Source: Muribaculaceae bacterium Zag1 (GTDB lineage Bacteria > Bacteroidota > Bacteroidia > Bacteroidales > Muribaculaceae). From it: a stretch of DNA of 50,367 nucleotides. The stretch lies in assembly GCA_002633115.1 (NCBI GenBank), contig NWBJ01000111.1:1-50367 (forward strand), written 5' to 3'. The translations under genes and the position numbers were made by a program. Below are positions 1-50,367 of this stretch, piece by piece. Numbering within the stretch: position 1 is the stretch's first letter; each line of letters opens with the position of its first letter. The notes beneath the pieces were generated by a model. The model saw only the letters and a list, made by a program, of their open reading frames with translations, was not told the origin of the DNA and did not search any database.

Positions 1-1
1 A

Positions 2-31
2 GGCCTGGCCGGCATCTCCCTCAAATTCTAA
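2..31 (+). CDS. Possible 3' end of an upstream gene (partial)
   Basis: Nine codons ending in TAA give the tail GLAGISLKF. A terminal phenylalanine after alternating residues is typical of outer-membrane beta-barrel proteins, so this may be the end of such a gene entering from the left. Only nine residues are visible and no other support exists. Confidence 0.25.
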   Translation, partial: GLAGISLKF

Positions 32-42
32 CCTCTCCAGCC

Positions 43-84
43 ATCTAAAATAACCCCTACGGCTATCTGAAATAACCCCCACGG
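43..84. repeat. Two-copy imperfect tandem repeat
   Basis: Two 20-nt copies (43-62 and 65-84) of ATCTRAAATAACCCCYACGG match at 18 of 20 positions with a 22-nt period. They lie in the gap upstream of purE. No hairpin or promoter motif is evident in them. Confidence 0.5.
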
Positions 85-93
85 GGTAACTTC

Positions 94-128
94 TACTCTT
101 GACTTTTGACTTTTGACTTGTTACTTAA
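94..128 (+). repeat. Heptanucleotide repeat, CTTTTGA class, upstream of purE
   Basis: Five consecutive 7-nt units (TACTCTT, GACTTTT, GACTTTT, GACTTGT, TACTTAA) end one base before the purE ATG at 130. The same unit class recurs at the murK/murQ junction (26199-26254). Confidence 0.75.
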
Positions 129-129
129 T

Positions 130-636
130 ATGACTCCGATAGTAAGTTTGATAATGGGCAGCACTTCTGACCTGCCCATAATGCGCAAGGCTGCCGACTT
201 CTTAGAGCAGATGGAGGTGCCTTTCGAGATGTTGGCCCTCAGCGCTCACCGCACACCGGCCCAGGTGGAGAAATTCGCCCAGGAGGCTGATGGCCGTGGC
301 GTTAAGGTTATCATAGCCGCCGCTGGCATGGCTGCAGCCCTGCCGGGCGTGATCGCCGCCATAACCCCGCTGCCGGTGATCGGCGTGCCAATCAGCAGCA
401 CCCTGCAGGGCACCGATGCCCTGTACTCGATCGTGCAAATGCCTCCGGGCATACCCGTGGCTACTGTAGGCATCGATGGCGCCCTCAATGCCGCTATCAT
501 GGTCGTGAGGATAATGTCAATAGCCGACAAGGCTCTCGCTGCCCGCTATGACGCATATCGCGCCTCGCTGACCAACAAGATCGTAAAGGCCAACGAGGAA
601 CTCTCCCGCATCGACACCTATAAATATAAGGTGTAA
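130..636 (+). CDS. purE: N5-carboxyaminoimidazole ribonucleotide mutase PurE
   Basis: PurE (class I) interconverts N5-CAIR and CAIR in de novo purine synthesis in the cytoplasm. The 168-residue protein has the usual length. Visible motifs are GSTSDLPIM near residues 10-18 (phosphate and carboxyl binding), SAHRTP near 39-43 with the catalytic His40, and a GVPISS stretch in the middle. I chose the ATG at 130 because the protein then begins MTPIVSLIMG as in the family; a TTG at 106 is also in frame but lies inside the heptanucleotide repeat. ispG follows after a 67-bp gap, a pairing common in Bacteroidetes as far as I recall. Identification is firm. Confidence 0.97.
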   Translation: MTPIVSLIMGSTSDLPIMRKAADFLEQMEVPFEMLALSAHRTPAQVEKFAQEADGRGVKVIIAAAGMAAALPGVIAAITPLPVIGVPISSTLQGTDALYSIVQMPPGIPVATVGIDGALNAAIMVVRIMSIADKALAARYDAYRASLTNKIVKANEELSRIDTYKYKV

Positions 637-646
637 GTTATTTAGG

Positions 647-702
647 GATAAACTATAAGTGATAAACTATAAGTGATAAACTATAAGTGATAAACTATAA
701 GG
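647..702 (+). repeat. Heptanucleotide repeat, ATAAGT class, purE-ispG gap
   Basis: Four tandem copies of a 14-nt unit GATAAACTATAAGT (the last ends GG), which is two 7-nt units. They fill the gap between purE and ispG and end one base before the ispG ATG. TAA triplets occur in more than one frame. Confidence 0.9.
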
Positions 703-703
703 T

Positions 704-2311
704 ATGGCAAGCCCTTTTGATTATCATAGGCGCAAATCGTCGGTGGCCAGGATAGGCAATATAGAGATTGGCGGTGACAACCCAATCGCGTTGCAGTCGA
801 TGACCAATACCCCCACGCTCGACACTGCGGCCTCGGCTGCCCAAATCGAGCGCATTGCCGATGCCGGAGCTGACATAGTGAGGCTGACTGCCCAGAGTGT
901 CAACCATGCTCGCAATCTCGCCAACATCAAAGACAAGGTGAGAGCCGACGGCTACGACACACCGCTGGTGGCCGACATCCACTTCACTCCCGATGCCGCT
1001 TTTGTGGCAGCCGAGATTGTGGAGAAGGTGCGCATCAACCCTGGCAACTTTGTAGACCCGGCTCGCACATTCCGAGCCCTTGAATACACCCCCGAGGAAT
1101 ACCAGGCCGAGATTGAAAAGATTGAGGCTAAGCTGGTGCCGCTGCTCGAGGTGTGCCGCACCCACGGTACCGCTCTGCGCATAGGCGTGAATCATGGTTC
1201 GCTCTCCGACCGTATCATGAGCCACTATGGCAACACGCCGGCTGGCATGGTGGAATCGGCGATGGAATTTCTGCGCATTTGCCGCAAGTATGACTTTGAC
1301 AACGTAGCTATCTCAATCAAGGCCTCAAATGTCACGGTGATGGTTGAGACGGTGAGACTGCTTGCTCGCACTATGGAATCAGAAGGCATGCGCTATCCGC
1401 TGCACTTAGGAGTGACTGAGGCTGGCGATGGCGAAGACGGACGCGTGAAATCGGCCGTCGGCATCGGCACCCTCCTCTCAGAGGGCATCGGCGACACCAT
1501 ACGCGTATCGCTCAGCGAGGAGCCAGAGGCCGAAATCCCCGTAGCTCGCAAATTGGTTGCCCATGTGGCCGAGATGGCCAACGCCCCAGAGGTACCGGGT
1601 GAGATGGCTCCAGGCTACGACCCCATAGCCCCGCAGCGCCGCAAGAGCAAGGCTGTGGACAAGATAGGTGGCGACAATGTGCCAGTAGTGGTAGGACTCG
1701 ATCTCAAAGCTGAGGAAATACCCGACGGAGTAGAAGTGGTGACAGCCACGAGCGCCAACGCGCCGGGCGAAATCAAGGCCCAATTCCATAAGCTGCTCGC
1801 AGAGGACAATGACGCGCCCGTGATAGTAAAACTGTCATACCCCGAGACTGCCACCCTCGACGATGTGACGATTGCTGCATCGGTTGATTTGGGCGCAGTG
1901 TTGCTCGGCGGTTTTGCCGACGGCATCTGGATTGATGCTCCGCATCTGCCAGCCGAAGCCATCAACTCGCTGAGCTTGGCCATCTTGCAGGCTGTGCGCT
2001 TGCGCATCAGCCGCACCGAATACATAGCATGTCCCAGCTGCGGGCGCACCCTCTTTGACCTGACCAAGACCTTGGCCCAAGTCAAGCAAGCCACCTCGCA
2101 TCTGCCGGGACTGAAGATAGCGGTGATGGGCTGCATAGTCAACGGCCCTGGCGAAATGGCCGATGCCGATTACGGCTACGTAGGCGCTGGCATTGGCAAT
2201 GTGAGCCTGTACAAAGGCAAAGAATGTGTCAAGAAAAACATACCGGCTGCCGAAGCTCTGCCCCTGCTAATACAGCTGATCAAAGACAATGGAGATTGGA
2301 GAGATGAGTAA
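704..2311 (+). CDS. ispG: 4-hydroxy-3-methylbut-2-enyl diphosphate synthase IspG (long form)
   Basis: IspG reductively converts MEcPP to HMBPP in the MEP isoprenoid pathway, using a [4Fe-4S] cluster. The 535-residue protein has an N-terminal TIM-barrel half (IGNIEIGGDNPIALQSMTNT near residues 17-36), an inserted middle domain (roughly 290-415) typical of Bacteroidetes and Chlamydia enzymes, and a C-terminal iron-sulfur domain. Cluster ligands are Cys443 and Cys446 (CPSC) and Cys477, with Glu484 in VNGPGE. From memory many Bacteroidetes homologues exceed 600 residues, so the insert may be short here. The product feeds the UPP synthase encoded downstream. The next gene overlaps its end. Confidence 0.96.
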   Translation: MASPFDYHRRKSSVARIGNIEIGGDNPIALQSMTNTPTLDTAASAAQIERIADAGADIVRLTAQSVNHARNLANIKDKVRADGYDTPLVADIHFTPDAAFVAAEIVEKVRINPGNFVDPARTFRALEYTPEEYQAEIEKIEAKLVPLLEVCRTHGTALRIGVNHGSLSDRIMSHYGNTPAGMVESAMEFLRICRKYDFDNVAISIKASNVTVMVETVRLLARTMESEGMRYPLHLGVTEAGDGEDGRVKSAVGIGTLLSEGIGDTIRVSLSEEPEAEIPVARKLVAHVAEMANAPEVPGEMAPGYDPIAPQRRKSKAVDKIGGDNVPVVVGLDLKAEEIPDGVEVVTATSANAPGEIKAQFHKLLAEDNDAPVIVKLSYPETATLDDVTIAASVDLGAVLLGGFADGIWIDAPHLPAEAINSLSLAILQAVRLRISRTEYIACPSCGRTLFDLTKTLAQVKQATSHLPGLKIAVMGCIVNGPGEMADADYGYVGAGIGNVSLYKGKECVKKNIPAAEALPLLIQLIKDNGDWRDE

Positions 2312-3542
2312 GGGAAACGAGGCGGTAGAGATTGCGACATTGCCATCGGGCCTGAAAGTAGCGGTGCGACGCCGCAAGGGCGCGATGGTTGACTATTGCG
2401 GAGCCATTGTGGGGGTGGGGAGCCGTGACGATGCTCCCGCCGACCCTGGCATGGCCCATTTTGTGGAGCATACTATATTCAAAGGCACACAGCGGCGTTC
2501 GTCGTGGCACATCATCAACCGCATGGAGAAAGTTGGCGGTGAACTCAACGCTTACACCTCAAAGGAAGAGACAGTGGTGTACACAGCCGCGCCCTCGGGC
2601 AATCTGACGCGCTCGGTAGAATTGATAGCCGACTTGATCATCAACTCGCGCTTTCCTGATTCAGAGCTTGACAAGGAGCGCGAGGTGGTGGCCGATGAAA
2701 TCAACTCATACCTCGACACCCCGGCCGAGGCCGTGTATGACGACTTTGAGGAAATCCTCTTTGCCGATACCCCGATGGGCCACAACATACTTGGCACAGT
2801 CGAGGCACTGTCGACATTTGACTCAAAGAAATGCTGCCGCTATCTGCATGACTGGTACACGGCTCCCAATATCACCCTATTCTACAGCGGCAAGCAAGGT
2901 CCGGAGGCGGTGATCAAAGCGGTGGAGAAGCATTTCCGCGACCTGCCAACCCACCAGGCGCCGCGCATCGCGGCTGACCTGCGCCCGGCTAAGGAGAGAG
3001 CGCAATTCTCAAAGGACAGAGAGATAGGCGCGCATCAGTGCCACACCGTACTGGGCGCTATCACTCCGGGGATGTATTCAGAGTGGAAACACCCGATAGC
3101 GTTGCTGACCAACATTTTGGGTGGACCGGGGATGAACTCGCTGCTCAATGTGCAATTGCGTGAGAAGCGAGGACTGGTCTACTCGGTCGAGGCCTCAAAC
3201 ACCTGGCTCACCGATTGCGGACTGTTTACGATATACTATGGTTGCGACCATAGCGACAATGCGAAATGCGCCGAGTTGGTGATGAACCAGATCGAGCAAA
3301 TCGCCGCTGCCGGGCTGACACCCTCGCGCCTGGCTGAGGCTAAGAAGCAATACATCGGCCAGTTGGCCGTAGCCTCAGACAATTATGAGAGCATGGCCAT
3401 CGCCACTGGGCGCTCGGCCAAGTATTTTGACCGCGTGCTGAGCCCCGAGCAAGTGGCGCAGCACATCCAGGCTGTCACGGCTGACCAATTGCGCGAAGCG
3501 GCTAAAATGCTGAGCCGCCTGTCGCGTCTTACCTTTTATTGA
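2304..3542 (+). CDS. M16 family zinc metallopeptidase (pitrilysin-like)
   Basis: The inverted zinc motif HxxEH is present as HFVEH (His52, Glu55, His56), with a downstream acidic stretch EREVVADE (near 124-131) likely giving the third ligand. At 412 residues it matches the single-chain bacterial M16B type (processing-peptidase-like) with an active N-terminal half and a C-terminal half (RGLVYSVEAS near 292). No signal peptide is seen. I prefer the ATG at 2304, which follows a GGAGATTGGAGAG purine run; an ATG at 2289 is also in frame. It overlaps the last codons of ispG, so the two are probably cotranscribed. The substrate is unknown. Confidence 0.92.
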   Translation: MSKGNEAVEIATLPSGLKVAVRRRKGAMVDYCGAIVGVGSRDDAPADPGMAHFVEHTIFKGTQRRSSWHIINRMEKVGGELNAYTSKEETVVYTAAPSGNLTRSVELIADLIINSRFPDSELDKEREVVADEINSYLDTPAEAVYDDFEEILFADTPMGHNILGTVEALSTFDSKKCCRYLHDWYTAPNITLFYSGKQGPEAVIKAVEKHFRDLPTHQAPRIAADLRPAKERAQFSKDREIGAHQCHTVLGAITPGMYSEWKHPIALLTNILGGPGMNSLLNVQLREKRGLVYSVEASNTWLTDCGLFTIYYGCDHSDNAKCAELVMNQIEQIAAAGLTPSRLAEAKKQYIGQLAVASDNYESMAIATGRSAKYFDRVLSPEQVAQHIQAVTADQLREAAKMLSRLSRLTFY

Positions 3543-3548
3543 AACGAT

Positions 3549-4559
3549 ATGATGGAAATCAAGGAGACATATATGCGCCGAGCATTGGAGTTGGCCCGCA
3601 AGGGACAACTCTATGCCCATCCCAATCCGATGGTTGGGGCGGTAATCGTTGATTCGCAGGGCAATATCATTGGCGAGGGTTATCATCGCCGATGCGGCGA
3701 GGCCCATGCCGAGGTCAATGCCATCAACTCAGTGGCCGACCCGGCGCTCTTGACCGATTCTACCATGTATGTCACCCTTGAGCCTTGCGCCCACTACGGC
3801 CGCACGGGCCCATGCTCGCGATTGATCGTGGAGCGCGGCATACCGCGAGTGGTGGTGGGTGTGAGAGACCCCTTTGACAAAGTGGATGGCAAAGGCATAG
3901 ATATTATGCGCGAGGCTGGTGTGGAGGTGGCCGTAGGGGTGCTCGAGCGCGAATGCCGCAACCTGAATATGGCGTTTTTCACCGCCCACACCATGCATCG
4001 GCCATTTGTGTGCCTCAAATGGGCGCAGTCGGCCGATGGCTGGATGGCGTCGGCTGGGGGAGAACCGGTAAGATTCTCCACGCCTCTGACCCAGACCCTG
4101 ATGCACCAATGGCGCGCTCGCTTTGATGCCATAATGGTAGGGTCTGGCACAGTGCTTGCTGACAACCCGGGCCTGGACGTGCGCCTATGGGGCGGACCAT
4201 CGCCTCGGCCAATCGTATTGGATCGCCGCCATCGCATACCCGATGACCATCAGCTGGCGCAGAGGGGAGCCATCATGATGCGCGATGACAAACCGCTTGC
4301 CGAAATGATGAAGCAGCTCTACGATCAGGGCATCACCTCGGTGATGGTCGAGGGTGGGGCTGAGGTGCTCGCCTCGATGGTCGAGGCTGGCCTCTGGGAC
4401 ATGGCCCGGGTGGAAATCGTCCCCAGTGTTTTGGGTCCGACCGGCGGGGCTCGAGCCCCACATCTGCCAGAATTGAATTTGGCAAAAACGCAAAGAATCG
4501 ATGGGAATACGCTAAAGTATTATTCGCAAAGTCCCTATTTTGACGTTAAAAACCTATAA
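3549..4559 (+). CDS. ribD: Bifunctional riboflavin biosynthesis deaminase/reductase RibD
   Basis: RibD deaminates and then reduces the pyrimidine intermediate after GTP cyclohydrolase II in riboflavin synthesis. Residues 1-145 form a cytidine-deaminase-like zinc domain: His53-Ala-Glu55 (HAEVNAI) and Cys80/Cys89 in PCAHYGRTGPC. The rest is the DHFR-like reductase domain (FVCLKWAQSADGW near 158-170, VEGGAEVLASM near 264-274). The 336-residue length is slightly short for the family but both domains are complete. The ATG at 3549 is immediately followed by a second ATG. It starts 6 bp after the protease gene, so probably the same operon. Confidence 0.95.
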   Translation: MMEIKETYMRRALELARKGQLYAHPNPMVGAVIVDSQGNIIGEGYHRRCGEAHAEVNAINSVADPALLTDSTMYVTLEPCAHYGRTGPCSRLIVERGIPRVVVGVRDPFDKVDGKGIDIMREAGVEVAVGVLERECRNLNMAFFTAHTMHRPFVCLKWAQSADGWMASAGGEPVRFSTPLTQTLMHQWRARFDAIMVGSGTVLADNPGLDVRLWGGPSPRPIVLDRRHRIPDDHQLAQRGAIMMRDDKPLAEMMKQLYDQGITSVMVEGGAEVLASMVEAGLWDMARVEIVPSVLGPTGGARAPHLPELNLAKTQRIDGNTLKYYSQSPYFDVKNL

Positions 4560-4593
4560 AATGATGAGATTTGAAAATTTTTAGTCTAAAGTC

Positions 4594-4625
4594 TTTGTTG
4601 GTTTGGCTTCTAAATTCTAATTTTG
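4594..4625 (+). promoter_or_regulatory. Bacteroidetes-type promoter for the DUF6242 gene
   Basis: TTTG at 4594-4597 and TAATTTTG at 4618-4625 are separated by 20 nt, matching the Bacteroidetes -33/-7 consensus. The ATG of the next gene lies 21 nt further on. This suggests a new transcription unit after ribD. Confidence 0.6.
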
Positions 4626-4646
4626 CAGATTGAAAATATTTAGTCT

Positions 4647-6173
4647 ATGACAAAGAAACTGATCTTGCCTGTTGCAGCGGCCGTTTTGGCATCGGCCATA
4701 CCGGCCTGTAACTCCTCAAGCGAAGAATACACCTACGAGTATGCTTCGTCGGTTTTGGTGTCGGCATTCTCGTTGGCTCAAAACGATGACGTGCTCGACA
4801 GCTTGCAAAATGTATTCTTCACAATCAACCTTGAGGATGCGCAAATATACAATGCTGACTCGCTCCCTTACGGCACTGACGTGAGCCGATTAATCACTAC
4901 TATCACCACGGCCTCGACTGTATCGGCCGTGACACTTGAGTATCCGCGTGAGAACATGACCGACTCGGTGGTCAACTATCTCACCAATTCTACCGACTCG
5001 ATCGACTTCTCGCTCGGGCCAGTAAAACTGCGCGTAACCTCGCAGTCGGGCCTGGTCGAGCGTCTGTACCAAGTCAGGGTCAACGTGCACCAGTGCAAGC
5101 CCGACACTTTGGCTTGGCATAGCATGGAGAGCGCTGAGCTCCCAACCGAGTTCTCTACCATTGACTCGCAGTACACTGCCGAGCTGGATGGCACATTCTA
5201 CTGCCTAACCCAGAGCGGCGACTCATATTGCTTGGCTACCACAACAGCTCCCGACGATGGCGATTGGACGACTACCACCCCTGACCTCGGATTCTCGGCG
5301 CAAGTCAACTCGCTGCGCGCCAGCGACGATGCTCTGTATATGCTTGACGAGGATGGCAACCTCTACTCATCGGCTGATTTCTCGAGCTGGACTGCCACTG
5401 GCCAGACCTGGCACTACATCTATGGAGGCTATAAGTCAGAAATCCTGGGGAGCCGCGAGGCCGAGGATGGTTGGAAAATCTGCTCATACCCCTCGGGCAA
5501 AGAGGTGGCAATGCCGAGCCTTTTCCCGGTCGAGGGTACTTCGCTCCCAGCCGTGTTTGAGACCAGCATGGCTATATGGCCGCAGCTGATTATGGTGGGG
5601 GGCCGCACCGCCGATGGCGACTGCATCGCTAAATCGTGGAGCTATGATGGCCAGACCTGGGCCAACATCACCAACAAGGATCTGCCCACAGCCCTTGAGA
5701 AGGTGACCATGGTTCCTTACGACCTGTTTGAGGTGTCATCATCGACTTGGACTCCCGAGCAGTATCCCGCGCTGATAGCCATGGGCGGCCGCAATGACGA
5801 GGCTCTGAGTCGCTCTGTGTATTACTCGACCGACTGGGGCATGACCTGGCGCGAGGCTCCTGAGCTGATGGAGCTCCCCGAGGAAATCCCGGCATTCTAC
5901 GACGCCCCGGCCTTTGTGTACTCGACCACTATGTATTACTCTCGCTCGTCGAGACGCTATGAGTGGCAACCCTTCTCGGTCAAGCCCCTGCCTAAGAAAT
6001 GCTCATGGGTAGAAGCGGAATCAGAGACAGGGAGCTCGAGAGTCACTGAGGCTCCGACCTCGTGGGAATGTCCGGCTATCTATGTGTTCGGACCCACCGT
6101 GCGCGGTCCCGAGGTGCGCAACGAAGTGTGGCGCGCCCGCATCTTGAGATATACCTTCGAACCTGTATATTAA
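4647..6173 (+). CDS. DUF6242-type lipoprotein with beta-propeller-like repeats
   Basis: The 508-residue protein starts with a signal peptide ending at a likely lipobox (ASAIPAC, Cys21), so it is probably anchored in a membrane facing the periplasm or surface. The N-terminal 140 residues fit what I recall of the Bacteroidales DUF6242 family. The remainder contains repeated aromatic/acidic blocks (YYSTDWGMTWREAPELMELP and similar) like sialidase/BNR or Kelch-type propeller blades. No catalytic residues can be assigned. It sits just upstream of the DUF6089/uppS/bamA cluster, which suggests a role in the envelope, but the function is unknown. Confidence 0.75.
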   Translation: MTKKLILPVAAAVLASAIPACNSSSEEYTYEYASSVLVSAFSLAQNDDVLDSLQNVFFTINLEDAQIYNADSLPYGTDVSRLITTITTASTVSAVTLEYPRENMTDSVVNYLTNSTDSIDFSLGPVKLRVTSQSGLVERLYQVRVNVHQCKPDTLAWHSMESAELPTEFSTIDSQYTAELDGTFYCLTQSGDSYCLATTTAPDDGDWTTTTPDLGFSAQVNSLRASDDALYMLDEDGNLYSSADFSSWTATGQTWHYIYGGYKSEILGSREAEDGWKICSYPSGKEVAMPSLFPVEGTSLPAVFETSMAIWPQLIMVGGRTADGDCIAKSWSYDGQTWANITNKDLPTALEKVTMVPYDLFEVSSSTWTPEQYPALIAMGGRNDEALSRSVYYSTDWGMTWREAPELMELPEEIPAFYDAPAFVYSTTMYYSRSSRRYEWQPFSVKPLPKKCSWVEAESETGSSRVTEAPTSWECPAIYVFGPTVRGPEVRNEVWRARILRYTFEPVY

Positions 6174-6188
6174 TACCCAATCCCTGAA

Positions 6189-6881
6189 TTGACGACAGTG
6201 AAGAAAGCGCTCGTCCTAATGATCGCATTTGCCGCTTGGGCTGCTGACATAGCCCAAGCCCAGGAAGCTCCCTACAAATTTGATATTGGAGGGGGCTTGG
6301 GCATGAGTGGCTATCTGGGCGATGCCAACAACTCCTCACTGCTCAAACATCCGGGATTCACGGTCGAGGCCGGAATGCGCTATCTGCCCAATGTGAGATG
6401 GGCATTCCGAGGAGTGCTTGGCTATACCACCCTGAGCGGTAACACCGCAGATATGGAGAATTATCTGCCAGGGGGAGCCGAGTACAGCTTTTCGGCCAAT
6501 GTGTTCTCATTAGATCTGAGGGCAGAATTCAACTTCCTGCCTTACGGGATAGGGGAGACGTACAAGAAACTGAGTCGCTGGACCCCCTATCTGGTGTTGG
6601 GTACAGGATTCTGCATCTCGTCGGTCTCGGGCTCAAGCGCCGGAGCGGCGACATTTCCTATGGGGGCCGGAGTGAAATTCAAGCTTAAGCCCAGACTGAA
6701 TCTGGCTGCTGAGTTCACGATGACCAAAGTGCTGGGCGACAAGCTCGACGGCCCCGACTTGCATGACCTTGCGGGCATCAAGACTTCGTTTATCAAGAAT
6801 ACCGACTGGTTTTCGCGCCTGACCATAGGCATCACCTATGAGTTTGGAGAGCGGTGCCAGACATGTCATTATGTAGATTGA
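6189..6881 (+). CDS. DUF6089 family outer-membrane beta-barrel protein
   Basis: The 230-residue product has a signal peptide (cleavage after AQA near residue 24) followed by alternating amphipathic strands (KFDIGGGLGMSGYLGDA, VFSLDLRAEFNFLPYG, RLTIGITYEFGE). This is the pattern of the DUF6089 barrels found before uppS and bamA in Bacteroidetes. No ATG precedes the signal peptide: the upstream stop TAA at 6171-6173 is in the same frame, so translation must begin at TTG 6189 or GTG 6198. The next gene follows after 6 bp. It probably belongs to the outer-membrane biogenesis unit; its biochemical role is not known. Confidence 0.82.
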   Translation: MTTVKKALVLMIAFAAWAADIAQAQEAPYKFDIGGGLGMSGYLGDANNSSLLKHPGFTVEAGMRYLPNVRWAFRGVLGYTTLSGNTADMENYLPGGAEYSFSANVFSLDLRAEFNFLPYGIGETYKKLSRWTPYLVLGTGFCISSVSGSSAGAATFPMGAGVKFKLKPRLNLAAEFTMTKVLGDKLDGPDLHDLAGIKTSFIKNTDWFSRLTIGITYEFGERCQTCHYVD

Positions 6882-6887
6882 GCAATC

Positions 6888-7646
6888 ATGGAAAATAAAG
6901 ACAATCCACAGCAAGACCAATTAAAACCAGTGCCCCAACATATAGCCATAATAATGGATGGTAACGGACGCTGGGCCAAATCTCATGGCATGGAGCGCTC
7001 GGCGGGTCACCTCGAGGGCGTCAACACTGTGCACACCATCACCCAAGCAGCTGGTGAGCTGGGAGTGAAGTATCTCACTCTCTATGCCTTCTCGACTGAG
7101 AATTGGAATCGGCCGCAAGCCGAGGTCGACTCACTGCTCAATCTCATCACTTACGCCTTGGAAAAAGAGACACCGGGCCTGATTGAGAACAATGTCAAGC
7201 TCTTGATCATAGGCGATGTCGACCGCATGCCAGCCGAGGCGCGCGCCCGACTGGACCGCAGCATGGAGGCTACGGCCAATGGCACGGGCCTGAGGCTCAT
7301 AGTGGCATTCAGCTACTCGTCGCGCTGGGAGATTACCCGCGCTTGCGCCAAAATCGCCGAGGAGGCAGCCAAGGGCGAACTCGACCCGGCTACCATCACC
7401 GACGAGACAGTGCGCGAGCATCTGACCACTGCCCCGTATCCTGATCCGGACCTCTTGATCCGCACCGGAGGCGATTTCCGCGTCAGCAACTTCTTGCTTT
7501 GGCAAATAGCATATTCCGAAATATTCGTTTCACCCACCTTTTGGCCCGACTTCACTCGTGAAGAGTTCGAGGCGATCATTGACAATTTCCGCGGTCGCGA
7601 ACGCCGTTTCGGCCTCACGAGCGAACAAATCAACCATACTCTATGA
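6888..7646 (+). CDS. uppS: Isoprenyl transferase / undecaprenyl diphosphate synthase
   Basis: This cis-prenyltransferase extends farnesyl diphosphate with IPP to make the C55 lipid carrier for peptidoglycan and O-antigen. The signature [11 protein letters not shown] (Asp and following Gly/Asn/Gly/Arg near residues 24-32) is intact. Further conserved stretches are ENWNRP (near 73-78), [15 protein letters not shown] and [13 protein letters not shown] toward the C-terminus. At 252 residues it is family length. It overlaps bamA by 4 bp (ATGA), implying coupled translation. The precursor supply comes from the MEP pathway represented by ispG upstream. Confidence 0.96.
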
Positions 7647-10360
7647 AAAGATCCCATCAATCCGCAATGCGAAAGAGTGCCATGATATTGAGAGCCGCAG
7701 TCCAGAAGGCTGGGGCGCGCTTTGCATTGCTGCTTGTAGCTGTTGCTTCTATTTTATGCTCGCCCTTGGCCGCAAAGGCTCAGGACGAGGCTCCATTGGA
7801 TACCATTTACGCACCCAATGTGCTCTTTACCGGCATGCCGCGCACTTATGAGATCGCTGGCATCAAGGTGACGGGCGCCCCCAATTACGATGACTTCATC
7901 GTGATCGGATACACCGGCCTGAAGATAGGTGAAAAGATTGACATCCCCGGCTCGGAAATCACCGCAGCCGTCAAGCGTCTGATGCGCCAGCAGCTATTCG
8001 CCCAAGCCCAAATCAAGGTAGAGAAAACCTACGGCGACAAGGTATGGCTCGAAATTGCGCTGCGCACACAGCCTCGCATCTCTGAGGTCAACTACATCGG
8101 TATGAAGAAGGGCGAGCGCAACGACCTGCAGGAGATGCTGCAGCTGATGAAGGGCAACCAGATCACTCGCAACCAGATCAACCGCGCCGAGGCCATCATC
8201 AAGAAATACTATGCCGACAAGGGATTTGGCAACGCCGATGTCAATATCAATCTGCGTGAAGACCTATCGGAAGAAAATGGCATGATTGTCGACATCGTGG
8301 CCGACAAGCATGACAAGGTGAAGGTGCACCGCATCTATGTCAATGGCAATGATGTGTTGACTGACCGCCAGGTGAAGAAAGCCATGAAGAAAACCCACGA
8401 CAAGGGTGAGTGGCAGAATATATGGAACTTGTTCCGCTCAAAGAAATTTGTCGAGACTGAATACGAAGACGACCTGAATCGCATCATAGAGAAATACAAC
8501 GAGAAGGGCTATCGCGATGCCAAGATCGTTGCTGACAGCGTTGTGGCCATCGATGACAATCATGTCGATGTGTACGTGACCATCGAGGAGGGCGACCGCT
8601 ACTACATCAAAGACATCCAATGGGTGGGCAATACCATCTATCCCAACGAGGTGCTCGACGCATATCTGGATATGCGTCCCGGCGATGTCTACAACCAGAA
8701 GATCATGAACAAGCGCCTCAATGAGGACGATGATGCCGTGGCCAATCTGTATATGGATCAAGGCTACCTCTTCTTCCACCTGATCCCAATCGAAAAAGAA
8801 ATATCGGGCGATTCAATCTCTCTTGAGATGCGCATCATGGAGGGTCCTCAGGCAAGAATCAACAATGTGGTAATCAATGGCAATGACCGCTTGTATGAAA
8901 AGGTAATCCGTCGCGAGCTGCGCGTCAAGCCGGGCGACCTGTTCTCCAAGACCGACCTTATGCGTTCGGCTCGTGAAATCGCTCAGACTGGGCACTTCAA
9001 CCCAGAGAATATGGATATCCGTCCTGAACCCGATGCTGAGAATGGCACAGTGGATATTATCTTCAACCTTGAGTCAAAGGCTAACGACCAGATCGAGTTC
9101 TCAATGGGCTGGGGCCAAACCGGCATCATCGGCAAGCTGGCGCTCAAGTTCACCAACTTCTCGATCAAGAACCTGTTCTACCCGAGTACCTACCGAGGCA
9201 TCATACCTCAAGGCGAAGGCCAAACCTTCACAATCTCAGCTCAGACCAATGCTCGCTACTACCAAGCCTACTCTGTATCGTTTATGGACCCATGGTTTGG
9301 CGGCAAGCGACCCAACTCACTGTCGGTATCGGCTTACTATAGCCGCCAGACTGGCATCAACTCGTCGTACTATAACAGCACTTACTACAATCCCTATTCA
9401 TATTACGGCGGCTACTATGGCAGCTCGTACAGCAGCTATTACAACGACTACTACACCAACTCGTATGAGAATGCTTATGACCCCAACAAGCTGCTGCAAA
9501 TGGTGGGCATCAGCGTGGCATTTGGCAAGCGCCTCAAGTGGCCGGATGACTACTTCACATTCACTGCCGAATTTGGTTACAACTGGTACTTCCTCAAGAA
9601 TTGGGAATACCTCTACTATATGAACAACGGTACCAGCAACGCACTCGTGCTTGGCCTCACCCTGGCTCGCACCTCTATCGACAATCCTCTGTACACTCGC
9701 TCGGGTTCGATGTTCTCGCTCAACCTACAGCTGACCCCTCCCGCCTCGCTGTTTGGCAAGAAGGACTGGAAGGCCCTCTCGGAGGAAGGCACCGAGGAGT
9801 CGAAGAAAGAGCTCTATCGCTGGATTGAATACTGGAAACTGCGTTTCCGCTCGCGCACCTATACCCCGCTGGCAAATGCCAACGGCCAATGGACCCCAGT
9901 GCTCATGACTCGCGCCGACATCGGTCTGCTCGGCAGCTACAACAAATACCTCAAGTCGCCATTTGAGACATTTTATGTGGGCGGCGACGGTATGTCGGGC
10001 AGCTACACCTACGCAACCGAGACTATCGCCCTGCGCGGTTATGACAATGGTCAGCTCACCCCGTGGGGATATGAAGGCTATGCCTATACTCGCTTCGGCC
10101 TTGAGATCCACTTCCCGTTGATGTTGCAAGCGTCGACCACTATCTACGCTCTGGGATTTGTCGAGGGCGGTAATGCTTGGACATCGATTGGAGCTTTCAA
10201 TCCGTTCCAGCTGAAGCGCAGCGCCGGCGCTGGCGTGCGTATCTATCTGCCAATGGTGGGTCTGATGGGTATCGACTGGGCCTACGGCTTTGACCGCGAC
10301 AACATCTACGGCACCAAGGGCGGCAGCCATTTCCACTTCATCCTCGGACAAGAATTCTAA
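7643..10360 (+). CDS. bamA: Outer membrane protein assembly factor BamA
   Basis: BamA is the core of the machine that folds and inserts outer-membrane barrels. The 905-residue protein has an N-terminal signal sequence (ending near AAKAQ, residue 47), a series of POTRA domains (about residues 60-490; e.g. [26 protein letters not shown]) and a C-terminal barrel ending in a phenylalanine ([10 protein letters not shown]). A Tyr/Ser-rich insert near residues 570-615 with many YY pairs is common in Bacteroidetes BamA. Internal Met9 or Met14 could be the true start because the leader is long. The periplasmic chaperones encoded next deliver its substrates. Confidence 0.95.
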
Positions 10361-10395
10361 TATAAGGATAAGGTATAAAGGATAAGTGATAAGGT
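10361..10395 (+). repeat. Heptanucleotide repeat, ATAAGT class, after bamA
   Basis: Five 7-nt units (TATAAGG, ATAAGGT, ATAAAGG, ATAAGTG, ATAAGGT) begin directly after the bamA stop codon. They share the ATAAGNN core with the purE-ispG repeat and, in reverse complement, with the repeat at 24003-24107. Confidence 0.7.
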
Positions 10396-10431
10396 GGAGA
10401 GTGGGATAAAAATGGTATTGAAAATAAACCA

Positions 10432-10467
10432 TTTGGCCGATTAAACGTCTTATAAATGTTAAGTTTG
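10432..10467 (+). promoter_or_regulatory. Probable promoter for the first ompH gene
   Basis: TAAGTTTG at 10460-10467 fits the -7 box TAnnTTTG, and TTTG at 10432-10435 is a possible -33 element with a somewhat long 24-nt spacer. The gene starts 31 nt downstream. Confidence 0.4.
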
Positions 10468-10498
10468 ACATTAAGTAGGAACATTTAAAGTAAAGACA

Positions 10499-11017
10499 AT
10501 GATTAAGAGAATAGCCCTCGTGGCAATAGTGTGCATAGCAGTCGCTCTCGGAGCCAAGGCTCAGAAGTTTGCCCTCGTCGACATGGAGTACATCCTCAAG
10601 AATGTGCCGGCTTATGAGATGGCCAACGAGCAACTCAACCAGCTGTCGCTGCGTTGGCAGAAAGAGGTTGAGGCTGTGGGAGCAGAGGCTCAGACCATGT
10701 ATCAGAATTTCCTTGCCGACAAGGTATTCCTCACTGACGAACAGGTGAAGAAGCGCGAGGAAGAAATCGTGGCTAAGGAGAAAGAAGCGACCGAACTGCG
10801 ATACAAATATTTCGGCCCCGAGGGCGAACTGTACAAGAAGCGCCAGAGCCTGCTCAAGCCAGTGCAAGACGATGTGTACAATGCCATCAAGAAAGTAGCC
10901 GAGGAGAAAGGATACCAGGCTATTTTTGACCGCGCATCGGCCTCTGACATAATTTATGCGTCGCCGCGCATAGATGTAAGCAACGAAGTGCTTGCTAAAT
11001 TAGGGTATTCCAATTAA
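10499..11017 (+). CDS. OmpH/Skp family periplasmic chaperone (first copy)
   Basis: Skp-type chaperones hold unfolded outer-membrane proteins on their way to BamA. The 172-residue protein has a cleavable signal peptide (ending ALGAKA, residue 21), then the family start QKFALVDMEYILKNVPAYE, a long charged helical segment (about 40-125) for the trimer tentacles, and a C-terminal strand segment GYQAIFDRASASDIIYASP. It follows bamA, the usual place for these genes. The second copy downstream is of similar length but divergent in sequence. Confidence 0.93.
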   Translation: MIKRIALVAIVCIAVALGAKAQKFALVDMEYILKNVPAYEMANEQLNQLSLRWQKEVEAVGAEAQTMYQNFLADKVFLTDEQVKKREEEIVAKEKEATELRYKYFGPEGELYKKRQSLLKPVQDDVYNAIKKVAEEKGYQAIFDRASASDIIYASPRIDVSNEVLAKLGYSN

Positions 11018-11023
11018 TTTTCG

Positions 11024-11031
11024 TAACTTTG
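11024..11031 (+). promoter_or_regulatory. -7 box for the second ompH gene
   Basis: TAACTTTG lies 37 nt upstream of the second ompH start, right after the stop of the first. No good -33 match is seen. It suggests the second copy can be transcribed separately. Confidence 0.4.
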
Positions 11032-11068
11032 CGGAAAATTTGACAGAAACTAACAAAACACCATACAA

Positions 11069-11569
11069 ATGATAAAGAAAGCCATTCTGGCGATTTTGAT
11101 CGCCCTCCCCATGAGCGTCTTCGCTCAGAAATTCGGCGTTGTTGATGTGGAATCAATCATCACCGCTATGCCTGAATACGCAACCGTGCAGAAGCAAATC
11201 GCTGACGCCTCGCAGAAATATCAGGACGAGTTTGACAAGCTCAACGAAGAGATGAATAAGAAAGTGACCGAGTACCAGACCCTCGATCAAGATGCCACCA
11301 CCCCCCAATCAATCAAGGAGCGTCGCATCCAGGAAATCCAGGAGCTTGACAACAAGATTCAGCAGTTCCGCAACACCGCATCGCAGGACATCGCTCGCCA
11401 GCAGCAGCAACTGATGGCTCCCGTTGAGCAGAAGTTCCAAGAGGCCATCACCTCGGTGGGCCAAGAGGGCGGTTATACTTTCATCTTCCAGAAGGGCGTA
11501 GCCCTTTACGATGGTGCTGGAGTGGTCGACGTGACCTCGGCTGTCAAGGCAAAACTTGGCGTGAACTAA
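11069..11569 (+). CDS. OmpH/Skp family periplasmic chaperone (second copy)
   Basis: A 166-residue Skp-type chaperone with signal peptide (ending SVFA, residue 19), the N-terminal strand QKFGVVDVESIITAMPEY, a Gln/Lys-rich coiled-coil region (about 40-125, with AQ/QQQQ stretches) and a closing strand GYTFIFQKGVALYDGAGVVD. It probably forms homo- or mixed trimers with the preceding paralogue in the periplasm. A strong terminator follows 26 bp after the stop, marking the end of the envelope-biogenesis unit. Confidence 0.93.
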   Translation: MIKKAILAILIALPMSVFAQKFGVVDVESIITAMPEYATVQKQIADASQKYQDEFDKLNEEMNKKVTEYQTLDQDATTPQSIKERRIQEIQELDNKIQQFRNTASQDIARQQQQLMAPVEQKFQEAITSVGQEGGYTFIFQKGVALYDGAGVVDVTSAVKAKLGVN

Positions 11570-11595
11570 GTAGAAATAAGGTAAAAGAATCAAAT

Positions 11596-11638
11596 AATTG
11601 GGGCTCCGACCTTGGTCGGAGCCCCAATTTATGTTTTT
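11596..11638 (+). terminator. Rho-independent terminator after ompH genes
   Basis: A perfect 15-bp stem (11596-11610 AATTGGGGCTCCGAC pairs with 11615-11629) closes a CTTG loop and is followed by TATGTTTTTT. The stem also starts with A-rich sequence, so it may act on both strands. Confidence 0.9.
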
Positions 11639-11658
11639 TATACCGATTTTTAGACATT

Positions 11659-11693
11659 TTTGCAACTTGATTGAGATTTTATTCTTAACTTTG
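11659..11693 (+). promoter_or_regulatory. Probable promoter for the amidase gene
   Basis: TAACTTTG at 11686-11693 is a -7 box; TTTG at 11659-11662 (23-nt spacer) is a possible -33. The ATG at 11715 is 21 nt downstream. This would drive the peptidoglycan salvage run. Confidence 0.5.
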
Positions 11694-11714
11694 TCGCGTA
11701 ATTTATTGACGGCC

Positions 11715-14456
11715 ATGATTAGAAAACGATCCTATGTAATAACCCTATTAGCCGTGAGCCTATGTTGCTCTACAATGAACGCCGCAGTTAACAAAAAGTC
11801 TGCCGGAAAGCGAACGCAAAAGCGTTCGCTGACCGAGCAGGTAGCTGAGGGGCGTAGAGCCATTGTTGCCCCCACAGAAATCACTCCCTGGGTCAGCGCA
11901 GTCGAGAAGCCCAAGGCTCCAATGGGTCTTGACGGTACCACCATAGCCTTATGGCAGAGCCATGGCTTGTACTTTGAGCCCACTCTCAATCGATGGGAGT
12001 GGCAGAGAGCCCGTATCTTTGAGACAGTCGAGGATCTCTACACCCAGAGCTATGTGATGCCTTTCTTGATGCCCATGCTGCAAAATGCTGGGGCGTATGT
12101 GGCAAGTCCGCGCGAGCGCGATGTGCGCACCCAGGAAATCATCATCGACGGCGACATCAACGGCAGCGGATACTCTGAAGACAACGGACAGAAAAAATGG
12201 GCTGATAGCTCGATGCCCGGCTTCGCCTACTCAGGCGAACTGCTCACCGAGGGCGTGAATCCATTTAAGCAAGGCAAGGCTCGCAAGGCCGAGACAGTGA
12301 CTGATGCCAGCAAGGCATCAGTGGCGCAGTGGAGCGCCTCAATCCCCGAGGCTGGCGATTATGCTGTGTATGTATCCTACCAGACGCTCCCCAACGCGAC
12401 ATCCGATGCCCTCTATACCATAAACGCCGCCAACGGCGAACACCATTTCAAGGTGAATCAGCAGATGGGCGGAGGCACTTGGGTGTATCTTGGACATTTC
12501 CCATTTGAAAAAGGCAAGTCGCGCAAACCTCTGGTTGAGCTCTCAAACCTGAGCTCGCAGACCGGCGGCGCTGTGTCGGCTGACGCTGTGAAGATAGGAG
12601 GCGGCATGGGCAATGTGGCTCGCATAGTCAAGAATGGCGACAAGCGCATCGACTACAGCTATGTCAGCAGCGGTTATCCTCGCTTCACCGAGGCCGCTCG
12701 CTATTTCTTGCAGTGGGCTGGCGCTCCCGACAGCGTGTACACTCCTACCGAGAATGAGAATGATTACAATGACGACTATCGCAGCCGTCCGTTGTGGGTG
12801 AATTGGCTGACTGGCGGCTCATCGATGTTGCCCAAGCAGAAAGGCCTGAATGTGCCAGTCGACCTGGCCTTTGCATTCCATAGCGATGCCGGCACCACGC
12901 CCGACGATTCAATCATCGGTACCCTTGGCATCTATTGCACTGACAAAAAGACCAAATACGCCAATGGCACCCCTCGCTTGGCTGCCCTTGATCTCACCGA
13001 CAGAATCATGACCAATGTGACGCGAGATGTGAGAGCGCAATTCGAACCCAAGTGGACACGCCGCGATATGCGCGACAAGGGATACGCCGAGGCTCGCATC
13101 CCCGAGGTGCCTACTATGCTGCTTGAACTGCTGTCGCACCAGAATTTCGCCGATATGAAATACGGCCTGGATCCAACTTTCAGATTCGCTGTGTCAAGAT
13201 CTATATATAAAGGCATGCTGCAATACATTGCCTCGCGCGATGGCCGCGAATACGTGGTGCAGCCCCTTCCCGTCAACGCCTTTGGCATCTCAGGCAAAAA
13301 TGGCAATTACCGCTTGAGCTGGAAGGCTACTGCCGATGAGCTCGAACCGACTGCTACCCCAACATACTACATAGTTGAGGAGCGAGTAGGCGATGGCGTA
13401 GGCTTCACGACCATTGCCCAGACCGACAAGCCATACTATGATGTCAAGGTATCAGACCAAGATATACATTCCTACCGCATCATCGCTGCCAATGATGGCG
13501 GAGTGAGCTTCCCATCTGAGGTGCTTGCCCTTTGCGACATGCCCAACAAGCCGCAGGTAATGATCGTCAACGGTTTCACTCGCGTGAGCGCTCCCGACTG
13601 GTTTGACGCTGGCGAGATCGCCGGTTTTTGCAGTTGGAGAGACCATGGCGTGCCGTATCTCAATGATATCTCTTTTGTGGGAGAGCAGATAGAGTTTGAT
13701 CGTTCCCTCCCTTGGGTTGATGACGATGCTCCGGGGTTTGGCACCTCGCGTGGCAACTACGAGACCAAGGTGATAGCGGGCAATACCTTTGATTATCCCT
13801 ATCTGCACGGCCAAGCCATCGCAGAGGCTGGATACGGATTCGTCTCGGCAAGCGTAGACGCTTTTGTTGAGATGGCACCGGCCGATTGCCCCAAGATACT
13901 TGACTTGATCATGGGCAAGCAAAAAGAGATACAGCGTGGCACCGGCGCTTACGGCACCCATTATAAAACCTTTACTGCTCCGCTGCAGCAGCAATTGCAA
14001 GCCTATACTGCCTCGGGCGGTAGCCTGCTGGTGAGCGGCAGCTATATAGCCACCGACCTGTGGAACAATCCTTACTCGTCGGCGCAGACTGCCGCTCGCG
14101 ACAAAGAATTCGCCCAGAAAGTGCTGGGCTACGCTTGGCGCGTAGGCCAAGCAGCCACAGTGGGTGAGGCTTATGAGGTAGCATCTCCTTTCCAAGCTTT
14201 TTATGGCGGAGAGTTCTCTTTCTCCACCCAGCTTGGTCCAGATATTTATGCAGTGGAATCGCCCGACTCATTCTATCCCGCATCAGACAAGGGAGCAGTG
14301 ATCATGCGCTACAACGAGAACCAATTGGTGGCAGCCACGGCATATTCGCCGGGTCTCTACCGCGTGGTAGCGCTCGGGTTCCCGTTTGAGACAGTGCTTG
14401 GCACTGAGTCTCGCTCTAATCTTATGAAACAAATACTTAAATTTCTTAATTCTTGA
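11715..14456 (+). CDS. Zinc N-acetylmuramoyl-L-alanine amidase (Amidase_3) split by a golvesin-like domain
   Basis: The 913-residue secreted protein (signal peptide to about residue 23) reads as an Amidase_3 enzyme that cuts the MurNAc-L-Ala bond. The first zinc region is around His83 (IALWQSHG) with Glu103/Glu106, the second is FHSDAG with His389, and the catalytic Glu is probably Glu473 (MLLELLSHQNF), followed by the usual helix. Between them, residues about 140-305 form a golvesin/xanthan-lyase-type carbohydrate-binding-like domain (YAVYVSYQ, GGGTWVYLG, VSADAVKIGGGMGN). Residues about 560-650 look like a fibronectin-type segment and the rest is unassigned. Such proteins are often labelled xanthan lyase, but the amidase motifs argue for peptidoglycan. 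The start at 11715 gives the signal peptide. It overlaps nothing upstream and leads the salvage cluster. Confidence 0.82.
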   Translation: MIRKRSYVITLLAVSLCCSTMNAAVNKKSAGKRTQKRSLTEQVAEGRRAIVAPTEITPWVSAVEKPKAPMGLDGTTIALWQSHGLYFEPTLNRWEWQRARIFETVEDLYTQSYVMPFLMPMLQNAGAYVASPRERDVRTQEIIIDGDINGSGYSEDNGQKKWADSSMPGFAYSGELLTEGVNPFKQGKARKAETVTDASKASVAQWSASIPEAGDYAVYVSYQTLPNATSDALYTINAANGEHHFKVNQQMGGGTWVYLGHFPFEKGKSRKPLVELSNLSSQTGGAVSADAVKIGGGMGNVARIVKNGDKRIDYSYVSSGYPRFTEAARYFLQWAGAPDSVYTPTENENDYNDDYRSRPLWVNWLTGGSSMLPKQKGLNVPVDLAFAFHSDAGTTPDDSIIGTLGIYCTDKKTKYANGTPRLAALDLTDRIMTNVTRDVRAQFEPKWTRRDMRDKGYAEARIPEVPTMLLELLSHQNFADMKYGLDPTFRFAVSRSIYKGMLQYIASRDGREYVVQPLPVNAFGISGKNGNYRLSWKATADELEPTATPTYYIVEERVGDGVGFTTIAQTDKPYYDVKVSDQDIHSYRIIAANDGGVSFPSEVLALCDMPNKPQVMIVNGFTRVSAPDWFDAGEIAGFCSWRDHGVPYLNDISFVGEQIEFDRSLPWVDDDAPGFGTSRGNYETKVIAGNTFDYPYLHGQAIAEAGYGFVSASVDAFVEMAPADCPKILDLIMGKQKEIQRGTGAYGTHYKTFTAPLQQQLQAYTASGGSLLVSGSYIATDLWNNPYSSAQTAARDKEFAQKVLGYAWRVGQAATVGEAYEVASPFQAFYGGEFSFSTQLGPDIYAVESPDSFYPASDKGAVIMRYNENQLVAATAYSPGLYRVVALGFPFETVLGTESRSNLMKQILKFLNS

Positions 14457-14461
14457 ATCTC

Positions 14462-15880
14462 ATGATCAAAATCTTTTTGCCCTCAGATGCCGCTTCCGAT
14501 GCCCAAGCTGTAGAGCGTTTGGCTAATCAACCCCTGGTTGACGAAGTGGTAGTGCTTGAAACCCCGAGTGCGGGCATGCGCAGTACAGAGACTATGCGCG
14601 ATATCGCCGCCGCGGCAGGCGACAGCCAGTATGTGCTCATTTACACTAATGGACACACACTCGAGCTTGGATATTTCGCTCTCGAAAGATTCATAAGCAT
14701 AGCCCAAGCCACCCAGGCTGCAATGCTGTATTCTGACTACTATGCCGTGACTGAGGGCAAACAGACCCCCTCGCCTGTGATCGATTACCAAAAAGGTTCG
14801 TTGCGCGATGACTTCAACTTCGGTTCGGTGCTTATGTTTCGCACCGACCTGTTGCGCCAAGCCGTCGCTGAGATGGATGCTGACTACCGTGCCGCTGGCC
14901 TGTACGACCTGCGTCTGCGCATAAGCCGCTTGGGCCCGGTGGTGCACATCAACGAGTATTTGTACTCTGACATCGAGACCGATAATCGCAAGAGCGGTGA
15001 GAAGCAGTTTGACTATGTAGATCCGCGCAATCGCGCCTCGCAGATCGAGATGGAGCAGGCCTGTACCGCCCACCTCAAAGCTATCGGCGCATACCTCGAG
15101 CCAAAATTTGAGGAAGTGAAATTTTCTGACGAGGAATTTCCATGCGAGGCCTCAGTGATCATACCGGTGCGCAATCGCGCGCGCACTATCCGCCAGGCCG
15201 TAGAGAGCGCTCTGAGCCAGGAGGCTAATTTTGACTACAATGTAATAGTTATTGATAACGGTTCGACAGACGGTACAACCGAAATCCTCCAAGAGATTGG
15301 CGCGACAGATCCGCGCCTGATACACATTATCCCCACGCGCACCGACCTGGGCATTGGCGGATGCTGGAACATGGGCATCGAAGACCCGCGCTGCGGAAAA
15401 TTTGCCGTGCAGCTTGATTCCGATGACCTGTATTCGGGCCCCGACACCCTGCAGCGCATCGTGGATGCATTCTATGACCAGAAATGCGGCATGGTGGTAG
15501 GCACCTATCAACTGACCGACATCAATTGCAACCCCATACCCCCGGGAGTGATTGACCATAAGGAATGGACCCCTGAGAATGGCCGCAACAATGCTCTGCG
15601 CATCAACGGCCTGGGAGCGCCTCGCGCTTTCTATACACCGCTGCTGCGCAAGATACATGTGCCAAACACATCGTATGGCGAAGACTATGCTCTGGGACTT
15701 GCCATATCGCGCAAGCATCAGATTGGCCGCATCTATGATGTGTTGTACAATTGCCGCCGCTGGGAAGACAACTCAGATGGCAACCTCGATATCATCAAGA
15801 TGAATGGCCACAACCTGTACAAAGACCGCCTGCGCACATGGGAGGTCGAGGCTCGAATCGCTCAAAACCAACAGTCATGA
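14462..15880 (+). CDS. Family 2 glycosyltransferase (two-domain)
   Basis: The 472-residue cytoplasmic protein ends with a clear GT2 (GT-A) domain at about residues 225-460: ASVIIPVRNRARTIRQAVES, the nucleotide-binding VIDNGSTDGT, and the metal motif DSDD (VQLDSDDLYSG). The N-terminal 200 residues also look like a degraded GT-A fold (VLIYTNGHTLELGYFALERF, AMLYSDYYAV) without an obvious DxD. Acceptor and donor are unknown. The ATG at 14462 is preferred over an overlapping TTG at 14453. It follows the amidase gene by 5 bp and overlaps the next gene by 4 bp, so the three are likely co-translated; a role in the envelope is inferred from that. Confidence 0.85.
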   Translation: MIKIFLPSDAASDAQAVERLANQPLVDEVVVLETPSAGMRSTETMRDIAAAAGDSQYVLIYTNGHTLELGYFALERFISIAQATQAAMLYSDYYAVTEGKQTPSPVIDYQKGSLRDDFNFGSVLMFRTDLLRQAVAEMDADYRAAGLYDLRLRISRLGPVVHINEYLYSDIETDNRKSGEKQFDYVDPRNRASQIEMEQACTAHLKAIGAYLEPKFEEVKFSDEEFPCEASVIIPVRNRARTIRQAVESALSQEANFDYNVIVIDNGSTDGTTEILQEIGATDPRLIHIIPTRTDLGIGGCWNMGIEDPRCGKFAVQLDSDDLYSGPDTLQRIVDAFYDQKCGMVVGTYQLTDINCNPIPPGVIDHKEWTPENGRNNALRINGLGAPRAFYTPLLRKIHVPNTSYGEDYALGLAISRKHQIGRIYDVLYNCRRWEDNSDGNLDIIKMNGHNLYKDRLRTWEVEARIAQNQQS

Positions 15881-18054
15881 TCGATATTGACGATTTTCTG
15901 GCCATACAGCTTGAGGCCTGGCCCATGGCTAAGGAGAATTTCCTGAAGCTTGACAAGGTGAAGACCAAATGCATCAGCACCGGCGATTCGTCGTGGGTGT
16001 TGGCTCAATGCAACCCGGCACGCATAGCATCGACCGGAGCAAAAGTCGATGCCGCTACACTGAAAGCGCGTCGTTGCTTCCTCTGCGCTGACAATCGTCC
16101 GGCCGAGCAGCATCGGATTGACTGGAACGGGTATGAAATATTGATCAATCCTTTCCCGATCTTCCCTCGCCATTTCACGATCCCCGCTAAGAATCATGCG
16201 CCCCAACGCATCAGCGGCCGTTTGGAGGATATGGCTCGACTGGCTGCTGAGATGCCCGGAATGGTGGTATTCTACAACGGACCCAAATGCGGAGCCTCGG
16301 CTCCCGACCACATGCATTTCCAAGCTGGCGATGCAGCATTCTTGCCCATGTTCTGGCAAGAGTGTGAGATTGAATGGGTAGAAGAGGGCATAGGCGTGCC
16401 CAAGTCGGGTCTCCCGGGATATCCGGGAGCGATCATTGTGGCTGGAGATAATCCGGCAGAGGTGGCTCGCCGAGGCGAGGAAGTTTTGGCTCTGCTGCCC
16501 GAAGACAAAGAGTCGGGCGAACCTATGGTGAATCTGCTCTGCACCAAACGCTATGGAGAATGGCGACTATGGATTATCCCAAGAAAAGCGCATCGTCCGT
16601 CATTTTATGGCGATGGCGAGGGTCAAATGCTGTTATCGCCAGCTTCGGTAGATTTGGCCGGCGTCTACATCACTCCCCGCTTGGAAGACTATCGGCGCAT
16701 CGACGCCGAGACTATAGAGCGCACCTTGGCCGAGCTATGCTGGACAAATAAAGAGATACGCCAACTGCTGAGCCAGTTGCCCGCCAAAGAAAAAACCGTA
16801 AAGGTAGGACTGCTCTCACAGGACTATGTAAGGGTGGAATTTGTTGGCGGCTATTGGCATGGCTCAGAAATAGTCGAGGGTACATATAATGTAGCAGCCG
16901 AACATCTCAGCAAGCCAATGCTTTTCAAGCCTACCGATTCGAGCAAGTGCTATGCCGAGGTGAAGGACGTGACAATAGGCGTCAATTTCCATTGGCAGAG
17001 AAAAGAGAATCAGAGATTCCTGGGCGAGATATGCTTGATGCCCGAGGATGGCAAAATCACTGTGATCAATATCCTGCCCATTGAGGATTATCTGGCGAGC
17101 GTGATCTCGTCGGAAATGAGCGCCACATCGTCACTCGAACTGCTCAAGGCCCATGCTGTGATTTCGCGCAGCTGGCTGTTGGCGCAGATCGAGGCTCGCG
17201 AGAATCAAACCCACAAGAGCCATTGCCAAGGCGATGTGACAGAAGATAAGATAATACGCTGGTACGGCCATACCGACCATAAACTGTTTGACGTGTGCGC
17301 CGACGATCACTGCCAGAGATACCAAGGAATCACGCGCCAAACTACCCCCTACGCGCAACAAGCCGTGGATGAGACTCGCGGCGAGGTGCTGCGCTATCAA
17401 GGCGAACTGTGCGATGCGCGATTCTCGAAATGCTGCGGAGGCGTATTTGAGGAGTACGAAAGCTGCTGGGAGAATGACCATAAGCCATATCTCGTGGCAC
17501 GGCGCGATGATGTCGATGAGAATAATTATCCTGACTTGTGCAACGAAGAAGAAGCACGCCGCTGGATACTGTCATCGCCAGAGGCTTTTTGCAACACTCA
17601 TGACGCCAAGGTGCTCAAGCAGGTACTGGTCGGTTACGACCAAGAGACCCAGGATTTCTACCGTTGGAGAGTGGAATACACCACAGAAGAACTCTCAGAG
17701 CTAATAGCTCGCCGCTCAGGCATAGATTTTGGCACCATCTTGGCGTTGGAGCCGGTTGAGCGAGGTGTGTCAGGCCGCTTGATCGTGCTGCGCATAGTTG
17801 GCACAAAGCGCACCATGGAGATAGGCAAGGAGCTGGAGATACGCCGCATCCTGTCAGAATCGCATCTTTACAGTTCGGCTTTCGTGGTCGAGCGCACCGA
17901 GAGCGGATTCTGTCTGCACGGCGCTGGCTGGGGCCATGGTGTAGGCCTTTGCCAAATCGGCGCGGCAGTGATGGCCGACAAGGGTTACGACTATCGCCAA
18001 ATCCTTAGCCATTATTATCCCGGCTCAGAGATCACTTTGATTAATGAAAAGTGA
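15877..18054 (+). CDS. DUF4922 (HIT/GalT-like) - SpoIID/LytB fusion protein
   Basis: The 725-residue protein joins two unlike parts. Residues about 25-290 match DUF4922: a CxxC pair (Cys67/Cys70 in RRCFLCADNR), NPFPIFPRHFTIP and the HIT/GalT-like motif His145-x-His147-x-Gln149 (PDHMHFQ), which in that superfamily handles nucleotide-sugar or nucleotide phosphates. Residues about 300-715 are a SpoIID/LytB domain (ILPIEDYLASVISSEM, LKAHAVISRSWLL, HGAGWGHGVGLCQIGA), which in SpoIID is a lytic transglycosylase acting on denuded glycan and in LytB activates an amidase. No signal peptide is visible, which is odd for a murein-acting domain. It sits beside an amidase and NamZ, supporting a peptidoglycan role. 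The start overlaps the glycosyltransferase stop. Confidence 0.82.
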   Translation: MIDIDDFLAIQLEAWPMAKENFLKLDKVKTKCISTGDSSWVLAQCNPARIASTGAKVDAATLKARRCFLCADNRPAEQHRIDWNGYEILINPFPIFPRHFTIPAKNHAPQRISGRLEDMARLAAEMPGMVVFYNGPKCGASAPDHMHFQAGDAAFLPMFWQECEIEWVEEGIGVPKSGLPGYPGAIIVAGDNPAEVARRGEEVLALLPEDKESGEPMVNLLCTKRYGEWRLWIIPRKAHRPSFYGDGEGQMLLSPASVDLAGVYITPRLEDYRRIDAETIERTLAELCWTNKEIRQLLSQLPAKEKTVKVGLLSQDYVRVEFVGGYWHGSEIVEGTYNVAAEHLSKPMLFKPTDSSKCYAEVKDVTIGVNFHWQRKENQRFLGEICLMPEDGKITVINILPIEDYLASVISSEMSATSSLELLKAHAVISRSWLLAQIEARENQTHKSHCQGDVTEDKIIRWYGHTDHKLFDVCADDHCQRYQGITRQTTPYAQQAVDETRGEVLRYQGELCDARFSKCCGGVFEEYESCWENDHKPYLVARRDDVDENNYPDLCNEEEARRWILSSPEAFCNTHDAKVLKQVLVGYDQETQDFYRWRVEYTTEELSELIARRSGIDFGTILALEPVERGVSGRLIVLRIVGTKRTMEIGKELEIRRILSESHLYSSAFVVERTESGFCLHGAGWGHGVGLCQIGAAVMADKGYDYRQILSHYYPGSEITLINEK

Positions 18055-18073
18055 AAAATGAAAAGTGAAAAAT
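18046..18073 (+). repeat. Heptanucleotide repeat, GAAAAAT class, SpoIID-MFS junction
   Basis: Four 7-nt units (GAAAAGT, GAAAAAT, GAAAAGT, GAAAAAT) span the junction. The first encodes the last codons and TGA stop of the upstream gene, and the last runs into the ATG of the MFS gene at 18072. Confidence 0.8.
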
Positions 18074-19955
18074 GAGATTAAAAACTAAATCTATATCAAC
18101 AAAGCGGAGCCCCTGGGCATGGATTCCGACTTTGTATTTTGCGCAGGGATTGCCGTATGTGGCTGTGATGACCATATCGGTGATCATGTACAAGCGCTTG
18201 GGAATGAGCAATACCGATATTGCCCTGTACACCGGCTGGTTGGGATTGCCATGGGTAATCAAGCCGTTTTGGAGCCCCTTTGTCGACCTGATCAAGAGCA
18301 AGCGCTGGTGGACACTCTCTATGCAGTGGATTGTAGCCTTCTCGCTGGCCGGCATCGCTTTCACCATACCTACGGCGCTGTACGTGCAGTTCACATTAGC
18401 AATATTCATGCTTATGGGATTTGCCTCTGCGACCCACGACATCGCTGCCGATGGCTTTTACATGATAGCGCTGACCGAGCATGAGCAGTCGTTCTACGTC
18501 GGCATACGTTCTACCTTCTATCGCGTGGCCACCGTGGTCGGCCAGGGCTTGCTGGTGATTCTGGCCGGTCTGATTGAGATGAATACTGGCTTGGAACCAT
18601 TAGAGATGCAGCTGGTAGTAGACCCGGATGCCCAGGTGTCAACTGCTGTGTTGCCGGGCTCGCCATCGATTGAGACTTCTGATCCTCAGGAATTGCAATT
18701 TGCATGCAATTGGGATGCCCTCTACGGAGTGGCTATGCCCGAGGTCGCTATCGTTGAGGGCGACACCGTGACGATGGCGCAGATGATTGACAAGGCTAAC
18801 GAATACAATCGCGCCGGCGGATATCCCGAAATACCCGTGGGCAAAGCCGCCGCTGTTGACCAGGAGAAAAACTGGAGCAAATTCCGCCTCTGGATAGAGC
18901 GCACATTTGGCGAGGAGAGAACAGCCTCGAAGGCTGCCGAGAGCAATATAGCTGTAGCGGCAGTGCGTCTCAACAAGCCTATCGAGGGTGATGACCAACG
19001 CATCCTCATCGTCAATTTCAAAGATGGCGACCAGAGCGTGAGACTGGCTCGTGACACCCGATTGGTGTTCAACTCTGACAATTGGGACAAGCCCGCTTAT
19101 GTTGGATTTGTCATTGACCCTAAGATCAAGCAGAAGACCCAAGCCACATTTGTGGGCACATCGGGCAATATACCGATGGCTTGGTCGGTAGTGTTCATAG
19201 TGCTCTCTCTGTTCTTCTTCGCCGTGGTGATTTACCACAGTTGGGCGTTGCCGCGTCCGCAAGGCGACAGCATGCGAGGCGAGGCTACTGCCAAAGGCAT
19301 CGTGATGGGCTTTGTCGAGGCATTCCGCACTTTCTTCACCAAGTTCCCAGTGCTGCAGACTGTGGCCGCTATCCTGTTTATGCTGCTGTACCGATTCCCC
19401 GAGGCTCAGCTCACCAAGATCATCCAACCCTTCCTGCTCGACCCAGTAGATAAGGGAGGCTTAGGGCTGACCACTGGCGAGGTTGGCATCGTGTATGGCA
19501 CAGTGGGCATCATCGGCCTCACCATCGGCGGCATCATCGGCGGCATGGTGGCAGCCAAGGGGGGCTTGAAGAAATGGCTCATGCCGATGGCGTGGAGCAT
19601 GTCGCTGACTTGCCTCACATTCATCTATCTGAGCTATGCCCAGGATCACTCGCTGCTGACAGTCAATATATGCGTGTTTATTGAGCAGTTTGGCTACGGA
19701 TTCGGTTACACGGCTTATATGCTGTATCTGATCTACTATTCCGAGGGCCAGTTCAAGACCTCGCACTATGCTATCTGCACGGGCTTTATGGCACTGTCGA
19801 TGATGACTGGCATGATAGCTGGCTGGATTCAGGAGACTGTGGGGTATCGCCACTTCTTTGTTTGGACTATCATCTGCTGCATAGCCACAATCGGCGTGAG
19901 TATGATCATAAAGGTAGACCCAAGCTTTGGCAAGAAACTGAAGAATGAAAAATGA
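18072..19955 (+). CDS. AmpG-like MFS permease with a large extracytoplasmic insert
   Basis: The 627-residue protein has an MFS membrane core that resembles AmpG, the inner-membrane permease for muropeptides: PTLYFAQGLPYVAVMTISVI, LGLPWVIKPFWSPFVDL and FASATHDIAADGFY (near residue 120) are typical. Between the fifth and sixth predicted helices lies a soluble segment of about 185 residues (about 180-365), which by helix count should face the periplasm; it is rich in charged residues and carries no motif I know. Neighbours are NamZ and a SpoIID protein, so imported ligands are probably peptidoglycan fragments. Its last codons (KNEK) and its start codon both lie in heptanucleotide repeats. Confidence 0.8.
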   Translation: MRLKTKSISTKRSPWAWIPTLYFAQGLPYVAVMTISVIMYKRLGMSNTDIALYTGWLGLPWVIKPFWSPFVDLIKSKRWWTLSMQWIVAFSLAGIAFTIPTALYVQFTLAIFMLMGFASATHDIAADGFYMIALTEHEQSFYVGIRSTFYRVATVVGQGLLVILAGLIEMNTGLEPLEMQLVVDPDAQVSTAVLPGSPSIETSDPQELQFACNWDALYGVAMPEVAIVEGDTVTMAQMIDKANEYNRAGGYPEIPVGKAAAVDQEKNWSKFRLWIERTFGEERTASKAAESNIAVAAVRLNKPIEGDDQRILIVNFKDGDQSVRLARDTRLVFNSDNWDKPAYVGFVIDPKIKQKTQATFVGTSGNIPMAWSVVFIVLSLFFFAVVIYHSWALPRPQGDSMRGEATAKGIVMGFVEAFRTFFTKFPVLQTVAAILFMLLYRFPEAQLTKIIQPFLLDPVDKGGLGLTTGEVGIVYGTVGIIGLTIGGIIGGMVAAKGGLKKWLMPMAWSMSLTCLTFIYLSYAQDHSLLTVNICVFIEQFGYGFGYTAYMLYLIYYSEGQFKTSHYAICTGFMALSMMTGMIAGWIQETVGYRHFFVWTIICCIATIGVSMIIKVDPSFGKKLKNEK

Positions 19956-19974
19956 AGAATGAGAAATGAAAAAT
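19940..19974 (+). repeat. Heptanucleotide repeat, GAAAAAT class, MFS-namZ junction
   Basis: Five 7-nt units (GAAGAAT, GAAAAAT, GAAGAAT, GAGAAAT, GAAAAAT). They contain the MFS stop codon (19953-19955) and the namZ start codon (19966-19968). Confidence 0.85.
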
Positions 19975-21201
19975 AGACTGACCACATTAATAATTATTCT
20001 TTGCATGGGCATCAGCGGAGCGCTGGGTCAGGTGAAACCGGGCATCGAGCTGCTGCGCGACAATGACTTTGCCGCTCTCAAAGGCAAGAGGGTGGGGTTG
20101 ATTACCAATCCCACTGGTGTTGACAATTCGTTGAAATCGACTATCGACATATTGCATGAGGCACCCGATGTTGAACTTGTGGCCCTGTTTGCTCCCGAGC
20201 ACGGTGTGAGAGGCGATGTGCATGCTGGCGACAAAGTTGACAACTTTGTCGACCCCGCCACCGGGGTGCCTGTGTATTCCATCTATGGCAAGACTCGCAA
20301 ACCCACCCCAGAGATGCTCAAAGATGTAGATGTGCTGGTGTACGACATCCAGGACAATGGGTGCCGATCATTCACATTCATCTCCTCGATGGGCCTGGCT
20401 ATGGAGGCTTGCGCCGAGCTGGGCAAGGAATTCATGGTGCTTGACCGCCCCAATCCTATTGGAGGCAACAAGGTCGAGGGACCGCTGACCGAGGACGACT
20501 GCATATCGTTTGTTAGCCAATTCCCCATACCGTATCTCTATGGTCTCACACCGGGCGAACTGGCCCAGTACCTCAACGAAGAGGGACTGCTGACCGGAGG
20601 CAAGAAAGTGAATCTTAGCGTAGTGCCTATGGAGGGCTGGAAGAGAGAAATGGACTTTGACCAGACTGGCATGCCATGGGTGCTTCCCTCGCCTCATATC
20701 CCCACTGCAGATACGTCGCTTTACTATCCTGCCACTGGCATCATGGGTGAATTGAATTATATGAACATTGGCGTGGGCTACACTATGCCCTTCAAACTAT
20801 TCTGCGCCGAGTGGGTCAAGGCACAAGAGCTTGTCGATGCCCTCAACGCCCTGGATATCCCCGGGGTGAAATTTCGCCCAATATACATTACTCCCTTCTA
20901 TGGTTTTGGCAAGGGCGAGAATCTGCAAGGAGTGGAGCTGTACATTACTGACAAAGACAAGGCTCCGCTGTCATTGATCCAATTCTATGTGGCTCAAGAG
21001 ATTGCCAAGCTGTATCCCGACCATAAAATGATGGAGACTGCCGACCCGGCCAGATTCTCAATGTTTGACAAGGTTGTGGGCAGCAAGTCGATTCGCCAGA
21101 ATTTTGCAAAAAGCAATCAGGTCGACGACATCAAGGATTTTTGGAACAAGGATGCTGACGCATTCAAGGCCAAGTCATCGAAATATTATCTATATAAATA
21201 A
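19966..21201 (+). CDS. namZ: Exo-beta-N-acetylmuramidase NamZ (DUF1343)
   Basis: The 411-residue protein is a full-length DUF1343 member, the family shown in Bacillus and Tannerella to release MurNAc from the non-reducing end of peptidoglycan chains. It has a signal peptide (to about ALGQ, residue 21), GKRVGLITNPTG (near 38-49), the conserved APEHGVRGD (near 75-83, with the likely catalytic Glu), VYDIQDNGCRSFTF and DRPNPIGG, and a C-terminal domain starting around 280. It should act in the periplasm or outside, making the MurNAc that MurT/MurK/MurQ then use. The catalytic assignment is from family knowledge, not tested here. Confidence 0.92.
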   Translation: MKNRLTTLIIILCMGISGALGQVKPGIELLRDNDFAALKGKRVGLITNPTGVDNSLKSTIDILHEAPDVELVALFAPEHGVRGDVHAGDKVDNFVDPATGVPVYSIYGKTRKPTPEMLKDVDVLVYDIQDNGCRSFTFISSMGLAMEACAELGKEFMVLDRPNPIGGNKVEGPLTEDDCISFVSQFPIPYLYGLTPGELAQYLNEEGLLTGGKKVNLSVVPMEGWKREMDFDQTGMPWVLPSPHIPTADTSLYYPATGIMGELNYMNIGVGYTMPFKLFCAEWVKAQELVDALNALDIPGVKFRPIYITPFYGFGKGENLQGVELYITDKDKAPLSLIQFYVAQEIAKLYPDHKMMETADPARFSMFDKVVGSKSIRQNFAKSNQVDDIKDFWNKDADAFKAKSSKYYLYK

Positions 21202-21207
21202 CGCCAG

Positions 21208-24000
21208 ATGTTGTACCAGAACTTTGTAGATAAGGCATTGCAGTTCATACCGCGCAACCGCATCTTTACTGACGAGGTGCGGCGCTTGGCATGGGGCACT
21301 GATGCGGGTTTCTATCGGTTGATTCCACAGGTGGTCATCAATGCGAAAGACGAGGAGGAAGTCTCGGTATTGTTGAGATTAGCCTCACAGATGGGCCTTC
21401 CCGTCACATTTCGCGCTGCTGGCACCAGCTTGTCAGGACAAGCTATCACCGACTCGATACTGATCATAGCAGGTAAGAATTGGGAGAAATGCCAAGTCAA
21501 TGATGACGGCGAAACCATTACCATCCAACCCGGCGTGGTTGGCAATCGTATCAACGAGATACTGAAGCCCTACGGCCGCATCTTCACCCCCGACCCGGCA
21601 TCTAAGGCATCGGCAATGGCTGGTGGCATCATCATCAATAATGCCTCGGGCATGAATTGCGGCACCCATGCCAATTCTGACAAGATGATGATCTCGATGC
21701 GCATAGTTCTGGCCGATGGCACTATAATTGACACCGCTAATCCCACCAACAATCCACGCGAGAAAGAGATATACTCGCAATTGGCCGAGTTGCGTGATGA
21801 AATCCGGGCTGACCAGGAATTGGTTGACCGTATACGGCGCAAATATTCGATCAAGAATGTCACTGGCTTGAATCTGCGTCCCTTTGTGGCTTATGACGAG
21901 CCAGCCGAGATCTTAGCGCATCTCATGGTGGGTAGCGAGGGCACGCTCGGGTTCATGAGCGAAGCCACTATGTCCACTGGGTCACTGATTCCGTGTACTG
22001 CCTCGGCAATGGCTTATTTCAGCGATATGGCCGAGGCTTGCCGCGCCGTGGTAAAGCTTAAGAAATCGGCTCCCGAGGTGTACAGTTGTGAATTGCTTGA
22101 CAAGAAATCATTGGCCTCTGTTGGCGATATCACTGGCAGCGGACTCACTGCTCTGCTGATTGAGACTCGCGCAGAATCGCCTTTGCATCTTGATGGCAAC
22201 ATTGAAAATATCGAGGCCATCTTGTCGCAATTCAAACTGTATAAGCCAGCCAAGTTTGAGACCGATCCTGCACGCATAGCGGCTCTGTGGAAGATGCGCT
22301 CAGGCGTATTCCCGACTGTCGGTGCCACACGCCCTATGGGCACAACCTCGCTAATCGAGGACATAGCCTTCCCGATCGAACATCTGCCGGAGGCGACTAC
22401 CGACTTGGCACGAATCATCGAGGAGTGCGGCTATGCCGATGCTTGCATCTACGGCCACGCCTTTGAGGGCAATTACCACTTCATCATAGCTCAGGCTTTT
22501 GAGAAGGATTGCGATGTAGAGCGCTATCGAAACTTGATAGAGCGCATTGTCGAGCTTGTTGTAGACAAGTATGATGGTTCGCTCAAGGCAGAGCACGGCA
22601 CTGGGCGCAATATGGCTCCGTTTGTCAAGAAAGAGTGGGGCGAGAAGGCCTACGGGCTGATGCGCCGAGTCAAGGACATACTCGATCCTAAGGGGTTGCT
22701 CAACCCCGGCGTAATTTTCAACGATGACCCAGAGTGCTATCTGCGCAACATCAAGCCATTGCCCATCGCTGACCCGATTATTGACAAATGCATAGAGTGC
22801 GGTTTTTGCGAGGTCAACTGCGTGAGCTGCGGCTTTACACTCTCAGCGCGCCAGCGCATAGCCACGACGCGCGAAATCCATACACTCGAGCAGACGGCTC
22901 CCAACAGCCGACGCTTAGCGCGCCTCAAAAAAGGATATGAATATCTAGGCGAGGCTACCTGCGCGGCCGATGGGCTGTGCAGCCTGTCGTGTCCGATGGG
23001 CATCAACACTGGCGACTACACCCATAAGGTGCGCGAATTGGCAACGCCTAAGGGCTCGAAGGCATACAAGACTGGCCGATGGGCGGCTGACCATCTGTCG
23101 ACGATCGAAAATGTGTTGCGCCCGATGCTCACAGTGGCCAATGCAGCCCACAGCGTGATAGGAGACAAGGGAGTAAAAATCGTTGGGCGAGTACTGCATA
23201 AGGCTGGCGCTCCGCTTTGGACTCCCTCACTGCCCGTGGGCCGCGAGAAAAAGAAACCAACTAGCCCACCCATCCAATCAGATCTGAAGGTGGTGTATTT
23301 CCCATCATGCATCAACCAGACAATGGGACGATCAAAAACAAAGGGCGAAACCGCGCAGCCGCATCTGATTGAGACAATGGAGAAGCTTTGCGCCAAAGCC
23401 GGGTACCAAGTAATCTACCCAGAGAATATGGAGCAGCTTTGCTGCGGCATGATATGGGAGAGCAAGGGTATGCCCGACATCGCTGATGAGATGACAGCCA
23501 AGCTCCAGGCTGCTTTGCTCAAGGCATCAGAGGGTGGAAAGTATCCAGTGCTATGCGACCAGAGCCCCTGTCTGCATCGTATGCGCCAGCATATCAAGAG
23601 CATGCCGCTTTACGAACCAGCAGAATTCATAGCCGATTTCTTGGCTCCTCGGCTGAAGTTCCACCCCATCAAAGAGACTGTGGCAGTGCATGTCACCTGT
23701 AGTACTCGCCAGATGGGACTTGGAGACAAGATCATAGAGTTGGCCTCGAAATGCGCCGAGAGGGTAGTGGTGCCATCAGAGATAGGATGTTGCGGATTTG
23801 CTGGCGATCGTGGATTCAATTATCCCGAACTCAATGCTTGGGCGCTGCGCAAGCTGAAGCCGCAAATCCAAGCTGCTGGGGCCCAGCATGGCTATTCCAA
23901 CTCGCGCACATGCGAAATAGGCCTGACTACCCATTCAGGCATCCCCTATCAGTCGATTGCCTATCTTGTGGACCAAGCCACCGAGGCAGGAGACAATTGA
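21208..24000 (+). CDS. FAD- and [4Fe-4S]-binding oxidoreductase, D-lactate dehydrogenase type
   Basis: The 930-residue fusion has a GlcD-like FAD_binding_4 domain (TFRAAGTSLSGQAI near 71-84, ASAMAGGIIINNASGMNCG near 132-150), an FAD-oxidase C-terminal domain ending with LLNPGVIF near 505, then two 4Fe-4S motifs (CIECGFCEVNC and CAADGLC...CP) and two CCG redox domains (CCGMIWE, CCGFAGDRG) as in GlpC/LldE subunits. Close types include membrane-associated D-lactate dehydrogenase and the YdiJ D-2-hydroxyglutarate enzyme. Because MurQ releases D-lactate from MurNAc-6-P and its gene lies three genes downstream, D-lactate to pyruvate is the most economical guess. It starts 6 bp after namZ. Confidence 0.88.
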   Translation: MLYQNFVDKALQFIPRNRIFTDEVRRLAWGTDAGFYRLIPQVVINAKDEEEVSVLLRLASQMGLPVTFRAAGTSLSGQAITDSILIIAGKNWEKCQVNDDGETITIQPGVVGNRINEILKPYGRIFTPDPASKASAMAGGIIINNASGMNCGTHANSDKMMISMRIVLADGTIIDTANPTNNPREKEIYSQLAELRDEIRADQELVDRIRRKYSIKNVTGLNLRPFVAYDEPAEILAHLMVGSEGTLGFMSEATMSTGSLIPCTASAMAYFSDMAEACRAVVKLKKSAPEVYSCELLDKKSLASVGDITGSGLTALLIETRAESPLHLDGNIENIEAILSQFKLYKPAKFETDPARIAALWKMRSGVFPTVGATRPMGTTSLIEDIAFPIEHLPEATTDLARIIEECGYADACIYGHAFEGNYHFIIAQAFEKDCDVERYRNLIERIVELVVDKYDGSLKAEHGTGRNMAPFVKKEWGEKAYGLMRRVKDILDPKGLLNPGVIFNDDPECYLRNIKPLPIADPIIDKCIECGFCEVNCVSCGFTLSARQRIATTREIHTLEQTAPNSRRLARLKKGYEYLGEATCAADGLCSLSCPMGINTGDYTHKVRELATPKGSKAYKTGRWAADHLSTIENVLRPMLTVANAAHSVIGDKGVKIVGRVLHKAGAPLWTPSLPVGREKKKPTSPPIQSDLKVVYFPSCINQTMGRSKTKGETAQPHLIETMEKLCAKAGYQVIYPENMEQLCCGMIWESKGMPDIADEMTAKLQAALLKASEGGKYPVLCDQSPCLHRMRQHIKSMPLYEPAEFIADFLAPRLKFHPIKETVAVHVTCSTRQMGLGDKIIELASKCAERVVVPSEIGCCGFAGDRGFNYPELNAWALRKLKPQIQAAGAQHGYSNSRTCEIGLTTHSGIPYQSIAYLVDQATEAGDN

Positions 24001-24002
24001 CT

Positions 24003-24107
24003 TTATCCCTTATCCCTTATCCCTTATACTTTATAACTTATCCCTTATACTTTATAACTTATCCCTTATACTTTATCCCTTATCCCTTATAGTTTATACT
24101 TTATAGC
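24003..24107 (+). repeat. Fifteen-unit heptanucleotide repeat, TTATNNN class
   Basis: Fifteen consecutive 7-nt units of the form TTATNNN (CCC, ACT, AAC, AGT, AGC variants) fill the whole gap between the oxidoreductase and murT-like genes and end exactly at the ATG (24108). In reverse complement the unit is GGGATAA/AGTATAA, the same class as the repeats at 647 and 10361 but in the opposite orientation. Confidence 0.95.
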
Positions 24108-25319
24108 ATGGAATCTTGCTCGACTGCTTTACCTAAGCAAACCTTGAAATCTCATCCTAAGGCAGCACCTAAGCGGTTGTTGTCGCTCGACATCCTGCGA
24201 GGCATCACTATCGCAGGCATGATTCTCGTAAATAACCCCGGCACTTGGGGCAGCATCTATGCTCCTCTGGAACATGCTGCCTGGAATGGCCTCACGCCCA
24301 CCGATTTGGTGTTTCCGTTCTTCATGTTCATCATGGGTATCTCTACCTATTTCTCTCTCCGCAAGTATCAGTTCACATTCTCTTGGGCTGCTCTTTGGAA
24401 GATTGTGCGTCGTTCGGCAGTGATTCTGCTTATCGGCTGGGCTATCGCTTGGTTTGCCCTGTCGCTGCGTGGAATAGCTAATCCTGAGGTATCATTTTTC
24501 GATGCCGTGACCAATTTCAGTAATATTCGCATCTTGGGTGTGCTGCCGCGCTTGGCACTTTGCTATGGGGCTTCGGCTATCTTGGCTATCTGCTTTAAAG
24601 AGCGTACCATTGGTTGGATTACAGCCGGGATACTTGTCGTCTATTCCGTGATTTTGGTGCTGGGCCATGGCTTTGAGTTCAGCGACCGCAACATCATCTC
24701 GATCATCGACCATCGCGTGCTTGGAGCCAATCACATGTATGCCGACACTATTGATGGCGTCACACTGAAGTTCGACCCTGAGGGATTCATCAGCACCTTG
24801 CCCTCGATTGCTCACTGTCTCATCGGATTCCTGTGCGGAGCGATGATTGTGCGCACCAAGGACAATGAGAAGCGCGCTTTCAATCTCTTTATTATCGGCG
24901 CTATCCTCACGATGGCTGGTTTCCTGCTGAGCTATGGTTTGCCTATCAACAAGAAAGTGTGGTCGCCGACATTCGTATTCACCACATGCGGCTTAGCCTC
25001 GACCTTGCTGGCTCTGCTGATTTGGGTTATCGATATCAAGGGCAAGCAGAGCTGGTGCCGATTCTTTGAGGTATTCGGCATCAATCCGCTATTCCTCTAT
25101 GTGCTTTCGGCCGTATTGGGAATACTGTTCAGCTTTATCAAGCTGCCCATTGGCGATAGCATGGTTTCGATTCACACCATCATCTATAAATACATGCTGC
25201 TGCCTGTTTGCGCCGACAACAAGACATTGGCCTCGCTATTCTATGCCATTGTGTTTGTGTTGATCAACTGGTGCGCTGGCGTGCCTCTGTACAAGAAGAA
25301 AATCTATATCAAAATATAA
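24108..25319 (+). CDS. murT: DUF5009-type polytopic membrane protein, MurT-like MurNAc transporter
   Basis: The 403-residue protein has about ten to eleven hydrophobic helices and the start RLLSLDILRGITIAGMILVN (about 25-44), typical of DUF5009/COG4299 and heparan-glucosaminide acetyltransferase-like proteins. In Tannerella forsythia, as I recall, a protein of this type (MurT) is the MurNAc importer encoded directly before murK and murQ; the same order occurs here. An acyltransferase role is the alternative, since relatives move acetyl groups across membranes; WNGLTPTDLVFPFFMFIMG (about 61-79) is the corresponding conserved stretch. It starts immediately after the 15-unit repeat and 19 bp separate it from murK. 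Confidence 0.72.
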   Translation: MESCSTALPKQTLKSHPKAAPKRLLSLDILRGITIAGMILVNNPGTWGSIYAPLEHAAWNGLTPTDLVFPFFMFIMGISTYFSLRKYQFTFSWAALWKIVRRSAVILLIGWAIAWFALSLRGIANPEVSFFDAVTNFSNIRILGVLPRLALCYGASAILAICFKERTIGWITAGILVVYSVILVLGHGFEFSDRNIISIIDHRVLGANHMYADTIDGVTLKFDPEGFISTLPSIAHCLIGFLCGAMIVRTKDNEKRAFNLFIIGAILTMAGFLLSYGLPINKKVWSPTFVFTTCGLASTLLALLIWVIDIKGKQSWCRFFEVFGINPLFLYVLSAVLGILFSFIKLPIGDSMVSIHTIIYKYMLLPVCADNKTLASLFYAIVFVLINWCAGVPLYKKKIYIKI

Positions 25320-25338
25320 ACGATACACCTATAATGTC

Positions 25339-26208
25339 ATGATACTCATAGCAGATTGTGGAAGCACCAAAATAGATTGGTGCGTAGCAGATTATTCAGT
25401 CTCAAACAATCCGATTGTCAAGAGATTTGAGACATGCGGCATGAATGCTGTGCTGCTGACCCCTGAAGAGATGCGTGAGCGCATCTCTCAGGAGATGCTC
25501 CCCCAATTGGATACTGATTTAGCCAACAAGATAACCGACGTGTACTTCTACGGTGCTGGATGCATTTCGCCGGCTGTATGCGGCAATGTGGCCGATGCTA
25601 TCCGCCACAGTCTGCCCAATGCTAAGGTAGAAGTGGCAACCGACCTGCTCGGTGCTGCCCGGGCATTGTGCGGTCGTAGGCGGGGAGTAGCGTGCATCTT
25701 GGGCACTGGCTCAAACTCGTGCTACTATGACGGCGAGAAGATAGCTCGCAACGTCTCGCCGCTGGGGTATATCCTCGGCGATGAGGGGAGCGGAGCCGTG
25801 CTGGGTAAGCTGTTGGTGGGCAATGTGCTCAAAGGGCAGTTGCCTGATGATTTGTGCGAGGCTTTCCTGAAGCAGTATGACCTTGACAACCTGTCAATCA
25901 TCGACCGCGTGTACCGTAAGCCTCAGCCCAACCGATTCCTGGCCTCGCTTTCGCCCTTTATCAAGCAGAACATCGATCGCCCCGAGATGCACCAAATGGC
26001 AGTGGAGGCATTCCGCGCCTTCTTCAAGCGCAATCTTGACAATTACAAGACTGAGGCTCCCGAGGGCTGCAAGGCTAATTTTATTGGGTCGATCGCGCAT
26101 CATTACCGCGATGTGCTGTCAGAGGCTGCTAAAGATAGCGGCTGGGAGATAGGCATCATCGAGAAGAGCCCCATGGATGGCCTCATCGAATATCATCGTA
26201 ACTTTTGA
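25339..26208 (+). CDS. murK: N-acetylmuramic acid kinase MurK (BadF/BadG/BcrA/BcrD ATPase fold)
   Basis: The 289-residue protein is an ASKHA sugar kinase: phosphate-1 motif ADCGSTKIDW (residues 4-13), GTGSNSCYYDG (near 128-138) and GYILGDEGSGAVLGK (near 148-162, adenosine/phosphate region). Family members phosphorylate GlcNAc or MurNAc at C6. Position between the MurT-like gene and murQ, as in Tannerella, points to MurNAc. It acts in the cytoplasm on imported MurNAc. The stop codon lies inside the heptanucleotide repeat that leads to murQ. Confidence 0.85.
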   Translation: MILIADCGSTKIDWCVADYSVSNNPIVKRFETCGMNAVLLTPEEMRERISQEMLPQLDTDLANKITDVYFYGAGCISPAVCGNVADAIRHSLPNAKVEVATDLLGAARALCGRRRGVACILGTGSNSCYYDGEKIARNVSPLGYILGDEGSGAVLGKLLVGNVLKGQLPDDLCEAFLKQYDLDNLSIIDRVYRKPQPNRFLASLSPFIKQNIDRPEMHQMAVEAFRAFFKRNLDNYKTEAPEGCKANFIGSIAHHYRDVLSEAAKDSGWEIGIIEKSPMDGLIEYHRNF

Positions 26209-26254
26209 CTTTTGACTTGATACTTTTGACTTGATACTTTTGACTTGATACAAT
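26199..26254 (+). repeat. Heptanucleotide repeat, CTTTTGA class, murK-murQ junction
   Basis: Eight 7-nt units (TAACTTT, TGACTTT, TGACTTG, ATACTTT, TGACTTG, ATACTTT, TGACTTG, ATACAAT). They contain the murK stop (26206-26208) and run into the murQ ATG (26253). The class matches the repeat upstream of purE, 26 kb away. Confidence 0.9.
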
Positions 26255-27080
26255 GGCTTTTGTGAAAATTAGCGAACAAGATTCGCTCTACGACCATTTG
26301 GAGTCGAAAAGCGTGGACGAATTGCTCCACGACATAAACAATGAGGATAAAAAAGTGGCTTATGCTGTAGAGAAAGCCATTCCTCAGGTTGAAAAACTGG
26401 TGATCGGCATCGTCGAGCGCATGAAGCGCGGGGGTCGCATCTTCTATATAGGCGCCGGCACATCAGGACGTCTCGGTGTGCTTGACGCCTCGGAGATTCC
26501 TCCGACATTCGGCATGGATCCCACATGGGTTGTTGGCATTGTTGCCGGTGGCGATTATGCTTTGCGCCATCCGGTAGAGAATGCTGAGGATGACCCGATG
26601 CAGGGCTGGAAGGATTTGCAAGCCAACAATATCGGTCCAAATGACACGGTAGTTGGCATTGCCGCCTCGGGCACCACGCCTTATGTGGTGGAGGCGCTCA
26701 AGGAGGCTCGCCGCCAAGGCATACTCACCGCCGCTATCACCTCTAATCCTGATGCGCCGGTGTCGAAGGCTGCAGAGATACCGATTGAGATGGTGGTGGG
26801 TCCGGAATTTGTCACTGGCAGCTCGCGCATGAAGTCGGGCACCGGACAAAAGATGATCCTCAATATGATCACCACTGCCACTATGATCAAGCTGGGGCGC
26901 GTCAAGGGCAACAAGATGGTGAATATGCAGCTCACCAATGCCAAGTTGGTTGACCGTGGCACTCGCATGCTGCTTGAGGAGATTGACAACAAGCTTACCT
27001 ACGAGGACGCACGCCGTCTGCTGTTGCTGCATGGCTCGGTCAAGTTGGCCGCTGACGCTTTCCTAAGGAGAGGAGAATGA
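26253..27080 (+). CDS. murQ: N-acetylmuramic acid 6-phosphate etherase MurQ
   Basis: MurQ cleaves the lactyl ether of MurNAc-6-P to give GlcNAc-6-P and D-lactate. The 275-residue SIS-domain protein shows the signature IGAGTSGRLGVLDASEIPPT (near 72-91), with the catalytic Glu in ASE, the second acidic region HPVENAEDDP (near 110-119), and GSSRMKSGTGQKMILN (near 190-205). Its length is about 25 residues shorter than the E. coli enzyme at the C-terminus. It overlaps the next gene by 4 bp. This is the last cytoplasmic step of the salvage set encoded here. Confidence 0.96.
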   Translation: MAFVKISEQDSLYDHLESKSVDELLHDINNEDKKVAYAVEKAIPQVEKLVIGIVERMKRGGRIFYIGAGTSGRLGVLDASEIPPTFGMDPTWVVGIVAGGDYALRHPVENAEDDPMQGWKDLQANNIGPNDTVVGIAASGTTPYVVEALKEARRQGILTAAITSNPDAPVSKAAEIPIEMVVGPEFVTGSSRMKSGTGQKMILNMITTATMIKLGRVKGNKMVNMQLTNAKLVDRGTRMLLEEIDNKLTYEDARRLLLLHGSVKLAADAFLRRGE

Positions 27081-27748
27081 AAAGGCTGCTCTTTCCTATC
27101 TTGGCTTTGACAGCCTGGATAGCTGCTGGGGCTCAGCAGACAACTTCGCCTGAGTATGGGGTGTTTTACTATCAGAGGGCTTCGCTCTTTGATGAACTGC
27201 CCATTGACTCTGCCGATATCGTGATGCTTGGCAATTCGCTCACTAATGGCGGTGAATGGCATGAATTGTTGGGTATGCCAAATGTGAAAAATCGCGGCAT
27301 CACCAGCGATGTGATACAGGGTATCCGCGACCGCCTTGACCCAATCATCGCTGGTCAACCGGCTAAGATATTCTTGCTGACTGGCACCAATGATGTGAGC
27401 CATGACTTAGGGGTGGATTCTATAGCTACTGCCTACGGCGAACTCATCGACTATATGCGTGAGCAGATGCCCCGCACCGAGCTGTATGTGCAATCGATTC
27501 TGCCCATCAATATCTCGTATGGCAAATATCAGCGCATGGCTGATAAGGAGCAACAGATACGCGATATCAATGCTCGCCTTGCCGAGATGGCGCCCGCCAA
27601 GGGATATGTATATATCGACCTCTACAGTCTGATGGTTGACCCGGATGGTCACATGCGCAGCGACCTCACCAACGATGGCATCCATCTGCTCGGCCCGGGC
27701 TATCTAATCTGGCGCGATGCCATACTTCCATACTTCAATGAAAAATGA
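27077..27748 (+). CDS. Secreted SGNH/GDSL-family hydrolase
   Basis: The 223-residue protein has a signal peptide (to about GAQ, residue 20) and the SGNH blocks: Ser54 in MLGNSLTNGG (block I), Gly in the RGITSD stretch, Asn105 in GTNDVSHD (block III), and Asp200-x-x-His203 in DGIHLLGPGY (block V). It is probably a periplasmic or surface esterase. Because it is translationally coupled to murQ (ATGA overlap), deacetylation of O-acetylated MurNAc in peptidoglycan is a reasonable inference; a sialic acid or xylan O-acetylesterase is the alternative. A purine-rich AAGGAGAGGAG precedes the start. The C-terminal NEK-stop comes from the heptanucleotide repeat. Confidence 0.88.
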   Translation: MKRLLFPILALTAWIAAGAQQTTSPEYGVFYYQRASLFDELPIDSADIVMLGNSLTNGGEWHELLGMPNVKNRGITSDVIQGIRDRLDPIIAGQPAKIFLLTGTNDVSHDLGVDSIATAYGELIDYMREQMPRTELYVQSILPINISYGKYQRMADKEQQIRDINARLAEMAPAKGYVYIDLYSLMVDPDGHMRSDLTNDGIHLLGPGYLIWRDAILPYFNEK

Positions 27749-27841
27749 AAAATGAAGAATGAAGAATGAAAAATGAAGAATGAAAAATGAAAAATGTGGT
27801 AGAGATGGTCATTTTTCATTCTTCATTTTTCATTCTTCATT
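27740..27841. repeat. Inverted heptanucleotide repeat forming a 32-bp hairpin
   Basis: Eight units of GAAAAAT/GAAGAAT (27740-27795) are followed, after 14 nt, by four units in reverse complement (27811-27838). Positions 27758-27789 pair perfectly with 27810-27841. The sequence follows the last salvage gene. There is no T tract after it, so it is not a classical terminator. Confidence 0.85.
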
Positions 27842-27851
27842 GAAATAAAAA

Positions 27852-27882
27852 GGTGGAGGCTTTCCTCGCGAGAGCCTCCACC
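27852..27882 (-). terminator. Rho-independent terminator, mainly for the minus strand
   Basis: GGTGGAGGCT at 27852-27861 pairs with AGCCTCCACC at 27873-27882. On the minus strand the hairpin is followed by TTTTTATTTC. On the plus strand the downstream sequence is only weakly T-rich. It may also stop the salvage operon. Confidence 0.8.
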
Positions 27883-27947
27883 GTCATTCTTATATTGACT
27901 GATTATTCAGATAGGATATTGAGTAAAAAACTCTGAGTACCTAAACT
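27852..27947 (-). ncRNA. Candidate intergenic small RNA, about 95 nt
   Basis: A minus-strand promoter is readable: TTTG (27987-27984), 22-nt spacer, TAAATTTG (27961-27954). A transcript starting near 27947 would run about 95 nt to the T-tract terminator at 27882-27852. No coding frame of note exists inside. A short CTGAATAATCAG palindrome lies in the middle. The RNA is predicted only from promoter plus terminator. Confidence 0.35.
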
Positions 27948-28024
27948 GGATGCAAATTTAGACATTTATTTTGAATTTACCGACAAAAATCCAAAGAAAA
28001 TATACTATCGACCTAAATTATTTA

Positions 28025-28042
28025 ATGTGGCTTACTCCACAT
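28025..28042 (-). terminator. Weak hairpin downstream of yjbQ
   Basis: ATGTGG (28025-28030) pairs with CCACAT (28037-28042). On the minus strand it is followed by the AT-rich stretch TAAATAATTTAGG. It lies 46 nt past the yjbQ stop and may end the three-gene minus-strand operon. Confidence 0.3.
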
Positions 28043-28088
28043 CGATAATTATGGCCGATAGAATATACAATTTTGTCGAAATAGTTGT

Positions 28089-28502
28089 CTATTCTCCAGC
28101 TATTGTGGCCACAAGACGGCGCGAACCTCCATAGTCGCGATGTTCGCACAGGTATATGCCCTGCCAGGTGCCGAGGGCGAGGCGACCGTGGGATATTGGT
28201 ATGGTGAGGCTTGGGCCCAGGATGCTGGCTTTGGCGTGGGCTGGCATGTCGTCATCGCCCTCGAGAGTATGTTGATAATATGGCTGCCGCTCTGGCACCA
28301 GATGGTTGAAAATACTCTCCATATCGCGGCGCACGTCGGGGTCAGCATTCTCATTGATTGTCAGTGAGGCTGACGTATGCTTAATAAACAGGTTGAGCAA
28401 TCCCACTCGGGGCAGCTCACCGAGTTGGCTCACCACCTCGCGGGTCACCAGATGGAAACCGCGTGTACGCGGCGCCAATTCAATTTCTACTTGTCTCCAC
28501 AT
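28089..28502 (-). CDS. YjbQ / UPF0047 family protein
   Basis: The 137-residue protein has the complete UPF0047 pattern: FIKHTSASLTINENADPDVRRDME in the first half (quoted in parts: IKHTSASLTINENADPD), AHAKASILGPSLTIPISHGRL and GTWQGIYLCEHRD near the end. Some members substitute for thiamine-phosphate synthase in vivo, but the natural role is unclear. It is encoded 20 bp after the MFS exporter gene on the minus strand and is likely the last gene of that operon. Confidence 0.92.
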   Translation of the reverse strand: MWRQVEIELAPRTRGFHLVTREVVSQLGELPRVGLLNLFIKHTSASLTINENADPDVRRDMESIFNHLVPERQPYYQHTLEGDDDMPAHAKASILGPSLTIPISHGRLALGTWQGIYLCEHRDYGGSRRLVATIAGE

Positions 28503-28522
28503 AAGGTATTAATTAATTTGTT

Positions 28523-29896
28523 TTAACGGCGGTGTTGGTAGGAAGATGGTTGGGTGAGGCGGAGGGCGCTAAGGATGGAAGCGAGGATGGCGATGCACAT
28601 GGCAGCCAGGAGGCAGGTGTTGGAGGCGTGCTCGTTGTTGGCTATGAGATGGAAGGCAACAGCTACGCCGGTGGTGCCGAAGGTCTGGCCCAGCACGCGG
28701 GCAATGCTCTGCATGCCACCGGCTGCTCCGCTGCGATTGCGCGGCGCCGAGGATGCGAGGGTGACATTGTTAGGGGTCTGGAAGGTGCCGTAGCCCAGAC
28801 CGCATAGCAGCATGCGCCAGGCAATGTCCATGGCCGAGCAATTATGGGGAAGCAAAAAGAGCATAAGCAAGCCAAAGGCGAAAACGCCCATGCCGATAGC
28901 GCCCAGCAAACCACCGTGTACTCGCTCGACAATGCGCCCTGCTATCGGCGCCGCTATCATCACACCGATTGGCCACGGCGAGATGAGGAGGCCTATTTGG
29001 AGAGGGTCCTTGCCCAGGTCGGTGAGCAAGAATGGCAAAGACACCATGGCTAACATTTGGGCGCAAAACGAGCATATCGATGTGCATACCGACATCGAGA
29101 AGAGGGGTATGCGCAGTAGGTCGACCGGCAGCAGGGGATGAGCGAATTTATTCTGTCGGCGCACAAAGAACCAGCCAATAATCAATATGGCAGCGCATTC
29201 GGCAGCCACGAGGCGCCAGTCGGTCGACTTGGTGAAATCATCCATCACATTTACAATCAGCCACAGCAGGGCCGCGCTCTCGATGGCGCTTACTCTGTCG
29301 AATGGCTCCTTGTTGCGGTCAATAGTTTCGTTGGTGGGCAGATATTTGATGCCAAGAAGCACTGCGGCCACGCCAATGGGCAGGTTGATAAGAAATAGCC
29401 AGTGCCAAGAACTGATTGACAAGATACCGCCAGCCAGGGTAGGGCCAGCCACTGTTGAGAGGGATACCACCATGGCATTGTAACCCATGCCTCGGCCAAG
29501 CTTGTCGGGTGGATAAATCATGCGCACCAAGGCTGTGTTGACGCTCATCGCCATGGCTGCTCCGATGCCTTGCACCACGCGTGCTCCTACCAGGAATGGC
29601 AGCGAGGGGCTGGCGGCGCAAGCCGCTGATGAGAGGGTGAATAGCGATATGCCAGTGATGAATATGGGCTTGTATCCGAGCCGGTCGCCCAGAGCTGCAA
29701 AGGTGAGCAAGAGCATGGTTATGACCAGCTGATAGGCATTGACTACCCATACTGTGGCCGAAGCCTCGACATGGAAATACTGGGTCAGCGATGGCAGAGC
29801 CACATTGACGATGGTGCCGTCAAGCACTGTCAGCATGATTCCGCAATACACCGCCAGAATCCCGGTATATCGGCGTATCAAGTCGGTTACTCTCAT
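28523..29896 (-). CDS. MFS drug/solute exporter, DHA2 (EmrB/QacA) type
   Basis: The 457-residue membrane protein begins with a cytoplasmic stub and a first helix ending MLTVLDGTIVNVALPSL (about 21-37), which is the DHA2 motif D1. Motif A appears as GDRLGYKP (near 70-77) and motif C-like glycine-rich sequence follows (TVAGPTLAGGILS, near 153-165). Thirteen to fourteen hydrophobic helices are visible. It probably exports a toxic compound with proton uptake. It starts just after the EamA gene stop (1 bp apart), so the two are cotranscribed with yjbQ. Confidence 0.9.
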   Translation of the reverse strand: MRVTDLIRRYTGILAVYCGIMLTVLDGTIVNVALPSLTQYFHVEASATVWVVNAYQLVITMLLLTFAALGDRLGYKPIFITGISLFTLSSAACAASPSLPFLVGARVVQGIGAAMAMSVNTALVRMIYPPDKLGRGMGYNAMVVSLSTVAGPTLAGGILSISSWHWLFLINLPIGVAAVLLGIKYLPTNETIDRNKEPFDRVSAIESAALLWLIVNVMDDFTKSTDWRLVAAECAAILIIGWFFVRRQNKFAHPLLPVDLLRIPLFSMSVCTSICSFCAQMLAMVSLPFLLTDLGKDPLQIGLLISPWPIGVMIAAPIAGRIVERVHGGLLGAIGMGVFAFGLLMLFLLPHNCSAMDIAWRMLLCGLGYGTFQTPNNVTLASSAPRNRSGAAGGMQSIARVLGQTFGTTGVAVAFHLIANNEHASNTCLLAAMCIAILASILSALRLTQPSSYQHRR

Positions 29897-29897
29897 T

Positions 29898-30797
29898 TCA
29901 ATTCAGGTTTGCGCCCAGTATGAGGATTAATAAAGAGACAAGCAGGATGCCCAGGTCAATGGCTTTGGCGCGCACATTCTTCTCGTGGAGCACTATTACG
30001 CCATAGAGGAAGGACACAATTACCGACCCACGCCTTATCATAGAGATTATGGCGACCATTGACCCTTCGACGCTGAGGCTGTAGAAATACATGAGGTCGG
30101 CGCTCATCGAGAAAATGGCAATTCCGGGAATTGCCCATCGCCATTGGAAGGCTCCGCCCACGCTCTTGCCCTTGCGCCAGTCAATGTATAGCAACACTCC
30201 CACCAGAGCGCTCATCAGTATGCATTGATAGAGGCTGTACCATGCCAGCACGTCGGTAGGCAAGAAATATTGCATCAAGTATTTGTCGTAGAGCGCGCTG
30301 ACTGCGCCGAGAAACATTGCTCCTATCGACAACCATACCCAGCGGCTCCCCTTCAGGTCAAATCCCTCCTTGCTCCCCAGGCGCGATATCATGAAGAGTG
30401 ACAAGAATCCCAGCAGGATGCCTATCCACTGCAGCCAGTTGAGACGTTCGCCAAATATCAATAATGCTCCCACAAGCACCACCACGGGGCGCGAGGCATT
30501 GATGGGGGCTTGGATAGTGAGTGGCAGATGCTTTATCGCATAATAGCCCAGCACCCATGAGGCGAGCACTATCAGCGCCTTGATGATAATCAGCAGGTGG
30601 CCATGCCATGTGCCTCCCAATCCCCAGGTGCCATTAGCGATTTCGCTGGCCCACACCGGCGACATCAGCGCAGCGCTGAACACCGTGTTGAGCATCAGCA
30701 CTATCAGCACATTGTTTCCCCGCAGGGAAATCTTCTTGAATATGTCGTAGAAGCCGAGGCAGAATGCCGACCCCAAAGCAAGCGCTATCCAAACCAT
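29898..30797 (-). CDS. EamA/DMT-family transporter
   Basis: The 299-residue protein has ten hydrophobic helices in two repeats of five, the DMT layout. Recognisable stretches include YYAIKHLPLTIQAPINASRP (about 86-105) with RPVVVLVGALLIFGERL, the EamA end of the first repeat, and SVEGSMVAIISMIRRGSVIV in the second. The substrate is unknown. It is the first gene of a minus-strand operon with the DHA2 exporter and yjbQ, and has its own -7 box upstream. Confidence 0.88.
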   Translation of the reverse strand: MVWIALALGSAFCLGFYDIFKKISLRGNNVLIVLMLNTVFSAALMSPVWASEIANGTWGLGGTWHGHLLIIIKALIVLASWVLGYYAIKHLPLTIQAPINASRPVVVLVGALLIFGERLNWLQWIGILLGFLSLFMISRLGSKEGFDLKGSRWVWLSIGAMFLGAVSALYDKYLMQYFLPTDVLAWYSLYQCILMSALVGVLLYIDWRKGKSVGGAFQWRWAIPGIAIFSMSADLMYFYSLSVEGSMVAIISMIRRGSVIVSFLYGVIVLHEKNVRAKAIDLGILLVSLLILILGANLN

Positions 30798-30859
30798 TTA
30801 TACCTATTTTGCTGGCAGCCAAAGGCTGCGGAATAACTTGTATATCACTTTTTAGACTG

Positions 30860-30867
30860 CAAAATTA
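30860..30867 (-). promoter_or_regulatory. -7 box for the EamA-MFS-yjbQ operon
   Basis: Read on the minus strand, TAATTTTG (30867-30860) lies 62 nt upstream of the EamA start. A clear -33 is not seen. Nothing else is recognisable in the rest of the 323-bp divergent gap (30798-31120) apart from the promoter at 31070. Confidence 0.4.
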
Positions 30868-31069
30868 CAAAATAACCTCCTAACTGGGAAGAAAAAGTGA
30901 TAAAAACCTCGTATTTTGTTTGTGAGAATAAGCAATTTACCAATCTGGAGGCCTGGAAGGTCCACCAGGTTAACCCAAAGTGTTTTCGCCAGTATAAATG
31001 ATTGAACTTTTTAAATGGAAGACGAAATCTATAAAACACACATTTCGCTATTAGATTTCTATCATCGGA

Positions 31070-31101
31070 TTTGGAAAATACGTGGAAATAGGCTAAATTT
31101 G
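31070..31101 (+). promoter_or_regulatory. Bacteroidetes-type promoter for the Rpn-like gene
   Basis: TTTG (31070-31073) and TAAATTTG (31094-31101) with a 20-nt spacer match the consensus closely. The start codon lies 19 nt further on. Confidence 0.7.
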
Positions 31102-31120
31102 CCATTGAAATTCTCAAGCC

Positions 31121-31954
31121 ATGTGTAAGGAAAGATATATAAATCCTTTTACCGATTTCGGATTCAAGCGTCTCTTCGGGTCTGACGCTGGCAAAGCCCA
31201 TCTTATCAGTCTGCTAAATTCAATTTTGGTGGACGAAGCCCCCATCGTGGACATAAGGTACCAGAATGTTGAGAAGCTTGGGATGTCTGCCAGCGACCGT
31301 AGCGCTATTTTCGACCTCTACTGCACAACCGATCAGGATACTCATATAATAGTGGAGATGCAGAATGCGAAACAGAGCTTTTTCCTGGACCGCAGCATAT
31401 TCTATTCTTCGTTTCTAGTCCAGGAGGGGTCTGATCGGGGAGAATGGGATTTCCATCTTCCTAAGATCTATACTATCGGATTTCTAAATTTTGACGCAAA
31501 GGAATTTGCTCAATCCAATGAGTACAAGCATGTAGTGCGCCTTTGTGATATAGACACTAATACCCCTGTGTCTGACCGCCTCACTTACATTTACTTAGAA
31601 TTGAAAAAGTTCGTAAAGGAGAGCAGTGAGTTGGAAGACTTATCGGATGAATGGTTGTACGCAATCAAGAATCTCCATCGGTTCTTGGATTTCCCTGCCG
31701 AACTAAAAGACACCATCTTCCGCCATTTCTTCAAATTGGCTGAAGTAAGCCGTATGAGCAAGGAGGAGAGAATGAGGTATGAAGAAAGCCTAAAAGAGAT
31801 GCGAGACTACAACAACTGCCTCAATACAGCTCGCCAGGATGGCGAATTAGAAGGAATAATCAAAGTAGCCAAATCCCTTAAAGATTTAATTGCGCCTATC
31901 GACATGATTGCCAAAGCGACTGGTCTTTCAATCGAGGAAATCTTAAAACTCTGA
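31121..31954 (+). CDS. Rpn-family PD-(D/E)XK nuclease / putative transposase
   Basis: The 277-residue protein begins NPFTDFGFKRLFGSD (residues 8-22), the hallmark of the Rpn/PDDEXK_2 family. The nuclease core is AIFDLYCTTDQDTHIIVEMQ with Asp65, Glu79 and Gln81. In E. coli RpnA-E are DNA endonucleases that promote RecA-independent recombination; many copies occur in Bacteroidetes. The C-terminal 60 residues (EGIIKVAKSLKDLIAPIDMI) form the variable tail typical of these genes. It has its own promoter and terminator, so it is a self-contained unit. GC is visibly lower than in the left-hand genes. Confidence 0.9.
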   Translation: MCKERYINPFTDFGFKRLFGSDAGKAHLISLLNSILVDEAPIVDIRYQNVEKLGMSASDRSAIFDLYCTTDQDTHIIVEMQNAKQSFFLDRSIFYSSFLVQEGSDRGEWDFHLPKIYTIGFLNFDAKEFAQSNEYKHVVRLCDIDTNTPVSDRLTYIYLELKKFVKESSELEDLSDEWLYAIKNLHRFLDFPAELKDTIFRHFFKLAEVSRMSKEERMRYEESLKEMRDYNNCLNTARQDGELEGIIKVAKSLKDLIAPIDMIAKATGLSIEEILKL

Positions 31955-31968
31955 GTTAAGGATACACG

Positions 31969-32008
31969 AGCGGCTCATCCCTACAGGATGAGCCGCTTGC
32001 TGTTTTAT
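31969..32008 (+). terminator. Rho-independent terminator after the Rpn-like gene
   Basis: AGCGGCTCATCC (31969-31980) pairs perfectly with GGATGAGCCGCT (31986-31997) across a CTACA loop, followed by TGCTGTTTTATT. Confidence 0.88.
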
Positions 32009-32020
32009 TAATATCTATGG

Positions 32021-32369
32021 CTATCGCACATGGAATCCTCTGATGATGGGATTTCCTTCTTCCCACGCCAGATAGCCTAAGCCAAACCCTACGTGGTTCT
32101 CACTGTCCCAGACAACGCCTGCTACGTGTCCTTTGCTATTTACAGCCTCAATGCTGCCCCAGGACTGGTATTCTATTCCGGTTGAGAGATTGATGAGAGA
32201 GTAGCTCCACATAGTAGATTGCCTCGAATGCTTTATATTTGACCACCGACCTATCGGGCATGGTGATCGAATCTATAGCATAGCACTCAGGGTTGAGCTT
32301 TAGCTTATCAGCATGGGCAATCCCCGCTCCAAGCATGGCAGCGAGAAATAGATTTATAGCCTTTTTCAT
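32021..32369 (-). pseudogene. Decayed secreted-protein gene (two overlapping frames)
   Basis: From 32369 leftwards a 73-codon frame starts with a signal peptide (MKKAINLFLAAMLGAGIAHA) and SVVKYKAFEAIYYVE, which recalls the N-terminus of secreted alpha/beta hydrolases of the tannase type. It then loses sense, and a second frame (32212-32021) continues with a composition like real protein (INLSTGIEYQSWGSIEAVNS, WDSENHVGFGLGYLAWEEGN) to a stop at 32021. I read this as N- and C-terminal remnants joined by a frameshift or internal deletion. A -7 box remains upstream. The family match is from memory and weak. Confidence 0.4.
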
Positions 32370-32404
32370 CTTTCAATTCTTTACAGTTGTCAAAAATTCC
32401 ACTG

Positions 32405-32412
32405 CAAAGTTA
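32405..32412 (-). promoter_or_regulatory. -7 box upstream of the decayed gene
   Basis: TAACTTTG read on the minus strand (32412-32405), 35 nt before the remnant start codon. No -33 match is evident. Confidence 0.35.
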
Positions 32413-32474
32413 CAAATAATTTAGGAGAAGTGTAGGAAAAAATGGTTGGGAGGATAAAGAGGCATACAAAAAGA

Positions 32475-32504
32475 AAGGTGAATCTTCAATTGAAAATTCA
32501 CCTT
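32475..32504 (-). terminator. Terminator after the small 80-aa gene (minus strand)
   Basis: AAGGTGAAT (32475-32483) pairs with ATTCACCTT (32496-32504). On the minus strand it is followed by TCTTTTTGT. It lies 36 bp past the stop of the small protein gene. Confidence 0.65.
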
Positions 32505-32539
32505 GGGTGTGCTTACATAAAGCTTACGTGTTTACGTTT

Positions 32540-32782
32540 TTATTTGCCGAAGAGGCCACCGAGGAGCTCGCTGGCTTTGCCCTTGATTTCGTCGGCGAGA
32601 CTTTCTTGCACGCCGTCGCCGTCGAGGTCGCCCACCAGGCCTTTATCCTTGAGATGGCTGATGATGTCGGTGAGGTGGAGGTTGCTGAGGTCCATGCCCT
32701 TGAGGCTCTCCGTCACCTTGCTGATGTCGAGGCCATTGCCGAATTTACTCTGCAATTGGCTGATAATTTCGCTAATTTCCAT
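32540..32782 (-). CDS. Small conserved-looking protein with a DxDGDG segment
   Basis: An 80-residue protein starting MEISEIISQLQSKFGNGLDI (ATG at 32782; a longer frame to 32815 exists but has no better start). It has three amphipathic helices and an acidic stretch VGDLDGDGVQES near residues 51-62 that resembles an EF-hand or dockerin calcium loop, although position 12 of the loop is not acidic. The tail GKASELLGGLFGK is glycine-rich and hydrophobic. It is followed by a good terminator. Function unknown; family not recognised. Confidence 0.65.
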   Translation of the reverse strand: MEISEIISQLQSKFGNGLDISKVTESLKGMDLSNLHLTDIISHLKDKGLVGDLDGDGVQESLADEIKGKASELLGGLFGK

Positions 32783-32871
32783 AGTAGATGCGTTTAAAGG
32801 TTTAAGATCGGACAAAAGTCCTTTATTCTCAACACTACTTTCGGCTCAATAGTTCAACTTACATTCGGCAT

Positions 32872-33348
32872 CTAATCCTCCAGTTGGCTGCCGGCGAAGC
32901 CGAAGTCTTGGAGGGATTTTTCGCGGGAGAATTGGTAGTAGCATATTTCGCCCGATGTGCATACCTCATCGCGATTGTTGATGAGTTCGGCGTGGATAAA
33001 GATGTAGCTGCGCTTCTCGCTTGAGAATGTGGCTTTGACTTTCAGAGGTCCATCTGTGAGCATGATGGGTTTATGATATTTCACCTCCAGCTTGACGGTC
33101 ATGCCGGCGGTCTTGCGGAATACGTTTATCCACCATTCAGCGGCTTCGTCAAGAATCAGCGACTGGATGCCTCCATGCAGCACATTCACCCAGCCTTGGT
33201 AGTTATGGCCAGGGTTCCACTCTCCCCACAAGGTCTCATCATCACCGGCATAAAATTGCATGTGCAATCCTATGGGATTGTCGGGCGAACATCCTATGCA
33301 ATTATACCCAGGCTTCCCAAGCCAGGGATTTATCACTCGTTTATACAT
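32872..33348 (-). CDS. PaaI-family hotdog thioesterase
   Basis: The 158-residue hotdog-fold protein has the family motif HGGIQSLILDEAAEWW (His near residue 58, Asp/Glu near 66-67), where the acidic residue on the central helix is catalytic in PaaI-type acyl-CoA thioesterases. The N-terminus carries a Cys pair (CIGCSPDNPIGLHM) as is common in these Bacteroidetes members. Substrate unknown. It overlaps the nitroreductase stop by 8 bp, so both are on one transcript. Confidence 0.88.
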   Translation of the reverse strand: MYKRVINPWLGKPGYNCIGCSPDNPIGLHMQFYAGDDETLWGEWNPGHNYQGWVNVLHGGIQSLILDEAAEWWINVFRKTAGMTVKLEVKYHKPIMLTDGPLKVKATFSSEKRSYIFIHAELINNRDEVCTSGEICYYQFSREKSLQDFGFAGSQLED

Positions 33349-33856
33349 ACCTTACGTAGTCGGCTTTGCGGGGTTTGGGCTCTGGGTCGGGGGCTGCGGG
33401 ATAACCGATGGCTACGTGGCCGATGCCCTCGTAGTCACCTGTGATGCCCCACTGCTTGAGGAGTTCTTTTCCACGGGGAGAGTCAAACACCTGCTTGGCG
33501 CGGTGGATCCAGCAACTGCTGAGGCCCACGGCGTGGGCTGCGTTCATAAGATTACCCATCACCAGGCAACCGTCTTGCATCCAAGTCGGGGCTGATTTGT
33601 CGGCGAGCACCACGATAATGCACGGGGCTCCATAGAATGGGTCTTGGTCCCAGCCGAGAATTTCGCGGTTCATCTCTGAGAGCTCGTCGCGCGTAGTCTT
33701 GTCTTCAACTACTACGATAAGCGGCGATTGGGTGCCCATGCCAGTTGGGGCATACGTGCCAGCAGTTGTGACTTTGTCGAGCAGTTCGCGCTCGGGCATT
33801 TCTGGCTTATAGGCGCGAATGCTGCGCCGTGTCTCTAAAGCTTGTATTGCTTCCAT
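33341..33856 (-). CDS. Nitroreductase-family FMN oxidoreductase
   Basis: The 171-residue protein starts with the flavin-binding stretch ETRRSIRAYKPEMPERELLD (residues 8-27), followed by GTYAPTGMGTQSPLIVVV and the C-terminal VGLSSCWIHRAKQVF and GHVAIGYPA. This is a minimal, homodimeric NfsA/FRase-like enzyme that reduces nitro or quinone compounds with NAD(P)H. It is the first gene of a two-gene operon with the thioesterase and has a near-consensus promoter in the divergent gap to the GH97 gene. Confidence 0.92.
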   Translation of the reverse strand: MEAIQALETRRSIRAYKPEMPERELLDKVTTAGTYAPTGMGTQSPLIVVVEDKTTRDELSEMNREILGWDQDPFYGAPCIIVVLADKSAPTWMQDGCLVMGNLMNAAHAVGLSSCWIHRAKQVFDSPRGKELLKQWGITGDYEGIGHVAIGYPAAPDPEPKPRKADYVRYV

Positions 33857-33945
33857 AGGGGTATTATTCTTTGATTAGGTATTTGTCGAGCACTCCTTGC
33901 TCATGCTATCTGGATTTTCTATTTTCATAATACCTATTTTTACGG

Positions 33946-33977
33946 CAAATTTAGTGGATTTATGTTGATTTTCCAAA
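33946..33977 (-). promoter_or_regulatory. Promoter for the nitroreductase-thioesterase operon
   Basis: On the minus strand TTTG (33977-33974), a 20-nt spacer and TAAATTTG (33953-33946). The surrounding AATCCACTAAATTTGC is identical to the core of the promoter at 43511-43558. Confidence 0.65.
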
Positions 33978-34006
33978 TTGGGAGGTGTGAAATGAGTAAA
34001 AAGTTG

Positions 34007-34014
34007 TAACTTTG
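34007..34014 (+). promoter_or_regulatory. -7 box for the GH97 gene
   Basis: TAACTTTG lies 23 nt upstream of the ATG at 34038. It is divergent from, and close to, the nitroreductase promoter. No convincing -33 is present. Confidence 0.45.
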
Positions 34015-34037
34015 CGGAAGTTTAATTGCATTTTGCC

Positions 34038-36017
34038 ATGAAAAGGATTGGATTGATATTGATTGGAGCTGCGGCTGGAGCAATGTGGGCTGCAGCACAG
34101 ACTTACGAGGTTGTATCGCCCAATGGGGAGATACGCTTGGCGATTGACAATGCCCAAGAAGGGCTCAGCTATACTGTGGAATATAAAGGGAAGACAGCGA
34201 TTGCACCATCACCTATGGGCTTTGAGTTGAAAGGCGAGGATCCGATGCAAGGAGGATTCAAAGTGATGGGGGAACCCAAAGCAGAGAGCGCGGTTGAGGC
34301 TTGGACGCCCGTGGTGCGCAACAAGCATGAGAGCTGCGAAGTGGCTTACACAGGCATTGCTATCCCATTGATGGAAACCGAGGGCCAACATCGCCGCATG
34401 GATGTCGAGGCGCGAGTGATGGACGATGGCGTAGCTCTGCGTTATCGCCTATACGGGGTGCCTACTCTTGGCAATCGCGAAATCACACGCGAGCTTACCG
34501 CATACCGAGTGCCGAGTGAGGCGAGCCTATGGATACCCGATTTCTATTTCGAACAAGATGGCAAAAGCTACAAGTCGTCACAAGAGGGTGTATTCCACAA
34601 AACTCCTGTGATAGAAATCTCGCAAGATGCGCATGCCGGCATCCCCGGCTTGATAGAGGCTGCCCCTGACCTCTATCTGGCCATAATGGAGGCAAACATC
34701 GACAATTATCCTGGCCTTTATTTAGGCCGGAGCTCCGAGGCTGAGGATGGATTTCAACAACTTGACACCAAACTGGCACCTATTTGGGGTGAGGAAGAGA
34801 CAGGAACCAAGGCCAGATTTTCTCAAGAGATAACAACGCCGTGGAGAGTTGTGATGGTGGGCGATAACCCTGGCAAATTCATAGAGAGTGAAATCCTGCA
34901 TTCTCTGAATCCTGATTGCGCCATAACTGATACCTCGTGGATTAAGCCCGGAATGTGCGCTTGGGACCATTGGTGGAGCGGAGAAGTAAAGATGGAGCAA
35001 GACGTAATAAAGGAGTACATTGACCTCGCTGCCAGCGAAGGGTGGCCATATATGCTCATTGACTGGACTTGGTACGGGCCCTATTGCACCCCCGAGGCCG
35101 ACATCACCCAACCAGCACCTCAATTGAACATGCCAGAAATCATCTCATACGCCAACAATCGAGGGGTAGATATCTGGTTGTGGCTGAGATGTGAAGATGC
35201 AAACCACAACGACCAATATCGCCGTGCTTTCCCGATGTATCACAAATGGGGAGTTAAAGGCGTGAAGATTGACTTTATGGATCGTGACGACCAAGATATG
35301 GTCAATTGGTATCGCCGCATAATCCAGGCCACAGCCGACAACCAGCTGATGCTTGATTTTCATGGCGCTTACAAGCCTGACGGAATTGACCGCACCTATC
35401 CCCATCTGCTAACCCGCGAGGGAGTGCTTGGAGCAGAATACTACAAATTCTCTGACCGCGTGACACCGGAGCACAATGTGATGCTCGCCTATACTCGCCT
35501 ATTGGCAGGGCCGATGGATTACACTCCAGGTGGATTCCTCAATGTCACAGCTCAGGAATTTAAACAACAGTCGCCAACCTTGGTGTCAAATACCAGAGCA
35601 GCCGAGTTGGCTAAGTTTGTGGTGTATGAGAGCCCCTTCACAGTATTCTGCGACCATCCCCAGCATGTGTATGGCCAGATAGGCGAGGACTTTGTGAGCC
35701 AAGTGCCAACGGAGTGGGACGATATCCGTTTTATAGGAGGTACCCCAGAGAGTTATGTGGTGATAGCCAAACGGACAGGTGACCTTTGGTATGTAGGAGC
35801 CATCAACAATAGCGATCAGCGCGAGGCACTGCTTGACCTCTCATTCCTGCCTCAAGGCAAATATCAGATTGAATATTGGCGCGATGGCAAGAAAGCAAAC
35901 AAGATTGCTACCGACTGTGACCATTCTACCATGAGCCTCACCATCGACAAGGAATCAACCCATAAGGTGAAGATGGCCCAAGCCGGAGGCTATGCCGCAA
36001 TAATTTCCCCGATGTGA
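34038..36017 (+). CDS. Glycoside hydrolase family 97, retaining (alpha-galactosidase-like) type
   Basis: The 659-residue secreted enzyme (signal peptide to about residue 20) has the GH97 N-terminal beta-sandwich (VVSPNGEIRLAIDN, ESCEVAYTGIAIPLMETEGQ, RYRLYG), the TIM barrel (MCAWDHWWSGE, MLIDWTWYGPY, GVDIWLWLR) and a C-terminal beta domain. Asp412 in GVKIDFMD and Glu467 in REGVLGAEYY occupy the places that I recall as nucleophile (Asp415) and acid/base (Glu470) in the retaining alpha-galactosidase BtGH97b, whereas the inverting SusB type lacks that Asp. So alpha-galactoside or a related alpha-linked sugar is more likely than starch. The ATG at 34038 gives a proper leader. No SusC/D genes are nearby. 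Confidence 0.88.
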   Translation: MKRIGLILIGAAAGAMWAAAQTYEVVSPNGEIRLAIDNAQEGLSYTVEYKGKTAIAPSPMGFELKGEDPMQGGFKVMGEPKAESAVEAWTPVVRNKHESCEVAYTGIAIPLMETEGQHRRMDVEARVMDDGVALRYRLYGVPTLGNREITRELTAYRVPSEASLWIPDFYFEQDGKSYKSSQEGVFHKTPVIEISQDAHAGIPGLIEAAPDLYLAIMEANIDNYPGLYLGRSSEAEDGFQQLDTKLAPIWGEEETGTKARFSQEITTPWRVVMVGDNPGKFIESEILHSLNPDCAITDTSWIKPGMCAWDHWWSGEVKMEQDVIKEYIDLAASEGWPYMLIDWTWYGPYCTPEADITQPAPQLNMPEIISYANNRGVDIWLWLRCEDANHNDQYRRAFPMYHKWGVKGVKIDFMDRDDQDMVNWYRRIIQATADNQLMLDFHGAYKPDGIDRTYPHLLTREGVLGAEYYKFSDRVTPEHNVMLAYTRLLAGPMDYTPGGFLNVTAQEFKQQSPTLVSNTRAAELAKFVVYESPFTVFCDHPQHVYGQIGEDFVSQVPTEWDDIRFIGGTPESYVVIAKRTGDLWYVGAINNSDQREALLDLSFLPQGKYQIEYWRDGKKANKIATDCDHSTMSLTIDKESTHKVKMAQAGGYAAIISPM

Positions 36018-36132
36018 CGGCACTGAGAATCGGTAGATACTAAGAATTATTTGGGGGCTGTGAGCAGGATTTTGATTTTACGCGTTAAATTAAGGAGGCT
36101 TAACTGATTTCACGGCCCCGTTTATAGCAACC

Positions 36133-36759
36133 ATGATTAAGAACATACTATTTGACATGGGAGGAGTTGTTTTCCTCCAAGATACTGACGAGGCTTTCCG
36201 CAGGTTTCGGGAGGCCGGGCTTGACCCTGAGCAATATATGGGGGCATTTGGGCAGAGGGATTTCTTTCTCGACGTAGAGTCGGGCAAAATCGGCACCAAC
36301 GAATTTTGCCTGCGCATGGCCCAAGCTCTCGACCGCGAGAAGGTGAGTTGGCATGAGGCGCAGCAATGCTGGCTCGGATTTGTAAAGGGGGTGCCCACTG
36401 ACCGCTTGCATGAATTAGAGAAGCTCAAGGAGCGCTATACCCTGGGGCTGTTGAGCAATACCAATCCGTTTATCATGGCTTTCACCAACTCGCCAGATTT
36501 CAGCGAGGATGGCAAACCGATTTCTGATTATTTCCACTATCTGTTTCTGAGCTATGAGATGGGGGTGTGCAAGCCAAGTCCAGAGATATTTGAGCGTGCC
36601 ATAGAGATAGGCGGTATGGAGCCAGAGGAGACACTGTTTGTCGACGATAGCCCCACCAATATCGAGGCAGCCAAGCGCTTGGGCTTTGCCACTCTGTATG
36701 TGCCCACCAATGAGCCATGGGCGCCGCTGCTCGAAGAGTACTTGCAAAATAATCAATAA
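36133..36759 (+). CDS. HAD-superfamily phosphatase (subfamily IA, YihX-like)
   Basis: The 208-residue protein has HAD motif I as FDMGGV (Asp8; the second Asp is replaced by Gly, as in the YihX group with DLGNV), motif II around LLSNTN (near 106-111), motif III Lys in CKPSPEIF and motif IV FVDDSPTNI. YihX of E. coli is an alpha-glucose-1-phosphate phosphatase, and the neighbouring GH97 and GH13 genes make a sugar phosphate a plausible substrate, but specificity cannot be read from the sequence. The GH13 gene follows after 38 bp. Confidence 0.88.
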   Translation: MIKNILFDMGGVVFLQDTDEAFRRFREAGLDPEQYMGAFGQRDFFLDVESGKIGTNEFCLRMAQALDREKVSWHEAQQCWLGFVKGVPTDRLHELEKLKERYTLGLLSNTNPFIMAFTNSPDFSEDGKPISDYFHYLFLSYEMGVCKPSPEIFERAIEIGGMEPEETLFVDDSPTNIEAAKRLGFATLYVPTNEPWAPLLEEYLQNNQ

Positions 36760-36797
36760 GAATAAATGCCATTAGAAACAACTGAAACCATTTAGAC

Positions 36798-39554
36798 ATG
36801 AAACATCTGTACCTACTCATGACGATGCTCATCTCGATGGGCTGGGGAGCCTACGCCCAGCAGATAGTGAAATCGTCGCCCTCCCCGCTGCAAGAAAACA
36901 GCGAAAACGTGGTGATAACCTTCTATGCCGACCAAGGCAACAAAGGCCTGATGGGCCTTACGGCCTCGACTCCAATCTATGCCCACACCGGCGTGATTAC
37001 CAACCTCAGCAACGGCGGCTGGGCTTATGCTCCCAGTTGGCTCGACAATAGCGAGAAATACAAGCTCGAATATGTCGATACCAACACCTGGACTCTCAAC
37101 ATCGGCGATATCCGCACCTATTACGGCATCACCAATGAAGACGAGATAGTAGAGCAACTCGCCTTCGTGTTCCGCACTGCCAATGGCTCTAAGGAGGGTA
37201 AGACCGCAACGGGTGGAGACATCTTCCTCGATGTGCTGCCGGCTGGCTTCCAGCTCGAATTCAAGTCAAACAGCTCGATGGTGCTCAGCAGTCAGACAGC
37301 CACTGTCACCTTTACTGCTACTACCACCGCCAAGGCCGACATCAAGATTTACATCGATGATACCACCTCTACGCCTATTGCGTCGGCAAAAAGCGCTACT
37401 TCGCTTGAGAAAGTCTACACCTTCTCAGAAGGCGATGATTGCAATGTGATAGCAGTGGCCACCAACGGCATCGACACTGCAGAGCAAACCATTGCCATCT
37501 GCTATCCTGGCAATTCTCAGCAAAAGGATTATCCTGGCGGGGTGCCCCAGATGGGAGCAGTGGCTGATGCAAGCGGAAATGTGACATTCTGTATCGCCGC
37601 TCCCAATAAGACAAACGCCATGATTATCCCATCGTGGGACAATTACGCGCCCAAGAGTCACAATGTGATGTACTATACCGATGTCAATGGCATCCGCTAT
37701 TTCTGGATTACCGTTGAAGATCTCGACCCAGACACTGAGTATCCTTATTATTACCTAATAGATGAGGAGACAGCAGTGGGCGATCCTTATGCTCGTTTAG
37801 TGCTGGATCCATACAGCGACAAATGGTTGAGCGATGGCACTTATCCGGGACTGATTTCTTATCCCTCAGAGGTGACCAACAATGCTATGCTCGCCGTGTA
37901 TAAGGGCACTCGCGATGATTATGACTGGCAAGTTAAGGATTTCCAGGGCGTTGACCAGACCGAGTTGGTCATCTATGAACTGTTGGTGCGCGACTTCACC
38001 GGCACCGAGGGCGCAGCCGATGGCAATGGGACCTTGGCTCAGGCTATGGAAAAACTCGACTATCTTGAGAATTTGGGAATTAACGCAATCGAACTGATGC
38101 CTATCCAGGAATTCAATGGCAACAATTCTTGGGGTTACAATACCAATTTCTATTTCGCTCCTGACAAGGCTTATGGTTCGCCCGACCAGTATCGCCAATT
38201 CATTGACGAGTGCCATAGCCGTGGCATCGCTGTGATTCTTGACGTTGTTTTCAACCAGAGCGATGGCTTGCATCCATGGTATCAATTGTACAGCTCGGGC
38301 GGCAATCCATTCTACAATGCCTCAGCTCCTCACGCCTACAGCGTGCTCAACGACTGGAATCAGGACAATCTGCTGGTGCAACAACAATGGACCGATATGA
38401 TTACCTACTGGATGACTGCATACAAGGTCGACGGTTTTCGCTTTGACCTCGTCAAGGGCCTTGGTGATAACGAGAGTTATGGAGGCAATGCATCGGAGGC
38501 AAATACCAACAAATACAACTCGAGCCGTATCGAGCGTATGAAGCGATTGACCGAAGTGATTCGCGGCATCAAGTCGTGGGGATATTCGATTAATGAGAAT
38601 CTCGCCTATGCTCAAGAGGAAAATGAGATGGCAGCCAATGGCCAACTCAACTGGGCAAATGTGAATGACGCCTCATGTCAATTCGCAATGGGATACAGCG
38701 ACAATTCTAATTGCAACCGCTTCTATGCTCCGCAGGATAGCCGCACATGGGGTTCGACTGTCAGCTATGCCGAGAGCCATGATGAGCAGCGCATGGGTTA
38801 CAAGCAGGATGAATGGGGCGTAAGCTCGGTCAAGGGCAACCTTGCCAATTCAATGCGTAGGCTCGGCAGCGTGGCTGCTCAGATGCTGCTGTGCCCAGGA
38901 GCGCACATGATTTGGCAATTTGGCGAATTGGGCAATGCAACCAATACTAAGAATAATGATGGCAGCAACAACACTGATCCCAAGCCCGTGTACTGGAGCT
39001 ATTATGATGTGCCTGATCGGCGCGGCCTGTATGACAATTACAAGGAGCTGATCAATATACGCAGGTCTAACCCTGACCTGTTTGCCGAGACGGCTAATTT
39101 CACCATCAATTGCGCTCAAGCCAATTGGTCGAACGGTCGCACCATCTATGCGTCGACTGATGAGAAGGAGCTGATTTGCGTAATCAATCCGGATGTGTCG
39201 ACCAAGACTTTCTCGGGCATTACCTTCAAGCAGAGCGATAACGCGGCTTATCGTTCGCTCTCGTCGAGCTATGATGTCGATTATTCGTTTGATGCCTCGG
39301 CTGGCACTGTCACCCTGACTGCTGGCAGCTATGTGGTGCTTGTTAATGATGCCGTTGGGGCTGTCAACTCTGTAATCTCTGATTCATCGGCTGCTCGCGC
39401 TATTGGCGGCAATGGCGAGATTGTCATCAAAGGCCAGTATCAGCGCGTTGAAGTGTACAGCATCACCGGCCAGAAGATGCCTTCGCTCCGCGTAGCCCCG
39501 GGCCTCTACATCGTCACCATCGATGGCTCAGCTCAAAAGGTCCTCGTCAAATAA
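36798..39554 (+). CDS. Secreted GH13 alpha-amylase/pullulanase-like enzyme with T9SS-like tail
   Basis: The 918-residue protein has a signal peptide (to about YAQ, residue 21), an N-terminal starch-binding-like beta domain (VVITFYADQGNKGLMG), a second Ig-like domain (150-235), a CBM48-like segment and a GH13 barrel. Catalytic residues are Asp550 (GFRFDLVKG), Glu600 (SINENLA) and Asp662 (ESHDEQR); region I is ILDVVFNQ. The last 80 residues end with VEVYSITGQKM...GLYIVTIDGSAQKVLVK, close to type IX secretion sorting tails, so the enzyme is probably exported to the surface. It degrades alpha-glucan. It ends at a strong terminator. Confidence 0.92.
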   Translation: MKHLYLLMTMLISMGWGAYAQQIVKSSPSPLQENSENVVITFYADQGNKGLMGLTASTPIYAHTGVITNLSNGGWAYAPSWLDNSEKYKLEYVDTNTWTLNIGDIRTYYGITNEDEIVEQLAFVFRTANGSKEGKTATGGDIFLDVLPAGFQLEFKSNSSMVLSSQTATVTFTATTTAKADIKIYIDDTTSTPIASAKSATSLEKVYTFSEGDDCNVIAVATNGIDTAEQTIAICYPGNSQQKDYPGGVPQMGAVADASGNVTFCIAAPNKTNAMIIPSWDNYAPKSHNVMYYTDVNGIRYFWITVEDLDPDTEYPYYYLIDEETAVGDPYARLVLDPYSDKWLSDGTYPGLISYPSEVTNNAMLAVYKGTRDDYDWQVKDFQGVDQTELVIYELLVRDFTGTEGAADGNGTLAQAMEKLDYLENLGINAIELMPIQEFNGNNSWGYNTNFYFAPDKAYGSPDQYRQFIDECHSRGIAVILDVVFNQSDGLHPWYQLYSSGGNPFYNASAPHAYSVLNDWNQDNLLVQQQWTDMITYWMTAYKVDGFRFDLVKGLGDNESYGGNASEANTNKYNSSRIERMKRLTEVIRGIKSWGYSINENLAYAQEENEMAANGQLNWANVNDASCQFAMGYSDNSNCNRFYAPQDSRTWGSTVSYAESHDEQRMGYKQDEWGVSSVKGNLANSMRRLGSVAAQMLLCPGAHMIWQFGELGNATNTKNNDGSNNTDPKPVYWSYYDVPDRRGLYDNYKELINIRRSNPDLFAETANFTINCAQANWSNGRTIYASTDEKELICVINPDVSTKTFSGITFKQSDNAAYRSLSSSYDVDYSFDASAGTVTLTAGSYVVLVNDAVGAVNSVISDSSAARAIGGNGEIVIKGQYQRVEVYSITGQKMPSLRVAPGLYIVTIDGSAQKVLVK

Positions 39555-39578
39555 ACCGACCTTTGTATAAAACCACAG

Positions 39579-39626
39579 ATTCCCGCAGATTTTCACCGAT
39601 TAATCTGCGGGAATTTTATTATTTTT
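39579..39626 (+). terminator. Rho-independent terminator after the GH13 gene
   Basis: ATTCCCGCAGATT (39579-39591) pairs with AATCTGCGGGAAT (39602-39614) and is followed by TTTATTATTTTT. Confidence 0.9.
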
Positions 39627-39630
39627 GTGG

Positions 39631-39666
39631 TTGACTAAAAGCGTGCGATTGCACGCTTTTAGTCAA
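39631..39666. repeat. 36-nt palindrome, left copy
   Basis: TTGACTAAAAGCGTGC, a GATT loop, and the exact 16-nt reverse complement. A second copy with two changes lies at 41658-41693 in the same orientation. No T tract follows. Confidence 0.9.
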
Positions 39667-39709
39667 TCTGAAGAATATGAGAAATAAAAATCTACCTATT
39701 TTTTAAGAG

Positions 39710-39757
39710 ATTTTGTTGGATGAAAGGATAAAATTCACTAAATTCGCACTCAGAAGA
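39710..39757 (+). promoter_or_regulatory. Repeated promoter segment, copy A
   Basis: TTG at 39716-39718, 20-nt spacer and TAAATTCG (39739-39746) fit the -33/-7 pattern. The whole 48-nt segment matches 43511-43558 at 45 positions. The AAA-ATPase ATG is 22 nt further on. Confidence 0.7.
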
Positions 39758-39778
39758 AATTAGACTAAACAAACCATT

Positions 39779-41332
39779 ATGGCTCAGCATCGCCAATACC
39801 CCATAGGAATACAGACCTTCTCTGAAATCATAGAGGGAGGGTATGTGTATGTCGACAAAACGGAGAACCTGTATAATCTCGTCAAATATGGATCGAAATA
39901 TACATTCCTAAGTCGACCGCGCAGATTCGGCAAGAGCCTTATGGCCAGTACTCTCAAGGCTTATTTTGAGGGCCGTAAGGAATTATTCAAAGGGTTAGCC
40001 ATCGAAAAATTAGAGAAGAACTGGATCCAGCATCCAGTGATATTGTTGAGTCTTGCTGGTATCAAGACTGACAAAGAAGAAACCCTAAGAGAATATCTGC
40101 ATTCTCGTCTCGACCGCCTTTACAGAGAATTTGGGTACCAATGCAATGCCAAAGGCTTAGGAGTAAGATTCGAGAACCTTATTCACCACTGCTATGAATC
40201 CACAGGAGAAAAAGTGGTAGTCATAATTGATGAGTATGACAAACCAGTGCTCAATGTTGTGCATGATGATTATCAGCGAGATGTCATGCGTGGCGTAATG
40301 AGTGAGCTCTACGCTCCGCTTAAGGATTGCGACCCAGTGTTGCGGTTTGTTTTCATTACTGGCATCACCAAGTTCTCGCAAATGAGTATCTTCAGTGAGC
40401 TCAACAATCTGGATAATATCAGCCTCTTTGACCAATATGCGTCAATTTGTGGCATTACCCTTGAGGAGATGATGGCGCAGATGTACACAGATATCCAAGA
40501 ATTGGCTGCTGAGCAATCCTTGACTGATGAAGAAACCCTCAAGAGACTGCGGTTTGAGTATGATGGCTATGGATTCAGCGAACACTCGCCGGAGATTTTC
40601 AATCCCTATAGTCTAATCTGTTGCTTTGATAAGAAGAAATTTGATGCTTTCTGGTTCGCAAGCGCTACGCCTTCCTACCTCATCAAAATGCTCAAGAAAT
40701 TCAAAGTAAAGCCCTCTAACATAGGAAGATGCTACGCTACGGCAGCGCAGTTTGATACCCCCACAGAAAGCATGACCAATATTGTGCCCCTGCTTTACCA
40801 AAGTGGTTATCTCACCATCAAGGGCTATGACCCCATATTGAATCGCTACATCCTCGACATCCCCAACCACGAGGTGCGCATTAGCCTCTTTGGTTCCCTC
40901 CTCCCCAACTATATCCAGGATACTTTAGCCACTGAGAGTGCTCTGGCAGAAATGGTTCTAAGCATCTACCAAGGAGATATAAGGAAAGGACTTGACGGCC
41001 TAAGAACCTTCTTTAAAGAAATCCCTTACTGCCGAGATACCAAATATGAAGGTCATTGGCAACAGATGCTGTATGTAGTATTCTCATTGCTTGGAGCATG
41101 GGCGGATGTGGAAGTCCATACACGAGATGGGAGAGTTGACCTAGCCATGATTCTGGCTAATAAACTCTATCTAATAGAAATTAAGATAGATGGCACACCA
41201 GAGGAGGCCATGACCCAAATCGACCAAAAGAAGTATTCAGAGCGCTTTCAACGCACCGACCTACCCATCATCAAAATTGGAATCAATTTTAATACTTCCA
41301 ATCAACAAATGGACTATCTGATTAAGAAATAA
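39779..41332 (+). CDS. AAA-ATPase-like / PD-(D/E)XK nuclease-like protein
   Basis: The 517-residue protein has the PF09820-type AAA domain: YVDKTENLYNLV, a Walker A variant SRPRRFGKS (residues 45-53) and Walker B VVVIIDEYDKPV (Asp151, Glu152). The C-terminal part is a PDDEXK_9 domain with ADVEVHTRDGRVDLAMI and LYLIEIKIDG giving the D...ExK core. Such genes are present in many copies in Bacteroidales genomes and are thought to be mobile; their role is unclear. Here it has its own promoter, a hairpin after the stop and a palindrome on each side. GC is lower than in the housekeeping genes. Confidence 0.9.
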   Translation: MAQHRQYPIGIQTFSEIIEGGYVYVDKTENLYNLVKYGSKYTFLSRPRRFGKSLMASTLKAYFEGRKELFKGLAIEKLEKNWIQHPVILLSLAGIKTDKEETLREYLHSRLDRLYREFGYQCNAKGLGVRFENLIHHCYESTGEKVVVIIDEYDKPVLNVVHDDYQRDVMRGVMSELYAPLKDCDPVLRFVFITGITKFSQMSIFSELNNLDNISLFDQYASICGITLEEMMAQMYTDIQELAAEQSLTDEETLKRLRFEYDGYGFSEHSPEIFNPYSLICCFDKKKFDAFWFASATPSYLIKMLKKFKVKPSNIGRCYATAAQFDTPTESMTNIVPLLYQSGYLTIKGYDPILNRYILDIPNHEVRISLFGSLLPNYIQDTLATESALAEMVLSIYQGDIRKGLDGLRTFFKEIPYCRDTKYEGHWQQMLYVVFSLLGAWADVEVHTRDGRVDLAMILANKLYLIEIKIDGTPEEAMTQIDQKKYSERFQRTDLPIIKIGINFNTSNQQMDYLIKK

Positions 41333-41335
41333 CAA

Positions 41336-41379
41336 AAAATGTCGTAAAGTTAAGGTATACCTTGTCTTTACGACATTTT
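41336..41379 (+). terminator. Hairpin terminator after the AAA-ATPase gene, also a dispersed repeat
   Basis: AAAATGTCGTAAAG (41336-41349) pairs with CTTTACGACATTTT (41366-41379); the centre AAGGTATACCTT is itself palindromic. The left half recurs at the right edge of the window (50350-50367). Confidence 0.75.
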
Positions 41380-41405
41380 CATCTGGAAGTTAAGGGATAA
41401 AGTGC

Positions 41406-41661
41406 TAAATTTGTATATTATCGGATAGTCCAATGCCTCTTATGTCGATTCTGAAAATCTCTTACGCCTGAATGCATTTACTATTTGATTAGGGAACTGC
41501 GCAATGACCCAAGCCTTACTATTTACTTCTGCCACTTCGCCATCATACGTGGACGCTCCTATATCCTCCAAGTTTTCGACAATTGCCTCGGCTCTTATCC
41601 CCATCAATACCAAAACCCCCAATACCTTAAAGACCGCCTCTACCAAATGGAAGCAGATTGA
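41406..41661 (+). pseudogene. Gene remnant between AAA-ATPase and palindrome
   Basis: A -7 box TAAATTTG (41406-41413) is followed by a plus-strand frame open from 41455 to the stop at 41659-41661 with a protein-like composition (IYYLIRELRNDPSLTIYF, NPQYLKDRLYQMEAD) but no in-frame ATG at its head; a short ATG frame just upstream (MSILKISYA) ends early. This fits a truncated or frameshifted gene. The opposite strand also holds a 68-codon ATG frame (41646-41440) of less typical composition, so the strand is uncertain. Family not recognised. Confidence 0.3.
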
Positions 41662-41693
41662 CTAAAAGCGTGCGATTGCACGCTTCTGGTCAA
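41658..41693. repeat. 36-nt palindrome, right copy
   Basis: Same sequence as 39631-39666 except two changes in the right arm (TTCTGG for TTTTAG). Both copies have GATT in the loop, so they are direct repeats. They enclose about 2 kb containing the AAA-ATPase gene. Confidence 0.88.
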
Positions 41694-41719
41694 TCACATA
41701 TTTATTATTCTAAATGTTT

Positions 41720-42568
41720 TCATACCAGGCCTCTCCATCCCATGAACATTTTGGTCACTTCGCCATCGTGGTGGTCGAAGAAGAGCGAATGGGCAGTGTC
41801 GAGGCTGCGCAGCTGCTGCATTTCTTCGTCAGAAAGGGTGAAGTCGAGGATGTCGAGATTTTCGGCCATGCGTTCCTTACGCACGCTCTTGGGGATGATA
41901 ATCACACCCTCTTGCAGCAGGAAGCGCAGCGCTACCTGAGCGGCTGTCTTGCCGTAGCGTTTGCCAATGGAGACAAGCAGTGGTTGGTTGAACAGTCCGT
42001 TGCGTCCCTCAGCCAGCGGGCCCCATGACATCAGCTTGCAACCGAACTCATCGAGGAAAGGCCGCAGCGAACGCTCCTGGTCAAAGACATTGGTCTCCAT
42101 CTGGTCGACCATCGGCGCAATTTCGACATTTGAGGCCAGGTCGACGAAGTGGTCAGCAAAGTGGTTGCTCACGCCTATGGCGCGCACCTTGCCAGCCTTG
42201 TAAGCATCCTCCAATGCGCGCCAGGCATTGTAGCGGTCGCAGAATGGCTGGTGGAGCAGCATCAGATCGATATAGTCAGTGCGGAGGCGGCGCAGACTCT
42301 CGTCAATCGACTTCGCGGCTTTGTCGCCAGCATAATTCGAAATCCAGATTTTTGATACGAGGAACACCTCATCGCGCTTCAGGCCGCTCTTGGCCACAGC
42401 TGCGCCAACGCCATCTTCGTTGTGATAGGCCTGTGCGGTGTCGATCATGCGATAGCCCACGCTGAGGGCATCGCTCACACAGCGCTCGCATTCCTGCGGG
42501 CTCACTTGATACACTCCGTATCCGATTTGGGGCATTTCCACCCCGTTGCTCAATTTTACTGTCAACAT
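41720..42568 (-). CDS. Aldo/keto reductase
   Basis: The 282-residue TIM-barrel enzyme has the AKR signature MIDTAQAYHNEDGVGAAV (Asp and Tyr near residues 43 and 48), the catalytic Lys in VFLVSKIW (near 73), His in LMLLHQPF (near 104) and the C-terminal cofactor motif IIPKSVRKERMAENL. This resembles 2,5-diketo-D-gluconate reductase-type NADPH enzymes that reduce sugar or other aldehydes. It is divergent from an AraC-type regulator, which may control it. Confidence 0.94.
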   Translation of the reverse strand: MLTVKLSNGVEMPQIGYGVYQVSPQECERCVSDALSVGYRMIDTAQAYHNEDGVGAAVAKSGLKRDEVFLVSKIWISNYAGDKAAKSIDESLRRLRTDYIDLMLLHQPFCDRYNAWRALEDAYKAGKVRAIGVSNHFADHFVDLASNVEIAPMVDQMETNVFDQERSLRPFLDEFGCKLMSWGPLAEGRNGLFNQPLLVSIGKRYGKTAAQVALRFLLQEGVIIIPKSVRKERMAENLDILDFTLSDEEMQQLRSLDTAHSLFFDHHDGEVTKMFMGWRGLV

Positions 42569-42596
42569 AGCTTTTTAGTTTTTGGTTTTACTGTTG

Positions 42597-42604
42597 CAAA
42601 GTTA
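42597..42604 (-). promoter_or_regulatory. -7 box for the aldo/keto reductase
   Basis: TAACTTTG on the minus strand (42604-42597), 28 nt upstream of the start. Only about 65 bp separate it from the divergent araC-type -7 box. Confidence 0.45.
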
Positions 42605-42670
42605 CGGCGGTTTCTTGGTGTTTGCGTTACATAAATCGTGGTGAAATTTTCACATTTGGTGGATTTTGTT

Positions 42671-42678
42671 TACCTTTG
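42671..42678 (+). promoter_or_regulatory. -7 box abutting the AraC-type gene
   Basis: TACCTTTG ends only 4 nt before the ATG at 42683. A start point about 7 nt downstream of the box would place the transcript 5' end at or next to the start codon. Confidence 0.45.
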
Positions 42679-42682
42679 CAGC

Positions 42683-43492
42683 ATGGACCCATTAGAATTT
42701 CTACCACCCAGCGCCGAGTTATTCATAAAGGGCAACAGAGCCGCCCATACCATGCATGTGCTCCCTCAATCCGGGATGTTGGAGTTTGTGCTTGAGGGTG
42801 TGCACTGGTCGGTCAACCCTGGCGAGTACCTTATTCTGCCCTCGGGTTCGTTGGTGTCAGAGGTTAGTTTCTCAGCTGGATTTGTTGGGCTTGTCATGTC
42901 GTTGCCGCTCAGTGTCAGCAACCGCATGACGCTGCGTAGCAACTACGGGGCCATTGGCCACATGTCGCTGATGCGCCATCCGGTTATGAGCCTAACCGCC
43001 GAAGAGGTAGCCTTATGCCGCGCCGATTTGGAGCGCATACACCAGCGCGCCTCCAACACCTCTCATTTATATTATGAGCAAGCATTGCTCTCCCAGCTCT
43101 CGGCCCACGTGCTCGACCTCTTTGACATTCACGCTCGCAAGAACATGCGCAAAGACCTCTCAGAACGCTCGGCCTCGTTGATTGGGCGCTTCATCGATAT
43201 GCTTTTTGATGGGGAGTATCGCGAGCATCGCGAGGTGAAGCACTATGCATCGCGCTTATGCGTCACGCCCCATCACCTTGCAGATGTATGCCGCGAGGTG
43301 AGCGGCGAAGCCCCTCTCTATTGGATAAACCGCTTTACCATGCAGGAGATAATGTGCCTTCTGGCCGAGCAACGCCAAACGCTTACCGAGATTGCAGAAA
43401 GTCTCAGATTCTCGTCCCTCAGCCATTTTACTCGCTATTGCCAACGCCATCTGGGCGTGCCACCCTCCCATTTGCTCCCAGTAAAGAAATGA
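42683..43492 (+). CDS. AraC-family transcriptional regulator
   Basis: The 269-residue protein has an N-terminal cupin-like sensing half (MLEFVLEGVHWSVNPGEYLI near 30-49) and a C-terminal AraC helix-turn-helix pair (YASRLCVTPHHLADVCREVS near 190-209, ending SSLSHFTRYCQRHLGVPPS). It probably senses a small molecule and controls the divergent aldo/keto reductase. The ATG at 42683 is the first sensible start; the upstream frame to 42638 runs through the -7 box. Confidence 0.9.
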   Translation: MDPLEFLPPSAELFIKGNRAAHTMHVLPQSGMLEFVLEGVHWSVNPGEYLILPSGSLVSEVSFSAGFVGLVMSLPLSVSNRMTLRSNYGAIGHMSLMRHPVMSLTAEEVALCRADLERIHQRASNTSHLYYEQALLSQLSAHVLDLFDIHARKNMRKDLSERSASLIGRFIDMLFDGEYREHREVKHYASRLCVTPHHLADVCREVSGEAPLYWINRFTMQEIMCLLAEQRQTLTEIAESLRFSSLSHFTRYCQRHLGVPPSHLLPVKK

Positions 43493-43510
43493 AGATGGAT
43501 AATTTATGGA

Positions 43511-43558
43511 ATTTTGTTGGATGAAAGAATAAAATCCACTAAATTTGCACTCAGAAGA
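43511..43558 (+). promoter_or_regulatory. Repeated promoter segment, copy B
   Basis: TTG (43517-43519), 20-nt spacer and TAAATTTG (43540-43547). 45 of 48 positions equal copy A at 39710-39757. It drives the mazG-like gene. Confidence 0.7.
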
Positions 43559-43592
43559 CAAAAGATGGTTTGAAAGAGTAATCGGAAATCTT

Positions 43593-43919
43593 ATGACTCT
43601 TAACGAATACCAACAGGCAGCTCTTGCCACAGCATGCTACCCCAAGGATATGAGCATCCTATATCCAGTGCTTGGCTTGTCAGGCGAGACTGGCGAGGTG
43701 GCCGATAAAATAAAAAAGGTGTATCGCGACCACAATGGTGAATTCTCAGATGAGCAGCGCCGCGCCATCGCCATGGAGCTTGGCGATGTGATGTGGTATT
43801 GTGCCTCTCTCGCCCATGACCTTGGATTCACCCTCGATAACATCGCCCAAATGAACATCTCCAAACTCGCCTCCCGCCTCCAACGCGGCGCCATCTCCGG
43901 CAATGGCGACAACAGATAA
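43593..43919 (+). CDS. MazG-like nucleotide pyrophosphohydrolase
   Basis: The 108-residue all-alpha protein has the MazG metal-binding pattern: GLSGETGEVADKIKK (ExxE near residues 31-34) and AMELGDVMWY (ExxD near 65-68). It likely hydrolyses (d)NTPs or damaged nucleotides. The ATG at 43593 (MTLNEYQQAALAT) is chosen because the frame further upstream starts within the promoter box. It lies at the left edge of the low-GC accessory block. Confidence 0.9.
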   Translation: MTLNEYQQAALATACYPKDMSILYPVLGLSGETGEVADKIKKVYRDHNGEFSDEQRRAIAMELGDVMWYCASLAHDLGFTLDNIAQMNISKLASRLQRGAISGNGDNR

Positions 43920-43937
43920 AAAATCCCCTATAATATT

Positions 43938-44151
43938 ATGGCCACGATAGATTGTAAATACTGTTTTCTGGATGAACTTCCTGAGTACTGGGAAGGAATT
44001 TGGGACAAAGACGATTTTGTGCCTCACAGAACAGTTGATCCAGACCAAAAAAGCGATACACAACAAGAGTACCCTCTACCACTCCCAACAAGATTTCCTC
44101 ACCAAACGCACAGCCTGCATAGAGGCATGGGCTAAAGAAAATTATGCGTAA
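43938..44151 (+). pseudogene. Small hypothetical gene with an apparent A6 frameshift
   Basis: The frame from ATG 43938 reads MATIDCKYCFLDELPEYWEG... to a run of six A at 44051-44056 region (DPDQK), after which it becomes low-sense and stops at 44135. Dropping one A continues as AIHNKSTLYHSQQDFLTKRT...AWAKENYA to TAA at 44149-44151, giving a coherent 70-residue protein. The N-terminal CKYC pair may bind metal. Family not recognised. It sits 18 bp after mazG and is probably cotranscribed. Confidence 0.45.
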
Positions 44152-44212
44152 ATGTCCGCTTTTGTCAAATCAAGGAAAAATTAGAAACCTAATTTAGATG
44201 AAATTTTAGAGA

Positions 44213-44248
44213 TTTAGTTGTCGGAGAGAATAAAATTCACTAAATTCG
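44213..44248 (+). promoter_or_regulatory. Repeated promoter segment, copy C
   Basis: TTG (44218-44220), 20-nt spacer and TAAATTCG (44241-44248). The stretch ATAAAATTCACTAAATTCG is shared exactly with copy A. It precedes the first DUF262 gene by 25 nt. Confidence 0.65.
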
Positions 44249-44273
44249 TGCCCATAAACCAAACTATTACAAT

Positions 44274-46167
44274 ATGAATATAGAAGAAAAGTCTATAGGT
44301 GAGATAAAGGGAAACTTTAAAATTGAAGCCTATCAAAGAGGTTATCGATGGACATCTCAAGAAGTCAAAAGGCTCCTGGATGACATCATGGAGTTTGGGG
44401 GAGAAAGATACTGTCTTCAACCAATAGTAGTAAAACCAACCGAAACACACTATGAATTGATTGATGGCCAGCAGAGGCTAACTACCCTGTATCTGATAAA
44501 TCAATATCTCCATCATATATCTTGTATGCGTCCACCTTCATACACAATGGAATATACCACAAGGATTCATGATGAGAAGCATATTGGTAGCCAAGAATTA
44601 TTAGAAAATATCAACAAAGTTGATATTGATATTCCCCCCCACATACATTGATGAATTATTCATAAAGCAAGCATATCGTACAATTAAAGATTACTTCCGT
44701 AACCCAGACACTGGAGAAGGCGATTGGGATAAGGGAGCGGAGTTTGCCAATAAATTAAAATCTCATGTGTCAGTTATTTGGTACGAAGTTGATGATGAAA
44801 ATCCAACAGAGATATTTACACGGCTTAATATTGGTAAGATAAGTTTGACCAATGCTGAACTTGTCAAGGCGTTGTTTCTTAGCCGTGGACAAAAGGATAA
44901 GAATGGTAGCTACGCCAAGAATCAATCTGGTTTAGATGCCAAACGTCAACATGAGATTGCCTTACTTTGGGATCAAATGGAAAAAGGGCTTCGGGATGAG
45001 AAGTTCTGGGCGTTTATCACCAATGAAAAGCCATCCCTCTATCCAACGCGCATGGAGCTCCTATTTGATCTCATTGAAAACAAGGATGAACAAAACTCTG
45101 AAAACAGTAAATACTTTACCTTCTTTCGTTTTTACGAGCGTTTTAAGGACCGTAAGAATAAATACTCCACTTGGGAAGAAACGGTACGAGACTATCAGCA
45201 ATTACAAGAATGGTATAAGGATTTCAATCTCTACCACATGATAGGATACCTCGTAACATGTGGTTGGAAAATCAGCCAACTCTTAGATTTGGCAAAGGGT
45301 AAAGGTGAGGGGCAAAATGGTAAAGCTCCTCTGAAATCAGAATTTAAAGACATTGTGGTGTCGAAGATACGTGAATCTATGGCCTTTACGACCAAAGAAA
45401 ATGGTCGTACCATTGAACTCAACTATGAAGATTTAACTTACGAAACTCACTACGAAAAAATTAAGCAATTACTTCTGCTATTCAATGTTGAGACCATCAG
45501 GCAAAAAGGAGATTCAGGCAACCGTTTCCCATTCGTCAGATATAAGAATGAAGGATGGTCGTTAGAACACATCCATGCCCAGAATTCAGAATCCTTGAAA
45601 ACAAATCAAGAATGGAAAGATTGGCTTTTATCTCACCAAAGCGCACTTAAAACGCTCCAAAAAAGCTTTCCTCAATTATCTCAGGCTATCGAAAGCGTTT
45701 TATCAGAAGAAGAACCGGTCTTATCCATAAAGACACTCTTGGCTCGCATAGACTCGCCTACATATCATGGCTCTATACGTGAAGATTTCAAAATCGTTTC
45801 TGAAAAAGTAATCCGATTGCTCTCGGATGATACTGATGGAGAAGGGATTTCGCAGATGCATTCTTTATCCAATATGGCTTTACTCTCGGGACCCTGCAAC
45901 TCTGCTCTGAGGAATGCTACATTTGACGTGAAGAGATTTCGAATAATTGAGATGGATCGGCATGGAGAATATATACCTCAATGCACCCGTAATGTCTTCC
46001 TCAAATATTATTCTGATTCAGATACTAAAATTCATTTCTGGTCTCATAGCGATCGTGAATCCTACATACAAGCCATCAATGATGTTTTGTTTAGCAGAAA
46101 AGATATCCAAGGTAATGAGAAAACATTAAACCTATTAACACAGCGAATTAATTATGGCAGACAATAA
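44274..46167 (+). pseudogene. DUF262-DUF1524 (GmrSD/BrxU-like) protein, interrupted at a C7 run
   Basis: The first frame (44274-44651) encodes the DUF262 start: IEAYQRGYRW (near 17-26) and IDGQQRLTTLYL (Asp64 to Arg68), the nucleotide-hydrolysing ParB-like core. At seven C residues (44634-44640) it shifts into a stop. Removing one C joins it to the frame ending at 46167 and yields an uninterrupted protein of about 630 residues. The rest contains IFTRLNIGKISLTNAELVKA, and a DUF1524 HNH-like motif LEHIHAQNSE with SNMALLSGPCNSALRN downstream. This architecture is that of type IV restriction enzymes such as GmrSD and BrxU. The break may be a phase-variable state, a true mutation or a read error. 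GC is low. Confidence 0.8.
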
Positions 46168-48427
46168 TCAAAAGACAAAATTTGAAGAGCATACCTTCAA
46201 GACATTCCTCAATAAGTACCATGTCGTAATCCCTATGGTACAACGTGACTATGCTCAAGGAAGAACCGATGATAATACGATACGAATCCGATCAAGATTT
46301 CTGGATGCTATTTCCAATCATCTGTCTACAGAAAGCACACAGACTATGAAGATGGATTTCGTTTATGGTGAGGTAGATTCTGTGTGGAGTAAGACTGAAG
46401 TTAATAAGTTGGAGGCATTGATTGTAACACCTCTGGATGGTCAACAACGTCTTACTACCTTATATCTTTTGCATTGGTATGCCGCAAAAATCGCTAAGGT
46501 AGAAAGTCAAGAATATCATTTCTTATATCATTTCACGTATGATGTTAGGCCCAGTTCCAGAGATTTCTGCAACAAATTTGTGGAATATATCCCTGATATG
46601 CAGTTATCTTTGAAGGAACAAATTCCCAATCAGCCATGGTTTCAGGCAGAGTGGAAGAATGATGCCACAGTTATGGGCATGTTAGAAATGTTGGACTCCA
46701 TACAATTGAAGTTTGATAAGAGACTAGACTTATGGAAAGTTTTAACAGAAGAAAATCGCATAGTTTTCTTCTTCCTCCCTCTATCCGAGAATGGACAGTC
46801 AGACGAACTTTATATAAAAATGAATTCAAGAGGTAAAGAGTTGACCTCTTTTGAGCATTTCAAAGCTGAGTTTGAGAGCCTCTACGATCACATCTCCAGT
46901 TCTGAAAAATTTGTGATAGAGCACAAATTTGATGTAGAATGGACGGATATGCTGTTTCCTTATCGTAACCCCCGTAGCAATACCATTGATTCTGAGTGGC
47001 TGCGTCTTTTCAAGTTTATCAGCCATGCCATTTGTTATAAGCAAGGGTTAGAGCGCATCAATGATGAGTTGAATCTCATTGAGCTATTGTATGCATTGCC
47101 TGATTCCAAGCATCCCTATCGTAATCCTAACGCTAAACAAAATCAAGAATTCTTAGTACAAGCACTAGATAGTTGGGCTAACCTTGAATCCATAGATAGT
47201 TTCTTTAAGGAGTTCTTATGTATGGATCCCTATGTGGAGAATTATTCCACATCTAAGGTCTGTACCTATAAGAAAGATTGGAAAGGGACTGATTGTCAAA
47301 ACTATCTTTATGCTTGTTGCAAATATTACTCAAATTCTACCTACTATTTTTCTTTAGGGGATTTTGTATTTCTCTATGGCATAACCTTCTATCTTATCAA
47401 CAAAGACAAAATTTCTGAAAGGGATTTCAGAAAACGCCTTAGGGTTCTCCGAAACTTAATAATGGCATCAAGTAATGAGTTGCGCAATGATAGCGATGTC
47501 ATTCAAGATATCCTTGCCCAAACAGAATCAATAATTCTCTCGGGGAATATCTCTCGAGAAGGGAGAAAATATGGCTTTAATGAAGCTCAAGCAACTGAAG
47601 AAAGTCTAAAACAAGCTCAGAATTTTTCTCTTGAGTTGGTCGGGCTGTGCAATCATTTGGAAGACCATCCTCTTCTCTATGGGTATATCTCCAGTGTTGG
47701 TATAAACAATTTGAATTTAGAAGGAGCATTCTATGAAGTGTTCTCAAACAAACATAATCATTTTGATGTACACAGGGCTCTCTTATCCATAGGAGATTAT
47801 TGCCGACGCGACCGAGAGAGGCATTATATGGGGAATCATAATGAGCGCACTTGGGAAGAACTTTTTCATGCCAGTAGACGTGGAGGGTTTAACACTCATA
47901 CTTCACCAACTTTGATCGCTTTACTTAAATCAATCAAAGCAGGGAGAACAATTGAAGACATCATCTCAAGTTTCCTTCAGGAATGTGAACACGCCCATAC
48001 TTATCCATGGAGATATTATTTCGTCAAATATCCAGTAATGCTTTATGGTCAGAATGGCAACTTAGACCTGAAAAATGGTTGTCAATATGAATGGATCACC
48101 CTTAACAGAATCCAGTATAATGGTAAGCATTGGAGCTCTTTCGCTTTAGCTATAAAAGATGAATTCATACATAGAGCAACCCTATTAGGCATAACTCTTC
48201 CTAAGTCTTCAATTATGGTTGAAGATTATGACGTATACCTAAAGCTCCCGTTCTGTAATGGTTGGTTAGAATGTATCGAAACAGGTTTTGTCTTACATCA
48301 AGGCGATAAGGTGACATCTTGGCCAACTATACAAGAAGTTGGTCAAACTGACTCTTTTGATAGAGTGGATTTTTGCGTAAAAAAACTGCTACAACTTTAC
48401 CATGATTCTCGACCGTCAGACCAATAA
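46154..48427 (+). CDS. DUF262-domain protein (second, long)
   Basis: The 757-residue protein starts with a DUF262 domain: VIPMVQRDYAQGR (residues 25-37) and PLDGQQRLTTLYLLHWY (Asp95, Gln97-Gln98-Arg99). IKMNSRGKELTSFEHFKAEF (near 219-238) is the second conserved DUF262 block. I see no clear HNH or DUF1524 motif in the remaining 500 residues, so the nuclease activity, if any, would come from the partner gene upstream. It overlaps that gene by 14 bp and the deiminase-like gene by 26 bp, indicating coupled translation. Defence is the usual role of DUF262 pairs; that is inference here. Confidence 0.85.
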   Translation: MADNNQKTKFEEHTFKTFLNKYHVVIPMVQRDYAQGRTDDNTIRIRSRFLDAISNHLSTESTQTMKMDFVYGEVDSVWSKTEVNKLEALIVTPLDGQQRLTTLYLLHWYAAKIAKVESQEYHFLYHFTYDVRPSSRDFCNKFVEYIPDMQLSLKEQIPNQPWFQAEWKNDATVMGMLEMLDSIQLKFDKRLDLWKVLTEENRIVFFFLPLSENGQSDELYIKMNSRGKELTSFEHFKAEFESLYDHISSSEKFVIEHKFDVEWTDMLFPYRNPRSNTIDSEWLRLFKFISHAICYKQGLERINDELNLIELLYALPDSKHPYRNPNAKQNQEFLVQALDSWANLESIDSFFKEFLCMDPYVENYSTSKVCTYKKDWKGTDCQNYLYACCKYYSNSTYYFSLGDFVFLYGITFYLINKDKISERDFRKRLRVLRNLIMASSNELRNDSDVIQDILAQTESIILSGNISREGRKYGFNEAQATEESLKQAQNFSLELVGLCNHLEDHPLLYGYISSVGINNLNLEGAFYEVFSNKHNHFDVHRALLSIGDYCRRDRERHYMGNHNERTWEELFHASRRGGFNTHTSPTLIALLKSIKAGRTIEDIISSFLQECEHAHTYPWRYYFVKYPVMLYGQNGNLDLKNGCQYEWITLNRIQYNGKHWSSFALAIKDEFIHRATLLGITLPKSSIMVEDYDVYLKLPFCNGWLECIETGFVLHQGDKVTSWPTIQEVGQTDSFDRVDFCVKKLLQLYHDSRPSDQ

Positions 48428-49250
48428 AGTTTTCGTTTCTGAGAAAACCTTAGAGTATTTCCCTACAGAGACCAATCATATTTTTGAGTGCTTGGCAAAT
48501 CAAGGCGTGTTGGTAAAATATTTGCCATTTACCAAAGAAGGATGGTGTAGGGACTATATGCCAATCCAGGTGTCAAAGACTAAATTTGTACAGTATAGAT
48601 ATTGGCCAGACTATATGCGGAATATAGTGGACATGCCTTACATTACTGACCCTTCGGAAACTCTCTCATGGCTCGGCATAGAGACAGTCAAAACGACCCT
48701 CATAATAGACGGAGGAAATGTAATCAAGTGTCCTGATTGTGTGATTATGGTTGATAAGATTTTCAAAGAAAATCCCGATTGGACCAGAACACAAGTAATA
48801 GAAGAATTAGAATGCCTTTTTGAATGTGAGATACTCTTCCTTCCCTGGGATAGAGCGGAGAAATACGGGCATGCCGATGGAATTGTGAGATACATCAGAG
48901 ATAATAAAGTCTTAATGACTAATTACTCCCAAATTGATGCTCGATTCGCTGACAAATTCCGTAAAGCTCTATCAAAAAAATTTGAAGTAGTAGAACTCCA
49001 TTATGATGTAGAGAGACCTCATAAATATAATTGGTCTTACATCAACTTTCTCCAAATGCGGGATCTAATAGCTATTCCTAGCTTTAACGAGCCTGAGGAC
49101 CAACAAGCTTTAGCTCAAATAAAGGATTGTTTCAAAGATTATCGGTGCAAAGTGATAACCATCCCCATGAAAGAAATTGTAAAAGCAGGAGGCGCTTTAA
49201 ACTGTATAAGTTGGACAATAACCTCTTGGGTTCTCCCAAATTACTTATAG
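48402..49250 (+). CDS. Agmatine deiminase / peptidyl-arginine deiminase-like protein
   Basis: The 282-residue protein keeps the guanidino-modifying core: WCRDYMP (Arg50, Asp51), IDGGNV (Asp103 to Asn106), YGHADGIVRY (His157, Asp159) and GGALNCISW with the likely nucleophile Cys268. In agmatine deiminase the Cys is normally preceded by His (IHC); here it is Asn. It is shorter than the usual 340-370 residues, missing the first blade. Known members hydrolyse agmatine or peptidyl-arginine to the citrulline-type product plus ammonia. Its start lies inside the second DUF262 gene, so it is part of that operon, an unexpected partner. Substrate unknown. Confidence 0.82.
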   Translation: MILDRQTNKVFVSEKTLEYFPTETNHIFECLANQGVLVKYLPFTKEGWCRDYMPIQVSKTKFVQYRYWPDYMRNIVDMPYITDPSETLSWLGIETVKTTLIIDGGNVIKCPDCVIMVDKIFKENPDWTRTQVIEELECLFECEILFLPWDRAEKYGHADGIVRYIRDNKVLMTNYSQIDARFADKFRKALSKKFEVVELHYDVERPHKYNWSYINFLQMRDLIAIPSFNEPEDQQALAQIKDCFKDYRCKVITIPMKEIVKAGGALNCISWTITSWVLPNYL

Positions 49251-49283
49251 ATGAATTTGGTTTATGATTTTTCTGGTATAGCC

Positions 49284-49314
49284 TTTGAATTTTGTATTTT
49301 TAGTTGTAGATTTG
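49284..49314 (+). promoter_or_regulatory. Promoter for the last gene
   Basis: TTTG (49284-49287), 19-nt spacer, TAGATTTG (49307-49314). The ATG is 28 nt downstream. This indicates the last gene is transcribed independently of the DUF262 operon. Confidence 0.55.
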
Positions 49315-49342
49315 CAGTCTAACCATTAAATCCAATACTCTT

Positions 49343-50236
49343 ATGATTGATGTAAAGTTTGTGAACAATAGAATATATTTTGATTTGGCCGCTGTTATCA
49401 AAGAAGCAGAGGGGCAACTCAAAATTGAAGATGCGCTGGTGATTGCAGCTACGCCTTGCGTATTGGTGGATTATGCCTCCACGCCAGATTCTGAATTGAA
49501 GTATATCTCACGAGCTATGCGACGCTTCTTCAAACGCAATCCAAGATACACTAAATTCACCAAAGCAGCCGTTATGGAGGGGCTCAGACAAGAATGGCTA
49601 CCAAATCTTGAAGAAGAAGACAAGAAAGACCTTCTTACCGACCTGCCTATTACACCAGCCGTGGATGTCGATGGATACGTAATATATTCGCCGACATGGG
49701 TAGAAAATCTTAATGCCAAGCCCAATCCAGATCAGAATCAATATGGTAAACAAGAATTCACAAGGGTGAATCTTTCGGGGACCGAAAGAAAGCTTAGGCC
49801 TGGATCAGCTACGGCAAAGAAATACTGCTCATATCAGGATGAGGAAGGATTCTGGAGGGTGGATATGGAAATCACTGCTGATGAGTGGTACGAAATAATC
49901 AAGGATGCTTCGCCTCTGGTGCATGAGTATCTGAAATGCTATATACAGGTGCCAGATGGCTATGCCAGTACTGCGCAGGTAGAAAAGATGTTTGACATCC
50001 CTGCTGGCTGCATCAACGCTCGTAATACTGCCCTCGGCAAGCGTGCCCAGCGTATGCTCGACATCGAGGTGTATGACACTGAAGACAATCGGCGATTCTG
50101 GTCCACTCCCATGCTTAAAGGCCGAACCGAGGAAGGGCTATTCCGCTGGGTAATGCGCCCACAACTGGTTGAGGCAGCCAAGCGCCTCGCCAAAGAAGAA
50201 AATTGGGAACTCCCTCGCAGAATAGACCTCGAATGA
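49343..50236 (+). CDS. Unrecognised 297-residue protein
   Basis: I do not recognise the family. Visible are an N-terminal block (about 1-120) with MRRFFKRNPRYTKFTKAAVM, a linker with YVIYSPTWVENLNAKPN, and a C-terminal block (about 190-297) with ECYIQVPDGY-like sequence, DNRRFWSTPMLKGRTEEGLF and WVMRPQLVEAAKRL. The last stretch faintly recalls the domain that accompanies some HNH or McrA-type restriction proteins (GLFEW.LRPELVEA), but this is weak. No signal peptide or membrane helix. It has its own promoter and is less AT-rich than the DUF262 genes. Confidence 0.7.
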   Translation: MIDVKFVNNRIYFDLAAVIKEAEGQLKIEDALVIAATPCVLVDYASTPDSELKYISRAMRRFFKRNPRYTKFTKAAVMEGLRQEWLPNLEEEDKKDLLTDLPITPAVDVDGYVIYSPTWVENLNAKPNPDQNQYGKQEFTRVNLSGTERKLRPGSATAKKYCSYQDEEGFWRVDMEITADEWYEIIKDASPLVHEYLKCYIQVPDGYASTAQVEKMFDIPAGCINARNTALGKRAQRMLDIEVYDTEDNRRFWSTPMLKGRTEEGLFRWVMRPQLVEAAKRLAKEENWELPRRIDLE

Positions 50237-50325
50237 TCCCAACAAGCAGATTGAAGGGGATTTTTGGGTAATAGGAAGTTTAGGAATAACGACAATATTA
50301 ATTTGTTTAAATATTTTAGCATTGT

Positions 50326-50367
50326 ATACCTTAACTTCCAAACAAAATTGTCGTAAAGTTAAGGTAT
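50326..50367. repeat. Dispersed repeat at the right edge (cut by the window)
   Basis: GTCGTAAAGTTAAGGTAT (50350-50367) repeats 41341-41358 exactly and in the same orientation, also preceded by a similar A-rich stretch. ATACCTTAACTT (50326-50337) is the inverse of the last 12 bases, so a hairpin is possible. Confidence 0.7.

Follow-up and report, generated by a model that had tools for sequence, protein, structure and literature searches.

A short agmatine-deiminase-fold enzyme paired with apparently exchangeable DNA-acting proteins in Bacteroidales, a candidate helper in phage defence

The window, a stretch of 50,367 nucleotides that is contig C111 of the 4.46 Mb genome of Muribaculaceae bacterium Zag1, carries a run of overlapping forward-strand genes between 44 and 50 kb. 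The first, DUF262A, consists of two mechanically called open reading frames. Its N-terminal piece (44274–44651, +) holds a GmrSD_N domain with the DGQQR motif (PF03235, 79.8 bits over residues 10–92), and the best PADLOC model for it is HEC-06 (E 1.9e-14). The remaining piece (44620–46167, +) has at its C-terminus a nuclease region of the His-Me/HNH type, DUF1524 (GmrSD_C), which scores 25.3 bits with PF07510 (cut-off 23). By eye, its translation shows EHIHAQ and a motif containing N, and taken alone the piece reaches 28 bits with PF03235, below the cut-off of 33.2. An earlier note on this DNA had described a DUF262–DUF1524 gene here: both domains are present, but the single open frame is not, the gene being interrupted near 44.63 kb. 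In L004, a 93%-identical relative, DUF262A is one open frame of 651 codons to the contig edge, or about 630 from ATG. Because DUF262A is interrupted, the window copy of the module is probably impaired. The second gene, DUF262B (46154–48427, +), encodes 757 residues without a recognised nuclease domain, and PF03235 over residues 16–240 is its sole Pfam match (73.6 bits, cut-off 33.2). The third (48402–49250, +) encodes a short enzyme of 282 residues with a predicted agmatine-deiminase (pentein) fold (PF04371, 84.4 bits, cut-off 25). The presence of these two genes, their overlaps of 14 bp (46154–46167) and 26 bp (48402–48427) and the AT-richness of the region (G+C of 0.37–0.41 per kb at 44–50 kb, against 0.48–0.58 in the first 25 kb) all agree with the earlier note. 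The dedicated promoter that it proposed finds no support: the pattern TTTG-N17-23-TAnnTTTG, which we take to be the Bacteroidetes type, has nine exact matches in the whole window against 0.67 expected, but none at 43900–44280 with up to one mismatch allowed. Sigma-70-like sites at 43800–50367 are at chance level (20 against 19.6 expected). One promoter-like site (49284–49314) lies ahead of the next gene, which encodes a 297-residue protein (49343–50236, +) with no match in Pfam, PADLOC, NCBIfam or the PDB.

We compared this region with two metagenome-assembled contigs, L003 and L004, which are about 93% identical to the window at the DNA level and 99.9% identical to each other. By blastn, the window matches L004 over 6041 bp (93.1% identity) between 44263 and 50301, and the match breaks off abruptly; thus, the 297-residue gene, which lies downstream in L003 and L004 at 95% identity, belongs to the same cassette. 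Judged by this alignment, the conserved unit is larger than a three-gene operon and includes the gene at 49343–50236. L003 contains just the end of DUF262A. The two contigs are labelled Tannerellaceae and Rikenellaceae, and since they are almost identical, one of these family labels may be a binning error. In L004, the unit is bounded by a 55 bp inverted repeat, the two ends being reverse complements of each other; no 15-base piece of this repeat occurs in the window. Since the unit is kept in L003 and L004, the cassette is a discrete element that occurs in more than one genomic setting.

The two DUF262 genes have the architecture of TgvAB. As described in PMC11411939, TgvAB consists of adjacent DUF262 proteins, one of them with a C-terminal DUF1524 nuclease domain; it needs both proteins, restricts phages with hypermodified genomes and is located inside a type I restriction-modification (R-M) cluster, and the Vibrio cholerae system defends Escherichia coli as two genes alone. 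In domain architecture, DUF262A is TgvB-like and DUF262B is TgvA-like. The window differs in that the gene with DUF1524 leads, a deiminase gene overlaps the end of the pair and the first frame is interrupted. Both proteins have the DUF262 domain expected of GmrSD/TgvAB members, and one has DUF1524, but DUF262A is not intact. Relatives of DUF262B occur in 30 of 393 genomes of the window's order, the window's own genome included. At the five such loci that were read with their surroundings (L203–L207; four matched nearly full-length at 39–41% identity and L207 in part), DUF262A adjoins DUF262B every time and a deiminase is found in none of the stretches read, of which L205 ends shortly past DUF262B. 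A further DUF262 pair lies on contig C10 of the genome to which the window belongs, with no deiminase in the 12 kb read. The pair thus belongs to a known type, and what is added to it is the deiminase. Among the genomes sampled, the order DUF262A–DUF262B–deiminase is confined to the window and its near-copies L003 and L004, and the deiminase-free pairs at L203–L207 do not bear out the proposal that the trio is a conserved system. The earlier note had held that finding the deiminase beside DUF262 genes in this strain only would refute the proposal; this is nearly the case for the trio, while the deiminase itself is widespread beside other DNA-acting enzymes. Its statement that a deiminase is not a known part of DUF262 systems stands, in that no described place for one was found; relatives of the enzyme adjoin DNA-targeting genes.

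The deiminase belongs to a short subfamily present at 49 places in the 393 genomes of the order. The residues D51, D103, H157 and D159, which we take to be catalytic residues of the fold, are conserved together with C268 in 48 of the 49 aligned proteins, and the residue aligned with C268 in 6b2w, a structure titled as a C315S agmatine deiminase, is serine. M53, P54 and W271 are invariant in the subfamily. The deiminase is a catalytically plausible enzyme. The protein departs from AguA: it scores 47.5 bits with the AguA equivalog model TIGR03380, against a cut-off of 381.8, and it is 52 residues shorter than the AguA stretch of its own genome (334 residues). The latter lies in a canonical AguA-like gene with a frame of 343 residues, which scores 368 bits. 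Furthermore, the short enzyme has RDYMP in place of RDFGP, DGGN in place of EGGS and GHxDG in place of SHID, carries a tryptophan three residues past the cysteine and, unlike AguA and the PAD_porph family, is linked to DNA enzymes. The subfamily is acidic, with a median charge of −7.4.

The most frequent neighbour of the short deiminase is a gene for an AAG/MPG-like glycosylase, which lies within 3 kb at 26 of the 49 places and is sometimes overlapping or fused. The association holds in both directions: 26 of 41 AAG-like places are within 3 kb of a short deiminase, a fraction that rises to 25 of 32 for matches at E<1e-20, leaving seven strong AAG-like genes without one in that range. Among the 15 unpaired AAG-like places, three are near contig ends (G221, G371 and G011) and one (contig C46 of G023) is beside a divergent deiminase. 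Counted by genome, in an even draw of 393 rather than all genomes, 46 have the deiminase, 33 have a strong AAG-like gene and 26 have both (hypergeometric 5e-22, with relatedness ignored). Six more pairs (L177, L178, L179, L187, L199 and L200) came from IMG/VR and a phylum sample, though not all are independent, L177 being a near-copy of L035 and L178 of L179. The two domains are fused in L050, L086 and L253, and glycosylase–deiminase pairs with 4 bp overlaps are seen in L041, L042, L062, L068, L071 and L201. More generally, the deiminase gene often lies behind its partner, overlapping it or a few bases away: the upstream same-strand gene, where there is one, overlaps the deiminase by 1–56 bp at 19 of 47 loci, and ten of these 19 genes are AAG-like. 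Of 119 genomes from the family of the window, 19 have the deiminase; leaving the window's genome aside, these are divided between nine with an AAG-like gene in the stretch read, including L253 (fused) and L260–L262 (opposite strand), and nine without. L063 and L065, of a clade marked by a hydrophobic segment at the N-terminus, have no glycosylase partner in the stretches read, nor have L250–L252 and L254–L256, whose proteins are of similar size. The window itself has no glycosylase, and its genome has no AAG-like match.

The AAG-like proteins, for which the profile matches 27 loci, are related to MPG as judged by profile comparison. Against seven canonical MPGs, hhalign gives a probability of 90.6 and an E value of 1.3e-6 over 143 columns, whereas 12 decoy comparisons range from 0.12 to 0.8 in E value. 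Subgroup A3 also aligns with MPG (probability 82.3, E 1e-5), and subgroup A4 alone does so weakly (probability 28.2, E 6e-4). Residues E42 and Y44, presumably the catalytic glutamate and the base-stacking tyrosine, align with the E-x-E-x-Y motif of MPG in 26 of 26 AAG-like proteins. The proteins fall below the PF02245 cut-off of 27 bits; among the six scanned (L046, L041, L035, L039, L050 and L074), L041 alone matched, at 14.3 bits (E 0.026). Their median charge is −0.7 (n = 26), compared with +7.0 for the canonical MPGs (n = 7, with L102 left out as a wrongly read frame), and they are devoid of the basic RRTxRT stretch of the latter; thus, DNA binding by the AAG-like proteins is not assured. 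The structure model obtained for an AAG-like protein is poor (pLDDT 50.1).

Other partners take the place of the AAG-like gene at some loci. Adjacent to the deiminase, an HNH-like gene is found at four of the 49 places (L040, L054, L064 and L067), a deoxyinosine-glycosylase-like gene at three (L053, L073 and L076) and a DUF262 pair at one, the window. For the remaining 15, no AAG-like gene lies within 3 kb and no other partner class is adjacent, and some of them are at contig ends; at one of these, L049, an HNH-like gene lies 2.2 kb upstream. A protein upstream in L049 was also considered by eye as a PD-(D/E)XK nuclease, with no confirmation in the libraries and a weak LmuA match (E 0.009), and it was not counted. 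Outside the 393 genomes, the Flammeovirga plasmids L083 and L084 have an HNH-like gene downstream of the deiminase, L201 has a DNA-deoxyinosine glycosylase (the 4 bp overlap given above) and L181, the single type I R-M case, has the order hsdR–deiminase–hsdM. With TIGR04274 (cut-off 80 bits), L201 scores above the threshold at 94.5, and L076, L053 and L073 score below it at 41.4, 37 and 23.9. The HNH-like partners match Pfam HNH families below the cut-off and, by eye, have arginine at the usual position of the catalytic histidine, so their nuclease activity is uncertain. Although the named partners differ in fold, the glycosylases alone coming from two unrelated families, DNA is the known or predicted target of all of them. 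Fusions or neighbours of the deiminase that recur include Sel1 repeats, DUF6508 and further small domains. Among 108 neighbouring proteins, the 25 of 179 PADLOC families listed include PDC-S01 with six members, AriA and pVip with two each and single members of, for example, Gabija GajA and GajB, AbiEii and AriAB; the scan had no control set, and these counts make no claim of enrichment. A phage origin was considered and set aside. In viral contigs, the deiminase alignment retrieved 17 loci, a single deiminase protein retrieved nothing, an A3 AAG-like protein found no relative and an A4 protein matched solely a contig already in the locus set. Three divergent viral loci, L183, L184 and L189, which were excluded from the argument, have a phosphatidylserine-decarboxylase-like gene alongside (by Pfam in L183 and by eye in the others), and L183 and L184 have a DDAH-like gene as well.

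To place the partners on the phylogeny of the deiminase, we used a maximum-likelihood tree of 60 rows with partner labels of our own assignment, in which L201 and L181 stand as 'other' (their partners were identified later) and L187 and L067 are long branches. The labels require five changes for HNH, three for deoxyinosine glycosylase and one for DUF262. The window and L004 fall within a starred (98/98) set of 11 rows, eight of which are AAG-paired and one of which is without an assigned partner. With every label taken into account the tree requires 22 changes, where shuffles average 25.2 and come as low in 8 of 200; thus, the partners are hardly clustered. Such near-random scatter fits free exchange but also fits loose association. 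The deiminase seems to have remained in place through repeated swaps of its partners.

Each of the two glycosylase types suggests a purine target, since AAG excises deaminated and alkylated purines and TIGR04274 is named for deoxyinosine. Hydrolysis of amidine or guanidine groups is the chemistry of the deiminase fold, and on adenine or guanine it would yield hypoxanthine or xanthine, or it would alter a modified purine; a nucleobase substrate is not known to us for any deiminase with this fold. A precedent for a two-enzyme arrangement is Brig3–BapA, for which a preprint (PMC13160076) describes a two-gene operon where unmasking of a base by one enzyme allows its excision by the other: Brig3 is a glycosylase weakly homologous to uracil DNA glycosylases, and BapA is an ASCH-type glucosyl hydrolase acting on glucosyl-5hmC. 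The relatives of the window's module, though not the window, share with this system a small operon of a DNA glycosylase and a putative base-processing enzyme; the glycosylase here is mostly AAG-like or a deoxyinosine glycosylase, its companion has the deiminase fold, and the window is without a glycosylase. Together, the purine-directed partners, the chemistry of the fold and this precedent favour a base-processing role. In the modular defence against DNA so envisaged, the deiminase would be the half that stays the same, and it would prepare or unmask the DNA substrate of the other half, an exchangeable DNA-attacking enzyme; to this tentative reading we give somewhat less than an even chance. 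The deiminase would hydrolyse the amidine or guanidine group of a purine in the invading DNA, either a modified phage base or adenine and guanine themselves, giving deoxyinosine or xanthosine, and the partner would excise the altered base or cut the DNA. This partner would most often be the AAG/MPG-like glycosylase, and otherwise a DNA-deoxyinosine glycosylase, an HNH-like protein or a type I R-M operon; in the lineage of the window, the TgvAB-like DUF262 pair would have replaced the glycosylase. Since the glycosidic bonds of 7-deazapurines are hard to cleave, archaeosine-type bases are kept just as one candidate target. Several observations weigh against the modular reading: the deiminase places with no recognised partner, the strong AAG-like genes with no deiminase nearby, the acidity of the deiminases and near neutrality of the AAG-like proteins, the weak alignment of A4 with MPG, the poor structure model, the single type I locus and the missing glycosylase in the window. 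That the modules serve defence, and that the deiminase works on a purine base, is what we infer; the association between the deiminase and its partner genes is observed, and we hold it much more firmly than the mechanism.

Other readings of the same gene pairs have to be weighed. In one, invading DNA is sensed by the partner, and the deiminase serves as a toxic or metabolic effector that drains arginine or agmatine or citrullinates a phage or host protein, a role already suggested in the earlier note. We regard this as a serious rival but rather unlikely, since the partners (glycosylases, GmrSD-like proteins and HsdR) themselves look like DNA-destroying effectors that need no second one, the subfamily is far from the AguA equivalog (47.5 against 381.8 bits) and the canonical AguA-like gene is present in the same genome (343-residue frame, 368 bits). 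A narrower and less probable proposal keeps the enzyme on nucleic acid: it would act directly on purines of DNA or of the nucleotide pool (adenine, guanine, 2-aminoadenine or a formamidino-modified base) by hydrolysing their amidine or guanidine part and so make the lesion for the AAG-like or deoxyinosine glycosylase; with a partner of the DUF262, HNH-like or type I kind, the module would come in a version that cuts.

The near-shuffled scatter of partner labels on the tree raises the further thought that the deiminase gene serves defence or anti-anti-defence by itself and inserts into other defence operons with no mechanistic need of its neighbour, for example by deiminating arginines of phage restriction inhibitors. 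Its occurrence in unlike systems, as in L181 where it separates hsdR from hsdM, and behind a DUF262 pair that elsewhere stands alone would suit such a passenger, and genes embedded in defence operons are known, as in the case of TgvAB within its type I R-M cluster (PMC11411939). The tie to the AAG-like gene exceeds what a random passenger would give, being close, two-way (25 of 32) and accompanied by three fusion loci, and we consider this explanation decidedly improbable. Least probable of all, and in our judgement very doubtful, is a role in regulation or self-protection, where the deiminase restrains its partner, for example by modifying its arginines, or shields host DNA. Its position behind the partner, or overlapping it, does resemble that of some control genes; however, partners of at least five unrelated kinds are not expected to share a target site, and V. 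cholerae TgvAB protects E. coli as two genes without more (PMC11411939).

The preferred reading, a deiminase that prepares a base for its partner, stands near two known forms of immunity by base excision. The operon-like combination of a glycosylase with a second enzyme that marks the Brig type is found in the relatives and not in the window. Restriction glycosylases, as described in PMC10273834, excise a base of an unmethylated recognition site and thus share base excision as a means of restriction, but the main text of that source mentions no deiminase. The kind is presumably the one named R.PabI. The literature searched, with subscription papers and most preprints outside its scope, held no description of a deiminase paired with a DNA glycosylase or DUF262 protein in phage defence, and the word 'deiminase' is absent from the main texts searched. 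The evidence from genes and genomes suggests that the deiminase is an undescribed helper in bacterial phage defence. If the direct action on purines were true, it would constitute a 'deiminate and excise' restriction mechanism and, to our knowledge, the first nucleic-acid substrate for this enzyme fold. If the modular reading is true, a fold of arginine and agmatine metabolism would have been co-opted as a common part of several systems directed at DNA within one order, the recently discovered base-excision immunity (Brig1–3 and BapA) would extend to purine-type glycosylases and an unrecognised class of modified phage bases would be hinted at, all in a gene pair that is directly testable. For genomes of this kind, the annotation 'agmatine deiminase family protein' may not mean polyamine metabolism.

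In the window, the cassette lies ~3 kb downstream of a gene (39779-41332) whose product matches AAA-ATPase_like and PDDEXK_9 (223.7 and 57.8 bits, respectively); this protein could itself serve some other function in conflict or defence. A gene shortly before the cassette encodes a MazG-type pyrophosphohydrolase (43545-43919; PF03819, 40.8 bits), and an exact match to the Bacteroidetes promoter-like pattern accompanies it at 43513-43547.

In L004, a contig of a metagenome-assembled genome that carries a relative of the cassette, the unit of DUF262A, DUF262B, the deiminase and the 297-aa gene lies between inverted repeats, each 55 bp or longer (L004:1-55 and L004:6087-6141). A search of the window for the 55-bp repeat found no copy, which suggests that the unit may be mobile or invertible.

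At L045, an intact copy of the deiminase adjoins a degenerate one (L045:9930-10769) that lacks the catalytic residues, having E, C, Y, G and S at the five catalytic positions; the latter is possibly an inactive regulatory paralogue. Putative ADP-ribosylglycohydrolase genes, recognized by eye alone from their translations, adjoin AAG-deiminase loci, where the deiminase accompanies an AAG/MPG-like glycosylase, in L048 (7992-8975) and L086 (5541-6956). The phage-type viral contig L183 brings two deiminase-fold genes together: consecutive genes there (L183:4382-6876) encode a DDAH-like protein, a phosphatidylserine-decarboxylase-like protein and a divergent short deiminase. Finally, a branch of ~425-aa deiminases comprises L063:9034-10311, L065:9336-10622, L250-L252 and L254-L256. 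The L063 and L065 translations, read by eye, contain an N-terminal hydrophobic, membrane-like segment, and no glycosylase partner of the branch was found in the stretches read around the loci. The longer enzyme has perhaps been put to a different use.
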